Positions 1 to 64,000 of a stretch of 64,000 nt of DNA are shown in pieces. This stretch comes from Hyphomonadaceae bacterium TMED5. Its GTDB lineage: Bacteria; Pseudomonadota; Alphaproteobacteria; Caulobacterales; Hyphomonadaceae. The notes beneath the pieces were generated by a model. That model was given only the letters and a program-made list of their open reading frames with translations, did no database searches and was not told where the DNA came from. The stretch spans positions 1 to 64,000 of the forward strand of contig NHBK01000018.1 of the NCBI GenBank assembly GCA_002173095.1, given 5' to 3'. A program made the translations under genes and the position numbers. How positions within the stretch are numbered: position 1 is the stretch's first letter; every line of letters starts with the position of its first letter.

Positions 1-255
1 CCCGGCGGCTCCACCAATAACTCTGCTCATTAGGCAGTAGGTGAGGGGCCGAAATAGGATCGACAGACGTGTAAAGGTGATGCCTTCGCTCGCATGAGCT
101 GCGTTAGAAGCTCAACTTGCAAATAGTTGCTAATGACAACTTTGCTGAAGGTGAACTCCTCGCTGCGTAATGCAGTGCGGAAACTAACCGCTTAAACTCC
201 TGGATGGTTTAGCTCGTCCAGGCGGGGCCCGGAGGCGCCTGGCAACAGAAGCCTC
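1..255 (+). ncRNA. ssrA: tmRNA (ssrA), circularly permuted two-piece form, 5' part outside window
   Basis: Rescues stalled ribosomes by adding a degradation tag. The first 16 bases are a T-arm/acceptor 3' strand ending in CCA (14-16). A spacer of about 28 nt follows, then GGGGCC at 45, the mature 5' strand of the second piece; this inverted order is the permuted arrangement known in alphaproteobacteria. The tag frame 129-170 reads ANDNFAEGELLAA and stop, which is ssrA-like in sequence and position. The downstream end is approximate (hairpins around 205-255), and the start of the acceptor piece lies left of the window. Confidence 0.93.
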
Positions 256-278
256 CACTTCATTTCTTCTGAAGATAC

Positions 279-307
279 AAAAAAGCCGAAGGCAGGGCCT
301 CCGGCTT
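279..307 (-). terminator. Rho-independent terminator of the MaoC gene
   Basis: On the minus strand AGCCGGAGGC and GCCTTCGGCT form a GC-rich stem (with a mismatch) followed by six T. It lies 23 nt beyond the stop codon of the hydratase gene at 330. Confidence 0.8.
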
Positions 308-329
308 AATCTGACATATCGTCTCTGAA

Positions 330-788
330 CTAGGCGCCGTAGAGAACGGAAATCTGTTCGGCCACGAGTGCAGGGCGGTCCTGACCTTCAATTTCAACTG
401 TCGATTCGCTGATCATTTGCTTGCCGCCCGCTTTAGGTTCGATGGACAGGCATTTCTGGCGCAGGCGAACCTTTGAGCCGACTGGTACCATATTGGTGAA
501 GCGGACTTTGTTTGATCCGTAATTGATGCCGCGCGATACGCCTTTTACGTTCAGAACCTCACCCGACAGCATTGGCAGCAGGGATAACGTCAGAAAACCG
601 TGCGCGATTGGGTGGCCAATTTCTTTGGTGGCGCGCTCAACATCAATATGAATCCATTGATGGTCGCCGGTTGCGTCCGCAAAGAGATTTACACGGTCCT
701 GATCTATCGTGTGCCAGTCAGACACGCCGATTTCCTGATCAACGAGTGATTCCAGATCCGCGTAATTTACGATTTTCGGTTCTGCCAT
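330..788 (-). CDS. MaoC-family (R)-specific enoyl-CoA hydratase-like protein
   Basis: A 152-residue single hot-dog-fold hydratase of the MaoC/PhaJ type, which hydrates trans-2-enoyl-CoA in fatty-acid or polyhydroxyalkanoate metabolism. The family motif is visible around residues 38-62: an Asp in ADATGDHQWIH, then the HGFLTLSLLPML helix. The start at 788 is chosen because GGGAGG lies at normal distance before that ATG; a GTG five codons upstream would put the Shine-Dalgarno sequence inside the gene. Its substrate cannot be deduced. It is transcribed alone, away from the tmRNA-side terminator, with no obvious operon partner. Confidence 0.85.
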   Translation of the reverse strand: MAEPKIVNYADLESLVDQEIGVSDWHTIDQDRVNLFADATGDHQWIHIDVERATKEIGHPIAHGFLTLSLLPMLSGEVLNVKGVSRGINYGSNKVRFTNMVPVGSKVRLRQKCLSIEPKAGGKQMISESTVEIEGQDRPALVAEQISVLYGA

Positions 789-1043
789 TTTGTTTCCTCC
801 CACTGAGATAACCTAATTTTACGCAGGGACTGTCTGCCCTGTTCTGATGTGTGCCGCCCGAACTTTCTGCGTGCAGCACTGATCGGCGATAGGTTAGCGG
901 CTTGGTTCACACTCCGCTAGCTTCTCCTCGCGTCACCCCTTTTTTCGGCGCGAAATTCAGCTGTCAGTTTCCCCAACAGAGCATTCAGATTGCATTCAAG
1001 CGCGCTGGTTCACATTCGGCTCAAGGATAAGGAGAAACTTCCT

Positions 1044-1931
1044 ATGTACGTAAAAGCTATGACATCCGGAGCTGCACTTGTTGCAATGATGGCAATCACG
1101 CCGATGGCGAATGCCCAGTCTTCTTACTGGAGCTATGATGGCCAGACATCTTACAATTCTTACGCGGCCTGCGAGGAAGCGCGTACGACCCGAACAATGG
1201 GCGGCGCAGCCCTTGGTGGCCTTCTCGGTGCCGGCATTGGCGCGATGGCAGGCGGCGACGACACACGCAACGCAGCCGTAGGTGCGGCCGTTGGTGCTGT
1301 CGCAGGCGGCATGGTTGGCAATCGTCAGGTTCAGTGTGCGTCTTACAATTACCCGTCCACGACGAATAACACCTACTCGCAGACGACGACCCGTTATGTG
1401 ACGTCTCAGCCGAGCTATGGCTATTCGAACAATCAGTATGGCCACCGCCAGCCGACCTACACGTCTAACCGGACGTACAGCAATAACGGCTATAACAATG
1501 GCTACAGCCAGGGCAGCTATAACAATGGGTATAATAACGGCCACTACACGCAGTACCCGTCTAACAATACCTATTATGGCTCAAATAACGGCTATCAGAC
1601 GACGTCTGGCCGCACATATACGCGGACTTACACCCAGCAGCCGACCTATACGTCGACTTCGACCCGCACGACCTATGGTTCATCTCAGCCATATCAGTCC
1701 GGTCAGCGTTGGAGCTATGATGGCCAGACCATGTTCAGCTCTTACGGTGAGTGTAATGAAGCCCGTCGTGGCCGTACGCTCGCAGGCGGTGGTCTCGGAG
1801 CCCTGGCAGGTGCCGCACTTGGCGCGATGGCAGGCGGTGATGACACGCGTAACGCAGCGATTGGTGCTGTAATCGGTGGTGCAGCCGGTGCTTATACAGG
1901 CCAGCGTTCCATCCAGTGTACGCAGTACTAA
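1044..1931 (+). CDS. Exported glycine-zipper protein with duplicated domain and Tyr/Asn/Ser/Thr-rich linker
   Basis: A 295-residue protein with a signal peptide ending near ANAQS (about residue 25). Two homologous modules of about 70 residues sit at the ends. Each has WSYDGQT, a conserved Cys, a glycine zipper with GAMAGGDDTRNAA, and a final Cys (VQC or IQC). Between them are about 130 residues dominated by Tyr, Asn, Ser, Thr and Gly in repeats such as YNNGY. Glycine-zipper (2TM) modules usually belong to envelope proteins. The start at 1044 follows AAGGAGAA; the ATG at 990 would add 18 residues before the signal peptide. Its function is unknown; a surface or matrix role is inference. Confidence 0.8.
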   Translation: MYVKAMTSGAALVAMMAITPMANAQSSYWSYDGQTSYNSYAACEEARTTRTMGGAALGGLLGAGIGAMAGGDDTRNAAVGAAVGAVAGGMVGNRQVQCASYNYPSTTNNTYSQTTTRYVTSQPSYGYSNNQYGHRQPTYTSNRTYSNNGYNNGYSQGSYNNGYNNGHYTQYPSNNTYYGSNNGYQTTSGRTYTRTYTQQPTYTSTSTRTTYGSSQPYQSGQRWSYDGQTMFSSYGECNEARRGRTLAGGGLGALAGAALGAMAGGDDTRNAAIGAVIGGAAGAYTGQRSIQCTQY

Positions 1932-2023
1932 GTGACAGGTTGAGGTGAATTCTTTGCAGAAATGCTTGCCTTCACCTTCGCAATATTCTTCTCTCCCCAT
2001 CAAACACATGGGGAGAGAAAACT

Positions 2024-2938
2024 ATGACCAAGCAAATAAAATTCGAAACAGTGCTTCTGGATATCGAGGACGGCATCGCAACGCTGACCCTCAATCGCCC
2101 GGAAAAAATGAACTCCTTCACAGGTCAGATGATGCTGGACATCATCGCAGCGTTTGACGAAACGGATGCGAATGACGATGTGAAAGCCGTTATCGTGACA
2201 GGCTCAGGTGAGCGCGCTTTCTGCGCCGGTGCAGACCTGTCATCTGGCGGCAAAACCTTCGACTATGAAGCCCGTCAGGCAGACGGCAAGCAGGCCGGTC
2301 AGAGCACTGAGGAAGATATGCAACGTGATGGCGGTGGCCGCTGCACGCTGCGTATGTTCAACAGCCTGAAGCCGATCATTGGTGCAATTAACGGTGCGGC
2401 CGTTGGTATTGGTGCGACTATGCAGCTGCCAATGGATGTGCGTATCGCATCGGACAATGCGCGCTTTGGCTTTGTGTTCTCCCGCCGAGGTATCACGCCT
2501 GAAGCGTGCTCCAGCTATTTCCTGCCGCGTCTTGTCGGTATCAGCCAGGCGCTTGACTGGTGTTATTCTGGCCGCGTCTTCAACGCAGAAGAGGCGCTTA
2601 AAGGCGGTCTCATCAAAGCGATCTATCCGCAGGCAGAGCTTATGGATGCTGCACGCGCTTGGTGTCGTGAGATCATCGACAATACGGCGCCAGTGTCCGT
2701 AGCGCTGACACGTCAGATGATGTGGCAAATGCTGGGCGCGGATCACCCGATGGAAGCGCATATCATCGACAGCCGCGCGATTTACGAGCGTGGCCGTACA
2801 GGCGATGCCCGTGAAGGTGTGACGAGCTTCCTTGAAAAGCGTAAGCCGGTCTATCCGGAGAAGGTGTCTGACGGTATTGCGCCGCACTACCCATTCTACC
2901 CGGAACGTAAATTCCACTGGCCGGAAAAAGCTGAGTAA
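2024..2938 (+). CDS. Crotonase-family enoyl-CoA hydratase/isomerase
   Basis: A 304-residue crotonase-fold enzyme acting on acyl-CoA thioesters. Visible landmarks are LTLNRPEKMNSF near residue 27, the oxyanion-hole segment RAFCAGADLSSG near 67, and the second glycine-rich segment AINGAAVGIGATM near 120. A Glu in the GITPEACSSYFLPRLVG segment sits where the catalytic acid of hydratases lies. The extended C-terminus, with PEKVSDGIAPHYPFYPE, is common in alphaproteobacterial paralogues. An ATG follows GGGGAGAGAAAACT. The gene is monocistronic and closed by the terminator at 2961. The exact substrate (fatty acyl or branched-chain enoyl-CoA) is not determinable. Confidence 0.85.
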   Translation: MTKQIKFETVLLDIEDGIATLTLNRPEKMNSFTGQMMLDIIAAFDETDANDDVKAVIVTGSGERAFCAGADLSSGGKTFDYEARQADGKQAGQSTEEDMQRDGGGRCTLRMFNSLKPIIGAINGAAVGIGATMQLPMDVRIASDNARFGFVFSRRGITPEACSSYFLPRLVGISQALDWCYSGRVFNAEEALKGGLIKAIYPQAELMDAARAWCREIIDNTAPVSVALTRQMMWQMLGADHPMEAHIIDSRAIYERGRTGDAREGVTSFLEKRKPVYPEKVSDGIAPHYPFYPERKFHWPEKAE

Positions 2939-2960
2939 TCGCTTTCACAGTTTCCAGAAG

Positions 2961-2986
2961 AGGCCTGCTTTTGCAGGCCTTTTTTT
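2961..2986 (+). terminator. Rho-independent terminator after the crotonase gene
   Basis: AGGCCTGC, loop TTTT, GCAGGCCT and six T: a perfect 8-bp stem starting 22 nt after the stop codon. Its T-run touches the end of the converging XRE gene. Confidence 0.9.
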
Positions 2987-3248
2987 ACTGTCTTTTGTCG
3001 GAGGCGCTGGCTGGGGGGCGATACTCAAGAATATCGTCAGGTTTGCAATCAAGCGCGAAGCACAGCTTAGCAAGGGTTTCAAACCGGATGCCTTTTACTT
3101 TGCCGGATTTAAGCTGCGATATGTTCGCTTCAGTAATCCCTACGTCCTGCGCGAGGTCTTTGGCGCGACGTTTTTGCAGCGCCAGCAGAACGTCCAGTCG
3201 AACCACTATATCGCCAAACGGACTTTGAGGGTCAGACAAAGCTTTCAT
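2985..3248 (-). CDS. XRE-family helix-turn-helix regulator (YozG-like)
   Basis: An 87-residue Cro/C1-type DNA-binding protein. The HTH lies around residues 28-60: KDLAQDVGITEANISQLKSG followed by RFETLAKLCFALDCKPDDILEY. The start at 3248 is preceded by GAGGAG and overlaps the end of the DUF2975 gene by 17 nt, so the two are translationally linked. XRE proteins of this size directly downstream of a DUF2975 membrane protein are a recurring pair; the regulator probably controls its own operon. An ATG 14 codons earlier has no ribosome site. Confidence 0.88.
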   Translation of the reverse strand: MKALSDPQSPFGDIVVRLDVLLALQKRRAKDLAQDVGITEANISQLKSGKVKGIRFETLAKLCFALDCKPDDILEYRPPASASDKRQ

Positions 3249-3717
3249 TCTCCTCGTCAGCGCGTGCGCCGTGTTCCAGTCCGAGTGCAAGGAATTGTAT
3301 CAATGTGCCCGCTCCAAGAAGCGCCGTCACTAGAAGCGTGCTGGTATCAATCTCTGCGCTCAGCTGTTCCGCAATGCCTCCCAGAAGCAAACGGTCCAGG
3401 CTCATCCAGCATGCTGACAGAATGTATCCAGTCGCGAGCAGCCTGATGAGCATGAGCTTATTTAGGATAAACCGCCCGGATGCCCTGGATTTCAAGACCA
3501 TCCACAATGCACAGGCATTCACGGCGCCAATCAAAAGGAATGGGCCCATCCATAAGGCGACCCACAGGTATGTTAGATCTGGGTCCAGGCCGTTGAGGTA
3601 ATCGGGCTGCCCGATTTTCGACACCTCAAAAAGAGGTGCAAATAGGAAGAGCGAGATATTGATCACCAGCAATGTGGCAATGCCAGCGACCAGTTTTGTA
3701 GGTTTGTCCTTTTGCAT
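3232..3717 (-). CDS. DUF2975-family membrane protein
   Basis: A 161-residue protein with four predicted membrane segments: about residues 10-30, 50-72, 85-110 and 127-150. Composition and its place next to the XRE gene match DUF2975 proteins, whose function is unknown but which are nearly always paired with a small HTH regulator. The start at 3717 has GGAGG at good spacing; the ATG four codons earlier overlaps that site. Transcribed first in the two-gene unit, behind the direct repeats at 3749-3777. A sensor or anti-regulator role in the membrane is inference only. Confidence 0.8.
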   Translation of the reverse strand: MQKDKPTKLVAGIATLLVINISLFLFAPLFEVSKIGQPDYLNGLDPDLTYLWVALWMGPFLLIGAVNACALWMVLKSRASGRFILNKLMLIRLLATGYILSACWMSLDRLLLGGIAEQLSAEIDTSTLLVTALLGAGTLIQFLALGLEHGARADEENESFV

Positions 3718-3748
3718 GGATACCTCCATGCAGCGAGATAAGCATATA

Positions 3749-3777
3749 AAATTATCGAAAACAATAATAAATTATCG
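3749..3777 (-). promoter_or_regulatory. Direct repeats AAATTATCG, candidate operator of the DUF2975-XRE pair
   Basis: The 9-mer AAATTATCG occurs at 3749-3757 and 3769-3777, exactly 20 bp apart (two helical turns), in an AT-rich stretch just upstream of the DUF2975 start. The geometry suits a protein binding one DNA face, most likely the XRE regulator. Binding is inferred. Confidence 0.45.
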
Positions 3778-3831
3778 CATACAGTAATTTAAGGATAAGG
3801 TCAGTGGTGCCTGTCTACTGTTCTGCACGTG

Positions 3832-4245
3832 CTATTTCGCGAACAGCTGGTCGAAATTGCGGAAGGTTTTGAATTCCAGCGCCGTATTGCCGCCCGGTTC
3901 GCGGACGAAGAATGTGCCCTGTTCGCCGACTTCTCCCTGAAAACGGATATATGGGCCAACTTCAAACGGAACGCCTTTTTCATCCAGTTTGTCGGCTAGC
4001 GCCTGCCAGTCATCCCACTGCATGACGATGCCGAAGTGAAAGGCTGGTATCTGCTTGCCGTCGACCGGGTTCTTCGCAGCATCATCCATATCATCGACGA
4101 GGTGGGAGGTGATCTGGTGGCCGAAAAAGTCAAAATCCACCCAGCGCTCACTTTCGCGGCCAAGGCCTGCGCCCAGCATATCTGTCAGAAACGCTCTGGT
4201 CGCGGCGAGGTCTGCGGTGGGAAAGGCAAGGTGGAAGGGCTGCAT
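3832..4245 (-). CDS. VOC-superfamily (glyoxalase/dioxygenase-fold) protein
   Basis: A 137-residue two-module VOC protein. The first half starts MQPFHLAFPTADL with a metal-type His at residue 5, and the second half has PAFHFGIVMQW. The Glu of GNTALEFKTF closes the metal-binding pattern. Similar proteins are annotated as bleomycin-resistance or glyoxalase-like; the substrate is unknown. The start at 4245 is supported by CAGGAGA at normal spacing, and the 20 residues upstream in the open frame are unlikely to be translated. Monocistronic. Confidence 0.82.
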   Translation of the reverse strand: MQPFHLAFPTADLAATRAFLTDMLGAGLGRESERWVDFDFFGHQITSHLVDDMDDAAKNPVDGKQIPAFHFGIVMQWDDWQALADKLDEKGVPFEVGPYIRFQGEVGEQGTFFVREPGGNTALEFKTFRNFDQLFAK

Positions 4246-4503
4246 CTGGCGATCTCCTGAAACTGGAACTCTTTGAGCAGATAGGCATGAACCCGCGAAC
4301 AGCAAAGCCTGTCGCGAAACAGCTTCTGCCGGGCATGACCAGATGGTGGTCGCGTTTGTTGGCCAAATGCTCTGAATGCGGCATTTATTGCCCGGCCTGC
4401 GAGTTCGCAGCGAATAAGGGTTTGCGCCAGAGAGACTCAGGTTTTAGAGCTGTGAGTCTGCCATTCAGGCTAAAAAATAATTTTCCACGAAGAGGGTATG
4501 TGT

Positions 4504-5781
4504 ATGGAATGGGGCTGGGATAATGCGCGGGCCATACTTGGCCTTGTGCTGATTGTTGCGATTGCCTGGGGCATTTCGGAGAATCGTAAAGCGTTTCCAT
4601 GGAAGCTCGTTCTTGGCGCGGTTGGTCTGCAGTTCGTTTTCGCACTGCTTCTGTTCGCGGTGCCACCTGTGCGCGACACGCTGTTCAAGGCGAACGGCAT
4701 TGTTGATACGCTGCAGGCTGCGACGCGCGCTGGTACGGGCTTTGTGTTCGGCTATATCGGCGACAACACAACTTTCCCCGTTGATGAAGCCAACGCCAAT
4801 CCAGCCTTCTTCTTCCAGATCCTGCCACTCGTCATCGTGGTTGCTGCGCTCTCTGCCATGCTGTGGCACTGGCGAATTCTGCGATACATCACGAAAGCCT
4901 TCGCCTTTATCTTCGCCAAGACGATGGGTATTGGCGGCGCGACCTCTCTGGCTGTGTCTGCGAACATTTTCATGGGCATGACAGAAGCCCCGGTTCTGGT
5001 GAAGCCATACATTAAGGGCATGACCCGTTCTGAGGTGTTCGTGCTCATGGTCACAGGGTTTGCAACCATTGCGGGCTCAGTTCTGGTGATTTACACGACC
5101 TTCCTTCAGCCGGTTATGGCGAACCCTCTTGGCCAGCTGCTCACAGCTTCCATTATTGCCGCGCCTGCCGCTGTCGCGCTCGCGCTGACTATGGTGCCAG
5201 AAACCACGGCTATTCATGACCGCGCGCATGAGCCGGATTTCGAATACGAATCTACAATGGATGCGTTTTCGTCCGGCGCGACGGTTGGCCTTCAGATCGT
5301 TCTGAACATTGCGACCATGCTTATCGCAGCGCTGGCTATCCTGTTCATTGCAAATGAGTTGATTGGCGCTCTGCCTGAGGTCAATGGCGAGCCGCTGTCT
5401 ATTCAGCGCATTCTCGGCTGGATCTTCCTGCCGCTCATGTACATGGTTGGCGTGCCGATTGAAGAAGCAGCCAAAGCGGGCTCGCTCATGGGCATTAAAA
5501 CGGTTCTGACAGAGTTCGTTGCTTTCCTCGATCTTGCAAATACGCCATCAGATGAGCTGTCTGACCGGTCCCGTATCATCGTTGCGCATGCTATCTGTGG
5601 CTTCGCGAATTTCGGCTCTATCGGCATTCTGATTGGCGGCCTGACCATCATCGCGCCTGAGCGCCGCGATACCTTCCTCAGCCTGTCATGGAAGACCCTT
5701 CTGGCTGGCACGCTCGCAACCTGCATGAGCGCATGTATTGCAGGCGCACTGCCGGCTGCGCTCTTCCTCGGCGGCTCATAA
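4504..5781 (+). CDS. Concentrative nucleoside transporter (NupC family)
   Basis: A 425-residue inner-membrane permease of the CNT family, which couples nucleoside uptake to a cation gradient. The N-terminal hydrophobic helices are followed by the family core GGATSLAVSANIFMGMTEAP near residue 145, where the TEAP motif contacts substrate and cation. Later helices include FANFGSIGILIGGL near 365. The start at 4504 has AGAGGG at good distance; an in-frame ATG two codons earlier is too close to it. The TonB receptor begins 110 nt downstream behind a hairpin, so nucleoside uptake across both membranes is possible but unproven. Confidence 0.9.
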   Translation: MEWGWDNARAILGLVLIVAIAWGISENRKAFPWKLVLGAVGLQFVFALLLFAVPPVRDTLFKANGIVDTLQAATRAGTGFVFGYIGDNTTFPVDEANANPAFFFQILPLVIVVAALSAMLWHWRILRYITKAFAFIFAKTMGIGGATSLAVSANIFMGMTEAPVLVKPYIKGMTRSEVFVLMVTGFATIAGSVLVIYTTFLQPVMANPLGQLLTASIIAAPAAVALALTMVPETTAIHDRAHEPDFEYESTMDAFSSGATVGLQIVLNIATMLIAALAILFIANELIGALPEVNGEPLSIQRILGWIFLPLMYMVGVPIEEAAKAGSLMGIKTVLTEFVAFLDLANTPSDELSDRSRIIVAHAICGFANFGSIGILIGGLTIIAPERRDTFLSLSWKTLLAGTLATCMSACIAGALPAALFLGGS

Positions 5782-5794
5782 GTCACACTATAAT

Positions 5795-5828
5795 TCAAGT
5801 TGGATGGAGTTTGCTCTATCCAACTTGA
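5795..5828 (+). terminator. Perfect 11-bp hairpin between nupC-like gene and TonB receptor
   Basis: TCAAGTTGGAT and ATCCAACTTGA pair without mismatch around a 12-nt loop, followed by pyrimidine-rich TTCTTCCTCTTCT. It may terminate or attenuate the transporter transcript; the T-run is poor. Confidence 0.5.
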
Positions 5829-5891
5829 TTCTTCCTCTTCTGGTCTCCATTAAGACTCTGAGACCCCGAAATGGGGCAGGGAGGAATTTTC

Positions 5892-8018
5892 ATGCGAAAG
5901 AGTTTGCTTTCGACCAGCGTCTTGGCTTGCCTGTTTTTCAGTTCGACTTCGGGCGCGCTTGCTCAGGATCAGTTTGAAGACAGCAAACCTTCTGAGCCCG
6001 ATTGTGCGGACGCCGCTTTCTACGAGGCCTGTGTAGACGAAGAGGGGAATCTGAATGTTCCCGTCATCGTCGCTGACGAACGTTTGTCGGGAATATACGT
6101 AAATGGCGACCGATTACCCGAGAATCCGGGAGCGGTATCCTTCGCAGATCGTGCGCAGATTGAAGAAACGCTCGCAGATCACCCTGCAGAAATTCTGAAC
6201 ACATTGCCCGGTGTGAACATTCATACAAATTCTGGTCAGGAGCATCTGATTGCCATCCGTTCGCCCGTTTTGAATGGCGGCGCAGGGCAGGGTAGTTTTC
6301 TCATTCTGCAGAATGGCGTTTCCACACGCTCGCCAGCCTTCGGCAATGTAAACAGCCTGTTTGAAACACATCATGAGATTGCAGACGCGATTGAAGTCGT
6401 TCGCGGCCCCTCTTCTGCCGCTCATGGTTCGAACGCTGTTCATGGTCTGGTGAATATCATTCTGCCTCAGGACATGGGCTATAATCGCAGCCGTGCGACT
6501 TTAAGTGCCTCTACGCTGGACCGTTATCGTGCAGACCTCATCAATGAGAATGATGCCTTCCTCGGCGCGCTGTCCGTTCAGCATGATGCTGGCTGGCGCG
6601 ACGACACAAGCGTTGACCAGCAGAAGCTTTATCTGAGTACAGAATTTGACCTTGGTGACTGGGGCGCCGAAGCCTGGCTATCTGCCATGAACCTCAATCA
6701 GGAAACGGGCGGCTTCATTCAGGGCTTTGAAGCTTATGAAGACGAGGGTGTTTCAGAAAGCAATCCAAATCCAGAAGCCTTTCGCGACGCGCAATTTGCG
6801 ATGGCGGCGGTGTCTTTCACAAATGATCTGGGCCAGTTTGATGCAGACATCAAGCCCTATGCGCGTTGGCAGCAAATGGAATTCCGCCAGCATTTCCTGC
6901 CTTATAAAGGGTATGAGGAGAACAGCCATCACGCTGTTGGCGTTCAGGGCGAGGCTGAAACATGGCTCGGTGATAACGCCAATTTCCGCATTGGTGGGCT
7001 CGTTGATCTGGCGAGTGGTGATCTTCTCGAAACACAGCCCGACGCGTTTGGCTTTTTTCCGGGTGATAGTCGGTTTCCTGAGGGTGTCCACTATGACTAT
7101 ACCGTGGATACGCAGGCCTATGCGCTCTGGGGCGAACTTGATTACAGCTTTACAGATGATGTTCGTGTGCTGGCAGGACTGCGCGCCGAAACACATGAGT
7201 TTCAGTACACAACGCGCGCGCCTGCTGGCGTGAATGGCCGTTTCAACGTGCCCGAAAATCGCGATGATAGCTTTGATCTGGTGACGCCGAAGCTTGGTAT
7301 TATCTGGGACGACGCGATTGGCGAGGTCGCGATCTATGCCAATTATGCTCGCGGTCAGCGTGCGCCTCAGGCCTCAGATCTCTATCGTTTGCAAAGCCTG
7401 CAGACTGTGGGCGAGGTGAAATCAGAAACGCTGGACAGTGTTGAAATTGGTGCGCGCGGCGCGGTGTTCGACGGCCGTCTCTATTTCGACATTGCCGCCT
7501 ATGTGATGGAAAAGGAAAACGTCTTCTTCCGCGACAGCGATGGGCTGAATGTCATTGATGGGCGGACAGACCATCAGGGCATTGAGCTGCAGGCAAACCT
7601 TGAGGTGACAGACACGCTCACAGTTTCCGGCACGCTTAGCTGGGCAGATCACACCTATGCGTTTGACCGACCTGCAAATGGCATTGTCAGCGGTAATCAG
7701 ATTGATACAGCGCCTGAATGGCTCAGCGATCTGCGCCTTGCATGGCAGCCGACCGCGCGTTTGAGCACAAGCCTTGGCCTCGAATATGTCGGCGAGTATT
7801 TCACCGATGAAGCCAATAGCGCCATGTATGATGGCCACACGCTGACCAATGCCCGTGCGAGCTATGAAATCCGTGACGAGGTTGAAGTTTTCGTGATCGT
7901 ACGAAACCTGTTCGACATTCGGTACGCAGACAGGGCCGACTATGCCTTTGGAAATCATAGATATTTCCCCGGCGAGCCGATGAATGCCACGTTCGGCGTG
8001 CGCGCCAGCCTCAACTGA
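5892..8018 (+). CDS. TonB-dependent outer-membrane receptor
   Basis: A 708-residue receptor. A signal peptide (to about residue 25, GALAQ) precedes a plug domain around residues 65-190 with NTLPGVNIHTNSG and IEVVRGPSSAAHGSNAVHGLVNI, then a beta-barrel ending FPGEPMNATFGVRASLN. No FecA-type N-terminal signalling domain is seen. AGGGAGGAA before the ATG at 5892 fixes the start. Such receptors import scarce ligands with TonB energy. The plug resembles those for siderophores or vitamin-like ligands rather than the SusC-like carbohydrate type at 45-48 kb, but the ligand is not identified. Confidence 0.9.
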   Translation: MRKSLLSTSVLACLFFSSTSGALAQDQFEDSKPSEPDCADAAFYEACVDEEGNLNVPVIVADERLSGIYVNGDRLPENPGAVSFADRAQIEETLADHPAEILNTLPGVNIHTNSGQEHLIAIRSPVLNGGAGQGSFLILQNGVSTRSPAFGNVNSLFETHHEIADAIEVVRGPSSAAHGSNAVHGLVNIILPQDMGYNRSRATLSASTLDRYRADLINENDAFLGALSVQHDAGWRDDTSVDQQKLYLSTEFDLGDWGAEAWLSAMNLNQETGGFIQGFEAYEDEGVSESNPNPEAFRDAQFAMAAVSFTNDLGQFDADIKPYARWQQMEFRQHFLPYKGYEENSHHAVGVQGEAETWLGDNANFRIGGLVDLASGDLLETQPDAFGFFPGDSRFPEGVHYDYTVDTQAYALWGELDYSFTDDVRVLAGLRAETHEFQYTTRAPAGVNGRFNVPENRDDSFDLVTPKLGIIWDDAIGEVAIYANYARGQRAPQASDLYRLQSLQTVGEVKSETLDSVEIGARGAVFDGRLYFDIAAYVMEKENVFFRDSDGLNVIDGRTDHQGIELQANLEVTDTLTVSGTLSWADHTYAFDRPANGIVSGNQIDTAPEWLSDLRLAWQPTARLSTSLGLEYVGEYFTDEANSAMYDGHTLTNARASYEIRDEVEVFVIVRNLFDIRYADRADYAFGNHRYFPGEPMNATFGVRASLN

Positions 8019-8060
8019 CGCGCGGTGAAGGGTTGAAAGATTTTTCGAGCCGACAGAGAC

Positions 8061-8082
8061 TTCCTCCCGAATAAGGGAGGAA
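8061..8082 (+). promoter_or_regulatory. Hairpin enclosing the ribosome-binding site of the GST gene
   Basis: TTCCTCCC (8061-8068) pairs perfectly with GGGAGGAA (8075-8082) around a 6-nt loop. The right arm is the Shine-Dalgarno sequence of the GST start at 8089, so the stem would hide it. It could equally be the terminator stem of the receptor gene, but no T-run follows. Confidence 0.5.
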
Positions 8083-8088
8083 AAGAAA

Positions 8089-8703
8089 ATGAAGCTCTAT
8101 AGTGCAAATGGCGCACCCAATCCGGACCGCGTGACCTTTTTCCTGAAGGAGAAAGGTAAAATGGATGCGGTTGAAGTGGTTGAGCTGTCTCTGCTGGACG
8201 GCCAGCACCGCAGCGAAGACTATAAGAAGGTGAATGAGCTTGCCCGCGTTCCTGCGCTGGAACTCGACGATGGGACGATCCTGGCCGAAAGCCGGGCCAT
8301 TTGTACCTATCTGGAAGGCATCTTCCCTGAGCCGAATCTCATGGGCGATACGCCGCTTGAAAAAGCGCAGATCGAAATGTGGGATCGCCGCGTGGAGCTG
8401 ATGCTCATGATGTCGATTGCAGGCTGGTTCCGACATGGCCATCCGAAAGCGGCGGCGCTCGAAGCGACCCAGTCGAAAGAATGGTCTGACCTGTCTGAGG
8501 CCGCGACGAAGAAAGCCTGCGATTATTTCGACTCAGTGCTTAGCAAGACGCCGTTCGTCGCGGGCGAGCGCTTTACCAATGCCGACATCACGCTGTTCGT
8601 CAGCATGCGGTTTGGCCTCTATATGCGCTATAAATGCTGGGAAGGGCGACCTGCGCTCGCAAAATGGTTTGAGAGCATGCAGGCCCGCCCTATGGGGCAA
8701 TAA
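8089..8703 (+). CDS. Glutathione S-transferase
   Basis: A 204-residue two-domain GST: thioredoxin-fold N-terminus (MKLYSANGAPNPDRVTFFLKEK, cis-Pro segment RVPALELDDGTILAESRAICTYLE near residues 55-75) and an all-helical C-terminal domain with the conserved FTNADITLFVSM N-capping/Asp motif near 162. Members conjugate glutathione to electrophiles or act as peroxidases or isomerases; the reaction is not deducible here. The strong ribosome site is inside the hairpin at 8061-8082. It converges on the thioesterase gene, with three bases between the two stops. Confidence 0.88.
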   Translation: MKLYSANGAPNPDRVTFFLKEKGKMDAVEVVELSLLDGQHRSEDYKKVNELARVPALELDDGTILAESRAICTYLEGIFPEPNLMGDTPLEKAQIEMWDRRVELMLMMSIAGWFRHGHPKAAALEATQSKEWSDLSEAATKKACDYFDSVLSKTPFVAGERFTNADITLFVSMRFGLYMRYKCWEGRPALAKWFESMQARPMGQ

Positions 8704-8706
8704 GGC

Positions 8707-9156
8707 CTAGTGAACCCGGCTGTTCGGTTTTGATTTGAGCACTTTAATCGTGCCTGAAAAGCTCAGGCATGGCGTGCCGTTTGCGGTGACCATGCCGCGA
8801 ACGAAAATCACCGAGCGGCCGGCCTTCGTCACTTCGCCACGCACTTCCATCAGATCACCGACATTGGCGGGGCTCAGAAAATCTGAGCTCATGGAGAGCG
8901 TAACGCCCGGCGTATCATCGCCCAGGACTTTGTCAGCAATGGTGAAAAGGCCGAAATCGGCAAAGGACATCATGCATCCGCCATGCATATTGCCATGGCC
9001 ATTCATGTGGCGAGGTTCAGCGCGGAAAGCGCCTACGGAAGCGCCATTCTCTTCAGTGCGGAAATAGAATGGGCCGATAAGCTGGGCTTCGAAAGCGTCG
9101 CTGTCCCAATATTTCCAGCCTTTGAATTCGCCTTCGTCCTGAATTTTCTGTCCCAT
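8707..9156 (-). CDS. PaaI-family hot-dog thioesterase
   Basis: A 149-residue acyl-CoA thioesterase-like protein. The family signature GHGNMHGGCMMSFADFGLF lies near residues 53-71: HGG and a following Asp are the usual catalytic area of the PaaI/YdiI hot-dog fold. Proteins of this type release acyl groups from CoA, often as housekeeping for aromatic or fatty-acid pathways. No operon partner is evident. The ribosome site is weak, so the start could shift slightly. Confidence 0.85.
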   Translation of the reverse strand: MGQKIQDEGEFKGWKYWDSDAFEAQLIGPFYFRTEENGASVGAFRAEPRHMNGHGNMHGGCMMSFADFGLFTIADKVLGDDTPGVTLSMSSDFLSPANVGDLMEVRGEVTKAGRSVIFVRGMVTANGTPCLSFSGTIKVLKSKPNSRVH

Positions 9157-9223
9157 AATAAACGGCCCCGTTCTCTAAGATCAGGACCGTCTTTAAGTAT
9201 AGAAATCGGGTAGGTCTAGGCCT

Positions 9224-9811
9224 CTATCCGATGCGTCGGACGGCGCCGCCACCAATGACGCTGCGGTTGACCTCAGGTGAACCGACATAACCGATCTCGC
9301 CGCCGCCAATGATGGAAACATTAAGTTCTGTAGCTGCCGCTACGTTAATGTCACCGCCGCCAACGATGGAGACATTCACCTCATTTGCGTGAACCGAGAG
9401 GGCATCGATCTGGCCTCCGCCGACAAGGGCGATATTGAGTTCGTCTGCATTCGGGAAGTCACCTTCGATGGCCATATCACCGCCGCCCGTAATGGCGATG
9501 TTCTCAAGCGATGGCATGGTGATGACAACACGGTCTGCATGGTTGTTCCGGCAGGACCGATCGCATTCGGCGACCAGTACATTGTCATCAAGGCCAATGA
9601 TCCAACCCTGTTGCTCGGCTTCCGGGTTCACCGCGAAGGTCTGACCGTGCTGAATGAGCACTTCGCCGCCGCCACGAAGGGTGAAGCCTTCAAAATCTGA
9701 GCGCGTAATATTTTGAGAGCCAATGACGTCCAGTTCGTCATCGTGATCAGCGTGGATAACGATACAGCCAGACACGAGTGTCGCAGCGAGCAGAAGTGGG
9801 ATCAGTTTCAT
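9224..9811 (-). CDS. Lipoprotein with GIN (DUF2807) beta-solenoid domain
   Basis: A 195-residue protein. A lipoprotein signal with lipobox LVSGC (Cys about residue 15) precedes a domain made of short strands with repeated triple-glycine turns: TLRGGGEVL, ITGGGDMAI, LVGGGQIDA, SIVGGGDIN, SIIGGGEIG, SVIGGGAVR. This is the pattern of the GIN (head-GIN, DUF2807) family, usually envelope proteins of unknown function with a right-handed parallel beta structure. The start at 9811 has CGGAGA at good spacing; 17 codons upstream in the open frame are unlikely. Two Cys (AECDRSCRN) could form a disulfide. Confidence 0.82.
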   Translation of the reverse strand: MKLIPLLLAATLVSGCIVIHADHDDELDVIGSQNITRSDFEGFTLRGGGEVLIQHGQTFAVNPEAEQQGWIIGLDDNVLVAECDRSCRNNHADRVVITMPSLENIAITGGGDMAIEGDFPNADELNIALVGGGQIDALSVHANEVNVSIVGGGDINVAAATELNVSIIGGGEIGYVGSPEVNRSVIGGGAVRRIG

Positions 9812-9986
9812 TGGTGTCTCCGTGTTATTGAAAAAGATACATAATTTATTGTTTTTCGGCAAGAGAAAATTTGATCACAAATTCTGGGCCTGCTTTTCCA
9901 TTGTCATATTATGCCTGCGGTTCTAGTTAGTGTTCGAGACTATATCGAAGTCCGGATAAGGCAGAATACTCGGGAGAAACGTATAA

Positions 9987-11147
9987 ATGGCCCATGATCA
10001 GGAAACACGTGACGCGTTGATCGAAATGGTTCGTCGCTTTGTAGACGAACAGTGCAAACCGGTTGAAGCGAAAGTGGCCGAAGAGGACGCCGTACCGCAG
10101 GATGTTGTGGATGGCATGAAAGAGCTGGGCCTGTTCGGCATTTCCATTCCTGAAGAATTTGGCGGCCTGGGCCTGAATATGGAAGAGGAAGTTCTGGTCG
10201 CGCTTGAGCTTGGCCAGACCTCTCCGGCATTCCGTTCTGTTGCAGGCACGAATATCGGTATTGGTTCGCAAGGTCTCGTCATGTGGGGCTCTGATGAGCA
10301 GAAGTCTCAATGGCTGCCAAAGATTGCCAGCGGCGAGGTGATCACATCTTTCTGTCTGACAGAGCCTGAGGCCGGGTCAGATGCAGGCAGCGTAAAGACA
10401 CGCGCTGAGCTGGATGGCGATCATTACGTGCTGAACGGTACGAAACGTTACATCACCAATGCGAACAAAGCCGACCTTCTGACGGTCATGGCGCGCACGG
10501 ATCAGGATACACCGGGCGGTAAGGGGCTTTCCGCTTTCATCGTTGAAACAACGACGCCCGGCGTGACGATTGGTAAGCCTGAGAAGAAAATGGGCCAGCA
10601 GGGCGCTCATGTCTGTGACGTGATCTTTGAAAACGCGCGTGTGCCGGTGGCAAACCGCCTTGGCAAAGAAGGCGACGGATTCAAAGTGGCAATGTCTGTT
10701 CTCGATCGCGGTCGTCTGCATATCTCTGCTGTCTGTACCGGCGTTGCCGAACGCCTGATCCACGAAATGACGAATTACGCTGTTGAGCGCAAACAATTCG
10801 GCGAGCCGATTGCGAACCACCAGCTGGTGCAGGCCATGATGGCCGATAGCTATGCTGAAGCCTATGCGGCGCGCTGCATGGTTCTCGATGCTGCGAAAAA
10901 GCGCGATGCAGGTGAGAATGTCACGCTGCTGGCGGCCAGCTGTAAACTGTTTGCATCAGAAATGGTTGGCCGCGTTGCTGACCGCGCGGTGCAGGTCTTC
11001 GGCGGCGCGGGCTATATTGCGGATTATGGCATTGAGCGGTTCTATCGCGATGTGCGTATCTTCCGCCTCTATGAAGGCACAACGCAGATCCAGCAGATCG
11101 TTATCGGTCGCGGTCTCGCCAAACTGGCAAAAGATGGCCTGATCTAA
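9987..11147 (+). CDS. Acyl-CoA dehydrogenase
   Basis: A 386-residue FAD flavoenzyme performing alpha,beta-dehydrogenation of acyl-CoA. The signature FCLTEPEAGSDAGSVKTRAE lies near residue 115 and contacts FAD and substrate. The C-terminal helical domain carries ERKQFGEPIANHQLVQ, QVFGGAGYIADYGIERFYRD and the YEGTTQIQQIVIGR segment, whose Glu is the usual catalytic base. Length and motifs are typical of short/medium-chain enzymes. GGGAGA lies before the start. Monocistronic, closed by a strong terminator. Confidence 0.93.
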   Translation: MAHDQETRDALIEMVRRFVDEQCKPVEAKVAEEDAVPQDVVDGMKELGLFGISIPEEFGGLGLNMEEEVLVALELGQTSPAFRSVAGTNIGIGSQGLVMWGSDEQKSQWLPKIASGEVITSFCLTEPEAGSDAGSVKTRAELDGDHYVLNGTKRYITNANKADLLTVMARTDQDTPGGKGLSAFIVETTTPGVTIGKPEKKMGQQGAHVCDVIFENARVPVANRLGKEGDGFKVAMSVLDRGRLHISAVCTGVAERLIHEMTNYAVERKQFGEPIANHQLVQAMMADSYAEAYAARCMVLDAAKKRDAGENVTLLAASCKLFASEMVGRVADRAVQVFGGAGYIADYGIERFYRDVRIFRLYEGTTQIQQIVIGRGLAKLAKDGLI

Positions 11148-11156
11148 GCTCTGACA

Positions 11157-11181
11157 AAGGCGGCCACTGGCCGCCTTTTTT
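11157..11181 (+). terminator. Rho-independent terminator of the acyl-CoA dehydrogenase gene
   Basis: AAGGCGGCC, loop ACT, GGCCGCCTT, continuing into a T-run: perfect GC-rich stem 10 nt after the stop codon. Confidence 0.9.
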
Positions 11182-11188
11182 ATTGGCG

Positions 11189-11269
11189 CTAATACCGGCT
11201 GTTATACTCAATCATCCCCAGGATCATGATTAGAAACGGTACACACAGCAGGATCAGATAGATGATCAT
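11189..11269 (-). CDS. Possible 26-residue membrane peptide
   Basis: The short frame reads MIIYLILLCVPFLIMILGMI followed by EYNSRY: one hydrophobic helix with a polar tail. It starts two bases after the stop of the 67-residue gene at 11272, the spacing of a translationally coupled pair. No clear ribosome-binding site exists. It may be a genuine small membrane protein, or the C-terminal piece of a longer protein in another frame, since the frame stays open upstream (QDWARVFDLT). Unrecognised. Confidence 0.3.
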   Translation of the reverse strand: MIIYLILLCVPFLIMILGMIEYNSRY

Positions 11270-11271
11270 TG

Positions 11272-11475
11272 TCAGGTCGAACACGCGCGCCCAGTCTTGC
11301 CACCCGTAACCTCTCCGGTTGCCTGCGTCGCGGCGGCATAATGTGTTTTGAGGTTGGAGTTTGAGTTGCCGTCTGACTTAGCGTCGAGACGCTTCATAAT
11401 GCGCGCACGGCGTGCCCGCATGCGATCATACATCGCCTTGTTTTCAGAATGCTTCAACACTGGCTCCCTTGCCAA
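11272..11475 (-). CDS. Small basic hypothetical protein
   Basis: A 67-residue protein rich in Arg, Lys and Met in its first half (MYDRMRARRARIMKRLDAK) and in Ser, Thr and Gly in its second half. No family recognised, no membrane segment or signal peptide. Located between the terminator at 11157 and the divergent maleylacetoacetate isomerase gene, with a hydrophobic 26-codon frame directly downstream. The first half has the look of a helical nucleic-acid-binding or coiled protein, but this is only composition. Confidence 0.35.
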   Translation of the reverse strand: MAREPVLKHSENKAMYDRMRARRARIMKRLDAKSDGNSNSNLKTHYAAATQATGEVTGGKTGRACST

Positions 11476-11586
11476 CGCCGCCTACCATACGAGCATTACG
11501 TGAATGTAATGTGGTGTGTCTCAGTCGTGATTACAAGCAAAATCGGCTAGCGTGTAAGCACAGGTCAGGCAGGACAGGACAATCAA

Positions 11587-12234
11587 ATGAAACTCTTCAG
11601 CTTCTGGCAGTCATCGGCATCTTATCGCGTGCGGATCGCGCTCAATCTGAAGGGATTGGACGCTCACTACGTGTCCATCAATCTGTCCCCGGATGTGCAG
11701 GCGCAATTAAAGCCAGACTATCTGGACCTGAACCCTGAGGGGCGTATCCCTGCGATTGCGGTGGATGAGGGGCTGATTGGTCAGAGCATGGCCATTATGG
11801 AATGGCTGGAGGAGCTGCACCCCGAACCCGCATTATTGCCCGGTGACCCGTGGCAGCGGGCGAAATGCCGCCAGTTCGCAAACACCATCGCTTGCGATAT
11901 TCATCCGCTGAACAATGCTTCGGTTCTGCGCTGGCTGACGGGTGAGCTGGAGGTAGAGCAAGCCAAGCTGATGAAATGGTATAAGCACTGGATCAATCGG
12001 GGCTTTGAGCCATTGGAAAAACAGGCTGCTGCCAGCGAGGCTGAGTTTTTGTTTGGAGATGCGCCGGGCATGGCAGAAATCTGCCTCATCCCGCAAATGT
12101 TCAAAGGCCGTCAGTTTGGAATGAAGTTTGAAACATTCCCCACGCTTTGCGCGCTGGAGGAAAAGTGTCTGACCTTGGACGCGTTTGAGCGCGCCCGGCC
12201 GGAAAACCAGCCGGACGCGCCTGAAAATCTCTAG
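11587..12234 (+). CDS. maiA: Maleylacetoacetate isomerase (Zeta-class GST)
   Basis: A 215-residue Zeta-class GST that isomerises maleylacetoacetate to fumarylacetoacetate in tyrosine/homogentisate breakdown. The Zeta active-site motif is visible at residues 9-15 as SSASYRVRIALNLKG (canonical SSCSWRVRIAL; the central Cys is Ala here and Trp is Tyr). NPEGRIPAI at 51-59 is the cis-Pro loop. No homogentisate dioxygenase or fumarylacetoacetase is next to it, so a broader GST role cannot be excluded, and the Cys to Ala change deserves note because that Cys contributes in characterised enzymes. It overlaps the convergent hspQ stop by four bases. Confidence 0.8.
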   Translation: MKLFSFWQSSASYRVRIALNLKGLDAHYVSINLSPDVQAQLKPDYLDLNPEGRIPAIAVDEGLIGQSMAIMEWLEELHPEPALLPGDPWQRAKCRQFANTIACDIHPLNNASVLRWLTGELEVEQAKLMKWYKHWINRGFEPLEKQAAASEAEFLFGDAPGMAEICLIPQMFKGRQFGMKFETFPTLCALEEKCLTLDAFERARPENQPDAPENL

Positions 12235-12560
12235 TTCGAAAGTTCGGGGCGAACCGTATAGGCCGGACCATCCCGGTTCAGAAAAATTTCGTCGATCTGT
12301 GGGTGGTCCACAGGACCGCCTGCTGCATCATCCAGCAGGTTTTGTTCGGATACATAAGCCACATAATGGCTCTGATCATTTTCCGCCAACAGGTGATAGA
12401 AGGGCTGATCCTTCTGTGGACGGACATTCTCAGGAATCGACTCCCACCATTCGTCCGAATTGGAGAATTCCGGGTCGACGTCGAAGATTACGCCTCGAAA
12501 TGGGTAGAGGCGGTGCTTGACGACCTGGCCGATCTGAAATTTTGCCATGCGATCTGTCAT
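12231..12560 (-). CDS. hspQ: Heat-shock protein HspQ (YccV-like, hemimethylated-DNA-binding fold)
   Basis: A 109-residue HspQ/YccV-domain protein: AKFQIGQVVKHRLYPFRGVIFDVDPEF at the N-terminus, then DQPFYHLLAE and YVAYVSEQNL. Members adjust Lon protease specificity (HspQ) or bind hemimethylated DNA. It is cytosolic. The ATG at 12560 has GAGG at nine-base spacing; an ATG four codons downstream (MAKFQ) also fits the conserved N-terminus. Single gene, convergent with maiA. Confidence 0.88.
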   Translation of the reverse strand: MTDRMAKFQIGQVVKHRLYPFRGVIFDVDPEFSNSDEWWESIPENVRPQKDQPFYHLLAENDQSHYVAYVSEQNLLDDAAGGPVDHPQIDEIFLNRDGPAYTVRPELSN

Positions 12561-12692
12561 ATAAAACAACCTCGTCACTTAACGTTCCAAGTAAAGATAG
12601 AGAGCGATTATTGCCTCAACAAGGTCTGAAAGCTTTTGCAACTGCGAGAGCTCTGCTAACCTGCTGTCAACTTAGTCATTTAAAGCGGTGTT

Positions 12693-13832
12693 ATGCTCAC
12701 CTCCAAAGCGTCTCAAAATAAGAGACGTCGGCGGCCGAAACAGAAAAAATCCGAACGAAAGCCGGTTTATGCGGCTATCGACCTCGGTACAAACAATTGT
12801 CGCTTGCTGGTCGCTGAAGAAAAGGGCCAGCGGTTTCGTGTTGTCGACTCGTATTCACAGATCGTCCGGCTGGGCGAAGGTTTAACGTCATCAGGCAAGC
12901 TGTCTGATGCTGCGATTGCGCGCACGATCGAGGCGCTCAAAACCATTCGTGACAAGTTGAAATCCCATAATGTGAAGCGCCTGCGCTGTGTCGCGACGCA
13001 AGCCTGTCGCGCGGCAGATAATGGTCGGGATTTCATTGAGCTGGTGCAGAAGGAAGTTGGTTTTTCTTTCAAGGTGATTTCGCCAAAGGAAGAAGCCCGG
13101 CTTGCGGTGGTTGGCGCGCTGGACCTGATCGACCCTAAAAAAGAAGTGGCGCTGGTCGTCGATATTGGCGGGGGTTCAACAGAGCTATGCTGGGTGGATG
13201 CCGCGAAAGCCCGCAAAAAGGGTATGAAGGGCTCGCTGGAGAAGACGCCAATGCTGGCCTGGGCAAGCTTTCCACTGGGCGTGGTGACGCTCTCTGAGCA
13301 ATTCCCTGAACGCAATGACCCGGATTGGTATCCGGAGATGCTGAGCTATGCGCGCAATATGCTTCAAGGGTTTGAGCGCGGGCTCGAGTTTTCCGAGGCG
13401 TTCGCCCAGAATAGAGGGCATCTGATCGGGACCAGCGGAACGGTAACCAGCCTTTGTGCTGTACATCTGGATCTTGATCGCTATATCCGCTCCGTCGTGG
13501 ATGGCAGCTGGTTCGCGCGTGATGATGCGCTGGCGGCGCGTGCCCGACTATCCTCTCTCACACGAGAAGAGCGGTCTCAGATTGGTTGTATCGGTGATGG
13601 CCGGTCTGATCTCGTTCTTGCGGGCTGTGCAATCCTGGAGGCGATCTGGGAGCTTTGGCCGTGTGATCAGATGCGTGTTGCGGATAGAGGGCTGCGCGAA
13701 GGCCTGTTGATCTCGCTGATTCACGGCAAGCCTGCGCGCAAACGCAAGCGCAAGCCGAAGACTAAAGACAATGACAGTTCAGCGCCTGACGACACGGCGG
13801 CTGAGCAGGAGACACATGACAATGTCGAATGA
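12693..13832 (+). CDS. Ppx/GppA-family exopolyphosphatase
   Basis: A 379-residue member of the ASKHA fold that hydrolyses polyphosphate or pppGpp. After a Lys/Arg-rich N-terminus come YAAIDLGTNNCRLLVAEE (phosphate 1 loop, about residue 27), VVDIGGGSTELCW (phosphate 2, about 155) and GTSGTVTSL (about 248). The long C-terminal HD-like extension of E. coli Ppx is absent, as in other alphaproteobacterial members. A basic tail (KPARKRKRKPK) ends the protein. It overlaps rlmE by 17 nt, a coupling often seen in Caulobacterales. Ppx versus GppA activity cannot be told apart from the sequence. Confidence 0.9.
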   Translation: MLTSKASQNKRRRRPKQKKSERKPVYAAIDLGTNNCRLLVAEEKGQRFRVVDSYSQIVRLGEGLTSSGKLSDAAIARTIEALKTIRDKLKSHNVKRLRCVATQACRAADNGRDFIELVQKEVGFSFKVISPKEEARLAVVGALDLIDPKKEVALVVDIGGGSTELCWVDAAKARKKGMKGSLEKTPMLAWASFPLGVVTLSEQFPERNDPDWYPEMLSYARNMLQGFERGLEFSEAFAQNRGHLIGTSGTVTSLCAVHLDLDRYIRSVVDGSWFARDDALAARARLSSLTREERSQIGCIGDGRSDLVLAGCAILEAIWELWPCDQMRVADRGLREGLLISLIHGKPARKRKRKPKTKDNDSSAPDDTAAEQETHDNVE

Positions 13833-14532
13833 CGAAAAAAGACGCTGGACCGGCAAGGGTATTGGTGCGGGCAAAGGGTCTGCTGGCCGAACGGCCAAAA
13901 AGAAAACGCCCGCCTATAATGCGCGTACGGAAAGCTCCAAGCGCTGGATTGAGCGCCAACTGTCTGACCCTTATGTGAAAAAGGCTCAGTCTGCCGGGTA
14001 TCGCTCCCGTGCAGCGTTCAAGCTTTTGGAGCTGCAGGAGAAGTTCTCGCTCATTCGTCCGAATGACGCCGTCGTCGACCTTGGCGCCGCACCGGGCGGT
14101 TGGGTGCAGGTGTCTCAGGCGCTTGGCGCGTCCAAGGTTGTAGGTATCGACCTTCTCGAGATTGAGCCGATTGCGGGCGCAGTCCTCCTGCAGGGCGATG
14201 TCGCGGATGAGGCTATTATGGCTGAGCTGGAAAAAGAACTCGGCGGAAAGGCCGATGTCGTGCTGTCAGATATGGCCGCGAACACTACCGGGCACCGTCA
14301 GACAGACCATTTGCGTACCGTTGCACTTGTCGAGCTCGCCATCGATTTTGCGCTTGAGACTTTGAATCCTGGCGGCAACTTCTGTTCGAAGGTTTTTCAG
14401 GGTGGGACGAGTCCCGCCTTGCTTGATCGTTTGAAGCAATCATTTGAAGATGTGAAGCATGCGAAGCCTCCGGCAAGTCGTACAAACTCGCCAGAAATAT
14501 ATGTGATTGCGAAAGGCTTCAGGGGCAACTAA
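13816..14532 (+). CDS. rlmE: 23S rRNA (uridine-2'-O-)-methyltransferase RlmE (FtsJ/RrmJ)
   Basis: A 238-residue SAM-dependent methyltransferase modifying U2552 of 23S rRNA during large-subunit maturation. A basic tail of about 45 residues precedes the RrmJ domain: SRAAFKLLELQEKF (catalytic Lys), VVDLGAAPGGWVQV (SAM loop), LSDMAANTTGHRQTDH (catalytic Asp), CSKVFQGG (second Lys), with a C-terminal Glu in NSPEIYVIAKGF, giving the K-D-K-E tetrad. AGGAG before the ATG at 13816 fixes the start inside the end of the ppx gene. Confidence 0.95.
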   Translation: MTMSNDEKRRWTGKGIGAGKGSAGRTAKKKTPAYNARTESSKRWIERQLSDPYVKKAQSAGYRSRAAFKLLELQEKFSLIRPNDAVVDLGAAPGGWVQVSQALGASKVVGIDLLEIEPIAGAVLLQGDVADEAIMAELEKELGGKADVVLSDMAANTTGHRQTDHLRTVALVELAIDFALETLNPGGNFCSKVFQGGTSPALLDRLKQSFEDVKHAKPPASRTNSPEIYVIAKGFRGN

Positions 14533-14795
14533 ACGGCGCATGTAAACGCATTCACTATACATGGATATACTTCGGCATAATACGTTTTGAGATTGTAATA
14601 GTCTTATTAATTCAGCAGCCTATGATGTATATTTGATCAAAATCAAATAAAACTTCCGCCTTGGACGTGTTATCGGTAGATTAACCATAAACTCCAATGT
14701 TAACGCTCACGCCAATGAAAATATTGGCGTCAGGGATGACAAGAGATCGTTCTGCGCCTGGATTGGCCCTTGGTGGTCCGGGAAAGAAACAAAAT

Positions 14796-15461
14796 ATGCA
14801 CGAACATACGGAAGAGGGGCTTCCGAAGCCGAAACGGCGTAGAGTCCCTAATGCGGAGCGGAGCGCAACGACGCGTGCGAAGCTTATCGAAGCAACGATC
14901 AAGTCGCTTTATGAGCTCGGATATCATCAAACCACCACCGTTTTAGTCGCTGAGCGTGCGGGCGTGAGTCGGGGGGCTATGCTGCACCAGTTTCCCACAA
15001 AAGCGGACCTCATGATGGCTGCGGCGTATAAGATTCGTGACATGCGCCTTGAGCGTCATCAAGAGAAGCTGGGTGAGCTAGAAAAGGCAGAAGACAAATT
15101 TCTGGCATTGATTGATGTGCTTTGGGAGGGGTTGTTATCATCTTCCGGCGTGGCGCGAATTGAGCTGATGCTGAGTACGCGCAGTGATCCTGATCTTTGC
15201 GACCGTTTCGAAGTTTTCAATGATGAAATCGATCGAAATCATAAGAAGCGGGTCTGGGAGCTCTGTGAGGCCGCCGGCATGAGCTCGGAGAATCAAAAGC
15301 AACAGATCAATGCATTCGTCCAACTCTATGCAGCTGCTTTGCGGGGGTTGGCCATCGATGCGCTTCGTCCTGCATCACGCGATGGAGCGGGCGATTCGGT
15401 AGAATTGTTGAAACGCTTCCAGGCGCAGTTTTTCGAGCAAATTCTGAAATCTAACGGCTGA
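14796..15461 (+). CDS. TetR-family transcriptional regulator
   Basis: A 221-residue regulator: HTH of about 45 residues (ATIKSLYELGYHQTTTVLVA, then ERAGVSRGAMLHQFPTKADL) near residues 30-75, and a helical ligand-binding domain. The start is uncertain: the frame is open to 14697 with ATGs at 14697, 14715, 14736 and 14796; 14796 gives the usual short tail before the HTH. It sits 166 nt upstream of the very large TonB receptor on the same strand and may control it. Upstream (14533-14795) is AT-rich non-coding DNA that probably holds its promoter. Confidence 0.82.
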   Translation: MHEHTEEGLPKPKRRRVPNAERSATTRAKLIEATIKSLYELGYHQTTTVLVAERAGVSRGAMLHQFPTKADLMMAAAYKIRDMRLERHQEKLGELEKAEDKFLALIDVLWEGLLSSSGVARIELMLSTRSDPDLCDRFEVFNDEIDRNHKKRVWELCEAAGMSSENQKQQINAFVQLYAAALRGLAIDALRPASRDGAGDSVELLKRFQAQFFEQILKSNG

Positions 15462-15626
15462 AACGACGATTCACTGCGTGAACGCGCCTGTCACTTTTAA
15501 GTCAAAGAAGTGAGAGCGAGCTACTGATCACGTTCACAAAACCTATTTACAATCTCACTATTCTGCACTCCTATTGCCTCCAAGACCTTAAAAAGAGGTC
15601 GGTATAAAAATATAGTGGAGGAAATT

Positions 15627-18600
15627 ATGAGGGCTGGATTGAAGTACGCCTCTTTGGCGGCTTTGGCTTTTGCTATGCATTGTAATCAGGCTTATGCGCA
15701 GGATGAACCTGAGCGCATTGAAGAGGCCGAGCAACAGGAAGGTGTGTTCCGTCAACAGCAGGTCGTTGTGACCGGTTCTGCGATTCGGGGAACGCCGGAA
15801 GACGCTGCCTTGCCTGTGAATGTTTACTCTCAGCAAGAGTTGGAGCTGCAGGGAAGCCCGACGGGTCTGGAGTTTGCGAAAGACCTGCCGCAGGGCGGTC
15901 CTATCAATGGTGAGGCCAACTATTTTGGTGGTGGTAACCTGACAGGCTCACCACAATTCAATTTGAGGTCGCTCGGTACGGATAAGACTCTGACGCTTTT
16001 GAATGGGCGACGGATGAGCCAGAACCTGTCCAACATTCCCGGAATCGCGATCGGACGTACTGAAGTTCTCAAAGACGGTGCAGCCGTAATTTATGGCGCA
16101 GATGCAGTTGGCGGTGTGGTCAACTTCATCACGCGCGAAGGGTTCACCGGCTTCGAGGCGCGTGGAAACTTCACGCATATCGATGGCTCAGACGGCGACT
16201 TCGATATGGGCTTCATTGCGGGGTGGGGTGAAGGCGACACCAATTTCTTCGTCTCTGGCGAGTGGGAGCACCGCTCGCGCCTCGAAACAGAAGAGCGCGA
16301 CTTTGCGAGCCTGCCATATTGGGAAAACCCAACGCCCTGGTCCTATCTGACCAATTTGTCTCGTTATCTGCCATTGTCCGCGATCGATATTCCGGCATTT
16401 GGCATTTCTGCGGGTTCGCCAATTGGTTCGCTGTATGATTTTGATCAGGCAAGCTGTGAAACGCAGGGCGGCATTTTCTCCACTGGAGAACTCACCTCCG
16501 GCGATGCGTGCTATTACAATTATTGGTCATACTATAATCTGGTGGAAGATCAGGACATTTTCCGCGGGTATGCTCAGCTCGACACTGTCATCAATGAGAA
16601 TATGAATTTTCACATTGATGCCAGCTATGGTCAGGTGCAGGTTCCAGAGCAGTTCGCTTCGCCATCTCTGCCAACCCTGCAGGGGCCAGGCACGACGACT
16701 GGTGCGACCTATCAGTACACTGTTCCGACCGATAACCCATTCGTCGCTGAATTCGCAGCACGCACTGGATGGGATCAGAGTGCGCTTTATGGTTTGACGC
16801 GAGAATACTCCATCCTGCTGCTGCGCCCGTTTGCCCACAATGGTAACCCGGTCGGCGGCAATGGCGAAGGTTTCGGCAATGCAGCCAGCATCGACAATCA
16901 GGTCTGGCGTGTGTCGTCTGGTATTGATGGCACGCTGGGCGATTTTTTCGGCCGGTTCTCTGATATCGGCTATGATGTGGGCCTGACTTATAACCAGTCC
17001 ATCTCCGGCTATTCTGATCCTGATTATATCGGCTATCGTCTTCAGGAAGCGTTGAACGGCTTTGGCGGTCCAAACTGTAATGCAGAAGACCTAGACCTCG
17101 ATACTTTGGGCACGCAGAACCCTGCAGCTGCGGGCGTTGGCGATTGTGTGTATTACAACCCATTCTCCACCTCCTATGCACAGCAGCCGGAGCTTGGCCT
17201 CACCAACCCGAATTATATTGCAGGGTATGAGAACTCTGATGAGTTAGTTGCATGGCTCTTCAATGATCGCTATCAGGAAACGGTCATCAGCAGCATCACA
17301 TTCGATGCCGTGTTTGATGGTCTGCTTCCGGTAGAGCTTCCGGGCGGTCAGATCGGTTGGGCTCTTGGTACTCAGCTTCGTAGCATTGAAAGCCGCGAAA
17401 CCATTCCTGATCCATTGTTTAATGGCTCCACGCCATGTGCATGGCCGTCAGGTCAGCGCCCGCTGCCGAACGATCATCCTGACTTCAACGGCTGTACGCT
17501 GAATGAACCGGGCCCGTTCGGATATTACGGCACGGACACGAACGACTATTATGATCAGCAGTCCACGTCTCTTTTCCTTGAAACGAACTGGCCTGTGACG
17601 GACGACATCAATGTGCAGGCTGCGGTGCGCCGTGAGGAGTTCTCAGGTGGTCTGGGCTCTACGGTTTATAAAGTTGCAGGACGCTGGCAGGTGCTCGATC
17701 AACTGGCTTTCCGTGGCTCGTTTGGTACCAACTTCCAGGCGCCGGCAATTACGCTGTCTCCGGGATCGATCACGAATGTCGTTCGCTCCTATGAGGTTGT
17801 GAACAATGCGTGGCTTGGGGCTCAGCAGGTCACACGCGACGACATTACGCCGGAAGAAGCAGAAACTGCGAATTTCGGTATCATCTGGCAGAGTCAGGGC
17901 TTCCAACCGGACCACCATCTGACCGTCATTCTCGACTATTTCGACATTCACACCATGGGTGAGATTGGCGAATTGGCGACGCCGGATCAGATCGCGACGG
18001 CTGTCTTCACCAGTTCCGACATTTGTAACCATCCTCTGATTGGCCGGGTTCAGTTGAACGACACCGCCACATCACCGGGCGGCCAGTGTACGGCAAACAC
18101 CGTTGCGGGTGATATGAACCTTGTTGTGACCGATATCGGCAATGGATCTGACCAGATCACCAAAGGTTTTGACTTCCAGGTCGACTATGAGTTTCCGCTG
18201 GGTGGCGCTGATGTGAGTCTCGGTTTCGCGGGTACCCGCGTGACTGAGCTCACCACGTCTGCGCGCATGCTCGACGGCTTCGAAGTCGCTCCGGAAGACG
18301 ATCGTCTTGGTGATCTGAACTTCTCGTCCATCGCGAATGCAGGGCCAGAATGGCGTATTAACGGCCATCTGAACTATAATCGCGGCGCGCATAATCTGCG
18401 TCTGACCGGGCGTTATGTGTCCGGCCTGACAGATGAACGTGGCGGTATCGACCCGAATGGCTATTACCCTGGAGGGACCGACACCATCGACTTTATTGAT
18501 AATGCCGTGGATATCGACAGCTATCTGACTTTCGATGCGACCTATGTTTACGACCTGAACGAGAACTTCCGCATTACGGGCACAATGGCAAACATCTTCA

Positions 18601-18701
18601 ATGAAGACCCGCCATTCACGCGTATGGAGTTTGGTTACGATCCACGCATCGCCGATGCGCTGGGCCGGACCATCGAGGTCGGTTTCAAATACACTTACTG
18701 A
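15627..18701 (+). CDS. Large TonB-dependent receptor
   Basis: A 1024-residue outer-membrane receptor. Signal peptide to about residue 27 (QAYAQD); TonB-box-like VVVTGSAIRG near 50; plug with LLNGRRMSQNLSN, RTEVLKDGAAVIYGADAVGGVVNFITREGFTG; C-terminus FNEDPPFTRMEFGYDPRIADALGRTIEVGFKYTY. The length, the early RNL/GRR plug motifs and the inserted periplasmic/extracellular loops place it in the oligosaccharide/peptide-like receptor group of Sphingomonadales and Caulobacterales. The start at 15627 has GGAGGAAATT in front. Possible control by the TetR gene just upstream. The ligand is unknown; no degradative genes adjoin. Confidence 0.9.
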   Translation: MRAGLKYASLAALAFAMHCNQAYAQDEPERIEEAEQQEGVFRQQQVVVTGSAIRGTPEDAALPVNVYSQQELELQGSPTGLEFAKDLPQGGPINGEANYFGGGNLTGSPQFNLRSLGTDKTLTLLNGRRMSQNLSNIPGIAIGRTEVLKDGAAVIYGADAVGGVVNFITREGFTGFEARGNFTHIDGSDGDFDMGFIAGWGEGDTNFFVSGEWEHRSRLETEERDFASLPYWENPTPWSYLTNLSRYLPLSAIDIPAFGISAGSPIGSLYDFDQASCETQGGIFSTGELTSGDACYYNYWSYYNLVEDQDIFRGYAQLDTVINENMNFHIDASYGQVQVPEQFASPSLPTLQGPGTTTGATYQYTVPTDNPFVAEFAARTGWDQSALYGLTREYSILLLRPFAHNGNPVGGNGEGFGNAASIDNQVWRVSSGIDGTLGDFFGRFSDIGYDVGLTYNQSISGYSDPDYIGYRLQEALNGFGGPNCNAEDLDLDTLGTQNPAAAGVGDCVYYNPFSTSYAQQPELGLTNPNYIAGYENSDELVAWLFNDRYQETVISSITFDAVFDGLLPVELPGGQIGWALGTQLRSIESRETIPDPLFNGSTPCAWPSGQRPLPNDHPDFNGCTLNEPGPFGYYGTDTNDYYDQQSTSLFLETNWPVTDDINVQAAVRREEFSGGLGSTVYKVAGRWQVLDQLAFRGSFGTNFQAPAITLSPGSITNVVRSYEVVNNAWLGAQQVTRDDITPEEAETANFGIIWQSQGFQPDHHLTVILDYFDIHTMGEIGELATPDQIATAVFTSSDICNHPLIGRVQLNDTATSPGGQCTANTVAGDMNLVVTDIGNGSDQITKGFDFQVDYEFPLGGADVSLGFAGTRVTELTTSARMLDGFEVAPEDDRLGDLNFSSIANAGPEWRINGHLNYNRGAHNLRLTGRYVSGLTDERGGIDPNGYYPGGTDTIDFIDNAVDIDSYLTFDATYVYDLNENFRITGTMANIFNEDPPFTRMEFGYDPRIADALGRTIEVGFKYTY

Positions 18702-18726
18702 TCTGACGCCAGTGAGTATCTCCCTC

Positions 18727-18757
18727 GGCCGGTGGCGATTTTCGTCATCGGCCTTTT
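18727..18757 (+). terminator. Rho-independent terminator of the large TonB receptor
   Basis: GGCCGGTGGCG and CGTCATCGGCC form an 11-bp stem (two G-T pairs) with a short T-rich loop and a run of seven T, 25 nt after the stop. Confidence 0.85.
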
Positions 18758-18900
18758 TTTCAACAAGCGTGGAACGAAAGTCACATTCATGTGTTTTGTC
18801 ATGGAATTGACGGAGTCTAACCGCCTGCTACGCTGATATCAGCGGCTTGTTGTTTGAATTTCCGCCGTTTTTACAGCTTTTCACCTGAGGGGGGCCTCCC

Positions 18901-19419
18901 ATGAAAAAACTAATGTTCGGAATGTGCGCTGCGTCTGCACTTATGCTCGCAGCCTGCGGTGGTTCAGAAGATGTGTCTGAAACCGATGAGCCGATTGTAG
19001 AATCCAGCCTGTCCGCTGAAGAAAGCGCGGAAATGGAAGCAATCATTTCTGCCCGTCAGGACGGGTTCAAGACATTTGGTCGTAACATGCGTGCGATCAA
19101 TCAGAGCCTCCAGTCAGGCAGCCCGGACGCGGCTGTGATTGCTGAGGCGGCTGCAACTATCCACGAAACCTCCATGGGCATGGAAACATGGTTCCCTGAA
19201 GGCTCTGGTCCGGAATCCGGTTTCGAAACCGAAGCGCTTCCGGCAATCTGGGAAAATCCTGAAGGCTTTGCAGAAGCTGTCATGAACTTCCAGACGGCTG
19301 CGGCTGAACTCGATACCATCGCGGCTAGCGGTGATATGGAAGCATTCCAGACCCAGCTTCGCGCTACTGGTGGCACATGTGGTGCTTGCCATGACGACTT
19401 CCGTGTAGATGACGACTAG
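18901..19419 (+). CDS. Cytochrome c' (class II) lipoprotein
   Basis: A 172-residue periplasmic heme protein. Lipoprotein signal with lipobox LAAC (Cys19), an acidic Ser/Glu linker, then a four-helix cytochrome c' domain; the C-terminal CGACH motif (residues 160-164) attaches heme, the position typical of class II cytochromes. Such proteins carry electrons or bind NO. The stop overlaps the start of the membrane cytochrome b gene by 11 nt, so the pair is coupled and probably forms one electron-transfer unit. The start follows a GAGGGGGG stretch. Confidence 0.92.
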   Translation: MKKLMFGMCAASALMLAACGGSEDVSETDEPIVESSLSAEESAEMEAIISARQDGFKTFGRNMRAINQSLQSGSPDAAVIAEAAATIHETSMGMETWFPEGSGPESGFETEALPAIWENPEGFAEAVMNFQTAAAELDTIAASGDMEAFQTQLRATGGTCGACHDDFRVDDD

Positions 19420-20101
19420 TCAGACTGAAACGTCTCAAGAGGTCCGGTCCCAGAAAGTCTGGGACTGGACTATTCGTGTCTTCCACTGGTCAACGGTCGC
19501 TTTGGTGGCTGCCATGTGGTGGACCGCTGAGAACGGAAAAATGCAACTTCATCTGCAGCTCGGCCAGATACTGGTCGGGGTGTTTGTGTATCGGATTTAC
19601 TGGGGCATTTTTGGCTCATACACGGCGCGCTTTACGTCCTTCGTGAAAGGACCGGGCGCGATGTTCAGCTATTTGAAAAAGATGTTCTCAGGGCCGTATA
19701 AACCGGGACTCGGTCACAACCCTGTCGGCGCGCTCAGCGTAATTGCGCTTCTGATCGCGCTGGCAGTTCAACTGACAGCAGGCCTGTTTGCAATTGATGT
19801 GAATGGTCTCGATTCCGGTCCGCTATCGCGCCATGTCGATTATGATACGGGCCGTTGGTTTGCTGATCTCCATGAAAGCACATTCAACTTTCTGTTGGCA
19901 CTGATCATTCTGCACGTTGTCGCGGTCACGGTGTATCTGATTTTCTTCAAAACCAATCTGGTACGTCCGATGATAACCGGGAGCCGTAAGGCACCTGCCG
20001 CTGAGGCAGAAACGGCGCCAGCTGTAAAAGCATCTCTGATCAAAGTTGTGATCGGGATCGTGATTTCTCTGGCGGTGGTTTATCTGATCGGCGCAGTCTG
20101 A
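19409..20101 (+). CDS. Membrane cytochrome b561-family protein
   Basis: A 230-residue integral membrane cytochrome b of the b561/hydrogenase-type family. Four membrane spans carry His in VFHWST near residue 26, in MQLHLQLGQ near 48, and in ADLHESTFNFLLALIILHVV near 149-165, suited to two b-hemes. A fifth hydrophobic segment (LIKVVIGIVISLAVVYLIGAV) forms the C-terminus. It starts within the last codons of the cytochrome c' gene. It would pass electrons between the quinone pool and the c' lipoprotein. A terminator ends the unit. Confidence 0.9.
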   Translation: MTTSQTETSQEVRSQKVWDWTIRVFHWSTVALVAAMWWTAENGKMQLHLQLGQILVGVFVYRIYWGIFGSYTARFTSFVKGPGAMFSYLKKMFSGPYKPGLGHNPVGALSVIALLIALAVQLTAGLFAIDVNGLDSGPLSRHVDYDTGRWFADLHESTFNFLLALIILHVVAVTVYLIFFKTNLVRPMITGSRKAPAAEAETAPAVKASLIKVVIGIVISLAVVYLIGAV

Positions 20102-20123
20102 AGCTAACCTCAAACCTCTTTGA

Positions 20124-20153
20124 AAAGCCGGCGAGATAATCGTCGGCTTTTTT
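20124..20153 (+). terminator. Rho-independent terminator after cytochrome b
   Basis: AAAGCCGGCGA, loop GATAA, TCGTCGGCTTT with six T in the run; one mismatch in an 11-bp stem. Confidence 0.88.
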
Positions 20154-20304
20154 ATTGCCAGGTGACCGCTCTCAATTCTTATCGTGTTCAGTTTCCCTGT
20201 TGCATGCCGCGTACTTACAGGCAAAGCTGCTTGTAAAGGTTGCAGACACCCCGCCGGACTTTCAGCGTCCGACGAAAATGGGGTGCGGGCCGAGGGAGGC
20301 ATTT

Positions 20305-22488
20305 ATGAAACGAATTCAGCACCCGGCATTCGCCGGGATTGCAATTATCACCTGTTCAATTCTTTCAGCCTGTGGGGCAGAGACACCGGACGTGGACACG
20401 TCATCTGCGCCGGAAACGCGCCAGATCGGCATGTCAGACCTTTTGAACGCCGGAGCAAATACCAGCGAATGGTTGAGCTATGGCCGTACCTGGTCCGAGC
20501 AGCGATACAGCCAGCTTGATCAGATCAACCGGGAAACCGTTGCTGATCTCTCACTCGTCTGGTCAGCCGATCTCGATACGGCGCGCGGTCAGGAAGCAAC
20601 GCCTCTGGTGATCGATGGGAAGATGTACATCACCACGGCCTGGAGCATGGTGAAGGCGTATGATGCGGTCACAGGTGATCTGCTTTGGGAGTATGATCCG
20701 GACGTTCCCGGCGCGACGGGTGTGCGTCCATGTTGTGATGTGGTGAACCGTGGTCTCGCAGCATGGGGCGATCGTCTCTATTTTGGATCACTGGACGGCC
20801 GTCTGATCGCTCTGGATCGTGAAACGGGAGAACCGGTGTGGGAAACCATGACTGTCGACCAGTCGCTTCCCTATACGATTACAGGTGCGCCTCGCGCCAT
20901 TGATGGGATGATCCTTATTGGCAATGGCGGAGCGGATATGGGGCGTATCCGTGGCTATGTTTCTGCCTATGATGCGGACTCTGGTGAAATGCTCTGGCGC
21001 TTTTACACCGTGCCGGACAATCCTGAGGCTGGTCCGCAGCCAGCTTATCTGGATGCTGCAGCCGAAACCTGGACAGGCGATTGGTGGGAGTTAGGCGGCG
21101 GCGGAACCGTTTGGGATTCCATGGCTTACGACCCGGACCTGGGGCTTCTTTATATCGGTGTTGGAAATGGTGCCCCGTGGAACCAGCAATACCGGTCCCC
21201 CGGTGGTGGAGATAATCTCTACCTGTCGTCCATTGTCGCAATTCACGCATCTACCGGCGAGTATGCATGGCACTTCCAGACAACGCCGGGCGAGACCTGG
21301 GACTATACGGCCACCCAGCATATCATCCTTGCGGATATGGAGATTGAGGGCGAGACCCGTCAGGTGCTGATGCAGGCGCCAAAGAATGGCTTCTTCTACG
21401 TTCTGGACCGCGAAACGGGTGAGTTTCTATCGGCCAACAACTATACCAATGTCAGCTGGGCGCTGGGGATTGATACTGAAACCGGTCGCCCGGTGGAAAA
21501 CCCGTCTGCGCGCTATCTGAATGGCCCGGCACTGGTCGCGCCAAGCGCGTTTGGCGGACATAACTGGCACCCGATGGCGTTTAACCCAAATGATGGTCTC
21601 GTCTATATTCCGGTGCATAATCTGCCCATGCCATATGATAGCCCGGACGCCTGGGATTTTGCTCCTTTTGGCTTCAATATTGCGATTGGCGACAGAGAGC
21701 ATGGGCCGATTGTGGGCAGTGGTGATGCCCCGATCACGCGCCCGGACCCATCTGAACGGACGCTGCTCACATCCTCTGAGGCAGAGGACTATCAGCGTGT
21801 TGAGCCCCGGTCTCAGGCACTCGGATCATTGCTGGCATGGGATCCTGTCACGCAAACTGAAGCGTGGCGCGTGGAATATCCTGCGCCATGGAATGGTGGT
21901 CTTCTGACAACGGGCGGTGGGCTGGTCTTTCAGGGTACCAGTATGGGGCAGTTCAGCGCTTACAACTCCTCGGACGGTGAACGTCTCTGGTCTCTTCCTA
22001 TTCAGACCGGAGCGATTGCTGCACCCATGACCTTTGAACAGGATGGCACTCAATACATCGCGCTTGTTGCGGGCTGGGGCGGCGTGTTTGGCCTGAATGT
22101 CGGGCTCGTGGAAAACCGTAGCCGGATATTCGTATTTGCGCTCAATGGTGAAGGCGAAATGCCAGAGGCTTATCCAGTTGCAGAGGGCGTTCTGGACCCG
22201 CCAACGCAAACCGGCGATGCTGCATCCATTCAGCGAGGCAGTGAGTTCTATCTGCGCTTTTGTTCCACCTGTCATGGTGGGGGCGTGATCCCAGACCTTC
22301 GCTATTCAGCAGCGCTGGAGCGCGAGGATACTTTCATGGCGATCGTGCGAGATGGTGCGCTGGAAGCGAACGGAATGGTGAGTTTTTCAGAGGCAATTCC
22401 GGATGAGGATATTTCTGCCATCCGGGACTATATCATCTCGCTGGCACATGCTGAGCGGGAGCGATTGCAGGCGTCTTCAGATGACTAA
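20305..22488 (+). CDS. PQQ-dependent alcohol dehydrogenase with cytochrome c domain (quinohemoprotein)
   Basis: A 727-residue periplasmic enzyme, lipid-anchored by a lipobox (LSAC, Cys23). An eight-bladed propeller of the methanol/ethanol dehydrogenase type carries the vicinal Cys143-Cys144 (GVRPCCDVVNRG) that stacks on PQQ, and W-motif repeats such as AYDAVTGDLLWEY. The C-terminal cytochrome c domain has CSTCH at 653-657. It oxidises an alcohol and feeds electrons through its own heme; this is the type II quinohemoprotein layout. The start at 20305 has GGGAGG before it; the 50 codons upstream lack a signal sequence. No PQQ synthesis genes are in the window. The substrate is unknown. Confidence 0.92.
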   Translation: MKRIQHPAFAGIAIITCSILSACGAETPDVDTSSAPETRQIGMSDLLNAGANTSEWLSYGRTWSEQRYSQLDQINRETVADLSLVWSADLDTARGQEATPLVIDGKMYITTAWSMVKAYDAVTGDLLWEYDPDVPGATGVRPCCDVVNRGLAAWGDRLYFGSLDGRLIALDRETGEPVWETMTVDQSLPYTITGAPRAIDGMILIGNGGADMGRIRGYVSAYDADSGEMLWRFYTVPDNPEAGPQPAYLDAAAETWTGDWWELGGGGTVWDSMAYDPDLGLLYIGVGNGAPWNQQYRSPGGGDNLYLSSIVAIHASTGEYAWHFQTTPGETWDYTATQHIILADMEIEGETRQVLMQAPKNGFFYVLDRETGEFLSANNYTNVSWALGIDTETGRPVENPSARYLNGPALVAPSAFGGHNWHPMAFNPNDGLVYIPVHNLPMPYDSPDAWDFAPFGFNIAIGDREHGPIVGSGDAPITRPDPSERTLLTSSEAEDYQRVEPRSQALGSLLAWDPVTQTEAWRVEYPAPWNGGLLTTGGGLVFQGTSMGQFSAYNSSDGERLWSLPIQTGAIAAPMTFEQDGTQYIALVAGWGGVFGLNVGLVENRSRIFVFALNGEGEMPEAYPVAEGVLDPPTQTGDAASIQRGSEFYLRFCSTCHGGGVIPDLRYSAALEREDTFMAIVRDGALEANGMVSFSEAIPDEDISAIRDYIISLAHAERERLQASSDD

Positions 22489-22491
22489 AAG

Positions 22492-22524
22492 ACCGGGGAG
22501 AGCACTAGGCTCTCCCGGTTTTCC
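22492..22524 (+). terminator. Hairpin terminator between converging PQQ dehydrogenase and PEPC-like genes
   Basis: ACCGGGGAGAGC and GCTCTCCCGGT pair with one bulged G around ACTAG, followed by TTTTCC. The stem can serve the plus-strand gene; it also lies at the end of the minus-strand operon. Confidence 0.75.
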
Positions 22525-22533
22525 TTTCAGCGC

Positions 22534-25341
22534 TTAGCCATAGGCATAATGCGCATGGGAAATCGCCAGACTGATCTTATGGATCATGGTCTGGATATCC
22601 ATGAGCGGGTCCAGGAATTCGGCGTGCAGGGCAGTGTAGTCTGATGTGGTCAGGTCTCCACGTTCTTCACGTTCTTCGGTCAGCTCATTCAGTTCCTGAT
22701 ATTCGTGTGCCGCTTTTGGGAATAGCGTTTTGAGAAGCTGAACGGCTTCTTCAATTCGCATTTGCATGATCAGGTTCTGAACATCATCAATATCGAAGCC
22801 GTGTCGTGAGGAAATCGCTGGCAGGCTGCCTGCAATTTCCAGTGCACGCATCATTGCGCCCTGACGCAGTGCATGAAGCGCGTGAATAGGCAGGCGGGCC
22901 TCATGTCGATAGGTGACAGACGGTGCGTCCTGCAGGCGCGAAATGAGCTGATCAAAACGTCCAAGGTCGATGGAGAGATGATCGGCACATTGCATCATGG
23001 CAGAATGCGTGCTGGTCGATTTCATCACGCGATAGACCATAGCTCGCGCATTGCGGCGGTCGCCTTCTTCATTGCGCTTGGTGCAGGCGACCCAGAAGCT
23101 TGGTGAATAGACGCTGGCATAGGCGCGAAGGGCCGGAATAGAGGTCCGCACGCGAGCGAACAGAGCCATTTCCAGCAATGCGCGCATACGTGGGGATTCA
23201 TCGATCAGGCTGACAAGGTCATCAATGTCGCGTTCGAGCGCTGAGCCGATGCCGCATGCCGTATTTGCCAGCGCACTCAGCTGTTGCAGCGTCGCATTGT
23301 GCGAAATCGCGCGCAGTGAACGTGGTCCGGCCGGGCCTTTCTGGCGACGTTTCGGGCGAGAGCCAGCATTCAAGAGGAAGCCACCGGCGAAGTCGCCTAG
23401 CAACAGGCCATAGTCCGGATCTTCGAACAGATGCTCGTGCCAGATACGAAGCGCCCGATAAAAGTCCCAGACGAGGCTGGATTCTTTGTAGAACGGGTCG
23501 GTGTCTTCATAATCCTCTGCGAACAGGCTTTCCTTGATGAAAGCGGCATATGTGCTGTCGGAGAGGGGCTGATTTGCAAAGTGCAGATAACCATCGCCGC
23601 CCTGAAAGCTCACTTCATGACGCAGTGGAACGCCAAGGCGTTCACATCGCCATGGCATGCGCGCAGGAAGCACGTGACGCAGGCGCATTTTGAAATTGCT
23701 TGGGTAAGCGCCGCGGCCAATGGATTCGCCATGCGTGTTGAAGAATAGAAGCGAGATGCCCGGCATGGTTTCGGCCAGCGACGTCGCGATATGGTTCTGG
23801 ATGCGCTCAATCGCTAGATCGGCGGCAACCTGACCAATGAAGCGTCCTGCATCTGAGAAACCAAGCTGGATAGAAAGCTGGCCGCGCGTACGCACATAAT
23901 CCCGGAACTCAGAAACCTTCAGAAGGCGGGAAATGAAGCGGCCACCATTTTCCAGCGCTTCTGGCGTTTCAAACAGCGGAGAGATGTCCAGCAGGTCTTC
24001 AACGCCATATTGGCGTGCCAGATACAGCGCGCCGAGTACCGTTGCAGGGTTTTCGCTCTCAGCGATGAGGAAGCGGATTGGCGTGTCCGCATCGATATGC
24101 TTGCGGATTTGCGCGCACAGCATGAACTGGCGGCGAGCGGTTGACTGCTCAAGGAACAGATCGCCGAAATTGATCTTTGCTGGGTCAGCCGCGGCAATCT
24201 TCTCGGCGAGGTTTTCCAGCGCCACCTGACCCAAATCATGGTCCTCGGTGACGAGGCCAAGGTCGCGGCGGATAACCGTCTGGATTTGTGCGGCGTTGAT
24301 GCGCAGATGAATGCGCGCCGTGCCGAAGCCAAACAGGCGGATTTGCGAGGCCAGACTGGTGAGCGCCTGTGCGGTGTCATCACCCTGAGAAGCAGCGATC
24401 TGGTCGATATCTGCGATCAGCTCATCTACGCTGACCAGATTGGCCGGGCCTGAGCCGGTGAGCAGGTTGGCGGCTTCCACCAGTTTTGCCGGGTCGTACA
24501 AGTCGCCGAAGAACAGGTCTGATTGCTGACGTGCAAGAGCTTCTGCCGTGCCGATCTTGTCGATCAGTGGGCCAAAAGAACCGGCTTCTGAAGCGCTAGC
24601 ACGAATGCTCTCAAGCGCCGATTTGTATCTGCCGAGCTGAATGGATTTCTCGCTCAGCCGGTAGGCAATGCTGGTCCACCACTGGATGTCGCTGCGCCCA
24701 TCAAGGTCGAACCCGACCCATGAGGCGAGTGTCGGCGCCATCGGCTTAAGCGAGCGCCATTCGTTCGGGAAATGCTTGCGTGCAATTGAAAGCACGGCAT
24801 CCAGATAGGTGATGACCGAGGCTTGCGCGTTCAGAATAGTCGATTGAACTTCGTCATGCTCGCCCTGCAACGTAATGCCGGAATTATCCGACAGGCTGGT
24901 TGGAGATGGGCCATTATCGATATTCCCGATAGCCAGTTCGGCCAGCTTTTCACGCTCTGCCAGAGCATGGGCAAACGTCGGGTGAGCGGTGAAGACGATA
25001 CCGCCCATCAGCTTTTCTACGCGCGCTTTGAATGCGTCGAAGCCAGACGCCGCGAGCGTGGTCAGTTCTGTTTCCAGTTCGCCCCAGACATTGTCTGTTG
25101 AATTTAGTTCATGCTGCGCAGCCAGATGGTTGGCGCGTTCACCGAACAGTTCGTCTGAAATCTGTGCAACCGGATCGAACAGGTCTGACGGCGAGACTTT
25201 GCCGGAAGACAGAGCGAAAAAATAATCCTGCGCGAGCATGAAGACCGAATTGGTTTGAGGGTCCTTTTCGATATCCTTCGCAAAGGCTTTCAGCCGCTCA
25301 TAGATCTCGTCCTTGTGAAGGGGAGGGGAATGCTGGTCCAT
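22534..25341 (-). CDS. Phosphoenolpyruvate-carboxylase-family protein with altered active-site motifs
   Basis: A 935-residue protein of PEP carboxylase length and layout. The catalytic-His motif is kept as VFTAHPT (His120) but continues FAHAL instead of the usual E-x(2)-R pattern, and GFDLDGRSDIQWW stands where GGDRDGN is expected. The PEP-binding loop, normally FHGRGGxxGRGGGP, reads FNTHGESIGRGAYP, and QGGDGYLHF replaces the usual MQGMTEI-type region. The C-terminus ends HAHYAYG rather than the RNTG-like end. It may be a divergent active enzyme or a paralogue with another job. Last gene of the uronate operon, 28 nt after eda, so expression would follow pectin catabolism and could serve anaplerosis if active. 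Confidence 0.72.
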   Translation of the reverse strand: MDQHSPPLHKDEIYERLKAFAKDIEKDPQTNSVFMLAQDYFFALSSGKVSPSDLFDPVAQISDELFGERANHLAAQHELNSTDNVWGELETELTTLAASGFDAFKARVEKLMGGIVFTAHPTFAHALAEREKLAELAIGNIDNGPSPTSLSDNSGITLQGEHDEVQSTILNAQASVITYLDAVLSIARKHFPNEWRSLKPMAPTLASWVGFDLDGRSDIQWWTSIAYRLSEKSIQLGRYKSALESIRASASEAGSFGPLIDKIGTAEALARQQSDLFFGDLYDPAKLVEAANLLTGSGPANLVSVDELIADIDQIAASQGDDTAQALTSLASQIRLFGFGTARIHLRINAAQIQTVIRRDLGLVTEDHDLGQVALENLAEKIAAADPAKINFGDLFLEQSTARRQFMLCAQIRKHIDADTPIRFLIAESENPATVLGALYLARQYGVEDLLDISPLFETPEALENGGRFISRLLKVSEFRDYVRTRGQLSIQLGFSDAGRFIGQVAADLAIERIQNHIATSLAETMPGISLLFFNTHGESIGRGAYPSNFKMRLRHVLPARMPWRCERLGVPLRHEVSFQGGDGYLHFANQPLSDSTYAAFIKESLFAEDYEDTDPFYKESSLVWDFYRALRIWHEHLFEDPDYGLLLGDFAGGFLLNAGSRPKRRQKGPAGPRSLRAISHNATLQQLSALANTACGIGSALERDIDDLVSLIDESPRMRALLEMALFARVRTSIPALRAYASVYSPSFWVACTKRNEEGDRRNARAMVYRVMKSTSTHSAMMQCADHLSIDLGRFDQLISRLQDAPSVTYRHEARLPIHALHALRQGAMMRALEIAGSLPAISSRHGFDIDDVQNLIMQMRIEEAVQLLKTLFPKAAHEYQELNELTEEREERGDLTTSDYTALHAEFLDPLMDIQTMIHKISLAISHAHYAYG

Positions 25342-25369
25342 AATCTGACCTCGGGGGCTTGAGCTGGAA

Positions 25370-26020
25370 TTAAGCGGAACGGATGGCCTTCACAGCGTCC
25401 GAGGCGGTTTGCGCCAGCGCTGTGATCTGGTCCCAATTGCCCGCTTTGATGTCTTTGTCTGTCGCCAGCCAGGAGCCGCCAACAGCGACGACATTCGGCA
25501 GCTTCAGATAGTTCGCCATGGTTTCCGGCTTAACGCCGCCGGTTGGCATGAAGTTGATATTCGGCAGCGGTGCTGAGAGGCCCTTGAGAGTGGCCGCGCC
25601 ACCATAAGGTTCAGCCGGGAAGAATTTCAGCGTGTCAAAGCCCTGATCATACAGTTTCAGTGCTTCGGTTGGCGTTGCGACGCCGGGAACAACCAGACCT
25701 GGGAATTCGGCAAGGTCCTGCACGAGGAAGTCCGGTGTCGCTGGCGTCACCAGAAATTCAGAACCAGCTTTTAGCGCGGCGCCAACATCCGATCCACAAG
25801 TGATGGTGCCTGCACCAACGAATACATCAAGACCGCTGGATGCGATTTCCTTGATCGCGTCGAGAGACGCGGCCGTGCGAAGCGTGACCTCGATAACATC
25901 CAGACCACCTTTCATCAGCGCTTCTGCCAAAGGCACAGCGTCAGCTACCGACTCGATGGTGAGAACCGGCACTACACCGCAATTGCGGATACGTTTTTTC
26001 TGTTCAGTGATGTCAGACAT
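25370..26020 (-). CDS. eda: 2-dehydro-3-deoxy-phosphogluconate (KDPG) aldolase
   Basis: A 216-residue class I aldolase splitting KDPG to pyruvate and glyceraldehyde-3-phosphate, last step of the galacturonate route and of the Entner-Doudoroff pathway. Glu44 (DVIEVTLRT) and the Schiff-base Lys132 (TLKFFPAE) are in place; FMPTGGV near 160 binds phosphate. Length and motifs are canonical. Placed between the esterase (25 nt) and the PEPC-like gene (28 nt), so it belongs to the uxaA-driven operon and receives KDPG from KdgK encoded 12 kb away in the kduD operon. Confidence 0.95.
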   Translation of the reverse strand: MSDITEQKKRIRNCGVVPVLTIESVADAVPLAEALMKGGLDVIEVTLRTAASLDAIKEIASSGLDVFVGAGTITCGSDVGAALKAGSEFLVTPATPDFLVQDLAEFPGLVVPGVATPTEALKLYDQGFDTLKFFPAEPYGGAATLKGLSAPLPNINFMPTGGVKPETMANYLKLPNVVAVGGSWLATDKDIKAGNWDQITALAQTASDAVKAIRSA

Positions 26021-26045
26021 TTGCCAAAAGTCTCGCGCTTAAAAG

Positions 26046-27077
26046 TTAGTGTTCAGACGGAGAAAAGCCATTTGAGGTCGCCCAGTTCATGACGAGACCC
26101 GGCCAGTCTTCCAAAGGTGTTTCATAAATCCCGCGCATGCCAAAACCATGACCACCATGTTCGAAGATGTGAAGCACGGCGGGGATATCTGCCTCGCGAT
26201 AGGCCTGCATGACTTCCATGGAGTTTTCCATGACTACGGATTGGTCGTCCAGGGCATGCAAAAGGAATAGCGGAGGGCTGTTCGCATCCACATTCTTGGA
26301 GAGGTCCCATGCATCCATCAGTTCCACAGACGGTTCATCACCGAGGAGGTTCTGGCGAGAGCCTGCATGCACGTTTGGGGAATTCATCAAGGCGACGGGA
26401 TAAACCAGTACGCTAAGGTCAGGACGCGCAGACAGTTCGTCTGCGGCATCAACTGGCTCATAAGTAAGTTCATCGAATTTCTGCGAGAGTGTGCCGGCCA
26501 GATGACCGCCTGCAGAGAATCCCATGACCAGAAGGTTTTCAACGCTTCCGCGTTCAGCGCTGCCATGCTGGCGCACGAGGCGCGTGGCGCGCTGGGCATC
26601 CTGAAGCGGAGTTTCCGGGCCTGCCGGCCAGCCCTGGAACGGTAGGCGATAGGTCAGCACATACACGTCATAGCCGAACTGGTTGAAATAACGTGCGCCT
26701 TCCCAGCCTTCTTTTTCGACCACAACGTGACGATACCCGCCGCCCGGAATGAGCAGCATGGTGTTGCCGTTGTAATTCTCTGACCTGAAATAGGTGAGAG
26801 TTGGCGCTGTCACATCCCGCGCTGCGCGGTCGGGCAGACCAAAGGCGTTATCGCGAGCAACGAAATGCTCTTCTAAGTCGACAGCCTCAAGGCCCGGTGC
26901 ACCATTCGGCCAGATGGTGAAAACCTCGTCTGGCTGACGATCAATATCGACCAGGAACGGATCGTTCGTGACTGTGGTGACAGCGTCTTCCGTCAGGCCC
27001 GCAGGCGCAACACAGGCGGCAAGCACCAGCGCGGAAGACGTAATCAGAAATCCACGACGGGATGACATTCCAATCAT
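26046..27077 (-). CDS. Lipid-anchored alpha/beta-hydrolase, probable polysaccharide (acetyl) esterase
   Basis: A 343-residue exported hydrolase. The N-terminus has a twin-Arg-like SSRRGFL and lipobox LAAC (Cys22). The catalytic set is visible: oxyanion GGGYRHVV, nucleophile GFSAGGH, acid HALDDQSVV, base HGGHGFGM. Similar proteins are called xylan or pectin acetylesterases or BD-FAE/esterase-lipases. Position in the uronate operon, after the TRAP genes and before eda, argues for removing acetyl groups from pectic material at the envelope. The start at 27077 follows GGGAGG. Substrate inferred, not shown. Confidence 0.8.
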   Translation of the reverse strand: MIGMSSRRGFLITSSALVLAACVAPAGLTEDAVTTVTNDPFLVDIDRQPDEVFTIWPNGAPGLEAVDLEEHFVARDNAFGLPDRAARDVTAPTLTYFRSENYNGNTMLLIPGGGYRHVVVEKEGWEGARYFNQFGYDVYVLTYRLPFQGWPAGPETPLQDAQRATRLVRQHGSAERGSVENLLVMGFSAGGHLAGTLSQKFDELTYEPVDAADELSARPDLSVLVYPVALMNSPNVHAGSRQNLLGDEPSVELMDAWDLSKNVDANSPPLFLLHALDDQSVVMENSMEVMQAYREADIPAVLHIFEHGGHGFGMRGIYETPLEDWPGLVMNWATSNGFSPSEH

Positions 27078-27156
27078 GGGCGGATCCTCCCGTCAGGATT
27101 AGAAAAGGACGGAAGCGCCATAACTGACGCAAGCGTGGTATGGAGCTTCCGAGCCA

Positions 27157-28437
27157 TTATTTGAACAGACCTGGCAGTGTCAGAGACAGAGCCGGAATGA
27201 AGGTGATCGCCATCAGTGCCGCAAGAAGCGCCGTGTAGAATGGCCATATCGTCTTGATGGCGGTCTCAACCGGGATTTTGCCCACGGCTGCGCCTACGAA
27301 CAGGACTGAACCTACTGGTGGCGTGACAAGGCCCATGCCCAGATTGAGCATCATGATGATGCCGAAATGGACCGGGTCCACACCAACTTCCATGACAACC
27401 GGCAGAAGGATCGGCGTCGTAATCACGATGAGCGGCGACATATCCATAAACGTACCGAGGCAAAGCAGGATGACGTTGATGATCAGGAGCACCAGAATTG
27501 GGTTGCGCGTGATCTCTGTAATCATGTCCGCGAGCTTGGTCGGCGCTTCCAGAATGGCGAGCGCATAGCCAAAGGCTGTAGCAGAGCCGATGATCATGAG
27601 CACCATAGCAGTGATCTTCACAGACTGGATGGCCGCTTTAGAAAAGCGTTCCCAGCCGAGTGTGCGATACACGAACGCGCCGATGATCACCGTATAAATC
27701 ACCGCAATGGCAGAGGATTCGGTCGCCGTGAAAATGCCAGACAGGATACCGCCCATAATGATGATGGCGGTCATCAGACCCGGAATAGCGAACAGCACAG
27801 CACGGCTGAAATCCTTCCAGCCCGGGAATACGCCGCGCGCATAACCGCGTTTCACAGCGATGATCCAGGAGACGACCATCAGAAGAATGGCGGTCAGTAC
27901 GCCCGGAACGATGCCCGCAAGGAACAGGTCACCAATGGAAACACCAATGCCAGATGCGGCAGAGTAAATGATCATATTGTGAGATGGCGGGATAAGCAGG
28001 CCAACAATGGCTGCGGTCACCGTGACATTCACTGAATAATCAGCGTCATAGCCCTTTTCCTTCATCAGCGGCATCATGGTTGCGCCCATGGCTGATGCAC
28101 TCGCGATCGCAGAACCGGACACTGCGCCGAACAGGGTGGATGCACCCACATTCACCGCTCCCAGGCCACCACGGGCACGTCCAAACGCGCCTTCGGCAAT
28201 GTGTACGAGCCGTTCAGCAATGCCTGAGCGATACATGAGATCGCCCGCAAAGATGAAGAATGGAATAGCCATGAGCGTAAAGACGCTCACCCCGGCCGCC
28301 ATGCGCTGGAACACCACGACCAGCGGAATATCGAGCGCAAGGAAACAGGCGATGGACGCTGCAAGCAGTGAAAACGCCACGGGAACACCGATAGCCAGAC
28401 AGGCTATCAGAACAACTAGCAGAATAATCAGCTCCAT
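27157..28437 (-). CDS. TRAP transporter large permease (DctM)
   Basis: A 426-residue inner-membrane protein with about twelve helices, the Na+-driven translocating subunit of a TRAP transporter. Family hallmarks: GVPVAFSLL in the first helix, FIFAGDLMYRSGIAERL near 62, GAVSGSAIASASAMG near 105, IPPSHNMIIYS near 152, and FGIIMMLNLGMGLVTPPVGSVLFVG near 355. It overlaps the small permease gene by 10 nt. With uxaA, uxaB and eda in the same operon, the cargo is most likely D-galacturonate or a related sugar acid. Confidence 0.93.
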   Translation of the reverse strand: MELIILLVVLIACLAIGVPVAFSLLAASIACFLALDIPLVVVFQRMAAGVSVFTLMAIPFFIFAGDLMYRSGIAERLVHIAEGAFGRARGGLGAVNVGASTLFGAVSGSAIASASAMGATMMPLMKEKGYDADYSVNVTVTAAIVGLLIPPSHNMIIYSAASGIGVSIGDLFLAGIVPGVLTAILLMVVSWIIAVKRGYARGVFPGWKDFSRAVLFAIPGLMTAIIIMGGILSGIFTATESSAIAVIYTVIIGAFVYRTLGWERFSKAAIQSVKITAMVLMIIGSATAFGYALAILEAPTKLADMITEITRNPILVLLIINVILLCLGTFMDMSPLIVITTPILLPVVMEVGVDPVHFGIIMMLNLGMGLVTPPVGSVLFVGAAVGKIPVETAIKTIWPFYTALLAALMAITFIPALSLTLPGLFK

Positions 28438-28937
28438 CGGGGATCCTCCTCGTCCTCGACGTCCTCGCCTTCTGCTTCTTCAAGCAGGCGCTCCAGTGAG
28501 AATACAGTGATGAGCGCGCCGCTAAGCGGCAGGGCGAGATAGGCCATGCCGCGCGGCAGGCCCAATGATGGAATAATATGGCTCCAGGTGCGGGCGACGA
28601 GTTCGCTGCCCCAGATCAGCATAGCGAGACCACAGCCGGCTACGATGATGTCCGCGACAATGCGCAAACCGGTTCGGGCTTTTGGTCCAACCGCTTCTTC
28701 AAGTGCGACGATGCGGATGTGGAAGCCTTCACGGACGCCAGCGGCGGCAGCGAGCAGTACATACCAGATCATCAGTGTCAGTGCGGCCTGTTCAGACCAT
28801 GACGGGCTGGAATTCAGGACATAGCGTCCAAACACCTGCCAGCCGACAATGACGGTCATCAGAACGAGACCGAGCGCCGCGACACGAAGCAGCCATTCGG
28901 CCGCATGGTGGGTGAATTTTGCGAGGTTTTTCTTCAT
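28428..28937 (-). CDS. TRAP transporter small permease (DctQ)
   Basis: A 169-residue four-helix membrane protein, the DctQ subunit that docks the binding protein and stabilises DctM. Helices lie at about 17-37, 48-70, 90-110 and 128-150; the LMTVIVGWQVFGRYVLNSSPSWSEQAALTL segment is the family signature. The C-terminus is acidic (EEAEGEDVEDEEDP). It overlaps dctP by 4 nt upstream and dctM by 10 nt downstream, a tightly coupled set. Confidence 0.92.
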   Translation of the reverse strand: MKKNLAKFTHHAAEWLLRVAALGLVLMTVIVGWQVFGRYVLNSSPSWSEQAALTLMIWYVLLAAAAGVREGFHIRIVALEEAVGPKARTGLRIVADIIVAGCGLAMLIWGSELVARTWSHIIPSLGLPRGMAYLALPLSGALITVFSLERLLEEAEGEDVEDEEDPRWS

Positions 28938-29959
28938 GACCGCGTCTCCAGATCGCGGCCAATCTGTTGAACCTGCTCAACCAGCGCCTGTTGTTGCGAC
29001 GAGGTGATGAACTGGTCCCAGACAGGCTCCATGCGTTGCTGGAAAGCGCTCAGATCGTCGACTTCATTGGCTTCAATGCCAGCGGCCAGAAGACGGGTTT
29101 TTGCACCTTCGACGCGTTCGTCCCAAAGGGAACGCATGAACGGAACAGATTCCTTGGCGGCGTTCACCACCAATTCCTGATCCGCTTCGGACAGTTTGTT
29201 CCAGCGGCTGAGCGACATGACCAGAACTTCTGGTGCCATCACATGGCGGGTCAGGCTGTAATATGGGGCGGCTTCGAAATGGCGACCGGTTTCATAGGAT
29301 GGCCAGTTATTCTCAGCGCCATCAATCACGCCCTGGACGAGCGATTGATAGACCTCGCCAAGCGACATAGGTGTCGCATCAGCGCCCAGTGCGCGGATCA
29401 TAGAAACGTAGAGATCTGAGTTCTGAACTCGAATCTTCATGCCTTCCATATCTTCCGGCGTCCGGATGGGCTGGCGGGTATTGTAGAAGCTTCGCTCGCC
29501 TGAATCGTAAAAACACAATCCAACCAGATTGTGCGGTACGAGAGATTGCAGAATGGCGTCACCGACAGGACCATCAAGGCTCTGGCGCATGTGTTCAGTT
29601 GAGCTGAACAGGAACGGCAGGGACGGGATGAGCGTCATTGGTTCAATCGCGTTCATTGGCGCGAGGTTGACGCGGTTCAGGTCCAGTCCACCAAAAGAGG
29701 TGATTTCCAGCGTATCGCGCTCGGAGCCGAGCTGACCGCCAGCATAAATGCGGATGTCCAGCCGACCGCCGGTCTCTTCGCGCAGAAGATCGCCCATATA
29801 GCGAACGGCCTGCACCGTCGGATAGTCAGACGGGTGTGTGTCGGACGAGAGCAAAGGGCGCGAACCGGCATTTCCGCACGCGCCGAGTGACAGGCCGGCA
29901 AGGCCCATGGCTCCCGTCTGCAACACACGTCGTCGACTTGGATATGACGACACTGTCAT
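28934..29959 (-). CDS. TRAP transporter substrate-binding protein (DctP)
   Basis: A 341-residue periplasmic solute-binding protein with an export signal of twin-Arg look (SRRRVLQTG) and a lipobox LGAC (Cys28). The mature part has the DctP fold: IRIYAGGQLGSERDTLE near 80, PFLFSSTEHM near 125, and the ligand-binding MEGMKIRVQNSDLYVSMIRALGADATPM segment, whose Arg binds carboxylates. It starts directly after the reductase gene (no gap). The family includes galacturonate/glucuronate binders; the operon makes that the best guess. Confidence 0.9.
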   Translation of the reverse strand: MTVSSYPSRRRVLQTGAMGLAGLSLGACGNAGSRPLLSSDTHPSDYPTVQAVRYMGDLLREETGGRLDIRIYAGGQLGSERDTLEITSFGGLDLNRVNLAPMNAIEPMTLIPSLPFLFSSTEHMRQSLDGPVGDAILQSLVPHNLVGLCFYDSGERSFYNTRQPIRTPEDMEGMKIRVQNSDLYVSMIRALGADATPMSLGEVYQSLVQGVIDGAENNWPSYETGRHFEAAPYYSLTRHVMAPEVLVMSLSRWNKLSEADQELVVNAAKESVPFMRSLWDERVEGAKTRLLAAGIEANEVDDLSAFQQRMEPVWDQFITSSQQQALVEQVQQIGRDLETRS

Positions 29960-31435
29960 TTAGATTCCAAAGCCTCCCTGTAGATTTGTTTTTTCTATAT
30001 CCAGTATAGCTGAATATGCCTGTTTCACAGCTCCGGTGAAGGTGGTGTTGTCGGTGAGCTCTTTGTCGAACACAGCATACACAGCCAGAAACATTGGCAC
30101 ATCCGTTTCAGCCTTGTCCTCAGCCTTGGCGCCCAGCGCAGCAAGTTCTGAAGCCATCGGGTCCGTAATGCTCGCGTCCGCACGCGTCATGCGCACGATA
30201 AAGCGCATCCAGGCCGCAATGCCGAAGCTGAGTTTTTCAACTGAACGGCCCGCTGCAAGATTTGCGGAGATGGTTTCAAGAAGGCGGATTGGCAGTTTTT
30301 TGGACCCATCCCATGCAATTTGAGAGAGCTTGTGCTCGATTGCCGGGTTCGAAAAACGGTCCAGCAGGTCATCAATATAGACGTTCAGGTCCATACCGTC
30401 CGGCGTGGTCAGGCCCGGCAGGATTTCATGCCGCATCAGGGTATCGAGGAAGGATTTCAGTTCTGGCCGGGTCATGCCCTCGGCAACCGATTTGCAGCCA
30501 TAAGCCAGGCCCAGATAGGCGAGGGTTGAGTGCGGGCCGTTCAAAAGCCAGAGCTTTGCCTTTTCATGCAGGGCAACGTCATCGGTCATGATGGCGCCGA
30601 CGCGCGCTATGTCCGGAAAGCCCGGTTTCACATTGGATTGCACCACCCATGAGGTGAAGGCTTCGCGTTGAATTGGCCATTCATCATGATAGCCGCATTC
30701 GCGTTCTACGCGGTTGATCAAGGCGTCATCTGTCGCAGGCGTGATGGAATCGACCATGCTGGACGGGAATGAGACTTCATCCTCGATCCACCGACGCAGA
30801 GCCGGGTCAATTTCTCCGGCGAACTGCAGGACTGCGCTTTCCAGCTTTTCGCCGTTGGACGGAAGGTTGTCACAAGACAGAATGGTAAGACCGGAAAGAC
30901 CGGCGTCTTTCCGCGCAGACAGGCCCTTTACCAGCCAGCCAATGGCGCTGAGCGGCGCAGACATATCTTTCAGATCGGCCGCAATGTCGGCATGGGCCTC
31001 ATCCAGATTGCCGTCTGGTTTCAGGCAATAGCCTTTTTCGGTAATCGTCAGCGTGACGAGCTTCAACTCAGCGCTGGTAAATGGCGCGAGCGCCTGCGCA
31101 TCATCTTTGTGGCAAACCTCTTTCAAACAGCCAATCACGCGGAAGTCTATCTCTCGGTCGAGTGTGACGAGAGTATAGAGACCGGATTGTTCAGCAAGCG
31201 CATCAGGCGCCTTCCGCGAACGCAGAGCAACGGCCATGACGCCCCATTGCGGGTCGGTCGCGTTCAGACGGTCATAATAATCCATTTGATGGGCACGGAA
31301 GAAGGCGCCCGGTCCGACATGCAGAATTGAGATCGGCAATGCGTCTCGGTCATAAGTCGGGCGCTTTGCCGTCTCACCTGTAACCGCGCTCAGCGTGGAG
31401 GCGTTCAGTGTTTCAAGTTCGGTGGTATTAGTCAT
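29960..31435 (-). CDS. Mannitol-dehydrogenase-family uronate reductase, probably tagaturonate reductase (UxaB-type)
   Basis: A 491-residue NAD(H)-dependent long-chain polyol dehydrogenase. The N-terminal Rossmann part has SILHVGPGAFFRAHQMDYYD and the C-terminal helical domain KLWLLNGPHSTLAYLGLAYG, whose Lys and the following HSTLAY are the catalytic region. By sequence type it resembles UxuB/MtlD more than the shorter-start UxaB, but the next gene upstream is altronate dehydratase, so reduction of tagaturonate to altronate is the role the pathway needs. Its ATG shares the A of the uxaA stop TGA (one-base overlap); an earlier in-frame start would lie inside uxaA. Confidence 0.85.
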   Translation of the reverse strand: MTNTTELETLNASTLSAVTGETAKRPTYDRDALPISILHVGPGAFFRAHQMDYYDRLNATDPQWGVMAVALRSRKAPDALAEQSGLYTLVTLDREIDFRVIGCLKEVCHKDDAQALAPFTSAELKLVTLTITEKGYCLKPDGNLDEAHADIAADLKDMSAPLSAIGWLVKGLSARKDAGLSGLTILSCDNLPSNGEKLESAVLQFAGEIDPALRRWIEDEVSFPSSMVDSITPATDDALINRVERECGYHDEWPIQREAFTSWVVQSNVKPGFPDIARVGAIMTDDVALHEKAKLWLLNGPHSTLAYLGLAYGCKSVAEGMTRPELKSFLDTLMRHEILPGLTTPDGMDLNVYIDDLLDRFSNPAIEHKLSQIAWDGSKKLPIRLLETISANLAAGRSVEKLSFGIAAWMRFIVRMTRADASITDPMASELAALGAKAEDKAETDVPMFLAVYAVFDKELTDNTTFTGAVKQAYSAILDIEKTNLQGGFGI

Positions 31436-32952
31436 CAGAGCGTGACGCCCTTTTTCCAAATGGAGATGGAGCGCTCTTCATTACGCTCATTGCAGGTCTG
31501 CTCGCCGCTTGCGACGGCGATGATTTTGTCCACCAGGGCATCCGCTATCTCGGAGCGATCATTCGCACTCAGAACCACCCCGGCATCAAAGTCGATCCAG
31601 TTTGGCTTGCGATTGGCAAGGTTCGAGTTTGACGCGACTTTGATCGTCGGAACCGGAAAGCCAAGCGGTGTGCCACGGCCTGTCGTGAACAGAATGATGT
31701 TCGCACCAGAGGCTGAAAGCGCGGTGCAGGAAATAGCATCATTGCCGGGGGCTTCCAGCAGGCTGAGGCCTGGCTTGGTCGCAGGAACGGCATAGCGGAT
31801 GACATCTTCGACCGGCGCTTTGCCCGTTTTCTGAACGGCGCCTAGAGACTTCTCTTCAAGCGTCGTGATGCCGCCCGCTTTATTGCCCGGCGACGGGTTC
31901 TCATTCACCGGATGGCCGGAGCGCGTGTAATAGTCTTTGAAATCATTGACGAGTTCAGCGATCTGGCGACGTACACCGTCGTCTGGCGTGCGCGTCATAA
32001 GCAAATGCTCTGCACCGAAAATCTCAGGAATTTCAGTGAGGATCGCCTTGCCGCCAACTGCGGTGACGCGATCTGTGATATCACCCAGAAGCGGGTTCGC
32101 GGTAAGCCCGGACAGGGCATCGGAGCCGCCGCATTTCAGGCCAATCACAAGATCAGAGATCGGGCAGTCAGTGCGCTCGTCTTTTGCTGTGATCTCCAGC
32201 AATTCTTCAATCGCTGTTTCGGCCTCTTCCATTTCATCAAAAACCATTTGAGATCGCACAATGCGAATACGATCTTCCGGAATGCCTTTGATCGCTTCGG
32301 AGAGGGCATCAACCTGATTGGTTTCACAGCCGAGCGCGATAAGAACGAGCCCGCCAACATTAGGGCTGCCTGCGAGAGATGCGAGAACATCCCGGGTCGA
32401 GACAAGATCATCGCCCAGCTGAGAACAGCCATGCGGGTGGGCGAGGGCAATCACGCTGTCTGCGCGGCCATTCAGATTTGCATTGGCTTTGCGCGCAGAG
32501 ACATCTGCAATGCGCGATACACAGCCAACCGTTGGGATGATCCAGACTTCATTGCGGGTGCCAACACGGCCATCTGCACGCTTATAGCCTTTGAAGGTAC
32601 GTGTGGCCGCGGTGTTTGCCGCGCGCTGAGCACCATTATACGCTACGTTATAGTCAAGCGCGCCGCCGAGATTGGACTTGATGTTGTGCGAATGAACATG
32701 ATCGCCAGCCGCAATGTCGCTTATGGCGTTGCCGATCACTTCGCCGAAGCGTTTGACCGGAGTGCCCGCTGCGATATCATTCAGCGCAAATTTGTGAAAC
32801 GCAGGGATGTCGCTTTTCAGTGTCACCTGACCGTCGTCTGTGGAGACATCTGTACCCGCCTCAAGCGGCAAAAGCGCAACAGCAACATGATCCTCCGCTG
32901 AAACGCGCAGGATCGCCGCAGTCTGAGCTTCGGTCTGTTCAGAAGGTTCCAA
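31435..32952 (-). CDS. uxaA: Altronate dehydratase
   Basis: A 505-residue enzyme converting D-altronate to 2-keto-3-deoxygluconate. The N-terminal SAF domain (VALLPLEAGTDVS, HKFALNDIAAGTPVKRFGEVIG, DHVHSHN) is followed by the UxaA core: GYKRADGRVGTRNEVWIIPT near 120, HPHGCSQLGDD near 190, GLKCGGSDALSGLTANP near 275, and the C-terminal ILFTTGRGTPLGFPVPTIKV. Conserved Cys and His fit an iron-binding site. First gene of a long operon running to 22534, and divergent from uxaC across an operator at 33021. Confidence 0.95.
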   Translation of the reverse strand: MEPSEQTEAQTAAILRVSAEDHVAVALLPLEAGTDVSTDDGQVTLKSDIPAFHKFALNDIAAGTPVKRFGEVIGNAISDIAAGDHVHSHNIKSNLGGALDYNVAYNGAQRAANTAATRTFKGYKRADGRVGTRNEVWIIPTVGCVSRIADVSARKANANLNGRADSVIALAHPHGCSQLGDDLVSTRDVLASLAGSPNVGGLVLIALGCETNQVDALSEAIKGIPEDRIRIVRSQMVFDEMEEAETAIEELLEITAKDERTDCPISDLVIGLKCGGSDALSGLTANPLLGDITDRVTAVGGKAILTEIPEIFGAEHLLMTRTPDDGVRRQIAELVNDFKDYYTRSGHPVNENPSPGNKAGGITTLEEKSLGAVQKTGKAPVEDVIRYAVPATKPGLSLLEAPGNDAISCTALSASGANIILFTTGRGTPLGFPVPTIKVASNSNLANRKPNWIDFDAGVVLSANDRSEIADALVDKIIAVASGEQTCNERNEERSISIWKKGVTL

Positions 32953-33020
32953 GTTTCGCTTCCCAATTTTCCGCTGTCGTTCAGTTTTTTGCAGCGAATT
33001 GTTTTGTCAGGTTTTGAACT

Positions 33021-33037
33021 ATGGTAACCGGTGTCAT
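33021..33037. promoter_or_regulatory. LacI-type operator copy 1 (uxaA / uxaC divergent promoter)
   Basis: ATGGTAACCGGTGTCAT, an imperfect palindrome around ACCGGT. It lies 69 nt before the uxaA start and 52 nt before the uxaC start, so one site could govern both directions. The same 17 bases recur inverted at 42478. Confidence 0.75.
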
Positions 33038-33088
33038 AAGAAACGCAATACTAATCGAAATCATTTCTGCTGAGAGGATTGGAAGAAA

Positions 33089-34534
33089 ATGCCGTTGACG
33101 GAAGCGCCACAGGGTGGCGACATAAAAAGCCATAAATTACATGAGGATAGACTGTTTCCTTCAGATCCTGTGCAAAGAGATATCGCGCGTGAATTATACG
33201 CTGAGGTATCGGGGCTGCCGATCATTAGTCCGCACGGGCATACTGACCCATCCTGGTTCGCCAAAAACGAGAATTTCGGCAATCCGACTGAGCTCTTTCT
33301 GGCGCCGGATCATTATATTTATCGCATGCTTTATAGTCAGGGCTTTGATCTGGCTGACCTTGGCGTTCCAGACCGGAATGGCGTGCCTGAGCATGACCCG
33401 CTGGAAGCGTGGAAACTGTTCGCGTCGAATTATCACCTATTCCGTGGCACGCCGTCCCGTATGTGGCTGGACCATGTGTTCGCAGAAGTGTTCGGCATTG
33501 ATAAGCGCCTGAGCGCCGACACCGCAGAAGAATATTATGAAGTGATCGATGCTGCGCTGAAGTCTGATGACTTCAAACCGCGCGCACTGATGGAACGCTT
33601 CAATATCGAGCTGATCGCAACGACTGAAGGCTCAACTGATTCACTGGAACACCATGAGGCTATTCTGGCGTCGGGTTGGAAAGGTGGACGTGTGATTTCG
33701 GCCTACCGTCCGGACGCTGTGGTCGACCCGGAGCATGAACAGTTCAAATCCGCCATGATCACCTTTGGTGAGATGATGGGGCAGGACGTGTTCAGCTGGA
33801 AAGGCTATCTGGAGGCGCACCGTCTTCGCCGTCAGGACTTTATCAATATTGGCACGACATCCTCGGACCACGGTCATATTACGGCGCGCACGGCGGACCT
33901 TTCCGACGTTGAAGCAGAAGATTTGTTCAAAAAGATTGTGACCGGCGATTTCACCGCGGAAGACGCTGAGCTTTTCCGTGCGCAAATGCTGACCGAAATG
34001 GCGCGTATGAGCATTGATGACGGTCTGGTGCTGCAGATCCATCCGGGTGCCTGCCGTAACCATAATGGCAAATTGTTCGCCAGCCATGGCCGCGATAAAG
34101 GCGCAGATGTTCCATCGCAAACCGAATATGTGCAGGCGCTGAAGCCTCTGCTGAACAAATTCGGCAACGATAAACGTCTGTCGATCATTGTCTTCACTCT
34201 GGATGAAACAAGCTATTCACGTGAGCTGGCGCCTCTGGCTGGCCATTACCCGGCCATGAAGCTTGGACCTGCCTGGTGGTTCCATGACAGCCCTGAAGGC
34301 ATGCGTCGTTTCCGAGAAATGACCACTGAAACGGCTGGTTTCTACAATACGGTTGGCTTTAACGACGATACGCGCGCATTCCTGTCCATTCCGGCTCGCC
34401 ATGACGTCGCGCGCCGCGTGGATTGTTCCTTCCTTGCGCGTCTGGTGGCTGAGCACCGTATGCAGATTGACGAGGCCCACGAGCTTGCCGTGGACCTTTC
34501 CTACAATCTGGCGAAAGCGGCCTACAAACTCTAA
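33089..34534 (+). CDS. uxaC: Uronate isomerase (glucuronate/galacturonate isomerase)
   Basis: A 481-residue amidohydrolase-superfamily isomerase turning D-galacturonate into D-tagaturonate (or glucuronate into fructuronate). The metal-site motif ISPHGHTDPSWFA is near residue 50; GTTSSDHGH near 265 and the Asp-containing FNDDTRAFLSIPARHDVARR near 427 complete the typical pattern. The ATG follows a GAGAGG/GGAAG stretch. It is the only plus-strand gene of the core uronate steps and overlaps the converging sialidase-like gene by four bases at the stop codons. Confidence 0.95.
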   Translation: MPLTEAPQGGDIKSHKLHEDRLFPSDPVQRDIARELYAEVSGLPIISPHGHTDPSWFAKNENFGNPTELFLAPDHYIYRMLYSQGFDLADLGVPDRNGVPEHDPLEAWKLFASNYHLFRGTPSRMWLDHVFAEVFGIDKRLSADTAEEYYEVIDAALKSDDFKPRALMERFNIELIATTEGSTDSLEHHEAILASGWKGGRVISAYRPDAVVDPEHEQFKSAMITFGEMMGQDVFSWKGYLEAHRLRRQDFINIGTTSSDHGHITARTADLSDVEAEDLFKKIVTGDFTAEDAELFRAQMLTEMARMSIDDGLVLQIHPGACRNHNGKLFASHGRDKGADVPSQTEYVQALKPLLNKFGNDKRLSIIVFTLDETSYSRELAPLAGHYPAMKLGPAWWFHDSPEGMRRFREMTTETAGFYNTVGFNDDTRAFLSIPARHDVARRVDCSFLARLVAEHRMQIDEAHELAVDLSYNLAKAAYKL

Positions 34535-35739
34535 GGCCGCTCTACTGCGTATTCCGGTTCGAGCGCCTCGACCGGAATGCGTGTGATTTCGATCCGTTCC
34601 TTGTGCGTGGCATAGGCGATGTAAAGCACGCCGTCATGCACAAGGCTCTTCGGATAAGAATATCCAAGGCGCTTATATTTCCCGTCAAATAGCATAGGTG
34701 GCATATCGGCTAGCGCGGTTCGGATCGTATAGGCCCGGTCGAACTCATATCCATCATCTGAAAGAGACAGAACCAGCGGGAAGCGGGATCGGTCGCCTCG
34801 TGGATTGTTCACGCGAAACGCAAGGTCAGGCGTGAGGTTTCCGGCGCTCTGTTTGGAACGAGAGTCGGGAAACTCACCCATCTGTGGTGCGCTCCACGTT
34901 TTGCCCATATCGTCACTGACAGCGAAGATGGTTTCGTGGCTGCCACCCTGATCGCGGAACACCATGACGACCTCATCGTCGGGTGTGACATACCAGCTGG
35001 GTTCAAGCTCACGGGACACCTCACCCTCATAGGGCAAATTCTCAAAGGCGCCGGCTGTCCATCCATCCGTTCCGAGCGGATTGAACGTGTAATAAGGCGC
35101 CGCTCTGAGGCCCGGTTGCATATGGAAGCTGGTCAGAATGCGTCCATCGGGTAAAGCCCGGGAATCCTGTTCGATCACGCCCTGAATAGGCGCGCCTGAT
35201 TCGTCCAGAACCGGGGCCGCGTCAGACCAGTTCACTCCATCAATTGAGCTGATAAATTCAGTATGGCCCTGCGGCGTGCCTTCAAGCGGCCAGATATTGA
35301 GAAAGGCGATGAGCGTCTCGCCATCACTCAACCAGCCACCATTGGTTAGCCGAACACCGTCTCTCGGTTCGGCCAGAATGCGAGGTTCGGACCAGTTTTC
35401 GCCATCCTCTGAAACGGCATACATGACGCGTGTTTCCGGTGCGTCTTCATCCCGGAAGGATGACTGCCACTGAATGTAAAACTGGTTCTGAAAGACCGTG
35501 AGCACCGCCCCATGATTATAGGCATAGTCTTCAGCCGTTTCGGGCGCATAGACGGTATATGTCTCTGCTACTGGAGCTGGTCCCAGCCCCAGCGTTGCCG
35601 GGTGACTTCTGTCATATCCCTCAACGTCGAATGTGAGTGTGCCTTCGGCCGAAGCAGGAAGTGACGCGGTCGAAAAGCAGGCCCCCAAGGCGAGGGCGCC
35701 TGCGAGATTTAGCCCGAGACGGTGGATCAATGGATCCAA
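34531..35739 (-). CDS. Exported sialidase-fold (BNR/Asp-box) protein, probable glycosidase
   Basis: A 402-residue secreted protein. The signal peptide (LNLAGALALGACFSTASLPASAEG) is followed by a six-bladed-propeller pattern with three Asp boxes: SEDGENWSEP, SIDGVNWSDA and SDDMGKTWSAP. The fold includes sialidases, KDN/Kdo hydrolases and other exo-glycosidases; pectin side chains contain acidic sugars such as Kdo, but no specific activity can be claimed. No ATG precedes the signal peptide: initiation must be at TTG 35739 or TTG 35730, within the end of the upstream gene (13-nt overlap), so translation is probably coupled. Last gene of the kduD operon. Confidence 0.72.
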   Translation of the reverse strand: MDPLIHRLGLNLAGALALGACFSTASLPASAEGTLTFDVEGYDRSHPATLGLGPAPVAETYTVYAPETAEDYAYNHGAVLTVFQNQFYIQWQSSFRDEDAPETRVMYAVSEDGENWSEPRILAEPRDGVRLTNGGWLSDGETLIAFLNIWPLEGTPQGHTEFISSIDGVNWSDAAPVLDESGAPIQGVIEQDSRALPDGRILTSFHMQPGLRAAPYYTFNPLGTDGWTAGAFENLPYEGEVSRELEPSWYVTPDDEVVMVFRDQGGSHETIFAVSDDMGKTWSAPQMGEFPDSRSKQSAGNLTPDLAFRVNNPRGDRSRFPLVLSLSDDGYEFDRAYTIRTALADMPPMLFDGKYKRLGYSYPKSLVHDGVLYIAYATHKERIEITRIPVEALEPEYAVERP

Positions 35740-36239
35740 CGTTCAGACAGGGTTTCAACTTCGCCGGCATGGACGCGAACCTCATAGGCCGGGTCGGCTG
35801 GATTGCCTTCAGCGAAAAGCTCGTAAATCACCGCGCCATCTGTCTGGACGCTCTCAATGATGCGAACGGGCAGAACGCCATCAGACGCGATCAGCGCCTG
35901 TACCTGAACTTCAGCGGGAATCTCGCTCCATTCCAAATCGCGTTGAATTTCAACGATTTCGGCGCTGCCATCGTCACCCATCAGGACGTCGAATTCCAGT
36001 TCGCTGCCGTCGGCAATTTCGCCTTCAACATCGTAATAGGTCCGGCCATCGCGGATTTTCTGCAGAACCTCTTCAATCGTGAAGTCTGCGCGTTCGGCGG
36101 CAATCGCTTCTGTTACGCTGGACGGAAGCGCATCTGGTTCGATTTCCGTGATCTGAACGTCAGAGACAGCATGGCTTGCGCAGGCTGCAACGAGTGCCAG
36201 AAAGATCGGCGCGGTCAGTAGTTTTGCATTCTGAAGCAT
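35727..36239 (-). CDS. Small PepSY-like lipoprotein
   Basis: A 170-residue lipoprotein: lipobox VAAC (Cys20), then a domain with AERADFTIEEVLQKIRDGRTYYDVEGEIADGSELEFDVLMGDDG followed by EIVEIQRDLEWSEIP, the helix-strand pattern of PepSY-like domains, and possibly a second copy (VQALIASDGVLPVRIIESVQ and on). Such domains are thought to inhibit proteases or bind envelope partners. The start at 36239 has GGGGGAG and follows the esterase stop by one base; longer in-frame starts run through the esterase gene. Its role in the pectin operon is unknown. Confidence 0.7.
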   Translation of the reverse strand: MLQNAKLLTAPIFLALVAACASHAVSDVQITEIEPDALPSSVTEAIAAERADFTIEEVLQKIRDGRTYYDVEGEIADGSELEFDVLMGDDGSAEIVEIQRDLEWSEIPAEVQVQALIASDGVLPVRIIESVQTDGAVIYELFAEGNPADPAYEVRVHAGEVETLSERWIH

Positions 36240-36240
36240 G

Positions 36241-37806
36241 TCAGCTCCCCCATTGGATGAATGGTACGGTCGCGAACAGTTCACGTTCACGGCGGCGTGG
36301 GTCGTTTTCAAGTCGGGTAACGGCGTCGAAAACCATAGTCTCCCGGTCTGGCAGAGTGTGCTGGTCCCATTGCGGAATACCGGCATGGTTCGGGTCGCCA
36401 TTTCGCGCCAGATTGATGAAGGCCGTTGAAAGCTGATCGGCAACGCGGGCAGCTGTCGGTCCTGTTCCGGACATGGCGCCGGACTGGGCCAGATTATCGA
36501 AAGCGTGTTCGATATCGATGGTGTGAGGCGCGCCGCGCTGACGGTCTGCTGCGGGCAGATCAAACTGGTAAACCCAGGTCGGAGCGCCCTGACGCGCACG
36601 CGCATCGGATTCTTCGACCTGTCCGCGCCAGCTTCGTCCTGCTGTCGTGGCTTTGAACATGATTTCAGTCGGGCCGAGTTCCGGGAACCATTCGCGGTAT
36701 TTGGTCACGACATGGCTTGGCAGAATATCGCAGCGCAGCTGTGCTTCCAGCCAATCTGGCAGAGTGTCCCATGTCAGCTCAAAGGCCTCATCACGCCAGA
36801 GAAACGCTTTGGTTTCATCCTTTGTGTTGCCAAGGATCATCGGGATGTGAGCCGACTGAGACGGCGCATCCGGGAAGAATGGATGACGCATAAGCATGCG
36901 ATAATCGAGGACGGGGCCGAAATAGAGGCCATGCGCCGGGTTTACCGGGTCCCGCGCATTTAGAGCCTCGACAATTTGTTCCATTGGCAAGGTGCGCAGC
37001 AGCTCAGGCGTAACCGTTGAGCTAAGGCCCAGATTGTCGATAAAGGCTTGCGCACGTGCGGTGCCGTTCAATGGGCCGCAAGCTGTGACTTGCTGGCCGC
37101 TCATGGTGGCTGCGCTGTGGAACAGACCCTCTGCAGCAGGGGAGGCCATCATGGTTGCGATCTTAGCGCCGCCGCCAGACTGGCCGAATACCATGACGCG
37201 ATCGGGATCACCGCCAAAGGCCTCAGCATTCTGTTTTACCCAGTTCAGCGCGAGGATCAGGTCCCACTGGCCAGCATTGCCACTGTCTGGAAACTCACCG
37301 GGAAATAGACGATCCAGATAGAGATAACCAAAGGCATTCAAGCGATGGTTCACGGTAATGACCACCATATCGCCTTTATTCACCAGATGAGTGCCATCAT
37401 AGAGTTCGTCTGATCCCGACCCATTCGAATAAGCGCCGCCATGAATGTAGAACATGATCGGGCGTTTGCCGCCGTCATGCAGGGCAGGGGTCCACACATT
37501 GAGGAACAGGCAGTCTTCGTCTTCAACCGCCTGGTCTGCGCGTTGTGGACAGGCTGCACCGTAGGCCGTTGCATCGGTGATGCTGGAGTTGAAGGCTGCT
37601 GCTATGGGCTTGGCGAAGCGGCTGAGCGCGGTGCTTTCGCCATACCGAATGCCCTTGAAGGCGTGGACACCCTGTGAGCTGAGGCCGCGAACCGGACCGG
37701 CACTGGTTTCTGCAACCACGCTGGCTTCCTGGGCGAATGCGCCAAATGAGCTGGCCGCAGCAAAGCTGGCGCCAGCGCCAAGAACTGTGCGTCGAGTTAG
37801 ATCCAA
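36241..37806 (-). CDS. Exported type-B carboxylesterase
   Basis: A 521-residue carboxylesterase with a twin-Arg signal (TRRTVLGAGASFAAASSFGAFAQE). Catalytic elements of the type-B family: N-terminal FKGIRYGE, EDCLFLNVWTP, oxyanion IHGGAYSNGSGSDELYDG, nucleophile GQSGGGA (usual GESAGG), acid in NTKDETKAF, and His in GAPHTIDIEHAFDN. Such enzymes cut carboxylic esters including feruloyl or methyl esters of plant walls. It stands between kdgK (22 nt) and the PepSY lipoprotein (one base), hence a likely pectin de-esterifying function, inferred from context. Confidence 0.87.
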   Translation of the reverse strand: MDLTRRTVLGAGASFAAASSFGAFAQEASVVAETSAGPVRGLSSQGVHAFKGIRYGESTALSRFAKPIAAAFNSSITDATAYGAACPQRADQAVEDEDCLFLNVWTPALHDGGKRPIMFYIHGGAYSNGSGSDELYDGTHLVNKGDMVVITVNHRLNAFGYLYLDRLFPGEFPDSGNAGQWDLILALNWVKQNAEAFGGDPDRVMVFGQSGGGAKIATMMASPAAEGLFHSAATMSGQQVTACGPLNGTARAQAFIDNLGLSSTVTPELLRTLPMEQIVEALNARDPVNPAHGLYFGPVLDYRMLMRHPFFPDAPSQSAHIPMILGNTKDETKAFLWRDEAFELTWDTLPDWLEAQLRCDILPSHVVTKYREWFPELGPTEIMFKATTAGRSWRGQVEESDARARQGAPTWVYQFDLPAADRQRGAPHTIDIEHAFDNLAQSGAMSGTGPTAARVADQLSTAFINLARNGDPNHAGIPQWDQHTLPDRETMVFDAVTRLENDPRRRERELFATVPFIQWGS

Positions 37807-37828
37807 TTTTTCCTCCCGGTTTTATATT

Positions 37829-38830
37829 TTACCGGCGGACGTCCAGCCCCGATTCATTCATGGCATCTTCAACTTCCTGAACACTCGTCAGATTGAAGTC
37901 ACCCGGAATGGAGTGCTTGATGGCCCCCGCCGCCATAGCGAATTCGATTGTGTATTGTGGGTCACGCTCGTTCAGCAGGCAGTGCAGAACACCGGCTGCA
38001 AAGGCGTCACCGCCGCCAATCCGGTCCACAACGCCTTCGAGTTCATGGGCGCGCGACACATAGGTTTCGCTGCGCGTGAACAAATCGCCAGCAATAGACT
38101 GGTTGGAGACCGAGGTTTGAGCGCGGTGGGTTGCCGCCACCATTTTCAGGCGAGGGAAGGCTTCAAATGCGCGCTTGATTGCGACCTCACGTTCTTCACG
38201 CTCTGTGCCGAGCAGAAGGGCAATATCGCGTTCGTTGATGAAGGCGATTGTCGCGTTCGATAGGATGTTACGCAGGATTGCAGGGCCGTCGCCGTCCCAG
38301 CTTTTCCAGAGCGCTTCACGGTAATTGCCATCAAAGGAGAGCTCTATGCCCCGTTCAGCGCATTTGGCCGCCAGATCCTGACAGGCTTGTGCTGGGCCGG
38401 GGCCGGTCGCAGGCGTGATGCCTGAAACATGGACGATGCGGACATCGTTCAGAAGGCTATCCCAATCGAACTCGGACGGGTCTGAATAGGCGAAGGCTGA
38501 ATGCGCGCGATCGTATAGAATGCGTGAAGGCCGACGCACAGCGCCGGTTTCCAGGAAATAAGCGCCCATGCGGCCTTCGCGGCGAGAGACATAGCTGGTG
38601 CCCATTCCGTGCATGCGAAGCCCTGCAAGCAGCGCTTCGGCCATTGGGTTATCATCAGCCACCGTAGAGACCATTTCAACGGAATGGCCAAAACGGGCAA
38701 GGCTGACACCGACATTGGCTTCGGCGCCGCCAAAATTGACTTCCAGGCGTCCGGATTGGCCAAAGCGCTCATGGCCCGGCGTAGAGAAGCGAAGCAGGAG
38801 TTCGCCAAAGCAGAGTGTGTCGGTTGTCAT
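37829..38830 (-). CDS. kdgK: 2-dehydro-3-deoxygluconokinase (KDG kinase)
   Basis: A 333-residue PfkB-family kinase phosphorylating KDG to KDPG. The first PfkB motif region NFGGAEANVGVSLARFG is near residue 32; the second motif DRIGGGDAFAAGVLHCL near 270 has the catalytic Asp in GGGDAFAAG. Length and motifs match bacterial KDG kinases. Second gene of the kduD operon; its product goes to Eda encoded in the uxaA operon. Confidence 0.94.
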   Translation of the reverse strand: MTTDTLCFGELLLRFSTPGHERFGQSGRLEVNFGGAEANVGVSLARFGHSVEMVSTVADDNPMAEALLAGLRMHGMGTSYVSRREGRMGAYFLETGAVRRPSRILYDRAHSAFAYSDPSEFDWDSLLNDVRIVHVSGITPATGPGPAQACQDLAAKCAERGIELSFDGNYREALWKSWDGDGPAILRNILSNATIAFINERDIALLLGTEREEREVAIKRAFEAFPRLKMVAATHRAQTSVSNQSIAGDLFTRSETYVSRAHELEGVVDRIGGGDAFAAGVLHCLLNERDPQYTIEFAMAAGAIKHSIPGDFNLTSVQEVEDAMNESGLDVRR

Positions 38831-38852
38831 GTCTTTCTCAGCTCAGATATGA

Positions 38853-39611
38853 TCAGCGTGCGAGCCAGCCGCCATCGACCGGCAGGGTGATGCCCTGAAC
38901 ATAGTCTGAAGCAGACGAAGACAGGAAGACGGCTGCGCCGCCAAGGTCAGATGGCTTGCCCCAGCGACCAGCTGGAATACGGCCCAGAATTTCAGAATTG
39001 CGTTTCTCGTCAGCCTGAAGAGCAGCCGTGTTGTTCGTCGCGAAATAGCCCGGCGCGATTGCATTCACGTTGATGCCGTGCGCAGCCCATTCGTTTGCGA
39101 GAATACGTGTGAGGCCCATCACGCCGCTTTTAGACGCGGTGTAAGATGGCACGCGAATACCGCCCTGATAGGACAGCATGCTGGCGATATTGATGATCTT
39201 ACCGCCTTTGCCTGCTGCGATCATTTCCTTGGCAACAGCCTGGCTGAGGAAGAACAGGGTTTTCAGATTGATATCCATCACCGCATCCCAGTCTTCTTCT
39301 GTGAAGTCGATTGAGTCATTGCGTTTGATGATGCCTGCATTGTTCACGAGGATATCGATACCGCCGAGAACTTCTTTGGTTTCGCCAACGATTTTGCCGA
39401 TTGGCTCAAGGCTGCCAAGGTCACCCATAATGACGTGGGCTTTGCGACCGGTCTTTTCGACCAGTTCAACCGTTTCTTCCGGTGCAGAGCGGCCTACCAG
39501 TGCGAGGTCTGCACCGGCTTCCGCGAGTGAAACCGCCATACCCTGACCAAGGCCGGTGTTTGCGCCTGTTACGATGGCAACTTTACCCGTGAGATCGAAA
39601 GGATGTGACAT
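38853..39611 (-). CDS. kduD: 2-deoxy-D-gluconate 3-dehydrogenase / KduD
   Basis: A 252-residue short-chain dehydrogenase. Cofactor loop VTGANTGLGQGMA at 14-26, NNAGI near 90, Ser-Tyr-Lys catalytic set in IASMLSYQGGIRVPSYTASKSG near 143-161, and the KduD-typical C-terminus SDYVQGITLPVDGGWLAR. It interconverts 2,5-diketo-3-deoxygluconate and KDG in breakdown of unsaturated uronates produced by pectate lyase. It heads the operon kduD-kdgK-esterase-PepSY-sialidase and has an operator copy 174 nt upstream. No KduI or KdgF isomerase gene is in the window. Confidence 0.92.
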   Translation of the reverse strand: MSHPFDLTGKVAIVTGANTGLGQGMAVSLAEAGADLALVGRSAPEETVELVEKTGRKAHVIMGDLGSLEPIGKIVGETKEVLGGIDILVNNAGIIKRNDSIDFTEEDWDAVMDINLKTLFFLSQAVAKEMIAAGKGGKIINIASMLSYQGGIRVPSYTASKSGVMGLTRILANEWAAHGINVNAIAPGYFATNNTAALQADEKRNSEILGRIPAGRWGKPSDLGGAAVFLSSSASDYVQGITLPVDGGWLAR

Positions 39612-39784
39612 GATCGGACCTGTTTAAGCTGTCTGAAATGGGAAGGGTGAACGCGAGGATAGGGCTGAGGCGGAAGCTGAGCCAATTGCAACGCGTGAAT
39701 GAGGGGAAAATGACGACAGATTGTCGATTTGAATCATGTTCTGCATCCTCCCTCTAAATCTTTTGTATGCCCGTTATGCCGGGT

Positions 39785-39801
39785 TAGGTAACCGGTGTCA
39801 T
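39785..39801. promoter_or_regulatory. LacI-type operator copy 2 (kduD operon)
   Basis: TAGGTAACCGGTGTCAT, 15 of 17 bases identical to copy 1. It lies in the 228-nt gap between the LacI gene end and kduD, 174 nt before the kduD start. Confidence 0.7.
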
Positions 39802-39839
39802 AACATTGGGTCTGAACGGTATCAACAGATAACCTGACG

Positions 39840-40910
39840 TCAGGCGCGCGCTGTTGACTGGCGCACGACGATTTCGGGAACGAATTCCTTGGTGAATTTG
39901 GTATTGTGGCCGTTAAGCTGGTCAAGAAGGCGGTTTGCGGCTTCGCGGCCCATATCCCGAATCGGCAGTTTGACCGTTGTCAGCTGAGGCCAGATCCGCG
40001 CGGCCATTGGCGTGTCATCAAAGCCGACAATTGAAAGCTCATCAGGGATTTCGAGGCCAGCTTTGCGCGCAGATGTGTAGACACCGATGGCCATCTCATC
40101 GTTACCGGCGAAGATCGCCGTGGGGCGATTGCTGCGGGACAGAAGGTTATCAGCCGCCTGCACACCGGAATCGAACGTATAGCCAGCTTCCAGGGTCAGA
40201 GCTGGTTCCAGTTCAATTCCAAACTCGGCAAGCCCGGTACGGAACCCGAACAGGCGTTCGTGAGAGGACCGGAAGCTTTTTGGGCCGTGAACATGGGCGA
40301 TGCGCTTGTGACCGAGCGTTGCGAGATGGCGCGCGGCTTGCGCTGCGCCTTCTGCGTCCTCTGTACGGATCATGCGGTAGGGTTCATCCAGATCGACGGA
40401 GGTGATGCGGACATAGTCACAGCTGGCATTGCGCAGCATTTCGGACAGTTTGTCGTCTTCAGATACGGAAGGTGGCATGATGACGCCAGCAGGGCGATGG
40501 CGCTCGACGAAGCGCATGACTTCGTCACGATAGTCTGTGTTGGAACGATCAACCGGTTGCAGGACAAGCTGGTAGTCGGTTGGCGCAAGCGCATCCAGAA
40601 TGCCGCGCTGCATGTTCACGACATATTGCGGGCTCGGATTATCGTACACCATTCCGATGAGGTAGGATTTTCGAAAGGCGAGGGCACGGGCCTGAGGATC
40701 CGGACGAAAATCATGCTCAGCGATGATTTTCTCGACGCGCGCGCGGGTTTCTGCGCTGACGAGCGGGGATCTGTTGATGATTCGTGAGACAGTTTTCTTC
40801 GAGACATTGGCAAGCCGCGCAATGTCATTGATCGTTACGCGGCCTTCCAGGGCGGTGCCGGGGTCTGTCACGTCCGGCACGGACTTTTCGTCTTTATCGT
40901 TTTTATTCAC
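39840..40910 (-). CDS. LacI-family transcriptional regulator, probable regulator of the pectin locus
   Basis: A 356-residue repressor. The HTH and hinge are near residues 25-70: VTINDIARLANVSKKTVSRI and INRSPLVSAETRARVEKII; then a periplasmic-binding-protein-like effector domain (YLIGMVYDNPSPQYV, TAIFAGNDEMAIGVYTSARK, SIVGFDDTPMAARIWPQLTTV). LacI proteins bind palindromes with a central CG, matching the four ACCGGT sites around it, so it is the natural candidate regulator with a KDG-type inducer (inference). Start: GTG at 40910 with GGGAAG upstream; TTG at 40922 is the alternative. No ACCGGT site lies before this gene itself. Confidence 0.88.
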   Translation of the reverse strand: MNKNDKDEKSVPDVTDPGTALEGRVTINDIARLANVSKKTVSRIINRSPLVSAETRARVEKIIAEHDFRPDPQARALAFRKSYLIGMVYDNPSPQYVVNMQRGILDALAPTDYQLVLQPVDRSNTDYRDEVMRFVERHRPAGVIMPPSVSEDDKLSEMLRNASCDYVRITSVDLDEPYRMIRTEDAEGAAQAARHLATLGHKRIAHVHGPKSFRSSHERLFGFRTGLAEFGIELEPALTLEAGYTFDSGVQAADNLLSRSNRPTAIFAGNDEMAIGVYTSARKAGLEIPDELSIVGFDDTPMAARIWPQLTTVKLPIRDMGREAANRLLDQLNGHNTKFTKEFVPEIVVRQSTARA

Positions 40911-40930
40911 TGAACTTCCCAAGAATCCGA

Positions 40931-40953
40931 CTGTATCCCAGAACAGAATACAG
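40931..40953. promoter_or_regulatory. Inverted repeat upstream of the LacI gene
   Basis: CTGTAT and ATACAG, 11 bases apart, lie 21-43 nt before the GTG start of the regulator. They may be an operator or simply flank its promoter; unlike the four ACCGGT sites. Confidence 0.3.
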
Positions 40954-40983
40954 CCAGATTCAGTTCAGTATAGTAGAAAGTGG

Positions 40984-42396
40984 TTATGTGCCACGTGCAC
41001 TCAGCTCAGAGCTGAGAGCTTCTTCGTTCAGAGGGGACATGGTTGTGAGGTCCCAGTTCGCAGGATCGAAGGCACGTGTCGTGGCTTCGAACTCTGGGTA
41101 ACCGCCAACTTCGTCCTGACTGTCGATGATATCGCCACGACCTTCGGCAGCGTCTGCGGTGACGCGAACGTCGTTGACGTCACGGTCCCAAGGGCGAGCG
41201 CCAGCGTAAGCGAGCACATAATCTTCAACATATTCAGTAGGAATGATGGACAGGCCGCTCAGATCCATGTGAGGCATTTCAACTGAGAGGATTTCAGCAG
41301 GACCGGTTTCATAAGAACCAAACATAGGTGCGTCATTGCCCCAGCGATCAACAGCGATGTTGCCATCGTTGTAGAGGGACAGATCACCAATACCGCCAAT
41401 CATGACCATAGGCAGGCCTGACTGTGTGGATGGGCCGTAGCGCATAACGTTGGAAACGAGATCCATTTCACCGAGTTCTGGCTGGTGGCCAGCCCATTCC
41501 AGACCTTGCAGATTGTAATGCACTGCGCGCTGGCCCGGATTGTAAATGAAGTTGTTCACGATCGCGCCATGTACGTCGCCTTTAAAGAGCGGGCTGCGCT
41601 CATAGTTTGACGTGTAGAGGTTTGAATAAAGGACAATATTGTTCACATGATCGTGGATCAGTGAGCCTTTTGAGTGCTCGCCTTTCGCGTGTGTCGCGTG
41701 AGACAGGCCTTCTGCGATAATGTTGTGAGAGAACAGCACATGATTTGATGCAGATTCGTGCCACTCTTCAGGCGTGTCGCCATCAAATCGGCTGCTGGAA
41801 GAGGACAGGTTTTCGTCGGTTGCCCAGCTCATGGAGCAATGGTCGACAACAACATTGTAAGCGCCGCCCGTTGTGGACAAGGCATCAATATCACGGCCAG
41901 AGCGTTCTTCTTCATTCAGATCGCCCGGGCGAACACGCAGGTGCTGAACAATGATGTCATGGCCGGATACGACGAACCCACCGCGTACAAGCGTGATACC
42001 AGGAGACGGCGCAGTCTGACCCGCAATGGTGATGTCTGAACCGGAAATGCGCAGATTATTGCCGCCCAGGTCGATGGCGCCAGCAACTTCGAAGACAATG
42101 ATGGTCGGGCCTTCATTCTCAAGCGCGGCGCGCAGTGTGCCCGGGCCCTCGCTTTCAAGAGAGGTCACGCGAACAATCTCGCCACCTGCACCGCCATCGG
42201 TTACCTGGCTCGCATAGGTCGGGAGACCGTATTCCCAGCCAATTGTGTCTGGCGCAGGAAGTGAAAAGGTCTGAGCTGCTGGTTCTGCTGTCTGTGCTGA
42301 CGCAGTTCCAGTCATGGCACATCCTGCCACAAGAGCAGGCCCAATCGCGAGGAAAGTGGTCGCGATCAGTGCAGATTTGAGGTTGAGTTTGGACAT
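40984..42396 (-). CDS. Pectate lyase, polysaccharide lyase family 1 type
   Basis: A 470-residue secreted lyase that cleaves polygalacturonate by beta-elimination. The signal has a lipobox-like VAGC (near residue 26), so it may be surface-anchored. The parallel beta-helix region carries PL1 hallmarks: DITIAGQTAPSPGITL, VVDHCSMSWATDEN (calcium/vWiDH-like motif) near 190, and YERSPLFKGDVHGAIVNNFIYN, whose Arg is the expected catalytic residue, near 270. The start at 42396 has GGGAGGA upstream. It is divergent from the hydratase-like gene with operator copy 3 between. Products would be unsaturated oligogalacturonides for the TonB receptor. Confidence 0.88.
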   Translation of the reverse strand: MSKLNLKSALIATTFLAIGPALVAGCAMTGTASAQTAEPAAQTFSLPAPDTIGWEYGLPTYASQVTDGGAGGEIVRVTSLESEGPGTLRAALENEGPTIIVFEVAGAIDLGGNNLRISGSDITIAGQTAPSPGITLVRGGFVVSGHDIIVQHLRVRPGDLNEEERSGRDIDALSTTGGAYNVVVDHCSMSWATDENLSSSSSRFDGDTPEEWHESASNHVLFSHNIIAEGLSHATHAKGEHSKGSLIHDHVNNIVLYSNLYTSNYERSPLFKGDVHGAIVNNFIYNPGQRAVHYNLQGLEWAGHQPELGEMDLVSNVMRYGPSTQSGLPMVMIGGIGDLSLYNDGNIAVDRWGNDAPMFGSYETGPAEILSVEMPHMDLSGLSIIPTEYVEDYVLAYAGARPWDRDVNDVRVTADAAEGRGDIIDSQDEVGGYPEFEATTRAFDPANWDLTTMSPLNEEALSSELSARGT

Positions 42397-42477
42397 GGTC
42401 TGTATTCCTCCCAAATACTTTGATTTTTGACACAATAACCCTTGGCGCTAGCCAAAGGAACGTCTAGACATAGATCA

Positions 42478-42494
42478 ATGACACCGGTTACCAT
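42478..42494. promoter_or_regulatory. LacI-type operator copy 3 (pectate lyase / hydratase divergent promoter)
   Basis: ATGACACCGGTTACCAT, the exact reverse complement of copy 1. It is 82 nt before the pectate lyase start and 42 nt before the hydratase-like start. Confidence 0.75.
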
Positions 42495-42535
42495 CGCTGT
42501 CCAGAACCAATAAATAGAATCATTCGAGGCAGGAA

Positions 42536-43333
42536 ATGGCACAGACTGAGACAGCTGCAAAAGATGCGCGCTCTGAGGCTTTTGTGAAGGCGCGTCGCGC
42601 CGGCGAAGGGATCCCCGTTTATCCGGGAGACATGCCACAAACGCTGGAGGAAGCGTATAAAATTCAAGACTCTGGTATCTCATTGTGGCCGAGCGCGATT
42701 AAAGGCTGGAAGGTCGGCCGCGTCGCTGGCGAGTGGGAAACCAAGCTCGGCGTTGACCGCCTTGTAGGTCCCGTTTTTGAAGAACTTTGCTTCGATAATC
42801 ACGATGATGTGCACACTATGCCTGTGTTCGGTAAAGGGTTCGCCGCAGTCGAAGGTGAAGTGACGGCGGTTATCGGAAAAGATGTGCCAGAAGGCAAAAC
42901 AGATTTCACAACCGAAGAGGCGCTTGGCTTCATTAAATCGCTCCATTTCGGGGTCGAAATTGCAAGCTCTCCATTCCCGGAAATCAACGACCATGGTCCG
43001 CTCGTAACCATTTCTGATTTCGGCAATAATTTTGGTCTCATTCTTGGCAAAGAGATTGAGAATTGGAGCGATCTGGCTCTGGCCGATTGGGAATTTGAAA
43101 CAGTGATCAATGACAAATCTGTCGGCAAAGCGGCCCCAACGGCGCTGCCAGGCGGACCTGTCGAATCTGTTCGCTATCTTCTTGAGAATACAGCACGTCG
43201 CGGCCTCCCGCTTAAGGCGGGGATGATGGTCCTGACTGGTGCGGTTACCGGTGTTCATCAGGCCTATGTAGGTGACGCATCCTACGTAACTCTGGCTGAT
43301 GACAAAATTTCACTTCGTCTGACTGAGGCCTAG
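42536..43333 (+). CDS. 2-keto-4-pentenoate-hydratase-family protein in the pectin regulon
   Basis: A 265-residue member of the fumarylacetoacetase/2-keto-4-pentenoate hydratase superfamily. Family segments: AYKIQDSGISLWPSAIKGWKVG near 43, LVGPVFEE near 80, AAVEGEVTAVIGKDVP near 110 (metal-binding Glu pair), FGVEIASSPFPEINDHGPL near 140, DFGNNFGLILGKEI near 162 and AGMMVLTGAVTGV near 225. Characterised relatives hydrate catechol-pathway products, but no aromatic genes are nearby. The operator in front ties it to uronate metabolism, where a 2-keto-3-deoxy acid is a plausible substrate. The true reaction is unknown. AGGCAGGAA precedes the ATG; a terminator follows. Confidence 0.8.
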   Translation: MAQTETAAKDARSEAFVKARRAGEGIPVYPGDMPQTLEEAYKIQDSGISLWPSAIKGWKVGRVAGEWETKLGVDRLVGPVFEELCFDNHDDVHTMPVFGKGFAAVEGEVTAVIGKDVPEGKTDFTTEEALGFIKSLHFGVEIASSPFPEINDHGPLVTISDFGNNFGLILGKEIENWSDLALADWEFETVINDKSVGKAAPTALPGGPVESVRYLLENTARRGLPLKAGMMVLTGAVTGVHQAYVGDASYVTLADDKISLRLTEA

Positions 43334-43369
43334 TCCCTGATGCTTCTATTGGAACACTGAAGTGAAATT

Positions 43370-43400
43370 GGGCTCACCTTTCTGGGTGAGCCCTTTTTTT
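43370..43400 (+). terminator. Rho-independent terminator of the hydratase-like gene
   Basis: GGGCTCACC, loop TTTCTG, GGTGAGCCC and seven T: a perfect 9-bp stem, 36 nt after the stop. Confidence 0.93.
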
Positions 43401-43409
43401 ATCAATGGA

Positions 43410-45032
43410 TCAGAAATAGTTCAGCGCCTGATAGGTCAGCTCTGAAAAATGAGCTTGTGATGATCCGGAGGCGTAAATTCCCGGACGAAGGCTTAAAAAG
43501 CCATAGGCGACATTGTGATGGTAGCCGGACACTTCCATCTGAACATCCATTTTTGTCCAGGACTGTCCATCAAGGCTGTAATAGAAAGTCAGAACATGTT
43601 CGTCATTTTTCATGCGAATGTGCAAACGTTCGGTGCCGGGTGGAATTTCTCCATTTCGCCGGCGTGGCATGCCATAGCGGTGGAATAGAAGCCCCTCATC
43701 GTCGAATGCCAGTCCGGCATATAAACGATCATTATAGAAGGCCAGAAGCCCTGCTTCCGTTCCGGCTTCACGTTCAATCGTGACCTCCACCTGATAGGCC
43801 AGATCGCCTGCGATAAAGCTTAGCGGTGATGCATCAGACGGGCTGGTCCCTTTGCCCTGCATTGTCAGTCGATTATCGCCAAGGAAGAGGCGGTCATATT
43901 CATTCGCGAATGGCTGAAAGAAAGCCCACTGCGTGCTGAGTGTGTCGCCGGAGAAGTTATCTGAGAGCGGTGCGCCGTGCGTCAGATGCTGTGAAGCCTC
44001 GGGGATAGGAAAGGCATGGGAGAGGTCGCCGCCATCGGATTCCCACCAGCCGTCATCTGTCCAGCGAATTGGCTCCAACAATGCCTGCCGTCCCAGCGTC
44101 CAGTATCCGTTTTCATAGCCGTGCGAGATGAGCCACCAACTGCCATCCGGCCCTTCAACGGGTGTGGCATGGCCTCGCGACCACCATCGCTCGTCTCTTG
44201 AGAGCGTGCGGACCTGAGGGTTGTTTGGCGCATGCTCCCATGGACCGTGAACGGAGCGAGAGCGTGCGGAAATCACCATATGGCTTGTGGGAGGCCCCGC
44301 CGTACCGCCAACTGCGGTTAGCATGTAATACCAGTCGCCAAGACGAAGCATTTTCGGCCCCTCCGGGCAGAAGCATTCGACGTCCCAGCTATCGGGATAG
44401 CGCCATGGATCGTAAATGTGAGTGACTTCACCATCCGTGGCGAGGCCGTCATCGGTCAGGCGAACCATGTCTCCGTTCGAGAGGAAGAGATATCGTTTGC
44501 CGTCTTCGCCGACGATATGGCCGGGGTCGATATGGTCATGCAGGAACAGATCAACCGGTTCGCTCCATGGTCCTTCAATAGAGTCGGCATGGATCACGTA
44601 ATTGGATTTGTAGTCCCCGGTGCGGGCGGGGATATACATGTAAAAACGGCCCTCATGTTTGATGAGGTCAGGTGCCCAGACTGAACCGATATAGGTGTGC
44701 AGGGCAGGGGCGATTGGCTCCCAGTTTACCAGATCATACGACCGGTAAATCATCAGGCCCGGATACGCCTCAAATGTGGAGAAGGTGACATAGTAAATAT
44801 CACCATCTTTCACGATGGCAGGGTCTGGGTGATCGCCCGAGAAGATCGGGTTGAGGAAGGTCCCATCGCCTCGGTCAGCAATGCGAGTGCCTTCAAAACC
44901 GCGTCCCCATCGACGGGGTTCATGGCTGGTTCGAGTTGTTGTGCCATTTGTCGCGCAGCTCGTCAGAGCTGGCAGAACCAGGCCGGATGCGGCGAGTGAT
45001 TTGAAGAGCTGTCGGCGTGTCGGTGATGGCAT
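43410..45032 (-). CDS. Lipid-anchored GH43-family glycoside hydrolase
   Basis: A 540-residue exported glycosidase. Twin-Arg-like TRRQLFKSL and lipobox LTSC (Cys26) start it. The five-bladed GH43 propeller shows FSGDHPDPAIVKDGDIYYVT (general-base Asp) near 68, SVWAPDLIKHEGRFYMY near 118, and VECFCPEGPKMLRLGDWYYML near 220 (general-acid Glu). From about 350 a C-terminal beta-sandwich (SGDTLSTQWAFFQPFANEY and on) resembles the beta-xylosidase C-terminal module. GH43 enzymes remove arabinose or xylose; arabinan side chains of pectin are the obvious target here. It is 101 nt downstream of the TonB receptor gene, behind a terminator. Confidence 0.9.
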   Translation of the reverse strand: MPSPTRRQLFKSLAASGLVLPALTSCATNGTTTRTSHEPRRWGRGFEGTRIADRGDGTFLNPIFSGDHPDPAIVKDGDIYYVTFSTFEAYPGLMIYRSYDLVNWEPIAPALHTYIGSVWAPDLIKHEGRFYMYIPARTGDYKSNYVIHADSIEGPWSEPVDLFLHDHIDPGHIVGEDGKRYLFLSNGDMVRLTDDGLATDGEVTHIYDPWRYPDSWDVECFCPEGPKMLRLGDWYYMLTAVGGTAGPPTSHMVISARSRSVHGPWEHAPNNPQVRTLSRDERWWSRGHATPVEGPDGSWWLISHGYENGYWTLGRQALLEPIRWTDDGWWESDGGDLSHAFPIPEASQHLTHGAPLSDNFSGDTLSTQWAFFQPFANEYDRLFLGDNRLTMQGKGTSPSDASPLSFIAGDLAYQVEVTIEREAGTEAGLLAFYNDRLYAGLAFDDEGLLFHRYGMPRRRNGEIPPGTERLHIRMKNDEHVLTFYYSLDGQSWTKMDVQMEVSGYHHNVAYGFLSLRPGIYASGSSQAHFSELTYQALNYF

Positions 45033-45043
45033 TTTTGTCCCCT

Positions 45044-45080
45044 GAAAAGAAAAAAAACGGCGAGGGTAAGCCTCGCCGGT
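45044..45080 (-). terminator. Hairpin with T-run between TonB receptor and GH43 genes
   Basis: On the minus strand CGGCGAGG, loop CTTAC, CCTCGCCG and eight T form a strong terminator after the receptor gene. The GH43 start lies only 12 nt further, so GH43 expression would need read-through or a promoter inside this stretch. Confidence 0.88.
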
Positions 45081-45133
45081 TCAGTTGGATCATGCAGAAC
45101 GTGAATGCAGTTCTACGGGAGAAAACATGTTTC

Positions 45134-47914
45134 TTAGTACTTGTAGCGAGCGCCGAAGAGGAACTCAGTACCAGTGTGGTGGTAGACGTTGATCAGGTCA
45201 GCCGCATCGAAGATCTGCTGCTCGAACTCGTCGGTCAGGTTGATAGCTTCGAAGGTGAAGTCGATCTGATCGCTGTAAGACCATGAAGATGCGAAATCGA
45301 GGTTGAAGCTGGAGTCATATCCACGCTCGTCACGACCGGCAGAGTTCGCCTCACGCGTTACGTAAGCATCGCGATACGCAGCTGAGAGACGAGCGGAGAA
45401 TGTGTCGTTCTCATAGTAGAGCGTTGCGTTGTAAGCGTTCGGAGAGAAGCCGAGGATTTCGTCAGATTCAACGTAGGTGTAGTTACCCTGGAAGCCGAAG
45501 TCAGACCAGAAGCCTGGCAGGAAGGTGAACGGCTGCTGATAAGCAAGCTCGAAGCCCTGCAGGGTAGCTGCATCGCCATTCTGAACCTGGTTGATTTCCA
45601 GATATGGGTCACCACCAGCGATGATGAGCTGACCGAGCGGCGTTGCGTCACCACCAGCGTTCGCAAGTGTCAGGCCAGACTGGCTGAAGCGAACATAAGT
45701 CGGCTGTGAACGCGTGAAGAAGCTGTCGACATCTTTGTAGAAGACGCTGAGTGCGATCAGGGCTTCTTCATCGAAATACCACTCGAAAGAGGCGTCGAAA
45801 TTCGTTGCACGGTATGGCTCAAGACCCGGGTTACCTGTGTTGTACACCCATGTGTCTTCGCCGTTGAAGGTTTCACCGTCAGCAGAGAACGTGCCGAGTG
45901 AGCCACCTGGTGTCAGGTTGCCGAGAGACGGACGAGACATTACTTTAGCCACGCTGAAGCGCAGAATGATGTCGTCATTAGGCTCAAGAGCAAGGTTCAG
46001 GCTTGGCAGGAAGTCTTCATAGCTACGTTCAATCGTAGCTTCCGTGCCGCTGATCAGGCCAGTTGCTGCTGTTGTGGTTTCAACATAGCGCGCGCCGATG
46101 TCACCACGAAGGAACATGCCAGCGATTTCAGTTTCGAAGTCAGCCTGAACCCAACCGCCCAGATCTTCTTCTTCAACCGCACGCGTGTTGTTGGACTGAA
46201 CCGCTGCTGCGATGTCGTAAACGCCGATCAGGGACGCTACACGGCCAACGTTTGGAACGATCCAGGACGTGTCATTGCTGCCAGGCATGCCAAGGCCGCT
46301 ACCGAGACCGGTGAGCATGTTGACCATGTCGCTTGTGATTGGCAGGCCGTTCGCGCCTGTTGCACAATTGTTGTTTGGCAGTTCGCAGACGCGTGAGCTG
46401 TAAGTGCTCTCACGACGTGCTTCTGTCGTGTCGAACTCAAATGTTTTGAGGCTCACACCACCAGACAGGACGATAGAGTCGCTGAAATCGTACTCTAGAG
46501 AGCCAGCAAATGTCTCGAAGCTGTTGTCTACAGAGTTCGGACGATCGCGGAACTCAGTGAACAGGAATTGAGACGGATCGGTTACGTCCAGAGAACCGAA
46601 GTCAATTGTCGGTGTCGTAGAGCTCTGGCTGAAGTCGTAGGAATAGCCGGAAACGTCGCCAACTGCGTCGAAGAACAGTGTTGTCTGAACTGGGTTGTCG
46701 TATTTGGATTCAACCATACCCGCGAGGAAGTTACCACGCAGACGATCAGTGAAGTCGTGGTCGACATTCAGCGTGAGCTGAGTGAAGTCCGTTGTCATCT
46801 CATCATAGCGAGCTTCTGAACGGATCGGGTGCGTGCCGTTTGAGTTTTCGCTGATGGTGAATGTGCCGGATTCAATTGTGTTGTTGTCCGGGTTAACCGT
46901 GTAGCTGTCGACGTCGATCACGCCAGTCTGGCTACGGAAGAACACTTCGAGATAGTTCTCAGTACGGTTCGCTTCGAAAGACGAATAGAGACCGTCCAGA
47001 GACACAGTTGTGTTGTTGGTCGGACGGAACTGAAGGCTACCTGTCAGGCCGAGACGCTGTTGTTCGTTGGTCAGGCGGCCATAGCGTGGAATACGCGGGT
47101 GATAGAGGCCCGAAGAGCCGTCGATCGCAGTTCCGTCACCACCAGAAACTGAACGGAATGTAGAATCCTGCCAGCGAACGGTAGAGAAGCCTTCTTCCAG
47201 GATGGTGCGATCGGTGAACGCAGCGGAGAAAAGCGCACCGAATGTCTGATCGTCATTAGACCAGGACATGAGGCCTGCGAGACGCGGGCTCAGCTGCTCA
47301 GACAGATCGTTATAGCCGAATACGGTAGAACCAGCAGCCGTGAAGCCCGGATCGTAATCGAATGGACGTGCTGTCATCAGGTCAACCGTCGCGCCGAGAG
47401 AACCTTCTTCAATCGAAGCAGAGGTCGTTTTCGTTACGCGGATCTCGTTGAAGAGGTCAGATGCGAATGTGTTGAAGTCGAAACCACGGCCGCGGTTTGT
47501 GCCGCCGGAAGAGTCGGAGCCACCAGTTGTGGACAGCGCTTCCATGCCGTTGATGCGAACGCGTGTGAAGTCTGCGCCGAGACCACGAACTGTAATCTGA
47601 CGACCTTCACCAGCAACACGGCTGATAGATACGCCAGGAACGCGCTGAATGGACTCAGCGAGGTTCAGGTCAGGGAATGCAGCAATGTCTTCTGCAACGA
47701 TGGCGTCGACGACACCAGAAGCTTCACGCTTAACGTCGAGCGCTTCTGCGAGAGAGCCACGGAAACCGGTTACCTCAACGATGCCAAGACGTGCTTCGCT
47801 ATCTTCGGTAACTGTCTCAGTTTCAGCTTCCTGAGCAACAGCCAGTGATGCTGCTGCAGACATTGCGACGACGGATACGCCCGCAATAAAATGGCGGTAC
47901 CATTTAGAGTTCAT
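45134..47914 (-). CDS. TonB-dependent receptor, carbohydrate-type, for pectic oligosaccharides
   Basis: A 926-residue outer-membrane receptor. Signal peptide to about residue 28 (SLAVAQE). The N-terminus has IVEVTGFRGSLAEALDVKRE and VVDAIVAEDIAAFPDLNLAE then SIQRVPGVSISR, the signature of the oligosaccharide receptors of Caulobacterales, Sphingomonadales and Xanthomonadales; the plug continues RVRINGMEALSTTGG. The barrel ends DLINVYHHTGTEFLFGARYKY. The perfect palindrome copy 4 lies 26 nt before the start, so it belongs to the regulon, and GH43 follows it. Import of oligogalacturonides is the best inference. Confidence 0.92.
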   Translation of the reverse strand: MNSKWYRHFIAGVSVVAMSAAASLAVAQEAETETVTEDSEARLGIVEVTGFRGSLAEALDVKREASGVVDAIVAEDIAAFPDLNLAESIQRVPGVSISRVAGEGRQITVRGLGADFTRVRINGMEALSTTGGSDSSGGTNRGRGFDFNTFASDLFNEIRVTKTTSASIEEGSLGATVDLMTARPFDYDPGFTAAGSTVFGYNDLSEQLSPRLAGLMSWSNDDQTFGALFSAAFTDRTILEEGFSTVRWQDSTFRSVSGGDGTAIDGSSGLYHPRIPRYGRLTNEQQRLGLTGSLQFRPTNNTTVSLDGLYSSFEANRTENYLEVFFRSQTGVIDVDSYTVNPDNNTIESGTFTISENSNGTHPIRSEARYDEMTTDFTQLTLNVDHDFTDRLRGNFLAGMVESKYDNPVQTTLFFDAVGDVSGYSYDFSQSSTTPTIDFGSLDVTDPSQFLFTEFRDRPNSVDNSFETFAGSLEYDFSDSIVLSGGVSLKTFEFDTTEARRESTYSSRVCELPNNNCATGANGLPITSDMVNMLTGLGSGLGMPGSNDTSWIVPNVGRVASLIGVYDIAAAVQSNNTRAVEEEDLGGWVQADFETEIAGMFLRGDIGARYVETTTAATGLISGTEATIERSYEDFLPSLNLALEPNDDIILRFSVAKVMSRPSLGNLTPGGSLGTFSADGETFNGEDTWVYNTGNPGLEPYRATNFDASFEWYFDEEALIALSVFYKDVDSFFTRSQPTYVRFSQSGLTLANAGGDATPLGQLIIAGGDPYLEINQVQNGDAATLQGFELAYQQPFTFLPGFWSDFGFQGNYTYVESDEILGFSPNAYNATLYYENDTFSARLSAAYRDAYVTREANSAGRDERGYDSSFNLDFASSWSYSDQIDFTFEAINLTDEFEQQIFDAADLINVYHHTGTEFLFGARYKY

Positions 47915-47939
47915 AATTTTCCTCCCATTGGGTTCCCGG

Positions 47940-47955
47940 ATGACACCGGTGTCAT
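47940..47955. promoter_or_regulatory. LacI-type operator copy 4, perfect palindrome (TonB receptor)
   Basis: ATGACACCGGTGTCAT is a perfect 16-bp palindrome 26 nt before the receptor start. It shows the symmetric form of the half-site GGTGTCAT found in the other three copies. Confidence 0.8.
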
Positions 47956-48770
47956 TGCTCGATACTATGAGCTATTCGGATTTTCAATTCAAGTATGAAA
48001 AAAATATTAGATTTATACGACATCGGAATAGTGCGCTGTTTTATAATGCGAAAGCGGCATTTCCGTAGCGTCAACAAGTGAAAAATCAGATAGAAGTATA
48101 CAGTGGAAAGTTCAGGAGTGTTGAAAAAAGAACACACCTTGATCCGCCAAAAGCGAGACAATTACAGACTCAGATGGTTCTGTTTTTCTGATTTTTCGGA
48201 AACCTGCTGGTGCCGCCGGAGAGTTTTTCATTGAACTCCCCGGAAGAGGTCGAAGCACTCTTCCAGGTTCTCCAGGATTTCGAAGATCAGCTTAGGCCAC
48301 ACCGCAATGTGCTGGAAGGAGTTGGGCCTATGAACCAGCCCTCTGCTGTTACAGATTCCAGAGGGTCGTGCTGACACCGCAGCGTAAGCACTAGTCACCT
48401 TCCCGACGCGTCTGTCCGATGATGGATTGGCATGAAAATTAAATAATTACAAAATATTATGGGGCTACGTGTGCGCTTCGTGTGCAGTAAGAAATCGCCT
48501 TGCCGCCATTGGCACAATGAAATGGGGCAAGTGTGGTCCGTTCTGACTCAATTCTTCATAGACATTGTAAGCGTTTGCCTCATCCGGGAAACGGACGTCT
48601 TGATATTGGCGGCGATTCGTACGCCATATTGAGAGAGAGACCAGTGAGGGTGTTTTCGTAGCTGCTTGAAACTCCCAGTTTCACTATTCGATCGGCGAAG
48701 GCGGGGTGTCACCTGATTGCTGCGAGAATCTGAATGACACCCCAATTACCAGAATGAAGCTGTCGTCCCA
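47956..48770. other. 815-bp region without a clear gene; left flank of the island
   Basis: No frame has convincing coding character on either strand except the short one at 48210-48374. The first part is AT-rich (promoter side of the TonB receptor); the remainder is mixed. It holds a perfect hairpin GGAAGAG/CTCTTCC at 48242-48264 and a sequence resembling the tRNA-Thr 3' end at 48208. This looks like the junction between the pectin locus and the island. Confidence 0.5.
48210..48374 (+). CDS. Short unrecognised frame (54 codons), possibly a gene remnant
   Basis: From a GTG the frame encodes a helical, acidic stretch (SPEEVEALFQVLQDFEDQLR) with gene-like composition, ending at 48374. There is no ribosome-binding site and no family recognised. 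It overlaps the tRNA-like sequence at the presumed left island edge. It may be debris of a longer gene or chance. Confidence 0.2.
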   Translation: MPPESFSLNSPEEVEALFQVLQDFEDQLRPHRNVLEGVGPMNQPSAVTDSRGSC

Positions 48771-49331
48771 TCAGTCCATCCTGGTAATCTTTGTGCCTTC
48801 GATGCTGAGGCCGGCCATCAGGCCCTGTTGATCAAAGATGAAGGCGTAGGCGTCGTCGGAGAATGTCGTTGTCGAGAAATTCTTGGCCGCACCTTCGTCC
48901 ATGACCACAACAGTCGGGCCAACGCCGATTTCCCATCCATCGGACTGTTCGAGATAATTGAGCGCCTCCTGGTTCATCAGGAAGACCGCATAACCATAGG
49001 ATTGCGCCCCGGTCTGCAGGCCCCAGGAGCCGGTGAAGGATTTGTACCGCCCGAGCGAGGCCCCATTGCGGCGGAGTTCACCTTCGCCATAAGCGCCGCC
49101 GAGACCGAGCCCGGCCTTGACTATGTTCGGGAAGACCAGAACGGCGACCGCCTCCCTTGAAATTGCCGCCGCTGCGGGGTTCGCGGCCGAAAGGTCCTGT
49201 AGCGCCCGGGTACTGTCGCCGGTGAGTTCGCTGCGGCTCTCTGCTGAAGAGCCATAGCTGCTGCAGCCAGCCGTGGTCCCTAAGAATGTAAGGGCAATGC
49301 CCATGATGAATGTCTGAAACGTACGAGCCAT
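48771..49331 (-). CDS. SYLF-domain (Ysc84-like) lipoprotein
   Basis: A 186-residue lipoprotein: lipobox TAGC (Cys near 23), then a SYLF/DUF500 domain. The family pattern is seen in AVAVLVFPNIVKAGLGLGGAYGEGELRR near 63, GSWGLQTGAQSYGYAVFLMNQEALNYLEQSDGWEIG near 103 and the C-terminal DDAYAFIFDQQGLMAGLSIEGTKITRMD. Eukaryotic SYLF domains bind phosphoinositides; bacterial ones are envelope proteins often linked to stress. The start at 49331 has GAGGA upstream. First island gene from the left; no operon partner. Confidence 0.85.
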   Translation of the reverse strand: MARTFQTFIMGIALTFLGTTAGCSSYGSSAESRSELTGDSTRALQDLSAANPAAAAISREAVAVLVFPNIVKAGLGLGGAYGEGELRRNGASLGRYKSFTGSWGLQTGAQSYGYAVFLMNQEALNYLEQSDGWEIGVGPTVVVMDEGAAKNFSTTTFSDDAYAFIFDQQGLMAGLSIEGTKITRMD

Positions 49332-49618
49332 GGCCGTCTTGTCCTCAACTGAGTTGGATGATGGACGCCTGATACGCCCGGCCATCGGTTTCAGTACTGA
49401 TTGAGGTTAGCCAGCTGCGATTTCATCAGATTATTTCCATGAGGCTAACTTGCGTCAGCTCCAACCCCTCGCAGAGGTGAAAAAAACGGCACTGTTCCTC
49501 GACACCAGGGGGACAGCATGTCCGGAACCGTGGTGGCCTCCTTCTTCTATCTCTCTCGAGGCCTTGTAATCTCCCTGATTGCGTCACGGTTCCGGATTTT
49601 TCCAGAAAGGAAAAACGC

Positions 49619-49816
49619 ATGAAAAACGACAAAGAGAAGACGTCCAACGTCTCTGAGAAAATGAAATCGGTCAAAGCTGCCTGGGACAAGGCCCCGGACG
49701 GTTCCAAGAAGGACAATGCCCTGAAGCATTATCAGGCCGCCGAGACCGCTCACAAGGCGAACAAGGACGCCGAAGCCAATCGGGAGCTTGATGCTGCCTC
49801 CAACTCTCTGAAGTAA
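49619..49816 (+). CDS. Small hydrophilic helical protein
   Basis: A 65-residue, highly charged protein without signal or Cys: KEKTSNVSEKMKSVKAAWDK, then APDGSKKDNALKHYQAAETA and HKANKDAEANRELDAASNSL. It resembles short alphaproteobacterial hypotheticals with the AWDKAPDG...LKHYQAAE...NRELDAA pattern, of unknown function and often near stress genes. AAGGA before the ATG. Probably cytosolic and helical. Confidence 0.6.
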   Translation: MKNDKEKTSNVSEKMKSVKAAWDKAPDGSKKDNALKHYQAAETAHKANKDAEANRELDAASNSLK

Positions 49817-49944
49817 AAGCATCAAGCGTTCGGTTCGTGACGATCGACGCCAGTATGGCCGCTCCGTAGAAATGGGGCGGCCGTATTGCCCTTCGCCCCG
49901 GCAAAGCATTTCGCATCTTCGGCCTGTTTTGGGGATTAATCATT

Positions 49945-50112
49945 ATGACGTTAGGCTTGTTTTCAATTTCAATTTTACTCGTGTTCCTGTTCGGATCATT
50001 CGTCCGGCAATATGGCTGTATTGGTTACGGTCTCGGCCGGGCCGGCATTGGGATAACCGCAGCGTCAACTCTGCTTCTCGCGCTGCTCATCTTCGCCATT
50101 TGTCTCAAGTGA
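49945..50112 (+). CDS. Small two-helix membrane protein
   Basis: A 55-residue protein: first membrane helix LGLFSISILLVFLFGSFV, a glycine-rich turn (YGCIGYGLGRAGIG), second helix ITAASTLLLALLIFAICLK. Gene-like codon use and clear hydrophobic pattern support it, though the ribosome site is weak (GGGGAT some 12 nt upstream). Family not recognised. Confidence 0.5.
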   Translation: MTLGLFSISILLVFLFGSFVRQYGCIGYGLGRAGIGITAASTLLLALLIFAICLK

Positions 50113-50197
50113 CTGCGCAAACCCAAGATCCTAAAGCCGATAGGCAAAGACGCTCAGAAGGCCGGGGGCGGTGTATCAGACGAAGCAAGCAACCGCG

Positions 50198-50932
50198 TTA
50201 CCGTATCAAAGGCGTTTGATGGTCCAGATAGACCGGATCGAATTCGGCGAAGTCGACCAGTCGCTCATAGTCACCGATGGCCACATGACCATCGCGGAAC
50301 ATAACCCTGAAATTCTCCCGCAGATATCGAAGGACGCGATTGACGTGCACTGCGCTGAGCCCCAGCGCGTCTGCAAGATGGTATTGCGTGAGGGGACACT
50401 TGTAAGCCGCCTTTTCTCCTTCTCCGACCAGAGCACAACGCGCGCCGAGTTCCAGAAGGAAGTGGGCGGTGCGTTCCGATGCGCTGCGTCGACCAAGATC
50501 AATCAGATGTTCCACAACCATCGCCTCATCACGAGAGGCCGCCCAGAGGACCGCCGTTGCGAGGCGCGGGAATTCGGAGAAAACCTCAAGCAGGTCCTCA
50601 GCCGAAACTTCTGAAACCTCGATATCGGTTACTGGCTCTATGCCGTGATCGGATGTCTGCAGCAGCACGCTGCGCAGCCCCAGAAAATCACCCGGAATCT
50701 GGAAATCCACGATCTGGCGTGCGCCATTTGCGAGGATCTTGTAGGAACATACCCAGCCGCGAGCCAGAATATAGGCGACACGGTCCGACTGCCCCTGATG
50801 AACGAGATCGCCACCCGCAGAAATTGTGAGGCGCTTGCGGTGAAACCGCTTCATTACGTCGAGCTCATCCTGGGATAGCGCGACGAACGCTGCCAGCTTA
50901 AGCTCGAAGGCTGTTTCAGACGGGTTGCTCAC
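50198..50932 (-). CDS. Crp/Fnr-family transcriptional regulator
   Basis: A 244-residue regulator: cyclic-nucleotide-binding-like beta-roll (GDLVHQGQSDRVAYILARGWVCSYKILANGARQIVDFQIPGDFLG, residues about 40-87), dimer helix, and an HTH_Crp domain (CPLTQYHLADALGLSAVHVNRVLRYLRE near 183-210). It lacks the N-terminal Cys cluster of Fnr, so it is not an obvious oxygen sensor. The FixK/Fnr-like box at 50982 lies upstream, between it and the divergent genes leading to nhaA, suggesting local control of both. Confidence 0.88.
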   Translation of the reverse strand: MSNPSETAFELKLAAFVALSQDELDVMKRFHRKRLTISAGGDLVHQGQSDRVAYILARGWVCSYKILANGARQIVDFQIPGDFLGLRSVLLQTSDHGIEPVTDIEVSEVSAEDLLEVFSEFPRLATAVLWAASRDEAMVVEHLIDLGRRSASERTAHFLLELGARCALVGEGEKAAYKCPLTQYHLADALGLSAVHVNRVLRYLRENFRVMFRDGHVAIGDYERLVDFAEFDPVYLDHQTPLIR

Positions 50933-50981
50933 TTCGTGCTCCAGGCTCCGCTTTAAACTATCGACAAAGTCTCAGCGGGCA

Positions 50982-50995
50982 CTGATTTGAATCAG
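50982..50995. promoter_or_regulatory. FNR/FixK-like box between the regulator and the divergent nhaA unit
   Basis: CTGATTTGAATCAG is a perfect 14-bp inverted repeat containing TGAT-N4-ATCA, the core of Crp/Fnr-type boxes. It is 50 nt before the regulator start and 27 nt before the 51022 gene. Confidence 0.55.
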
Positions 50996-51021
50996 CCCAA
51001 ACTATCTGAAAATCGAACAAA

Positions 51022-51321
51022 ATGGGAAAAATCGTGGGGCAGGTAGAATGGCCGCATGACGATTTGCTCGCGAAGGATATGCAGGTGAGCCCAAAACCAG
51101 ATTATTCAGGACAGGCAGCGCTCTCCATTATTGAATCGCTCCTGCTCGCGATGAACGACGGCAAACTTCTGCCGGAGGGCGAGATCATCGGCATACTGAA
51201 TGATGCAGCCAAATCTCACGAGAATGCGATTGGCCATGATTCAGAGGCAGAGATGCATGCCGAAGTTGCAGCTTTGATCAACCGCATCATTTCCGGCGGA
51301 AATTCGGTTCGCCGACCGTAG
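51022..51321 (+). CDS. Hypothetical protein upstream of nhaA
   Basis: A 99-residue acidic protein with helices ALSIIESLLLAMNDGKLLPEGEIIGILNDAAKSHENA and EAEMHAEVAALINRIISGG. No family recognised. Alphaproteobacterial proteins of this helix pattern occur as orphans. The ATG at 51022 lacks a ribosome site; an ATG at 51079 (MQVSPKPD) is an alternative. The next gene, nhaA, begins 18 nt downstream, so they probably share a transcript behind the FNR-like box. Confidence 0.55.
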   Translation: MGKIVGQVEWPHDDLLAKDMQVSPKPDYSGQAALSIIESLLLAMNDGKLLPEGEIIGILNDAAKSHENAIGHDSEAEMHAEVAALINRIISGGNSVRRP

Positions 51322-51339
51322 CTTGCGGGCGACGAGGTC

Positions 51340-52659
51340 ATGACAGATCAAAAGAACGAAAATCTGCCGGTGGGGGCCGCTGACTGGTTCACGAAGCCGT
51401 TTGAACGCTTTCTTAAAATTGAAGCTGCCGCCGGCGGGCTCCTGCTTCTGGCGCTCGTCATTGCTCTGGTGTTGGCGAACTCGTTTTGGGCGAAGGGTTT
51501 TCTTGCGTTCTGGGAGACTCCCATAGGCCTGACATTCGGATCACTGGATTTCACCCGTTCCTTGCGCCACTGGATCAATGACGGGTTGATGACGTTCTTC
51601 TTCTTTGTGGTTTCGCTGGAGCTAAAGCGGGAAGTTGTCCTTGGCGAGTTGCGCAATCCCCGATTGGCGGCACTTCCTCTTGCAGGCGCCCTCGGAGGCA
51701 TGGTCGTTCCAGTTCTGCTGTATGTGATGCTCATGAACGGTGAGCCGGGATCGCATGGGTGGGGAACGGTCATGGCAACCGATACCGCATTCGTGATTGG
51801 TTGCCTTGCAATCTTCGGGCGTCGTATTCCGCCAAGTTTGCGCCTGTTCCTGCTGTCCTTGGCCATTTTCGATGATGTGGGAGCAATTCTGGTTGTCGCC
51901 TTGGGGTATGGAGAGGCACTGAACTGGCAAGCGCTGGGACTTGGAGTTCTTGGCCTGGGGAGCGTTGCGGCAATCTCGCGCCTGGGAATCAGAAGCATCC
52001 CGGTCTATTTCCTGCTGGGGGGTGCAGTCTGGCTATGCTTTGACGCCTCCGGCATACATGCAACGATCGCTGGCGTCATTCTGGGACTTATGACGCCGAC
52101 CAAGGTCTGGGTAAGTGACACCCGCCTTCGGTTGATCCTCGGCCGTGTCCTTGCCTATCCTCAGGGCGAACATTGGAGCGGAGACACTTCAGACCGTCAC
52201 GATCTGCGTCAGGCAGGCAAAGCGGTTACGGAGTCACTCTCTCCCATAGAACGCCTTGAAATCATGCTGCATCCGTGGGTTGGATTTGCCATTATGCCAG
52301 TCTTCGCATTGGCCAATGCCGGGATTGCGGTTCACAATGCCGATATCGGGCAATCGGTCTCCGTGGCGATCATTGCCGGTCTTTCGCTGGGCAAACCGAT
52401 TGGTGTTGTGGGGTTCAGCTGGCTCGCCGTCCGTTCTGGTCTGGCTGTGCTGGCTCCCGGTCTTTCCTGGCCATTTGTCGCGGCCGGTGCCTTCCTTACG
52501 GGCATTGGCTTCACCATGTCCCTGTTCATTGCCGGCCTCGCGTTCGAGCCAGCGATGCTGAATGCAGCCAAGCTTGGCATACTTTCGGCGTCCGCCATTT
52601 CGGCACTGATTGGCACGCTGATACTGGTCCGCCTGACAATGCGGGATAAAAGAGTCTGA
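51340..52659 (+). CDS. nhaA: Na+/H+ antiporter NhaA
   Basis: A 439-residue inner-membrane antiporter exchanging cytosolic Na+ for protons, giving salt and alkaline tolerance. Visible family features: SLELKREVVLGELRNPR near 90, ATDTAFVIGCLAIFGRRIP near 145 (Asp of the transport site), AIFDDVGAILVVALGYGE near 175 (the Asp-Asp pair), and GKPIGVVGFSWLAV near 350. Length is slightly above the E. coli enzyme, as in other proteobacterial NhaA. CGAGG before the ATG. It is an island gene and may be a second copy in the genome. Confidence 0.95.
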   Translation: MTDQKNENLPVGAADWFTKPFERFLKIEAAAGGLLLLALVIALVLANSFWAKGFLAFWETPIGLTFGSLDFTRSLRHWINDGLMTFFFFVVSLELKREVVLGELRNPRLAALPLAGALGGMVVPVLLYVMLMNGEPGSHGWGTVMATDTAFVIGCLAIFGRRIPPSLRLFLLSLAIFDDVGAILVVALGYGEALNWQALGLGVLGLGSVAAISRLGIRSIPVYFLLGGAVWLCFDASGIHATIAGVILGLMTPTKVWVSDTRLRLILGRVLAYPQGEHWSGDTSDRHDLRQAGKAVTESLSPIERLEIMLHPWVGFAIMPVFALANAGIAVHNADIGQSVSVAIIAGLSLGKPIGVVGFSWLAVRSGLAVLAPGLSWPFVAAGAFLTGIGFTMSLFIAGLAFEPAMLNAAKLGILSASAISALIGTLILVRLTMRDKRV

Positions 52660-53141
52660 ACAGAAATTCGTGACTGCGGGCTGGCTTTCCCCGCCGAGAT
52701 TCTGATGTTCTGGATCGTCCGGCCTGCTCACAGCATAAACAATGAATGACGTATCGATGTGCTTTACAGAAAGCAGCCGGATATCAGGGTGGCATAAAGA
52801 AACATCGCAGATTAGTTTTGCGTGCAGATGTAAAATGAGAAATCGTCCCCATATATAGCCGACGGAACAAATGTTCCACACACATATATATTCAGTCCCC
52901 TGACGGACGTTTTCTTCAAATCGACCTAGCGACAAATCGCGCAGCACCTTGAAGGGTACGGGTGCGGAAAGTCCGCTAATGTCTCTGCGGCACCGCAAGA
53001 GAGAACGAATGACTGTCAGCTTCCTTGATCGCCAAAGAGCCAAGGCAGTTTGCAGCGTTCTGCCCTGCCACATTATTCGAGCGAAGTGACTAGCTACCAG
53101 TCAGGCAGTCAATCCCAGGCATGAAGCATGAAGGACTTCCG
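52660..53141. other. 482-bp region without a gene
   Basis: No convincing coding frame on either strand; the long minus-strand frame here is mostly the shadow of nhaA. It holds TATATA-rich tracts (52850-52895) and an inverted repeat GGAACAAATGTTCC at 52864-52877. The promoter for the gene at 53142 is probably here. Confidence 0.6.
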
Positions 53142-53435
53142 ATGACCAATCGCATAACGAAAAAGCTCGTTACCTTTCGCAACCCATTCACGCTGGGACG
53201 TAACGAAGAAGAATGGCCGGCGGGGAACTACACCATAGAAACCGAGGAGGAGCCGCTGGATTCGGTTTCGCTTCGAGGTTTTCGCAGGATACGTACGACC
53301 ATGATTGTCCGATCGTTCACCGGACGATCTGGCGTAACGCGCTTTGTAGAGATTGACCCCTCTGATCTGGATGCAGCATTGGCAGATGATCGCGAAGGCA
53401 TCGAGCGCGCCGAAAATGAGGGAATGCAATCGTGA
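53142..53435 (+). CDS. Small hypothetical protein preceding the Trp/Cys-repeat protein
   Basis: A 97-residue protein, basic at the N-terminus (TNRITKKLVTFRNPFTLGRNEEEWPAGNYTIETEEEPLD) and acidic at the C-terminus. No signal peptide or membrane helix. The central RIRTTMIVRSFTGRSGVTRFVEIDPSDLDAAL gives a beta-rich look. No family name recognised. AAGGACTTCCG precedes the ATG at 53142; the ATG seven codons earlier has no such site. Its stop overlaps the start of the repeat gene (GTGA), so the two are coupled. Confidence 0.6.
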   Translation: MTNRITKKLVTFRNPFTLGRNEEEWPAGNYTIETEEEPLDSVSLRGFRRIRTTMIVRSFTGRSGVTRFVEIDPSDLDAALADDREGIERAENEGMQS

Positions 53436-54169
53436 CGCCGAAGTACATTTCAAGCCTCGATGAGAAATGGAGAGACTCGCTGACACATAACTGGTCAAGG
53501 CGCTTTTCTGTCCCCACGAGAGCCTTTGCAGGCTTCTTCTTATTCTTTTTATGTCTCGCGACAAATCCAGCCCATGCTCAAACTGGCTCCGAACTACCGG
53601 AAAATGCAACCCTTCGGTCCTACGGCTCTGGGTGGACCTGTGACTTTGGCTTCCGTGAAGCATACTCACAGTGTGTTAGAATTGTTGTTCCCTCAAACGC
53701 ATATGCGACTGATGCAACCTACGGACGCGGTTGGGAGTGCAATTACGGGTTTGATCGTGAAGAAAATGATTGCGTTGCTGTAGTCGTTCCGGACAACGCC
53801 TATCTTGAGTACTCGGGATCAAGTTGGACCTGCAATCGTGGTTTCAAGCGAGAGCGGGACGGTTGCGCCGCGATCATTGTACCTGAGAACGGCTATCTGA
53901 CGGACAGAGGTTATGGCGCGGGCTGGGAGTGTAAACGCGGTTATGTCCAGTATCAGTTGATGTGTAACCACATCGATCTGCCCGCCAATGCATTTCTCAC
54001 AAGCAGTAGTTATGGACCCGGTTGGGACTGTGAACGCGGATTTTATCAAACGGAAGCCAGCTGTGAAACAGTTATCCTGCCAGCCAATGCTCATCTGAAC
54101 TATTCCGGCGATGGCTGGGACTGCAACCGTCCCTACAAGCAGGTGGGTGAAGCCTGCAGAATGCCTTGA
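53432..54169 (+). CDS. Exported protein with six tandem Trp/Cys repeats
   Basis: A 245-residue protein starting at GTG. A long N-terminal region ends in a signal-like helix (FAGFFLFFLCLATNPAHAQ), after which six copies of a unit of about 31-34 residues follow: G-x-G-W-x-C-x(2)-G-[FY]-x(6)-C-x(3)-[IV]-x-[LV]-P-x-N-[AG], starting near 67, 100, 132, 165, 199 and 231; the last is truncated after its second Cys. Each unit has one Trp and two Cys, suited to one disulfide per unit in the periplasm or outside. No known name recalled. Coupled to the gene before it; a trypsin-like protease gene follows. Confidence 0.72.
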   Translation: MTPKYISSLDEKWRDSLTHNWSRRFSVPTRAFAGFFLFFLCLATNPAHAQTGSELPENATLRSYGSGWTCDFGFREAYSQCVRIVVPSNAYATDATYGRGWECNYGFDREENDCVAVVVPDNAYLEYSGSSWTCNRGFKRERDGCAAIIVPENGYLTDRGYGAGWECKRGYVQYQLMCNHIDLPANAFLTSSSYGPGWDCERGFYQTEASCETVILPANAHLNYSGDGWDCNRPYKQVGEACRMP

Positions 54170-54425
54170 AGGCTCTGTTTGTAGGGCGCCTTGCGGTGCC
54201 CTCTCTGCCTGCCCCCACACGGTTGGCGGCCCATGGTGCTAGCGTGATGGCAGAGGGGACACAATCGGCAATCAGAATAAAAGGAACAGGTTCACCTCAT
54301 GACCATCCTCACAATATGGACGAGCCAGGCACCACGCTTTGCCCTGCCGCATCAGATTTTTCAGGTATTGAAAGTGAACCATATTGGAGGCGGCAGTTCT
54401 CCCGCCAGGCCTGCGCGGTCGCGAA

Positions 54426-55151
54426 ATGATTGAACCTGTGCTCATGACCACAGTGCGGATAAGCACTTTCGATGGCCAAATCGGTCTCACGAACGCAACA
54501 GGCTTTTTCTTCGAGCAAGGCGGAGTTCTGCAGCTTATCTCATCTCGCCATGTCGTTTTTGAGGAACCCTCGGGTCACAGGCCGGACCGGATCGAGATTG
54601 AACTGCATGTGTCTCTCGATGATCTTGGGCAGTCGATAAATTTTTCAATACCTCTTTACAGGAATGGAAAGAACGTCTGGCGCGAGATCAAGGACAGTGC
54701 GGGCTGGGTTGATTTCGTAGCAATAGACATCGACAAGGACGCTTTGCCGGAAACGTTCTTTTACACTGCATTTTCACCTGCTCACCTTGTGTCGTCGAGC
54801 CAGCGTATCGAGATTGGCTCGACATTGCTTGTGATCGGCTACCCGCTCGGCTTCGAGGACACGCTTCACCATCTCCCGGTTGCGCGCCAGGCGGGACTGG
54901 CCTCCTCCTACGGTCTGCGCTTCAGGGGGCAGGGTTACTTTTTAGTCGATGCAAGAACGCATCGAGGCATAAGTGGTGCGCCAGTTGTGATGCAGAACCC
55001 AAAGGCGGGCCTGGATGACCCGCTTCCGTGGCGCCTGCTTGGTGTGCATTCATCCCGTCTTGAGGCCTTCTCAAGAGACCCTGTGCAAGATGAGATCCTT
55101 GGGTTGAACGCGGTTTGGTATGCTGATGCGCTCACAGCTTTAATCGAATGA
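54426..55151 (+). CDS. Trypsin-like serine peptidase
   Basis: A 241-residue chymotrypsin-fold peptidase. Catalytic His in QLISSRHVV near 38, Asp in GWVDFVAIDID near 98, Ser in RTHRGISGAPVV near 180; the Gly-x-Ser-Gly setting GISGAPV is classical. No signal peptide is apparent, so it may act in the cytosol, or the true start differs: the frame is open to a TTG at 54384 and no good ribosome site is visible. The 256-nt gap after the repeat gene is short, so co-transcription is possible. Substrate unknown. Confidence 0.78.
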   Translation: MIEPVLMTTVRISTFDGQIGLTNATGFFFEQGGVLQLISSRHVVFEEPSGHRPDRIEIELHVSLDDLGQSINFSIPLYRNGKNVWREIKDSAGWVDFVAIDIDKDALPETFFYTAFSPAHLVSSSQRIEIGSTLLVIGYPLGFEDTLHHLPVARQAGLASSYGLRFRGQGYFLVDARTHRGISGAPVVMQNPKAGLDDPLPWRLLGVHSSRLEAFSRDPVQDEILGLNAVWYADALTALIE

Positions 55152-55210
55152 TCCTGTTATCATCAGCTAATTATGGGGCTCCAAGCCAAAATACCTACCG
55201 CAAACCCCGA

Positions 55211-57007
55211 CTAGAATGGAAAGAACACAGGGATTGTTGCAACGGCGGAAGCTCCAACCAGCACATTCATGGGGACACCGATCTTAAGGAAGTCGGCAAA
55301 CTTGTAGTTGCCGGCGCCATAGACCAGCGTATTGGTCTGATACCCGATTGGGGTTGCGAAACTCGCGCTCGCCCCGAACATGACTGCTACAACGAACGGC
55401 CGCGGCTCGACGCCTATTTGCGTTGCCAGCCCGATTGCCAACGGAGTTACGACAACGGCGACGGCATTGTTGGTAACTGCTTCCGTCAATATTGACGAAA
55501 GTGCATAGACCGCCGCCAGCGCCACAATCGGAGGAAGCGTCTCAAGCGTCGGCGCAATCAGGCTGACAATAAGGGCGACGGCGCCTGAGTGTTCAAGTCC
55601 GGCGCCGACAATCAGCATCGAGAAGATCAGGACCAGCACACCTGCATCAATCGATGCCCACGCTTCATCACTGTCTATGCATTTGAGCAAAAGGATCGCT
55701 GCGACAGCAACCAATGCGAGCACGCTGATGTCAGCCGCTCCGGTAGCGGCGAGCACCACGACACTGATAAGTGCCATCATGGCGATCGGAGCCTTTCTTC
55801 GACGGAAGGCGCGACCTGCAGCGGGTGTAATCGCCGCCAGATCGCCCGCCTCCGTCAAGCGGGCAAAGCCTTCAGGAGTACCTTCAAGAAGTAGCTTATC
55901 GGCAGGGCGCAGAAGCTCGGTCGACAGGTCGGTGCTGAGATCTTCGCCGTGACGATGGATGCCAAGGACGCGCAACCCATAACGATGGCCAATCCCAAGC
56001 TGAGCGACGCGCACAGCACGTTTTCTACGAGACAAGGTTACAATTGCCTCCGCCACGGTCAGATCGGCGCTATCTTCGGGTATCGGCCCCTCCCGCAAAC
56101 CAACATCCAGGTTGCGGCGGTTTCTCAAAGTCAGCAGTTCGGAGGTCACCACAATAGCAATGATCCGGTCGCCATACTGGAGCACGTGGTCGCTCCGCAC
56201 CTGAGGTTTTGTACCCGACCGGTTGCGAACCCCGACGGTCTCTACACCCGGCAGGTTCAGGTCTTCAATTTCGCCAATTGGCCAGCCGATACCTTCGTAA
56301 CCATGGCGCGGACGCAGTTCGGTCAGGAACGAAGGTTCCTCTGTGTTCCTGGACCCTCGTCGCTCTTTCCTGTCGGGTAGCAATATAGGACTAAGGACAA
56401 GCAGGGAGAGGCCGCCGACGGCAGCGGCGATCAGGCCTACCGGAGTGATCTCAAGGATTGAGAACGGCTCCAATCCGGCTTCGCGGGCCACGCCGTCCAC
56501 GAGAAGGTTTGTCGAGGTGCCGATCAGCGTGCAGGTCCCGCCCAGAACGGCCATGTAGGAGAGCGGGATCAGCAGACGCGTTGCGGCCAGGTTGAGGCTT
56601 TGCGCCAAACGGACAGCAATCGGGATCAGAACAAGCACGACCGGCGTATTGTTCATAAGCGCCGATGACAGAAGCGCCGCAATCAGAAATGCAGCCAGGC
56701 CAAGCATCGGTCTTTGCTCGGCAGCGGCGACGACCCGGTTTGCAAGTGCATCGAGTAAACCGGTCCGGACCAGTGCACCGCTCATGATGAACATCGCGGC
56801 AATCGTAATCGGCGCTGGATTGGAAAAGGCCGTCAGGACATCCTCGGTCGGCACGAGGCCAAAGACGATGAAAAGCGCTGCAGCACCTGCTGCGGTAACT
56901 TCCGGAGCGAAGTGCTCCTGAAGAAAACCGACAAACAAGATCAGTAACAGCCCGAGAGCGAGGTAAGGCTCAAAACCGCCGATGAAATCGATCAGGGCAT
57001 TCTCCAT
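55211..57007 (-). CDS. SLC13-family permease with TrkA-C domains
   Basis: A 598-residue inner-membrane permease of the divalent anion:Na+ symporter group. N-terminal helices with FSNPAPITIAAMFIMSGALVRTG near 60 and SSALMNNTPVVLVLIPIAV near 110 and GGTCTLIGTSTNLLVDG near 150, a central soluble part of two TrkA-C-like segments (RNRSGTKPQVRSDHVLQYGDRIIAIV; LRPADKLLLEGTPEGFARL), then C-terminal helices with AVTNNAVAVVVTPLAIGLA and ATPIGYQTNTLVYGAGNYKF. Relatives carry sulfate, silicate or dicarboxylates; the ion is unknown. Start at 57007 by family fit, no clear ribosome site. Confidence 0.88.
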   Translation of the reverse strand: MENALIDFIGGFEPYLALGLLLILFVGFLQEHFAPEVTAAGAAALFIVFGLVPTEDVLTAFSNPAPITIAAMFIMSGALVRTGLLDALANRVVAAAEQRPMLGLAAFLIAALLSSALMNNTPVVLVLIPIAVRLAQSLNLAATRLLIPLSYMAVLGGTCTLIGTSTNLLVDGVAREAGLEPFSILEITPVGLIAAAVGGLSLLVLSPILLPDRKERRGSRNTEEPSFLTELRPRHGYEGIGWPIGEIEDLNLPGVETVGVRNRSGTKPQVRSDHVLQYGDRIIAIVVTSELLTLRNRRNLDVGLREGPIPEDSADLTVAEAIVTLSRRKRAVRVAQLGIGHRYGLRVLGIHRHGEDLSTDLSTELLRPADKLLLEGTPEGFARLTEAGDLAAITPAAGRAFRRRKAPIAMMALISVVVLAATGAADISVLALVAVAAILLLKCIDSDEAWASIDAGVLVLIFSMLIVGAGLEHSGAVALIVSLIAPTLETLPPIVALAAVYALSSILTEAVTNNAVAVVVTPLAIGLATQIGVEPRPFVVAVMFGASASFATPIGYQTNTLVYGAGNYKFADFLKIGVPMNVLVGASAVATIPVFFPF

Positions 57008-57123
57008 GGTCTGACTGTCTGCAGATTCAATACCATATTCCGGGAGCAGGTGTCGGGATGAGGGCCTTCGACCAAGCGGGGGCTTGGTACGGCTCAAGCT
57101 GTTACATTGAAGAAGATGTACAG

Positions 57124-57260
57124 CTATCCGGTTCCAGGATCCTGTATGGTCTGAAGTGACCTGAGGCGTGCTAGTTGTTCAGTCCAGCATTGTTGACGTA
57201 CTCGAAGACGGTCAGGCCCCTGAGTGTCTTCAGCCGCTTGGCGAAGTTTGTCCCCCGTCA
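57124..57260 (-). pseudogene. C-terminal remnant of an IS3/IS481-type transposase, frameshifted
   Basis: Minus-strand translation gives NFAKRLKTLRGLTVFEYV in one frame and then QQCWTEQLARLRSLQTIQDP in the next. Together they read as the usual rve-transposase end (FAKRLKTLKGLTPYE, then Q-WT-x-P-x-RF), joined only through a one-base shift. The rest of the gene is missing. A dead fragment. Confidence 0.65.
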
Positions 57261-57334
57261 GCGACCATGAGACAGATCGGTCAAATTGCTTAAGGAGGAT
57301 TTCTGGCACATCGCAGCCCATCGAGGGAGCGAAG

Positions 57335-57475
57335 ATGAGACAGAAATCCGGGCCGGAAGGATCGGCCGAAAAGTATGTGAAAAAGATTCGCCGAAAGACC
57401 GGGCGCAAATTCTCGGCTGAAGAGAAGATTCGCATTGTACTGGAAGACCTGCGCGGAGCGGGACGGGTCCTTAGC
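57335..57475 (+). pseudogene. N-terminal remnant of an IS3-family orfA transposase
   Basis: The frame reads MRQKSGPEGSAEKYVKKIRR and KTGRKFSAEEKIRIVLEDLRG, the conserved start of HTH_Tnp_1 (IS3 orfA) proteins. After LRG the similarity stops: the rest (AGRVLSSTRISKPTA and on) lacks the CRREGI HTH. Truncated near 57470 and opposite in direction to the transposase end at 57124. Confidence 0.75.
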
Positions 57476-57653
57476 TCGACGCGCATTTCAAAACCGACAG
57501 CTGACCTGTATAGGGCGGCGCGCGCCATTTTTTTGCTGGCTCGGATGGTTCATTCCAGATCGGCCCGGCTTGACTCTTTTCCTGTGCCCCGCATTCTGAA
57601 GGGGCTGACGCCGCAGGCTCCCCATCCGGTTCTCACTTACAGGAGAACCGCAA

Positions 57654-57905
57654 ATGAGCCAGCCATCCTTTTTCCGCAAAACGTCCCCTTCCTTCCCAAA
57701 ATCGACGATTCAAGGCCTGGTCCTGAACGGTCTCGACCGGCGCCGCCTGCGCGGTGTCTGGCGCAATGCACAAGACACAGTGCCCATTCGGGCCTGTTTT
57801 GCTAGCAAAATCAAAAGGTTATATATCTTGCCCGCCGTCGACGGTCTGTCGACGGTTTGGTTTTTCCATAAAAATATCAATAAAAACAGTGAGCGGGTCG
57901 AGTGA
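57654..57905 (+). CDS. Possible small protein of unknown function
   Basis: An 83-residue frame starting MSQPSFFRKTSPSFPKSTIQ with AGGAG nine bases before the ATG. The first part is Arg-rich (LDRRRLRGVWRNAQD); the second half is encoded across the palindromic region at 57797-57856, which makes translation to the end doubtful. Its stop TGA shares a base with the next start. No family recognised. Confidence 0.25.
   Translation: MSQPSFFRKTSPSFPKSTIQGLVLNGLDRRRLRGVWRNAQDTVPIRACFASKIKRLYILPAVDGLSTVWFFHKNINKNSERVE
57797..57856. promoter_or_regulatory. Palindrome and repeat cluster before a DNA-binding-like gene
   Basis: TTTTGCTAGCAAAA (57797-57810) is a perfect 14-bp palindrome; CCGTCGACGG (57835-57844) is a perfect 10-bp palindrome; GTCGACGGT occurs twice at 57837 and 57848. 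Such clusters upstream of a small DNA-binding gene are seen at operators, partition sites or transfer origins. No specific identity can be claimed. Confidence 0.45.
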
Positions 57906-58195
57906 TGGCAGTCACCGATATCCCCGTCGGGAATGGCAACCGGATCATGTTCCGGGCCTCCGCCAGCACCTATACCGCGCTCGCCCTTCACGGCAGGCGG
58001 CAGGGCATTTCTCCCTCCGTCGCGGCGCGTCGAATTCTCGATGAGGCGGTCCACAAGGGCACGGTCGAGCAGACCCTCGACCTCCTGATCGATTGCATCC
58101 TCATCCTGGATGAACTCGTCCGCGTGATGCTGTCGGATGTCGAAGCCGAACATTTTGCGCGCTTGCGCGCGATCGATCGCGCGGAGAGGCGCTGA
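57905..58195 (+). CDS. Possible ribbon-helix-helix protein of mobile-element type
   Basis: A 96-residue protein. The first half, NRIMFRASASTYTALALHGR and RQGISPSVAARRILDEAV, has the strand-helix-helix outline of RHH proteins such as plasmid mobilisation or partition accessories; the second half is helical (LDLLIDCILILDELVRVML). GTG-ATG starts overlap the preceding frame. Location after palindromes and beside recombinase genes supports a DNA-binding role, but the family is not certain. Confidence 0.5.
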   Translation: MAVTDIPVGNGNRIMFRASASTYTALALHGRRQGISPSVAARRILDEAVHKGTVEQTLDLLIDCILILDELVRVMLSDVEAEHFARLRAIDRAERR

Positions 58196-58199
58196 CCCC

Positions 58200-58430
58200 A
58201 TGGCTGAGCGCTATTCCCCCCAGCATGATGCGATTGACAACCGGATGCGCACGCCGATGGACCGGTTCGGGCACGGCGGGCGCATGTCGACCCCAAGTCG
58301 TTGTAAACGGAAAATACCTCTCGATCGACAGTTTGTCCTTTCGAATTACCCGCCGATTACCTCGTCCAATGTCCATGAATTCCACAGGCTGGTCTTGTCC
58401 CAAAAAGCAAGGAGAGTTCTCCGTGTCTGA
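58200..58430 (+). CDS. Hypothetical, probably truncated mobile-element gene
   Basis: A 76-codon frame five bases after the preceding stop, the spacing of an operon. The start MAERYSPQHDAIDNRMRTPM then DRFGHGGRMS looks gene-like; after about residue 33 the composition changes (RCKRKIPLDRQF and on) and an overlapping frame is open instead, so the original gene is probably cut or frameshifted here. No family assigned. Confidence 0.35.
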   Translation: MAERYSPQHDAIDNRMRTPMDRFGHGGRMSTPSRCKRKIPLDRQFVLSNYPPITSSNVHEFHRLVLSQKARRVLRV

Positions 58431-58559
58431 AGATGATAGACCGCTAATTACGCCCCAGCCGCACAGACTGACCGGCTACACGAGCCGAAGTATCTGCTCG
58501 CAGCGCGTAACGACCCGCATGTCTGATGCGTTGATCATCGTCCTTTCGAAAGGAGGACA

Positions 58560-58580
58560 ATGCGGGTGAAAGACATTTAA
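58560..58580 (+). CDS. Six-codon minigene with strong ribosome site
   Basis: ATG CGG GTG AAA GAC ATT TAA is preceded by AAAGGAGG at four bases. The peptide would be MRVKDI. It ends 20 nt before the next gene start, so it could act as a leader or coupling frame for the gene at 58601. It may be chance. Confidence 0.25.
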   Translation: MRVKDI

Positions 58581-58600
58581 AAGACAAAGGGAAACGAGCC

Positions 58601-58930
58601 ATGGAATACCATGACCGCCCAGACCAAGCGATTTCGCATTCGAGTGCCCGCAAAGCTTCAAAACCAATCGTGGAAATCGATTTTGCGAGATACGAGCACT
58701 ATCTCGCCGACCCTGATCTCACCGAAAAGCAAAGGCGCGAACTTCTCACTGCCATCTGGAACATTATCGTAGAGTTCGTCTCTCTTGGGTACGGTGTTCA
58801 TCCACTCCGGCAGGCCTGTGGACAGCCTAGGAAAGCCAATACAATTCTGAGCGCCAAGCTCCTCGATGCGCTAGAATGTTCTCAGTTTCAGAATGCCACC
58901 GAAAAAGAAAGCAGCACGGGTCACAACTAG
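58601..58930 (+). CDS. Small hypothetical protein upstream of the recombinase
   Basis: A 109-residue protein with a central helical segment (FARYEHYLADPDLTEKQRRELLTAIWNIIVEFVSLGYGVHPLRQ). Proteins with this pattern are frequent directly upstream of large serine recombinases in alphaproteobacterial elements, so a helper or regulatory role for integration is plausible but unproven. It ends 33 nt before the recombinase ATG and lies inside the long frame that precedes that start. Confidence 0.6.
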   Translation: MEYHDRPDQAISHSSARKASKPIVEIDFARYEHYLADPDLTEKQRRELLTAIWNIIVEFVSLGYGVHPLRQACGQPRKANTILSAKLLDALECSQFQNATEKESSTGHN

Positions 58931-58962
58931 TAGGCCGTTACAGAAGGAGCCGAGTGTTGCGC

Positions 58963-60645
58963 ATGAATGAAGTAGCCCAGCCAACTAAAGCTCTCATCTA
59001 TTGCAGGGTCTCCACAAAAAAGCAGCTCCAGGGTGCAGGTCTCTCCAGCCAGGAACATAGATGCCGCCAATATTGCGAGGCGAAGAATTATTCCGTCGAA
59101 GCTGTTTTCCCCGATGATGCCAGCGGTGGCGGTGATTTCATGAAGCGGCCCGGGATGGTCGCCTTGCTGCAGTATCTCGATGCACACGCGAGAGAGCGGT
59201 TCGTGGTCGTATTCGACGATCTCCGACGCTATTCGCGCGATATCGAGTTTCACTTCCGGCTGCGCCGCGAAATGGAAGATCGGCATGCCACGCGCGAGTG
59301 CCTGAACTTCAATTTCGATGATACTCCAGAAGGTCTGATCCATGAGGGCTTTGTCACGCTCACCGGCCACTATGAGCGCCTCGTCAATTACCGCCAGAGC
59401 CGTCAGAAAAGTATAGCGCGCCTCGAACAGGGCTTCTGCGTCCAGTCGATCCCGCCGATTGGCTATCGCTATGAGAAGGCGTCGATGGGCGGGAAGATGC
59501 TTGTGCGCAATGAGCCCGATGCCAGTGTTGTTCAGGAACTTCTTGAAGGGTATGCCAGTGGGCGGTTTGCCTCACAGGCTGAAGTCACCCGCTTTATCAA
59601 CAACCATCCGACGTTTCCGACGCGCAATGCGACGAAGAAGATGACGCAATACACCGTCGTGAAGATGCTGCGTCAGCCGCTCTATGCTGGGCTTGTCGGA
59701 AGCGCGAAGTTCGGCGTTCCTACACGGCCGGGCCATCATGACGGCCTGGTTTCCATCGAGACCTTCCAGCGTATTCAGGACCGGTTAGACGGCCGCAGCT
59801 ATGCCGCACCTCGTATTGATATCGCCGAGGATTTCCCTCTTCGATCAGCAGTATGCTGCGCGGAATGTGACACGCCGCTGACCGGCGGTTGGTCGAAGGG
59901 CAAGTACAAGAAATATCCTTACATGTTCTGCCGCCAAAAGGGCTGTTCGCAATATGGCAAGACGATCCCGCGCGGGAAGATCGAGGGTGAGTTCGAGGAA
60001 CTGCTCGCGGCCATGCAGCCGACCCAGGGTCTCGTCGATGTTGCCACAGCGATGTTTCGCGATGTTTGGGATCGGCAGGCCGAGCAATCGGCTGCCATGA
60101 GTGCTGCGTTAAAGCGCGACATCAAGAAGATTGAGGAGAAGATCACTCAGACCATCGACGCGGTGGTCGAAGCAACCAATCCGCGTGTGGTGTCAGCTTA
60201 CGAGAAAAGGATTGAAGGGCTGGAAATGGATAAGCTCGCACTGCTCGAAAAGAGCCAGAATCTCGGAAAGCCGCGTGCCCCCTTCGGAGAATTGTTAGAA
60301 CTCTCCCTGCGCTTCCTATCAAACCCTTGTACTATCTGGAAAAAGGGTGGCTACGAATTGAGGCAAATCGTGCTCAGACTGGTCTTCCCAGGCCATCTTC
60401 AATACAGCCGGAAGGAAGGATTTAGAACTCCGAAAATATCGTTGCCTTTCAAGGCTTTAGGTGCGTTTTCGGGGGTCAAAAATGAGATGGTGCCGCGAGG
60501 GAGAATTGAACTCCCGACCTCACCCTTACCAAGGGTGCGCTCTACCACTGAGCTACCGCGGCGTTGCATTCGCAGAGCGGGGTCGTTACCTCAAACAAAT
60601 GCGATTGAAAACCCCTTAATCATGTTGTCGGTGAAGAATGTCTGA
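58963..60645 (+). CDS. Large serine recombinase (site-specific integrase) reading through tRNA-Thr
   Basis: A 560-residue recombinase. Resolvase domain: YCRVSTKKQ with catalytic Ser17, SSQEHRCRQYCE, DDLRRYSRDIEF (residues 1-150). Recombinase domain about 170-290 (GYRYEK, MLRQPLYAGLVG). Zinc-ribbon-like CCAECDTPLTGGWSKGK with CRQKGCSQYG near 305-340, then a coiled-coil region near 385-440. It integrates and excises the island. The last 54 residues (MVPRGRIELPTSPLPRVRST and on) are the antisense translation of tRNA-Thr and flanking chromosome, so that end exists only in the integrated state. Start: ATG 58963; a GTG at 58954 or TTG at 58957 lies nearer the AAGGAG site. Confidence 0.9.
   Translation: MNEVAQPTKALIYCRVSTKKQLQGAGLSSQEHRCRQYCEAKNYSVEAVFPDDASGGGDFMKRPGMVALLQYLDAHARERFVVVFDDLRRYSRDIEFHFRLRREMEDRHATRECLNFNFDDTPEGLIHEGFVTLTGHYERLVNYRQSRQKSIARLEQGFCVQSIPPIGYRYEKASMGGKMLVRNEPDASVVQELLEGYASGRFASQAEVTRFINNHPTFPTRNATKKMTQYTVVKMLRQPLYAGLVGSAKFGVPTRPGHHDGLVSIETFQRIQDRLDGRSYAAPRIDIAEDFPLRSAVCCAECDTPLTGGWSKGKYKKYPYMFCRQKGCSQYGKTIPRGKIEGEFEELLAAMQPTQGLVDVATAMFRDVWDRQAEQSAAMSAALKRDIKKIEEKITQTIDAVVEATNPRVVSAYEKRIEGLEMDKLALLEKSQNLGKPRAPFGELLELSLRFLSNPCTIWKKGGYELRQIVLRLVFPGHLQYSRKEGFRTPKISLPFKALGAFSGVKNEMVPRGRIELPTSPLPRVRSTTELPRRCIRRAGSLPQTNAIENPLIMLSVKNV
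60488..60562 (-). tRNA. tRNA-Thr (anticodon GGT), CCA encoded
   Basis: Minus-strand cloverleaf: acceptor GCCGCGG with CTCGCGGC (one G-T pair), D-arm TAGCTCAGTGGTAGAGC, anticodon arm CACCCTTGGTAAGGGTG with anticodon GGT, T-arm GGGAGTTCAATTCTCCC, discriminator A and encoded CCA at 60488-60490. The 3' end faces the island and is the presumed integration site. Confidence 0.96.
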
Positions 60646-60781
60646 AGAAACAGAAAAATCCAACTCCAAGCCGACAAAGGCTGAGAAGGAAGACCGGTTG
60701 AAAGCAGCGCTCAGGGCGAACCTTAAGCGTCGCAAATCTGCCGTCCGAAAGGCGAAAGCGAAAAAAGAGTCAGAGGACTGA
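60638..60781 (+). CDS. Small Lys/Arg-rich protein upstream of murA
   Basis: A 47-residue very basic protein: MSEETEKSNSKPTKAEKEDR, then LKAALRANLKRRKSAVRKAK and a short acidic end. Short basic proteins with an LKAALR-NLKRRK core sit in front of murA in many alphaproteobacteria; their function is unknown. It overlaps the last codons of the recombinase frame by 8 nt, which shows that the recombinase end intrudes on native chromosome. No strong ribosome site (GTGAAGA). Confidence 0.6.
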   Translation: MSEETEKSNSKPTKAEKEDRLKAALRANLKRRKSAVRKAKAKKESED

Positions 60782-60859
60782 CAGGAAAAGCCTGATTTCG
60801 ACCCGGAATCGCCCAAATAACGCCTTTGCGTTTTCCCAACTCTCAGAATAGCGTGCGGC

Positions 60860-62134
60860 ATGGACAAGCTAATTATTAAAGGCGGCAACCGGTTGAACGG
60901 AAACATCCGTATTTCAGGTGCCAAAAACTCAGCTCTTAAGCTCATGGCTGCGGCGCTTCTTACTGATGAACCCGTCGAGCTGCGGAACATGCCGAATCTT
61001 GCTGATTCGCGTTTTATGGCACGGCTGCTCTCCACTTTGGGGGTTGAGCTGTACTGGCCGCAAAATGATTCTGTGTGCCGTCTGAATGCCGTGGATATCA
61101 CGTCAACGATCGCGCCTTATGATCAGGTGCGTAAGATGCGCGCCACGTTCAACGTGCTTGGGCCTCTTCTGGCGCGGGTAGGGCATGCGACTGTATCATT
61201 GCCGGGTGGCTGCGCCATTGGCGCGCGACCTGTAAACTTCCATCTGGACGCCTTCCAAGCCATGGGCGCGGATATTGTGATTGAGCAGGGCTATGTAAAA
61301 GCTGCTGCGCTGCGCGGTCTCAAGGGCGCGGTGATTGACCTGCCATTCCCATCCGTCGGCGCAACAGAACACACAATGATGGCCGCAACGCTCGCCAAGG
61401 GCACGACGCATATCAACAATGCGGCGCAGGAACCGGAAATCGTCGATATCGCCAACATGCTGAAAGGCATGGGCGCGAAGATTGAGGGTGCGGGTACGTC
61501 CAGCATTATCATTGAGGGCGTCGAGAAGCTGAACGGTATCAGTTATTCAGTGATGCCAGACCGTATCGAGGCTGGCACTTATGCTATGGCCGTCGCGGCG
61601 ACGGGCGGCGATGTTCTTCTCGAAGGCGCACCCGCGAATGAGATGACATCTCTGATTGACCATCTTAATCGTGCAGGCGTTTCCGTGACGGTTGAAGACG
61701 AGGGCGTTCGGATTCAGAGAAACGGGGCTCGCCTCAAACCAGTGGATGTTGATGTGCAACCGCACCCGGGCTTTGCAACGGACTTGCAGGCCCAATTCAT
61801 GGCTCTGATGACCATCGCGGATGGCACGAGCACGATTACTGAAAATATATTCGAAAACCGCTATCTGCACGCACCGGAACTCAACCGTTTCGGCGCGGAT
61901 ATTCGTGTGCAAGGCAAGGTCGCAACAGTGCATGGTGTAGACCATCTCGTCGGCGCGCCTGTCATGGCGACAGACCTTCGTGCATCGGTAAGTCTGGTCA
62001 TTGCCGGGCTGGTCGCGGATGGAGAAACTGAAGTCAGACGCATTTATCACCTCGATAGGGGCTTTGAGAATCTCGAACAGAAACTAAATGCATGTGGCGC
62101 ACAGATTCAGCGGACGGCTGAAGTCAGCGCCTGA
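60860..62134 (+). CDS. murA: UDP-N-acetylglucosamine 1-carboxyvinyltransferase
   Basis: A 424-residue cytosolic enzyme transferring enolpyruvate from PEP to UDP-GlcNAc, first committed step of peptidoglycan synthesis and fosfomycin target. Lys22 in ISGAKNSALKLM, the catalytic Cys118 in SLPGGCAIGARPVNFHL, and AEVSA end are canonical; PHPGFATDLQAQFMAL near 300 holds the conserved Asp. First of the conserved murA-DUF2948-hisD-UPF0262 series. Confidence 0.97.
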   Translation: MDKLIIKGGNRLNGNIRISGAKNSALKLMAAALLTDEPVELRNMPNLADSRFMARLLSTLGVELYWPQNDSVCRLNAVDITSTIAPYDQVRKMRATFNVLGPLLARVGHATVSLPGGCAIGARPVNFHLDAFQAMGADIVIEQGYVKAAALRGLKGAVIDLPFPSVGATEHTMMAATLAKGTTHINNAAQEPEIVDIANMLKGMGAKIEGAGTSSIIIEGVEKLNGISYSVMPDRIEAGTYAMAVAATGGDVLLEGAPANEMTSLIDHLNRAGVSVTVEDEGVRIQRNGARLKPVDVDVQPHPGFATDLQAQFMALMTIADGTSTITENIFENRYLHAPELNRFGADIRVQGKVATVHGVDHLVGAPVMATDLRASVSLVIAGLVADGETEVRRIYHLDRGFENLEQKLNACGAQIQRTAEVSA

Positions 62135-62149
62135 TTTGCGGAGGTTTGA

Positions 62150-62596
62150 GTGTCGGAAACGAACACATTGAGATTGCTGGCAGTTGATCCGGAAGATCTG
62201 AAGGTGATTTCGGCGGCCTGCCAGGACGGTGTCTGTAAGCCTGCGGACCTGACCTATGAAGCCAAAAAGCGTCGGTTCACGATCGAATTCAACCGCTATC
62301 GCTGGGAAGCGCCGAAGGACAAATCCGACGGTAGTCAGCAGCGTGTTCGTAGCGCGCTATCTTTTGAAGACGTCACCGCCGTTAAGGCGAGGGGGCTACC
62401 TGCCAAGTCTGCGGATCTGGTGCTCTCTCTTATGTCGGTTGAATGGACGCCCGATGCGGAGCCACCTTCCGGTGCATATCGCCTGATTTTCGCAGGCGAT
62501 GGAGAATTACTTGTTTCTGTAGACTGTCTGGATGCAACGCTGGTAGATGTCAGCGCGCCCTGGCCGACCAGGAACCGTCCTACCCACAAGGAATAA
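62150..62596 (+). CDS. DUF2948-family protein
   Basis: A 148-residue protein of the DUF2948 family, known only as a conserved alphaproteobacterial gene between murA and hisD. Pattern: LRLLAVDPEDLKVISAACQD at the start, RFTIEFNRYRWE near 40, RVRSALSFEDVTAVKARGL near 63, RLIFAGDGELLVSVDCLDATLVDV near 108. Function unknown; the constant neighbourhood suggests a housekeeping role. GTG start with GGAGG five bases before it. 15 nt after murA and 7 nt before hisD. Confidence 0.92.
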   Translation: MSETNTLRLLAVDPEDLKVISAACQDGVCKPADLTYEAKKRRFTIEFNRYRWEAPKDKSDGSQQRVRSALSFEDVTAVKARGLPAKSADLVLSLMSVEWTPDAEPPSGAYRLIFAGDGELLVSVDCLDATLVDVSAPWPTRNRPTHKE

Positions 62597-62603
62597 TGCC
62601 AGT

Positions 62604-63908
62604 ATGGCACGACGTTTTGACAGTTCGGACAGCAATTTTGCTGAAGCCTTCACCTCTTTCCTGAAAGAACCGCGTGGCAACGCGCAGGATACACGTGAAA
62701 TTGTGCGCGAAATTCTGGATCGCGTCGCAGCGGAAGGTGGCGCGGCTGTTGCGGACTATACGCTGAAGTTCGACCGTTTCGAAATCGACCCGCAGACGCT
62801 GAAAAATCCGACTATGGATCTGAAGGCGCTGGCAGACACGTGTCCGCAGAATGTGCGTGACGCGATTGATTTCGCCCATGACCGCATCGCGACCTATCAC
62901 AAGGCTCAAATGCCGGCTGATCATAGTTTCGATGACGGCTTTGGCATGCAATTGGGCTGGCGCTGGACGCCGCTCGATTCCGTGGGCGTTTATGTGCCGG
63001 GCGGACGGGCGAATTATCCAAGCTCTGTTCTGATGAACATGGTTCCGGCCAAAGTCGCAGGCGTAAAGCGCATCGTTATGGTCGCGCCGACGCCTGATGG
63101 CGTGCTCAGCCCCGCGGTCGCTTATGCGGCGCTGCGAGCCGGTGTTGAAGAATTTTATCCGATTGGCGGCGCGCAAGCGGTCGCCGCGCTGACCTTTGGG
63201 GCGGGCGATTTGAAGCCGGTAGATAAGATTGTTGGCCCGGGCAACGCCTTCGTCACGGAAGCAAAGCGTCAGGTGTTCGGCAAAGTCGGCATTGATACGG
63301 TCGCAGGGCCGTCTGAGGTTTGCATTATCGGTGATGCATCGGTCTCTCCGGACTGGATCGCGGCAGACCTGCTATCTCAGGCCGAGCATGATCCGTCAGC
63401 GCAATCCATTCTGATTTCACCAGATGCAGATTATCTGGATGCTGTCGAAGCCGCTCTCGACGCGCAGCTCGATGTACTGCCGACCAAAGAAACCGCAAGT
63501 GTTTCCTGGGCGACGCATGGCGCGATGGTCAAAGCAACCTCGTTGGAAGATGCCTGCGAGATATCTAACCAGATCGCGCCGGAGCACTTAGAGCTCGCAA
63601 TCGAGGCGCCGGAAACACAGATCGATAATGTCCGCCATGCGGGTGCGGTGTTCATGGGTGCCTGGGCGCCAGAAGCGCTGGGCGATTATGTGACTGGCTC
63701 CAATCACGTTTTGCCAACATCTGGTGCGGCACGTTTTGCGTCCGGTCTTGGTTTGTTTGATTTCCTCAAACGCATCTCAATTCAGTCAGCAAATCGCGCC
63801 GGTTTTGAGCATCTTGCAGGTGCTGCAATGGCTCTAGCTCAGTCTGAACACTTGCCTGCACACGAACGGAGTGTTTCCATTCGGTTCGGCAAGGAATCAG
63901 GATTGTGA
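62604..63908 (+). CDS. hisD: Histidinol dehydrogenase
   Basis: A 434-residue zinc enzyme performing the last two oxidations of histidine synthesis. The signature VGPGNAFVTEAKRQVFGKVGIDTVAGPSEVCIIGD lies near residues 210-245; zinc-site His and Asp are in LLSQAEHDPSAQ near 258, and the catalytic Glu/His pair in ISNQIAPEHLELAIE near 320; YVTGSNHVLPTSGAARF near 358 and EHLPAHERSVSIR near the C-terminus complete the pattern. The start at 62604 has AAGGA upstream; a longer frame would overlap DUF2948. Confidence 0.96.
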   Translation: MARRFDSSDSNFAEAFTSFLKEPRGNAQDTREIVREILDRVAAEGGAAVADYTLKFDRFEIDPQTLKNPTMDLKALADTCPQNVRDAIDFAHDRIATYHKAQMPADHSFDDGFGMQLGWRWTPLDSVGVYVPGGRANYPSSVLMNMVPAKVAGVKRIVMVAPTPDGVLSPAVAYAALRAGVEEFYPIGGAQAVAALTFGAGDLKPVDKIVGPGNAFVTEAKRQVFGKVGIDTVAGPSEVCIIGDASVSPDWIAADLLSQAEHDPSAQSILISPDADYLDAVEAALDAQLDVLPTKETASVSWATHGAMVKATSLEDACEISNQIAPEHLELAIEAPETQIDNVRHAGAVFMGAWAPEALGDYVTGSNHVLPTSGAARFASGLGLFDFLKRISIQSANRAGFEHLAGAAMALAQSEHLPAHERSVSIRFGKESGL

Positions 63909-64000
63909 CCACATCTGAGCGAATTATCGCTGTAGATATCGACAATGAAACACTGAGCGCAGCAGGACCAGATGCTGAGCATGAGCGTCGTGTTGCTATT
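63905..64000 (+). CDS. UPF0262-family protein, 5' part only
   Basis: The first 32 codons of a gene cut by the window end, starting at GTG that overlaps the hisD stop (GTGA). The residues ERIIAVDIDNETLSAAGPDA followed by EHERRVAI match the start of UPF0262 proteins, which follow hisD in Caulobacterales. Function unknown. Confidence 0.85.
   Translation, partial: MTTSERIIAVDIDNETLSAAGPDAEHERRVAI

Follow-up and report, generated by a model that had tools for sequence, protein, structure and literature searches.

A six-repeat exported protein and its neighbours on a tRNA-Thr island: possible members of a mobile alphaproteobacterial stress kit

Several described systems lie close to the locus examined here. 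EGF domains, with which its exported repeat protein is compared below, contain three Cys pairs per module. The tLST is a mobile island of extra stress-gene copies, on which envelope genes are accompanied by those of an ion antiporter and a protease; dna-hsp20-clpG forms its core, and KefB and DegP occur in the fuller versions (PMC8290217). In the nuclease-protease pairs of Hachiman and AVAST, a defence enzyme has the protease as its fusion partner and is encoded 3' of an MBL nuclease gene (PMC12799240). In the literature searched, which consisted mostly of records without full text and of parts of PMC12429752, PMC12799240 and PMC8290217, nothing was found on the repeat or on the wider gene kit described below.

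The locus lies in a 64,000-nucleotide stretch of contig NHBK01000018.1 from Hyphomonadaceae bacterium TMED5 (the window), and its features are collected in Table 1. The original prediction had described a set of three genes, here termed P1, P2 and P3, encoding a small beta-rich protein, an exported protein with six Trp/Cys repeats and a trypsin-like protease. All three ORFs were reproduced at the positions predicted; the decayed remains of a zf-CHCC gene, located between P2 and P3, had been overlooked. We propose that P1, P2 and P3 are part of a mobile, modular gene kit by which Alphaproteobacteria would cope with ion and envelope stress, a reading to which we give about even chances. The kit as proposed consists of a Crp/Fnr regulator, NhaA, small proteins, P1 and P2, with HflKC, transglutaminases, a cold-shock protein and P3 as optional members. 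The locus is similar to the tLST in that antiporter and protease genes are found on a mobile island, here NhaA and a Trypsin_2 protein on an island defined by an empty site; by contrast, NhaA, Crp/Fnr, P1 and P2 are present instead of the tLST core families. None of the 12 island ORFs scanned had a Pfam match to these core families (HSP20, Clp), and because the core genes are absent from these ORFs the island is not classed as a tLST. With the nuclease-protease antiviral pairs, the locus shares a trypsin-like protease within a gene pair; P3 differs, however, in being free-standing and without an MBL match, and no MBL nuclease was matched by the same 12 ORFs.

Table 1. Features of the island and its cargo, in coordinates of the window.
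Feature	Position	Strand	Remarks
Genomic island, 12.5 kb	47958..60487		Inserted at 3' end of tRNA-Thr; empty site in relatives
YSC84-domain protein	48771..49385	-	PF04366, 36.6 bits
Operator-like site TGGCTAACCTCAATCAGTAC	49394..49413	-	PWM score 12.9; matrix derived from sites outside the window
Operator-like site AGGCTAACTTGCGTCAGCTC	49442..49461	+	PWM score 22.4, best in the 64-kb window
65-aa kit protein	49619..49816	+	47-74% identical copies in 11 plasmid records
Crp/Fnr-family regulator	50198..50932	-	PF00027, 48.0 bits; PF13545, 43.8 bits; homologues beside P2 relatives
Palindrome CTGAT-N4-ATCAG	50982..50995		Between Crp/Fnr regulator and 99-aa gene
99-aa protein	51022..51321	+	Divergent from regulator; likewise in L028, L126, L131, L145, L189
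Na+/H+ antiporter NhaA	51340..52659	+	PF06965, 442 bits
Block common to Henriciella aquimarina	53135..57173		4 kb, single blastn match, 91.2% over 4045 columns
P1	53142..53435	+	97 aa, beta-rich with C-terminal helix, no signal peptide seen
P2	53432..54169	+	245 aa, predicted exported six-repeat Trp/Cys protein
P2 mature-repeat stretch diverged from Henriciella	53561..54100	+	Flanks similar
Degenerate zf-CHCC remnant	54247..54429	+	Overlaps P3 start; intact ORFs in relatives
P3	54426..55151	+	241 aa, trypsin-like protease without signal peptide; start ATG 54426
CitMHS/TrkA_C transporter	55211..57097	-	PF03600, 240 bits; PF02080, 38.4 bits
Serine recombinase ORF	58876..60645	+	Runs into tRNA-Thr; PF00239, 61.0 bits; PF07508, 27.8 bits
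tRNA-Thr(GGT), insertion site	60488..60562	-	ARAGORN; 60488 is the 3' end

The insertion was delimited by comparison with relatives. In Ponticaulis koreensis (L203) and a second genome of the same genus (L204), matches to window positions 47957 and 60488 lie approximately 330 bp apart, and no match to the island interior was detected in the 19.6-19.8 kb fetched. This empty site supports the earlier view of P1, P2 and P3 as island cargo; the island encodes a serine recombinase and is inserted at tRNA-Thr, and its exact borders are now added. An att site in the form of a duplicated tRNA 3' end was looked for in the window, but no exact repeat of at least 14 bases was found; the GC content was unremarkable. 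A third genome of the genus (L202, G004) had no left-flank match and displayed a 42-bp recombinase-like match to the left of tRNA-Thr; since L202 shows this short match only, the tRNA-Thr site may be reused as an insertion hotspot. Elsewhere in the window, positions 25370-47914 resemble a pectin/uronate utilisation locus, much of it conserved in P. koreensis, with genes named by reading as lyase-like, GH43-like, uronate isomerase-like, KDPG aldolase-like, sugar kinase, TRAP transporter, LacI-type regulator and TonB receptor. Positions 990-1931 encode a protein with two similar glycine-zipper halves flanking a long Asn/Gly/Tyr-rich linker, and positions 9224-9862 a small exported protein with repeated G-G-G turns, by eye perhaps a bacterial head-GIN domain.

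The overlap of P1 and P2 that had been taken as a sign of coupling was present and comprised four bases (GTGA), the GTG start of P2 lying on the stop codon of P1. A structure model of P1 (pLDDT 80.5) bore out the beta-rich character predicted, its strands being followed by a helix, and yielded no convincing PDB match to its fold (best E 0.81). The zf-CHCC remnant had itself no Pfam match; intact zf-CHCC ORFs were located straight 3' of P2 in L030, L032, L036 and L049, the last of which scored 40.8 bits against PF10276. The 5-kb Henriciella contig L036 holds two different P2 homologues at most ~3 kb apart, one with P1 and the other with zf-CHCC.

Relatives of P2 were detected in 49 of 200 near genomes (the window's own counted). 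In a class sample of 289 genomes (own counted for P2), P1 was found in 30, P2 in 16 and P3 in 4. The named genome collection, in turn, contained P2 matches at 264 places in Alpha- and Gammaproteobacteria, and viral contigs contained one. The 82 P2 loci compared here thus represent the best 80 of the 264 places, the viral locus and the window, several being close relatives of one another. Within 3.5 kb of P2 and on the same strand, P1 was present at 21 of these 82 loci, P3 at 8 and an intact zf-CHCC ORF at 3. P1, P2 and P3 occurred together at four: the window, Henriciella aquimarina (L070) and two Rhodospirillaceae (L127 and L135) with the gene order P1-P3-P2. P2 is followed by P3 in a Chromatiales locus (L132), and the two genes are divergent on a Methylocystis parvus plasmid. 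P1 and P2 shared five genomes of the class sample, in four of which they were no more than 0.5 kb apart or overlapping. Judged by co-occurrence in the 82 loci and the class sample, P1-P2 is a steady pair and P3 an optional addition. The association of the genes recurs elsewhere, mostly in subsets, but a fixed three-gene system, as the original prediction would have it, is not supported, P3 being facultative and the gene order varying.

The flanks of 127 loci, among which some contigs appear twice (e.g., L048/L070 and L049/L071), were fetched for a survey of neighbouring genes. Homologues of the regulator were found at 10 of these loci, of the 65-aa protein at 8, of the 99-aa protein at 6 and of NhaA at 3; cold-shock protein was encoded at 17, transglutaminase at 16 and DUF1488 at 13. 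HflK was detected at 23 loci, many of which correspond to a Hyphomonas housekeeping site. In annotated plasmid regions, P1/P2 were observed beside Crp/Fnr, GroEL/ES, HflKC, transglutaminases and NhaA. The four best plasmid matches of the island NhaA were 75.6-78.7% identical and belonged to the Rhodobacterales Roseovarius indicus, Paracoccus aminovorans, Ruegeria conchae and P. zhejiangensis; all four plasmid records carry P2 and the 65-aa protein, with NhaA and P2 spanning 6-17 kb. The NhaA matches in other Ponticaulis (five of six genomes with a match) were only 35-50% identical. A Methylocystis plasmid encodes NhaA, cold-shock proteins, a P3 homologue and P2 inside 10 kb.

A CTAAC-N4-GTCAG box was found to precede kit genes, and a conserved CTGATCC..AGCAG-like stretch was recognized by eye upstream of the regulator in kit loci. 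Half-sites [CT]T[GA]A[CT] separated by 4 bases reached densities of as much as 0.32 per kb among nine kit loci (none in L126), compared to 0.035 per kb in other loci. When the window was scored with a position weight matrix (PWM) of 12 sites from loci outside it, the best site (49442) and a second one (49394) were both inside the island. A PWM site was located ~132-135 bp before the P1 match in L131, L145, L187, L188 and L189, five cases that include close relatives and belonged to the training set; L124 and L143 have held-out sites before P2. Among the 84 control loci, three scored, all other copies of kit loci (L010, L163 and L180). No box with the standard spacing was detected before P1 in the window. 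Crp/Fnr-type boxes are present in both divergent promoters of the island (49394-49461 and 50982-50995). An EcfG stress promoter before P1/P2 was rejected (2 of 126 loci vs. 0.46 expected), as was the palindrome GGAACAAATGTTCC at 52864 as a shared element, which was not conserved elsewhere.

The mature part of P2 contains six repeats at a spacing of 31-33 residues (~32), each with one Trp and two Cys. The unit had been described as regular: its strict form (G-x-G-W.../G-[FY]) held in four of the six repeats, whereas the relaxed motif W-x-C-x2-[GP]-[FY]-x6-C and P-x-N-[AG] were each found six times. When the mature part was shuffled 20,000 times, one motif copy arose in 6 shuffles and more than one in none, and the repeats were kept throughout a 32-row alignment of relatives. 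The N-terminus has a hydrophobic stretch closing with A-H-A-Q that is a putative signal peptide, called by eye as was the absence of one in P3, and 12 of the 13 Cys lie within the mature part, so P2 looks exported and disulfide-ready as originally supposed. Inspection of the sequence by eye revealed neither an anchor nor a lipobox.

An AlphaFold2 model of P2 (pLDDT 84.6, pTM 0.58), a check that the original prediction had suggested, was an elongated all-beta chain of short strands, but returned no significant structure match; by sequence, P2 had no match among solved structures. The matches to the model were led by EGF and TNF-receptor modules, with NELL2 EGF1-6 the best by Foldseek (E 1.8e-3, TM 0.18, not significant) and a VIA-align Z of at most 3.4, and no neighbours other than EGF/TNFR/CCP-like modules stood out. 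We take the W-x-C-x2-G-[FY]-x6-C of P2 to be similar to the last loop of EGF domains. The window P2 scored 13.8 bits against EGF_MSP1_1 (PF12946), below the cut-off of 27, which was passed by four of ten relatives scanned singly (L034, 28.7; L040, 77.1; L127, 31.9; L135, 31.6 bits); among 32 aligned relatives, 26 matched at E ≤ 0.01. Each P2 repeat has two Cys, thus one pair, in contrast to the six Cys and three disulfides of an EGF module. The repeat, which the original prediction could not name, indeed has no name of its own, yet its motif resembles the C-terminal loop of EGF domains. L040 and L034 are P2-like, with shorter repeats or an additional Cys-bearing C-terminal region.

Comparison of the window to Henriciella aquimarina revealed that DNA identity per 60-bp step was 88-95% before the mature-repeat stretch of P2, 58-77% within it and 92-100% after it. 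The dS was 0.69 for P1, 0.17 for the signal-peptide part of P2, 0.09 for P3, 0.13 for the transporter and 0 for the last 22 residues of P2; the P2 repeats were saturated. As the mature region alone is strongly diverged between similar flanks, the pattern indicates an old allele set between younger flanks, and thus allele exchange. Positive selection alone was ruled out for this region, and exchange of an old allele fits better, because synonymous sites are saturated (pS 0.853) at a dN of 0.29. In four locus pairs, amino-acid identity was 69.0, 60.6, 79.3 and 56.8% for P2 vs. 97.5, 90.0, 94.7 and 63.5% for P3, with P2 the more diverged in all four; general hypervariability of P2 is unsupported by this comparison, which is limited to these four pairs.

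P3 has Trypsin_2 (PF13365) as its only domain and scored 30.7 bits, just above the cut-off of 27.6. Residues H42, D96 and S183, which we presume from their motif to be the His-Asp-Ser triad, were invariant in six of six aligned sequences, in agreement with the intact triad reported earlier; the signal peptide, as also reported, is missing by eye. P3 also matched PADLOC PDC-S45, a phage defence candidate (E 2.9e-21), and PHROG 7688 (9.3e-29). Although P3 matches all three families, it adjoins P1/P2 in a stress-type island and not a known defence locus, and is probably a cytoplasmic quality-control protease.

For the stress kit as proposed, the observations comprise the sequences themselves, the empty insertion site, repeated occurrence on plasmids and the box near kit genes; the following steps are inferred. 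Under stress, the Crp/Fnr regulator would act at the candidate CTAAC-N4-GTCAG boxes, and NhaA would restore ion and pH balance. P2 would be exported by Sec and, with one disulfide closed per repeat, form an extended rod of EGF-C-loop-like hairpins that may bind or shield an envelope or extracellular partner; exchange of its mature part between alleles would be expected if this partner is variable. P1, produced together with P2, would act in the cytoplasm, as would P3, a quality-control protease joined to some kit versions and not a processor of mature P2. The stress role is based on the neighbours NhaA, cold-shock protein, HflKC and GroEL. Evidence counted against the kit includes the occurrence of P2 alone in Hyphomonas, the lack of a standard box before P1 and of an EcfG promoter, the presence of NhaA at 3 of 127 loci and the non-significant structure matches of P2.

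Alternatively, P1, P2 and P3 may be loosely associated cargo with separate roles and no joint pathway beyond co-transfer, P2 being a generic secreted protein and P3 a generic protease. P3 also occurs alone, P2 and P3 share the window's own genome only in the class sample, and many Hyphomonas genomes have a P2 homologue alone in a conserved housekeeping neighbourhood; therefore, P2 does not need the kit. Separate roles are nevertheless rather unlikely in our judgement, as P1 and P2 overlap or nearly overlap in several lineages and P2 and P3 are adjacent, in varying order, in Hyphomonadaceae, Rhodospirillaceae, Chromatiales and Methylocystis. A role of P2 in biofilm formation or attachment to a host, as an EGF-like adhesin or matrix protein with no link to stress, would suit its EGF-like loop, its elongated model and its location on plasmids of marine Roseobacters. 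This is very unlikely, however, given that neither anchor nor lipobox was seen in P2 and that the annotation of the plasmid regions examined names no adhesion genes.

A module for anti-phage or inter-bacterial defence, in which P2 would be the exchangeable exported protein and P1 and P3 the cytosolic arms, is improbable. The exchanged mature region of P2 and the matches of P3 to PDC-S45 and PHROG 7688 point toward defence, and the PDC-S45 match leaves the defence role originally suggested with a weak lead; however, PDC-S45 is itself only a candidate, ten other island ORFs scanned matched no PADLOC family, P2 relatives are nearly absent from viral contigs (one locus) and the neighbours are stress genes. 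We assign an equally small likelihood to P2 as a variable, receptor-like exported rod whose mature domain would be a cassette, exchanged from strain to strain while the signal peptide and the last repeat stay fixed. In this view, the rod would make up, with cytoplasmic P1 and P3, a new module for envelope sensing or defence that is linked to Crp/Fnr and spread on plasmids and tRNA islands of Alphaproteobacteria. P3 lies within 3.5 kb of P2 at 8 of the 82 loci, as might be expected if it processed or matured P2 as the dedicated protease of a surface assembly system. Cleavage of exported P2 by P3 is unlikely, since of the two proteins only P2 carries a signal peptide; with most P2 loci devoid of P3, and P2 diverging more than P3 in all four locus pairs, we find processing of this type highly improbable.

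Taken together, the mature exported domain of P2 quite clearly appears to have been replaced between similar flanks, and the minimal bacterial repeat of P2 resembles the last EGF loop. If the proposed kit is real, it would represent a mobile alphaproteobacterial stress kit that is parallel to yet distinct from the tLST. Its regulator, its candidate operator and the exported protein that serves as its signature would all be testable in cultured marine strains.
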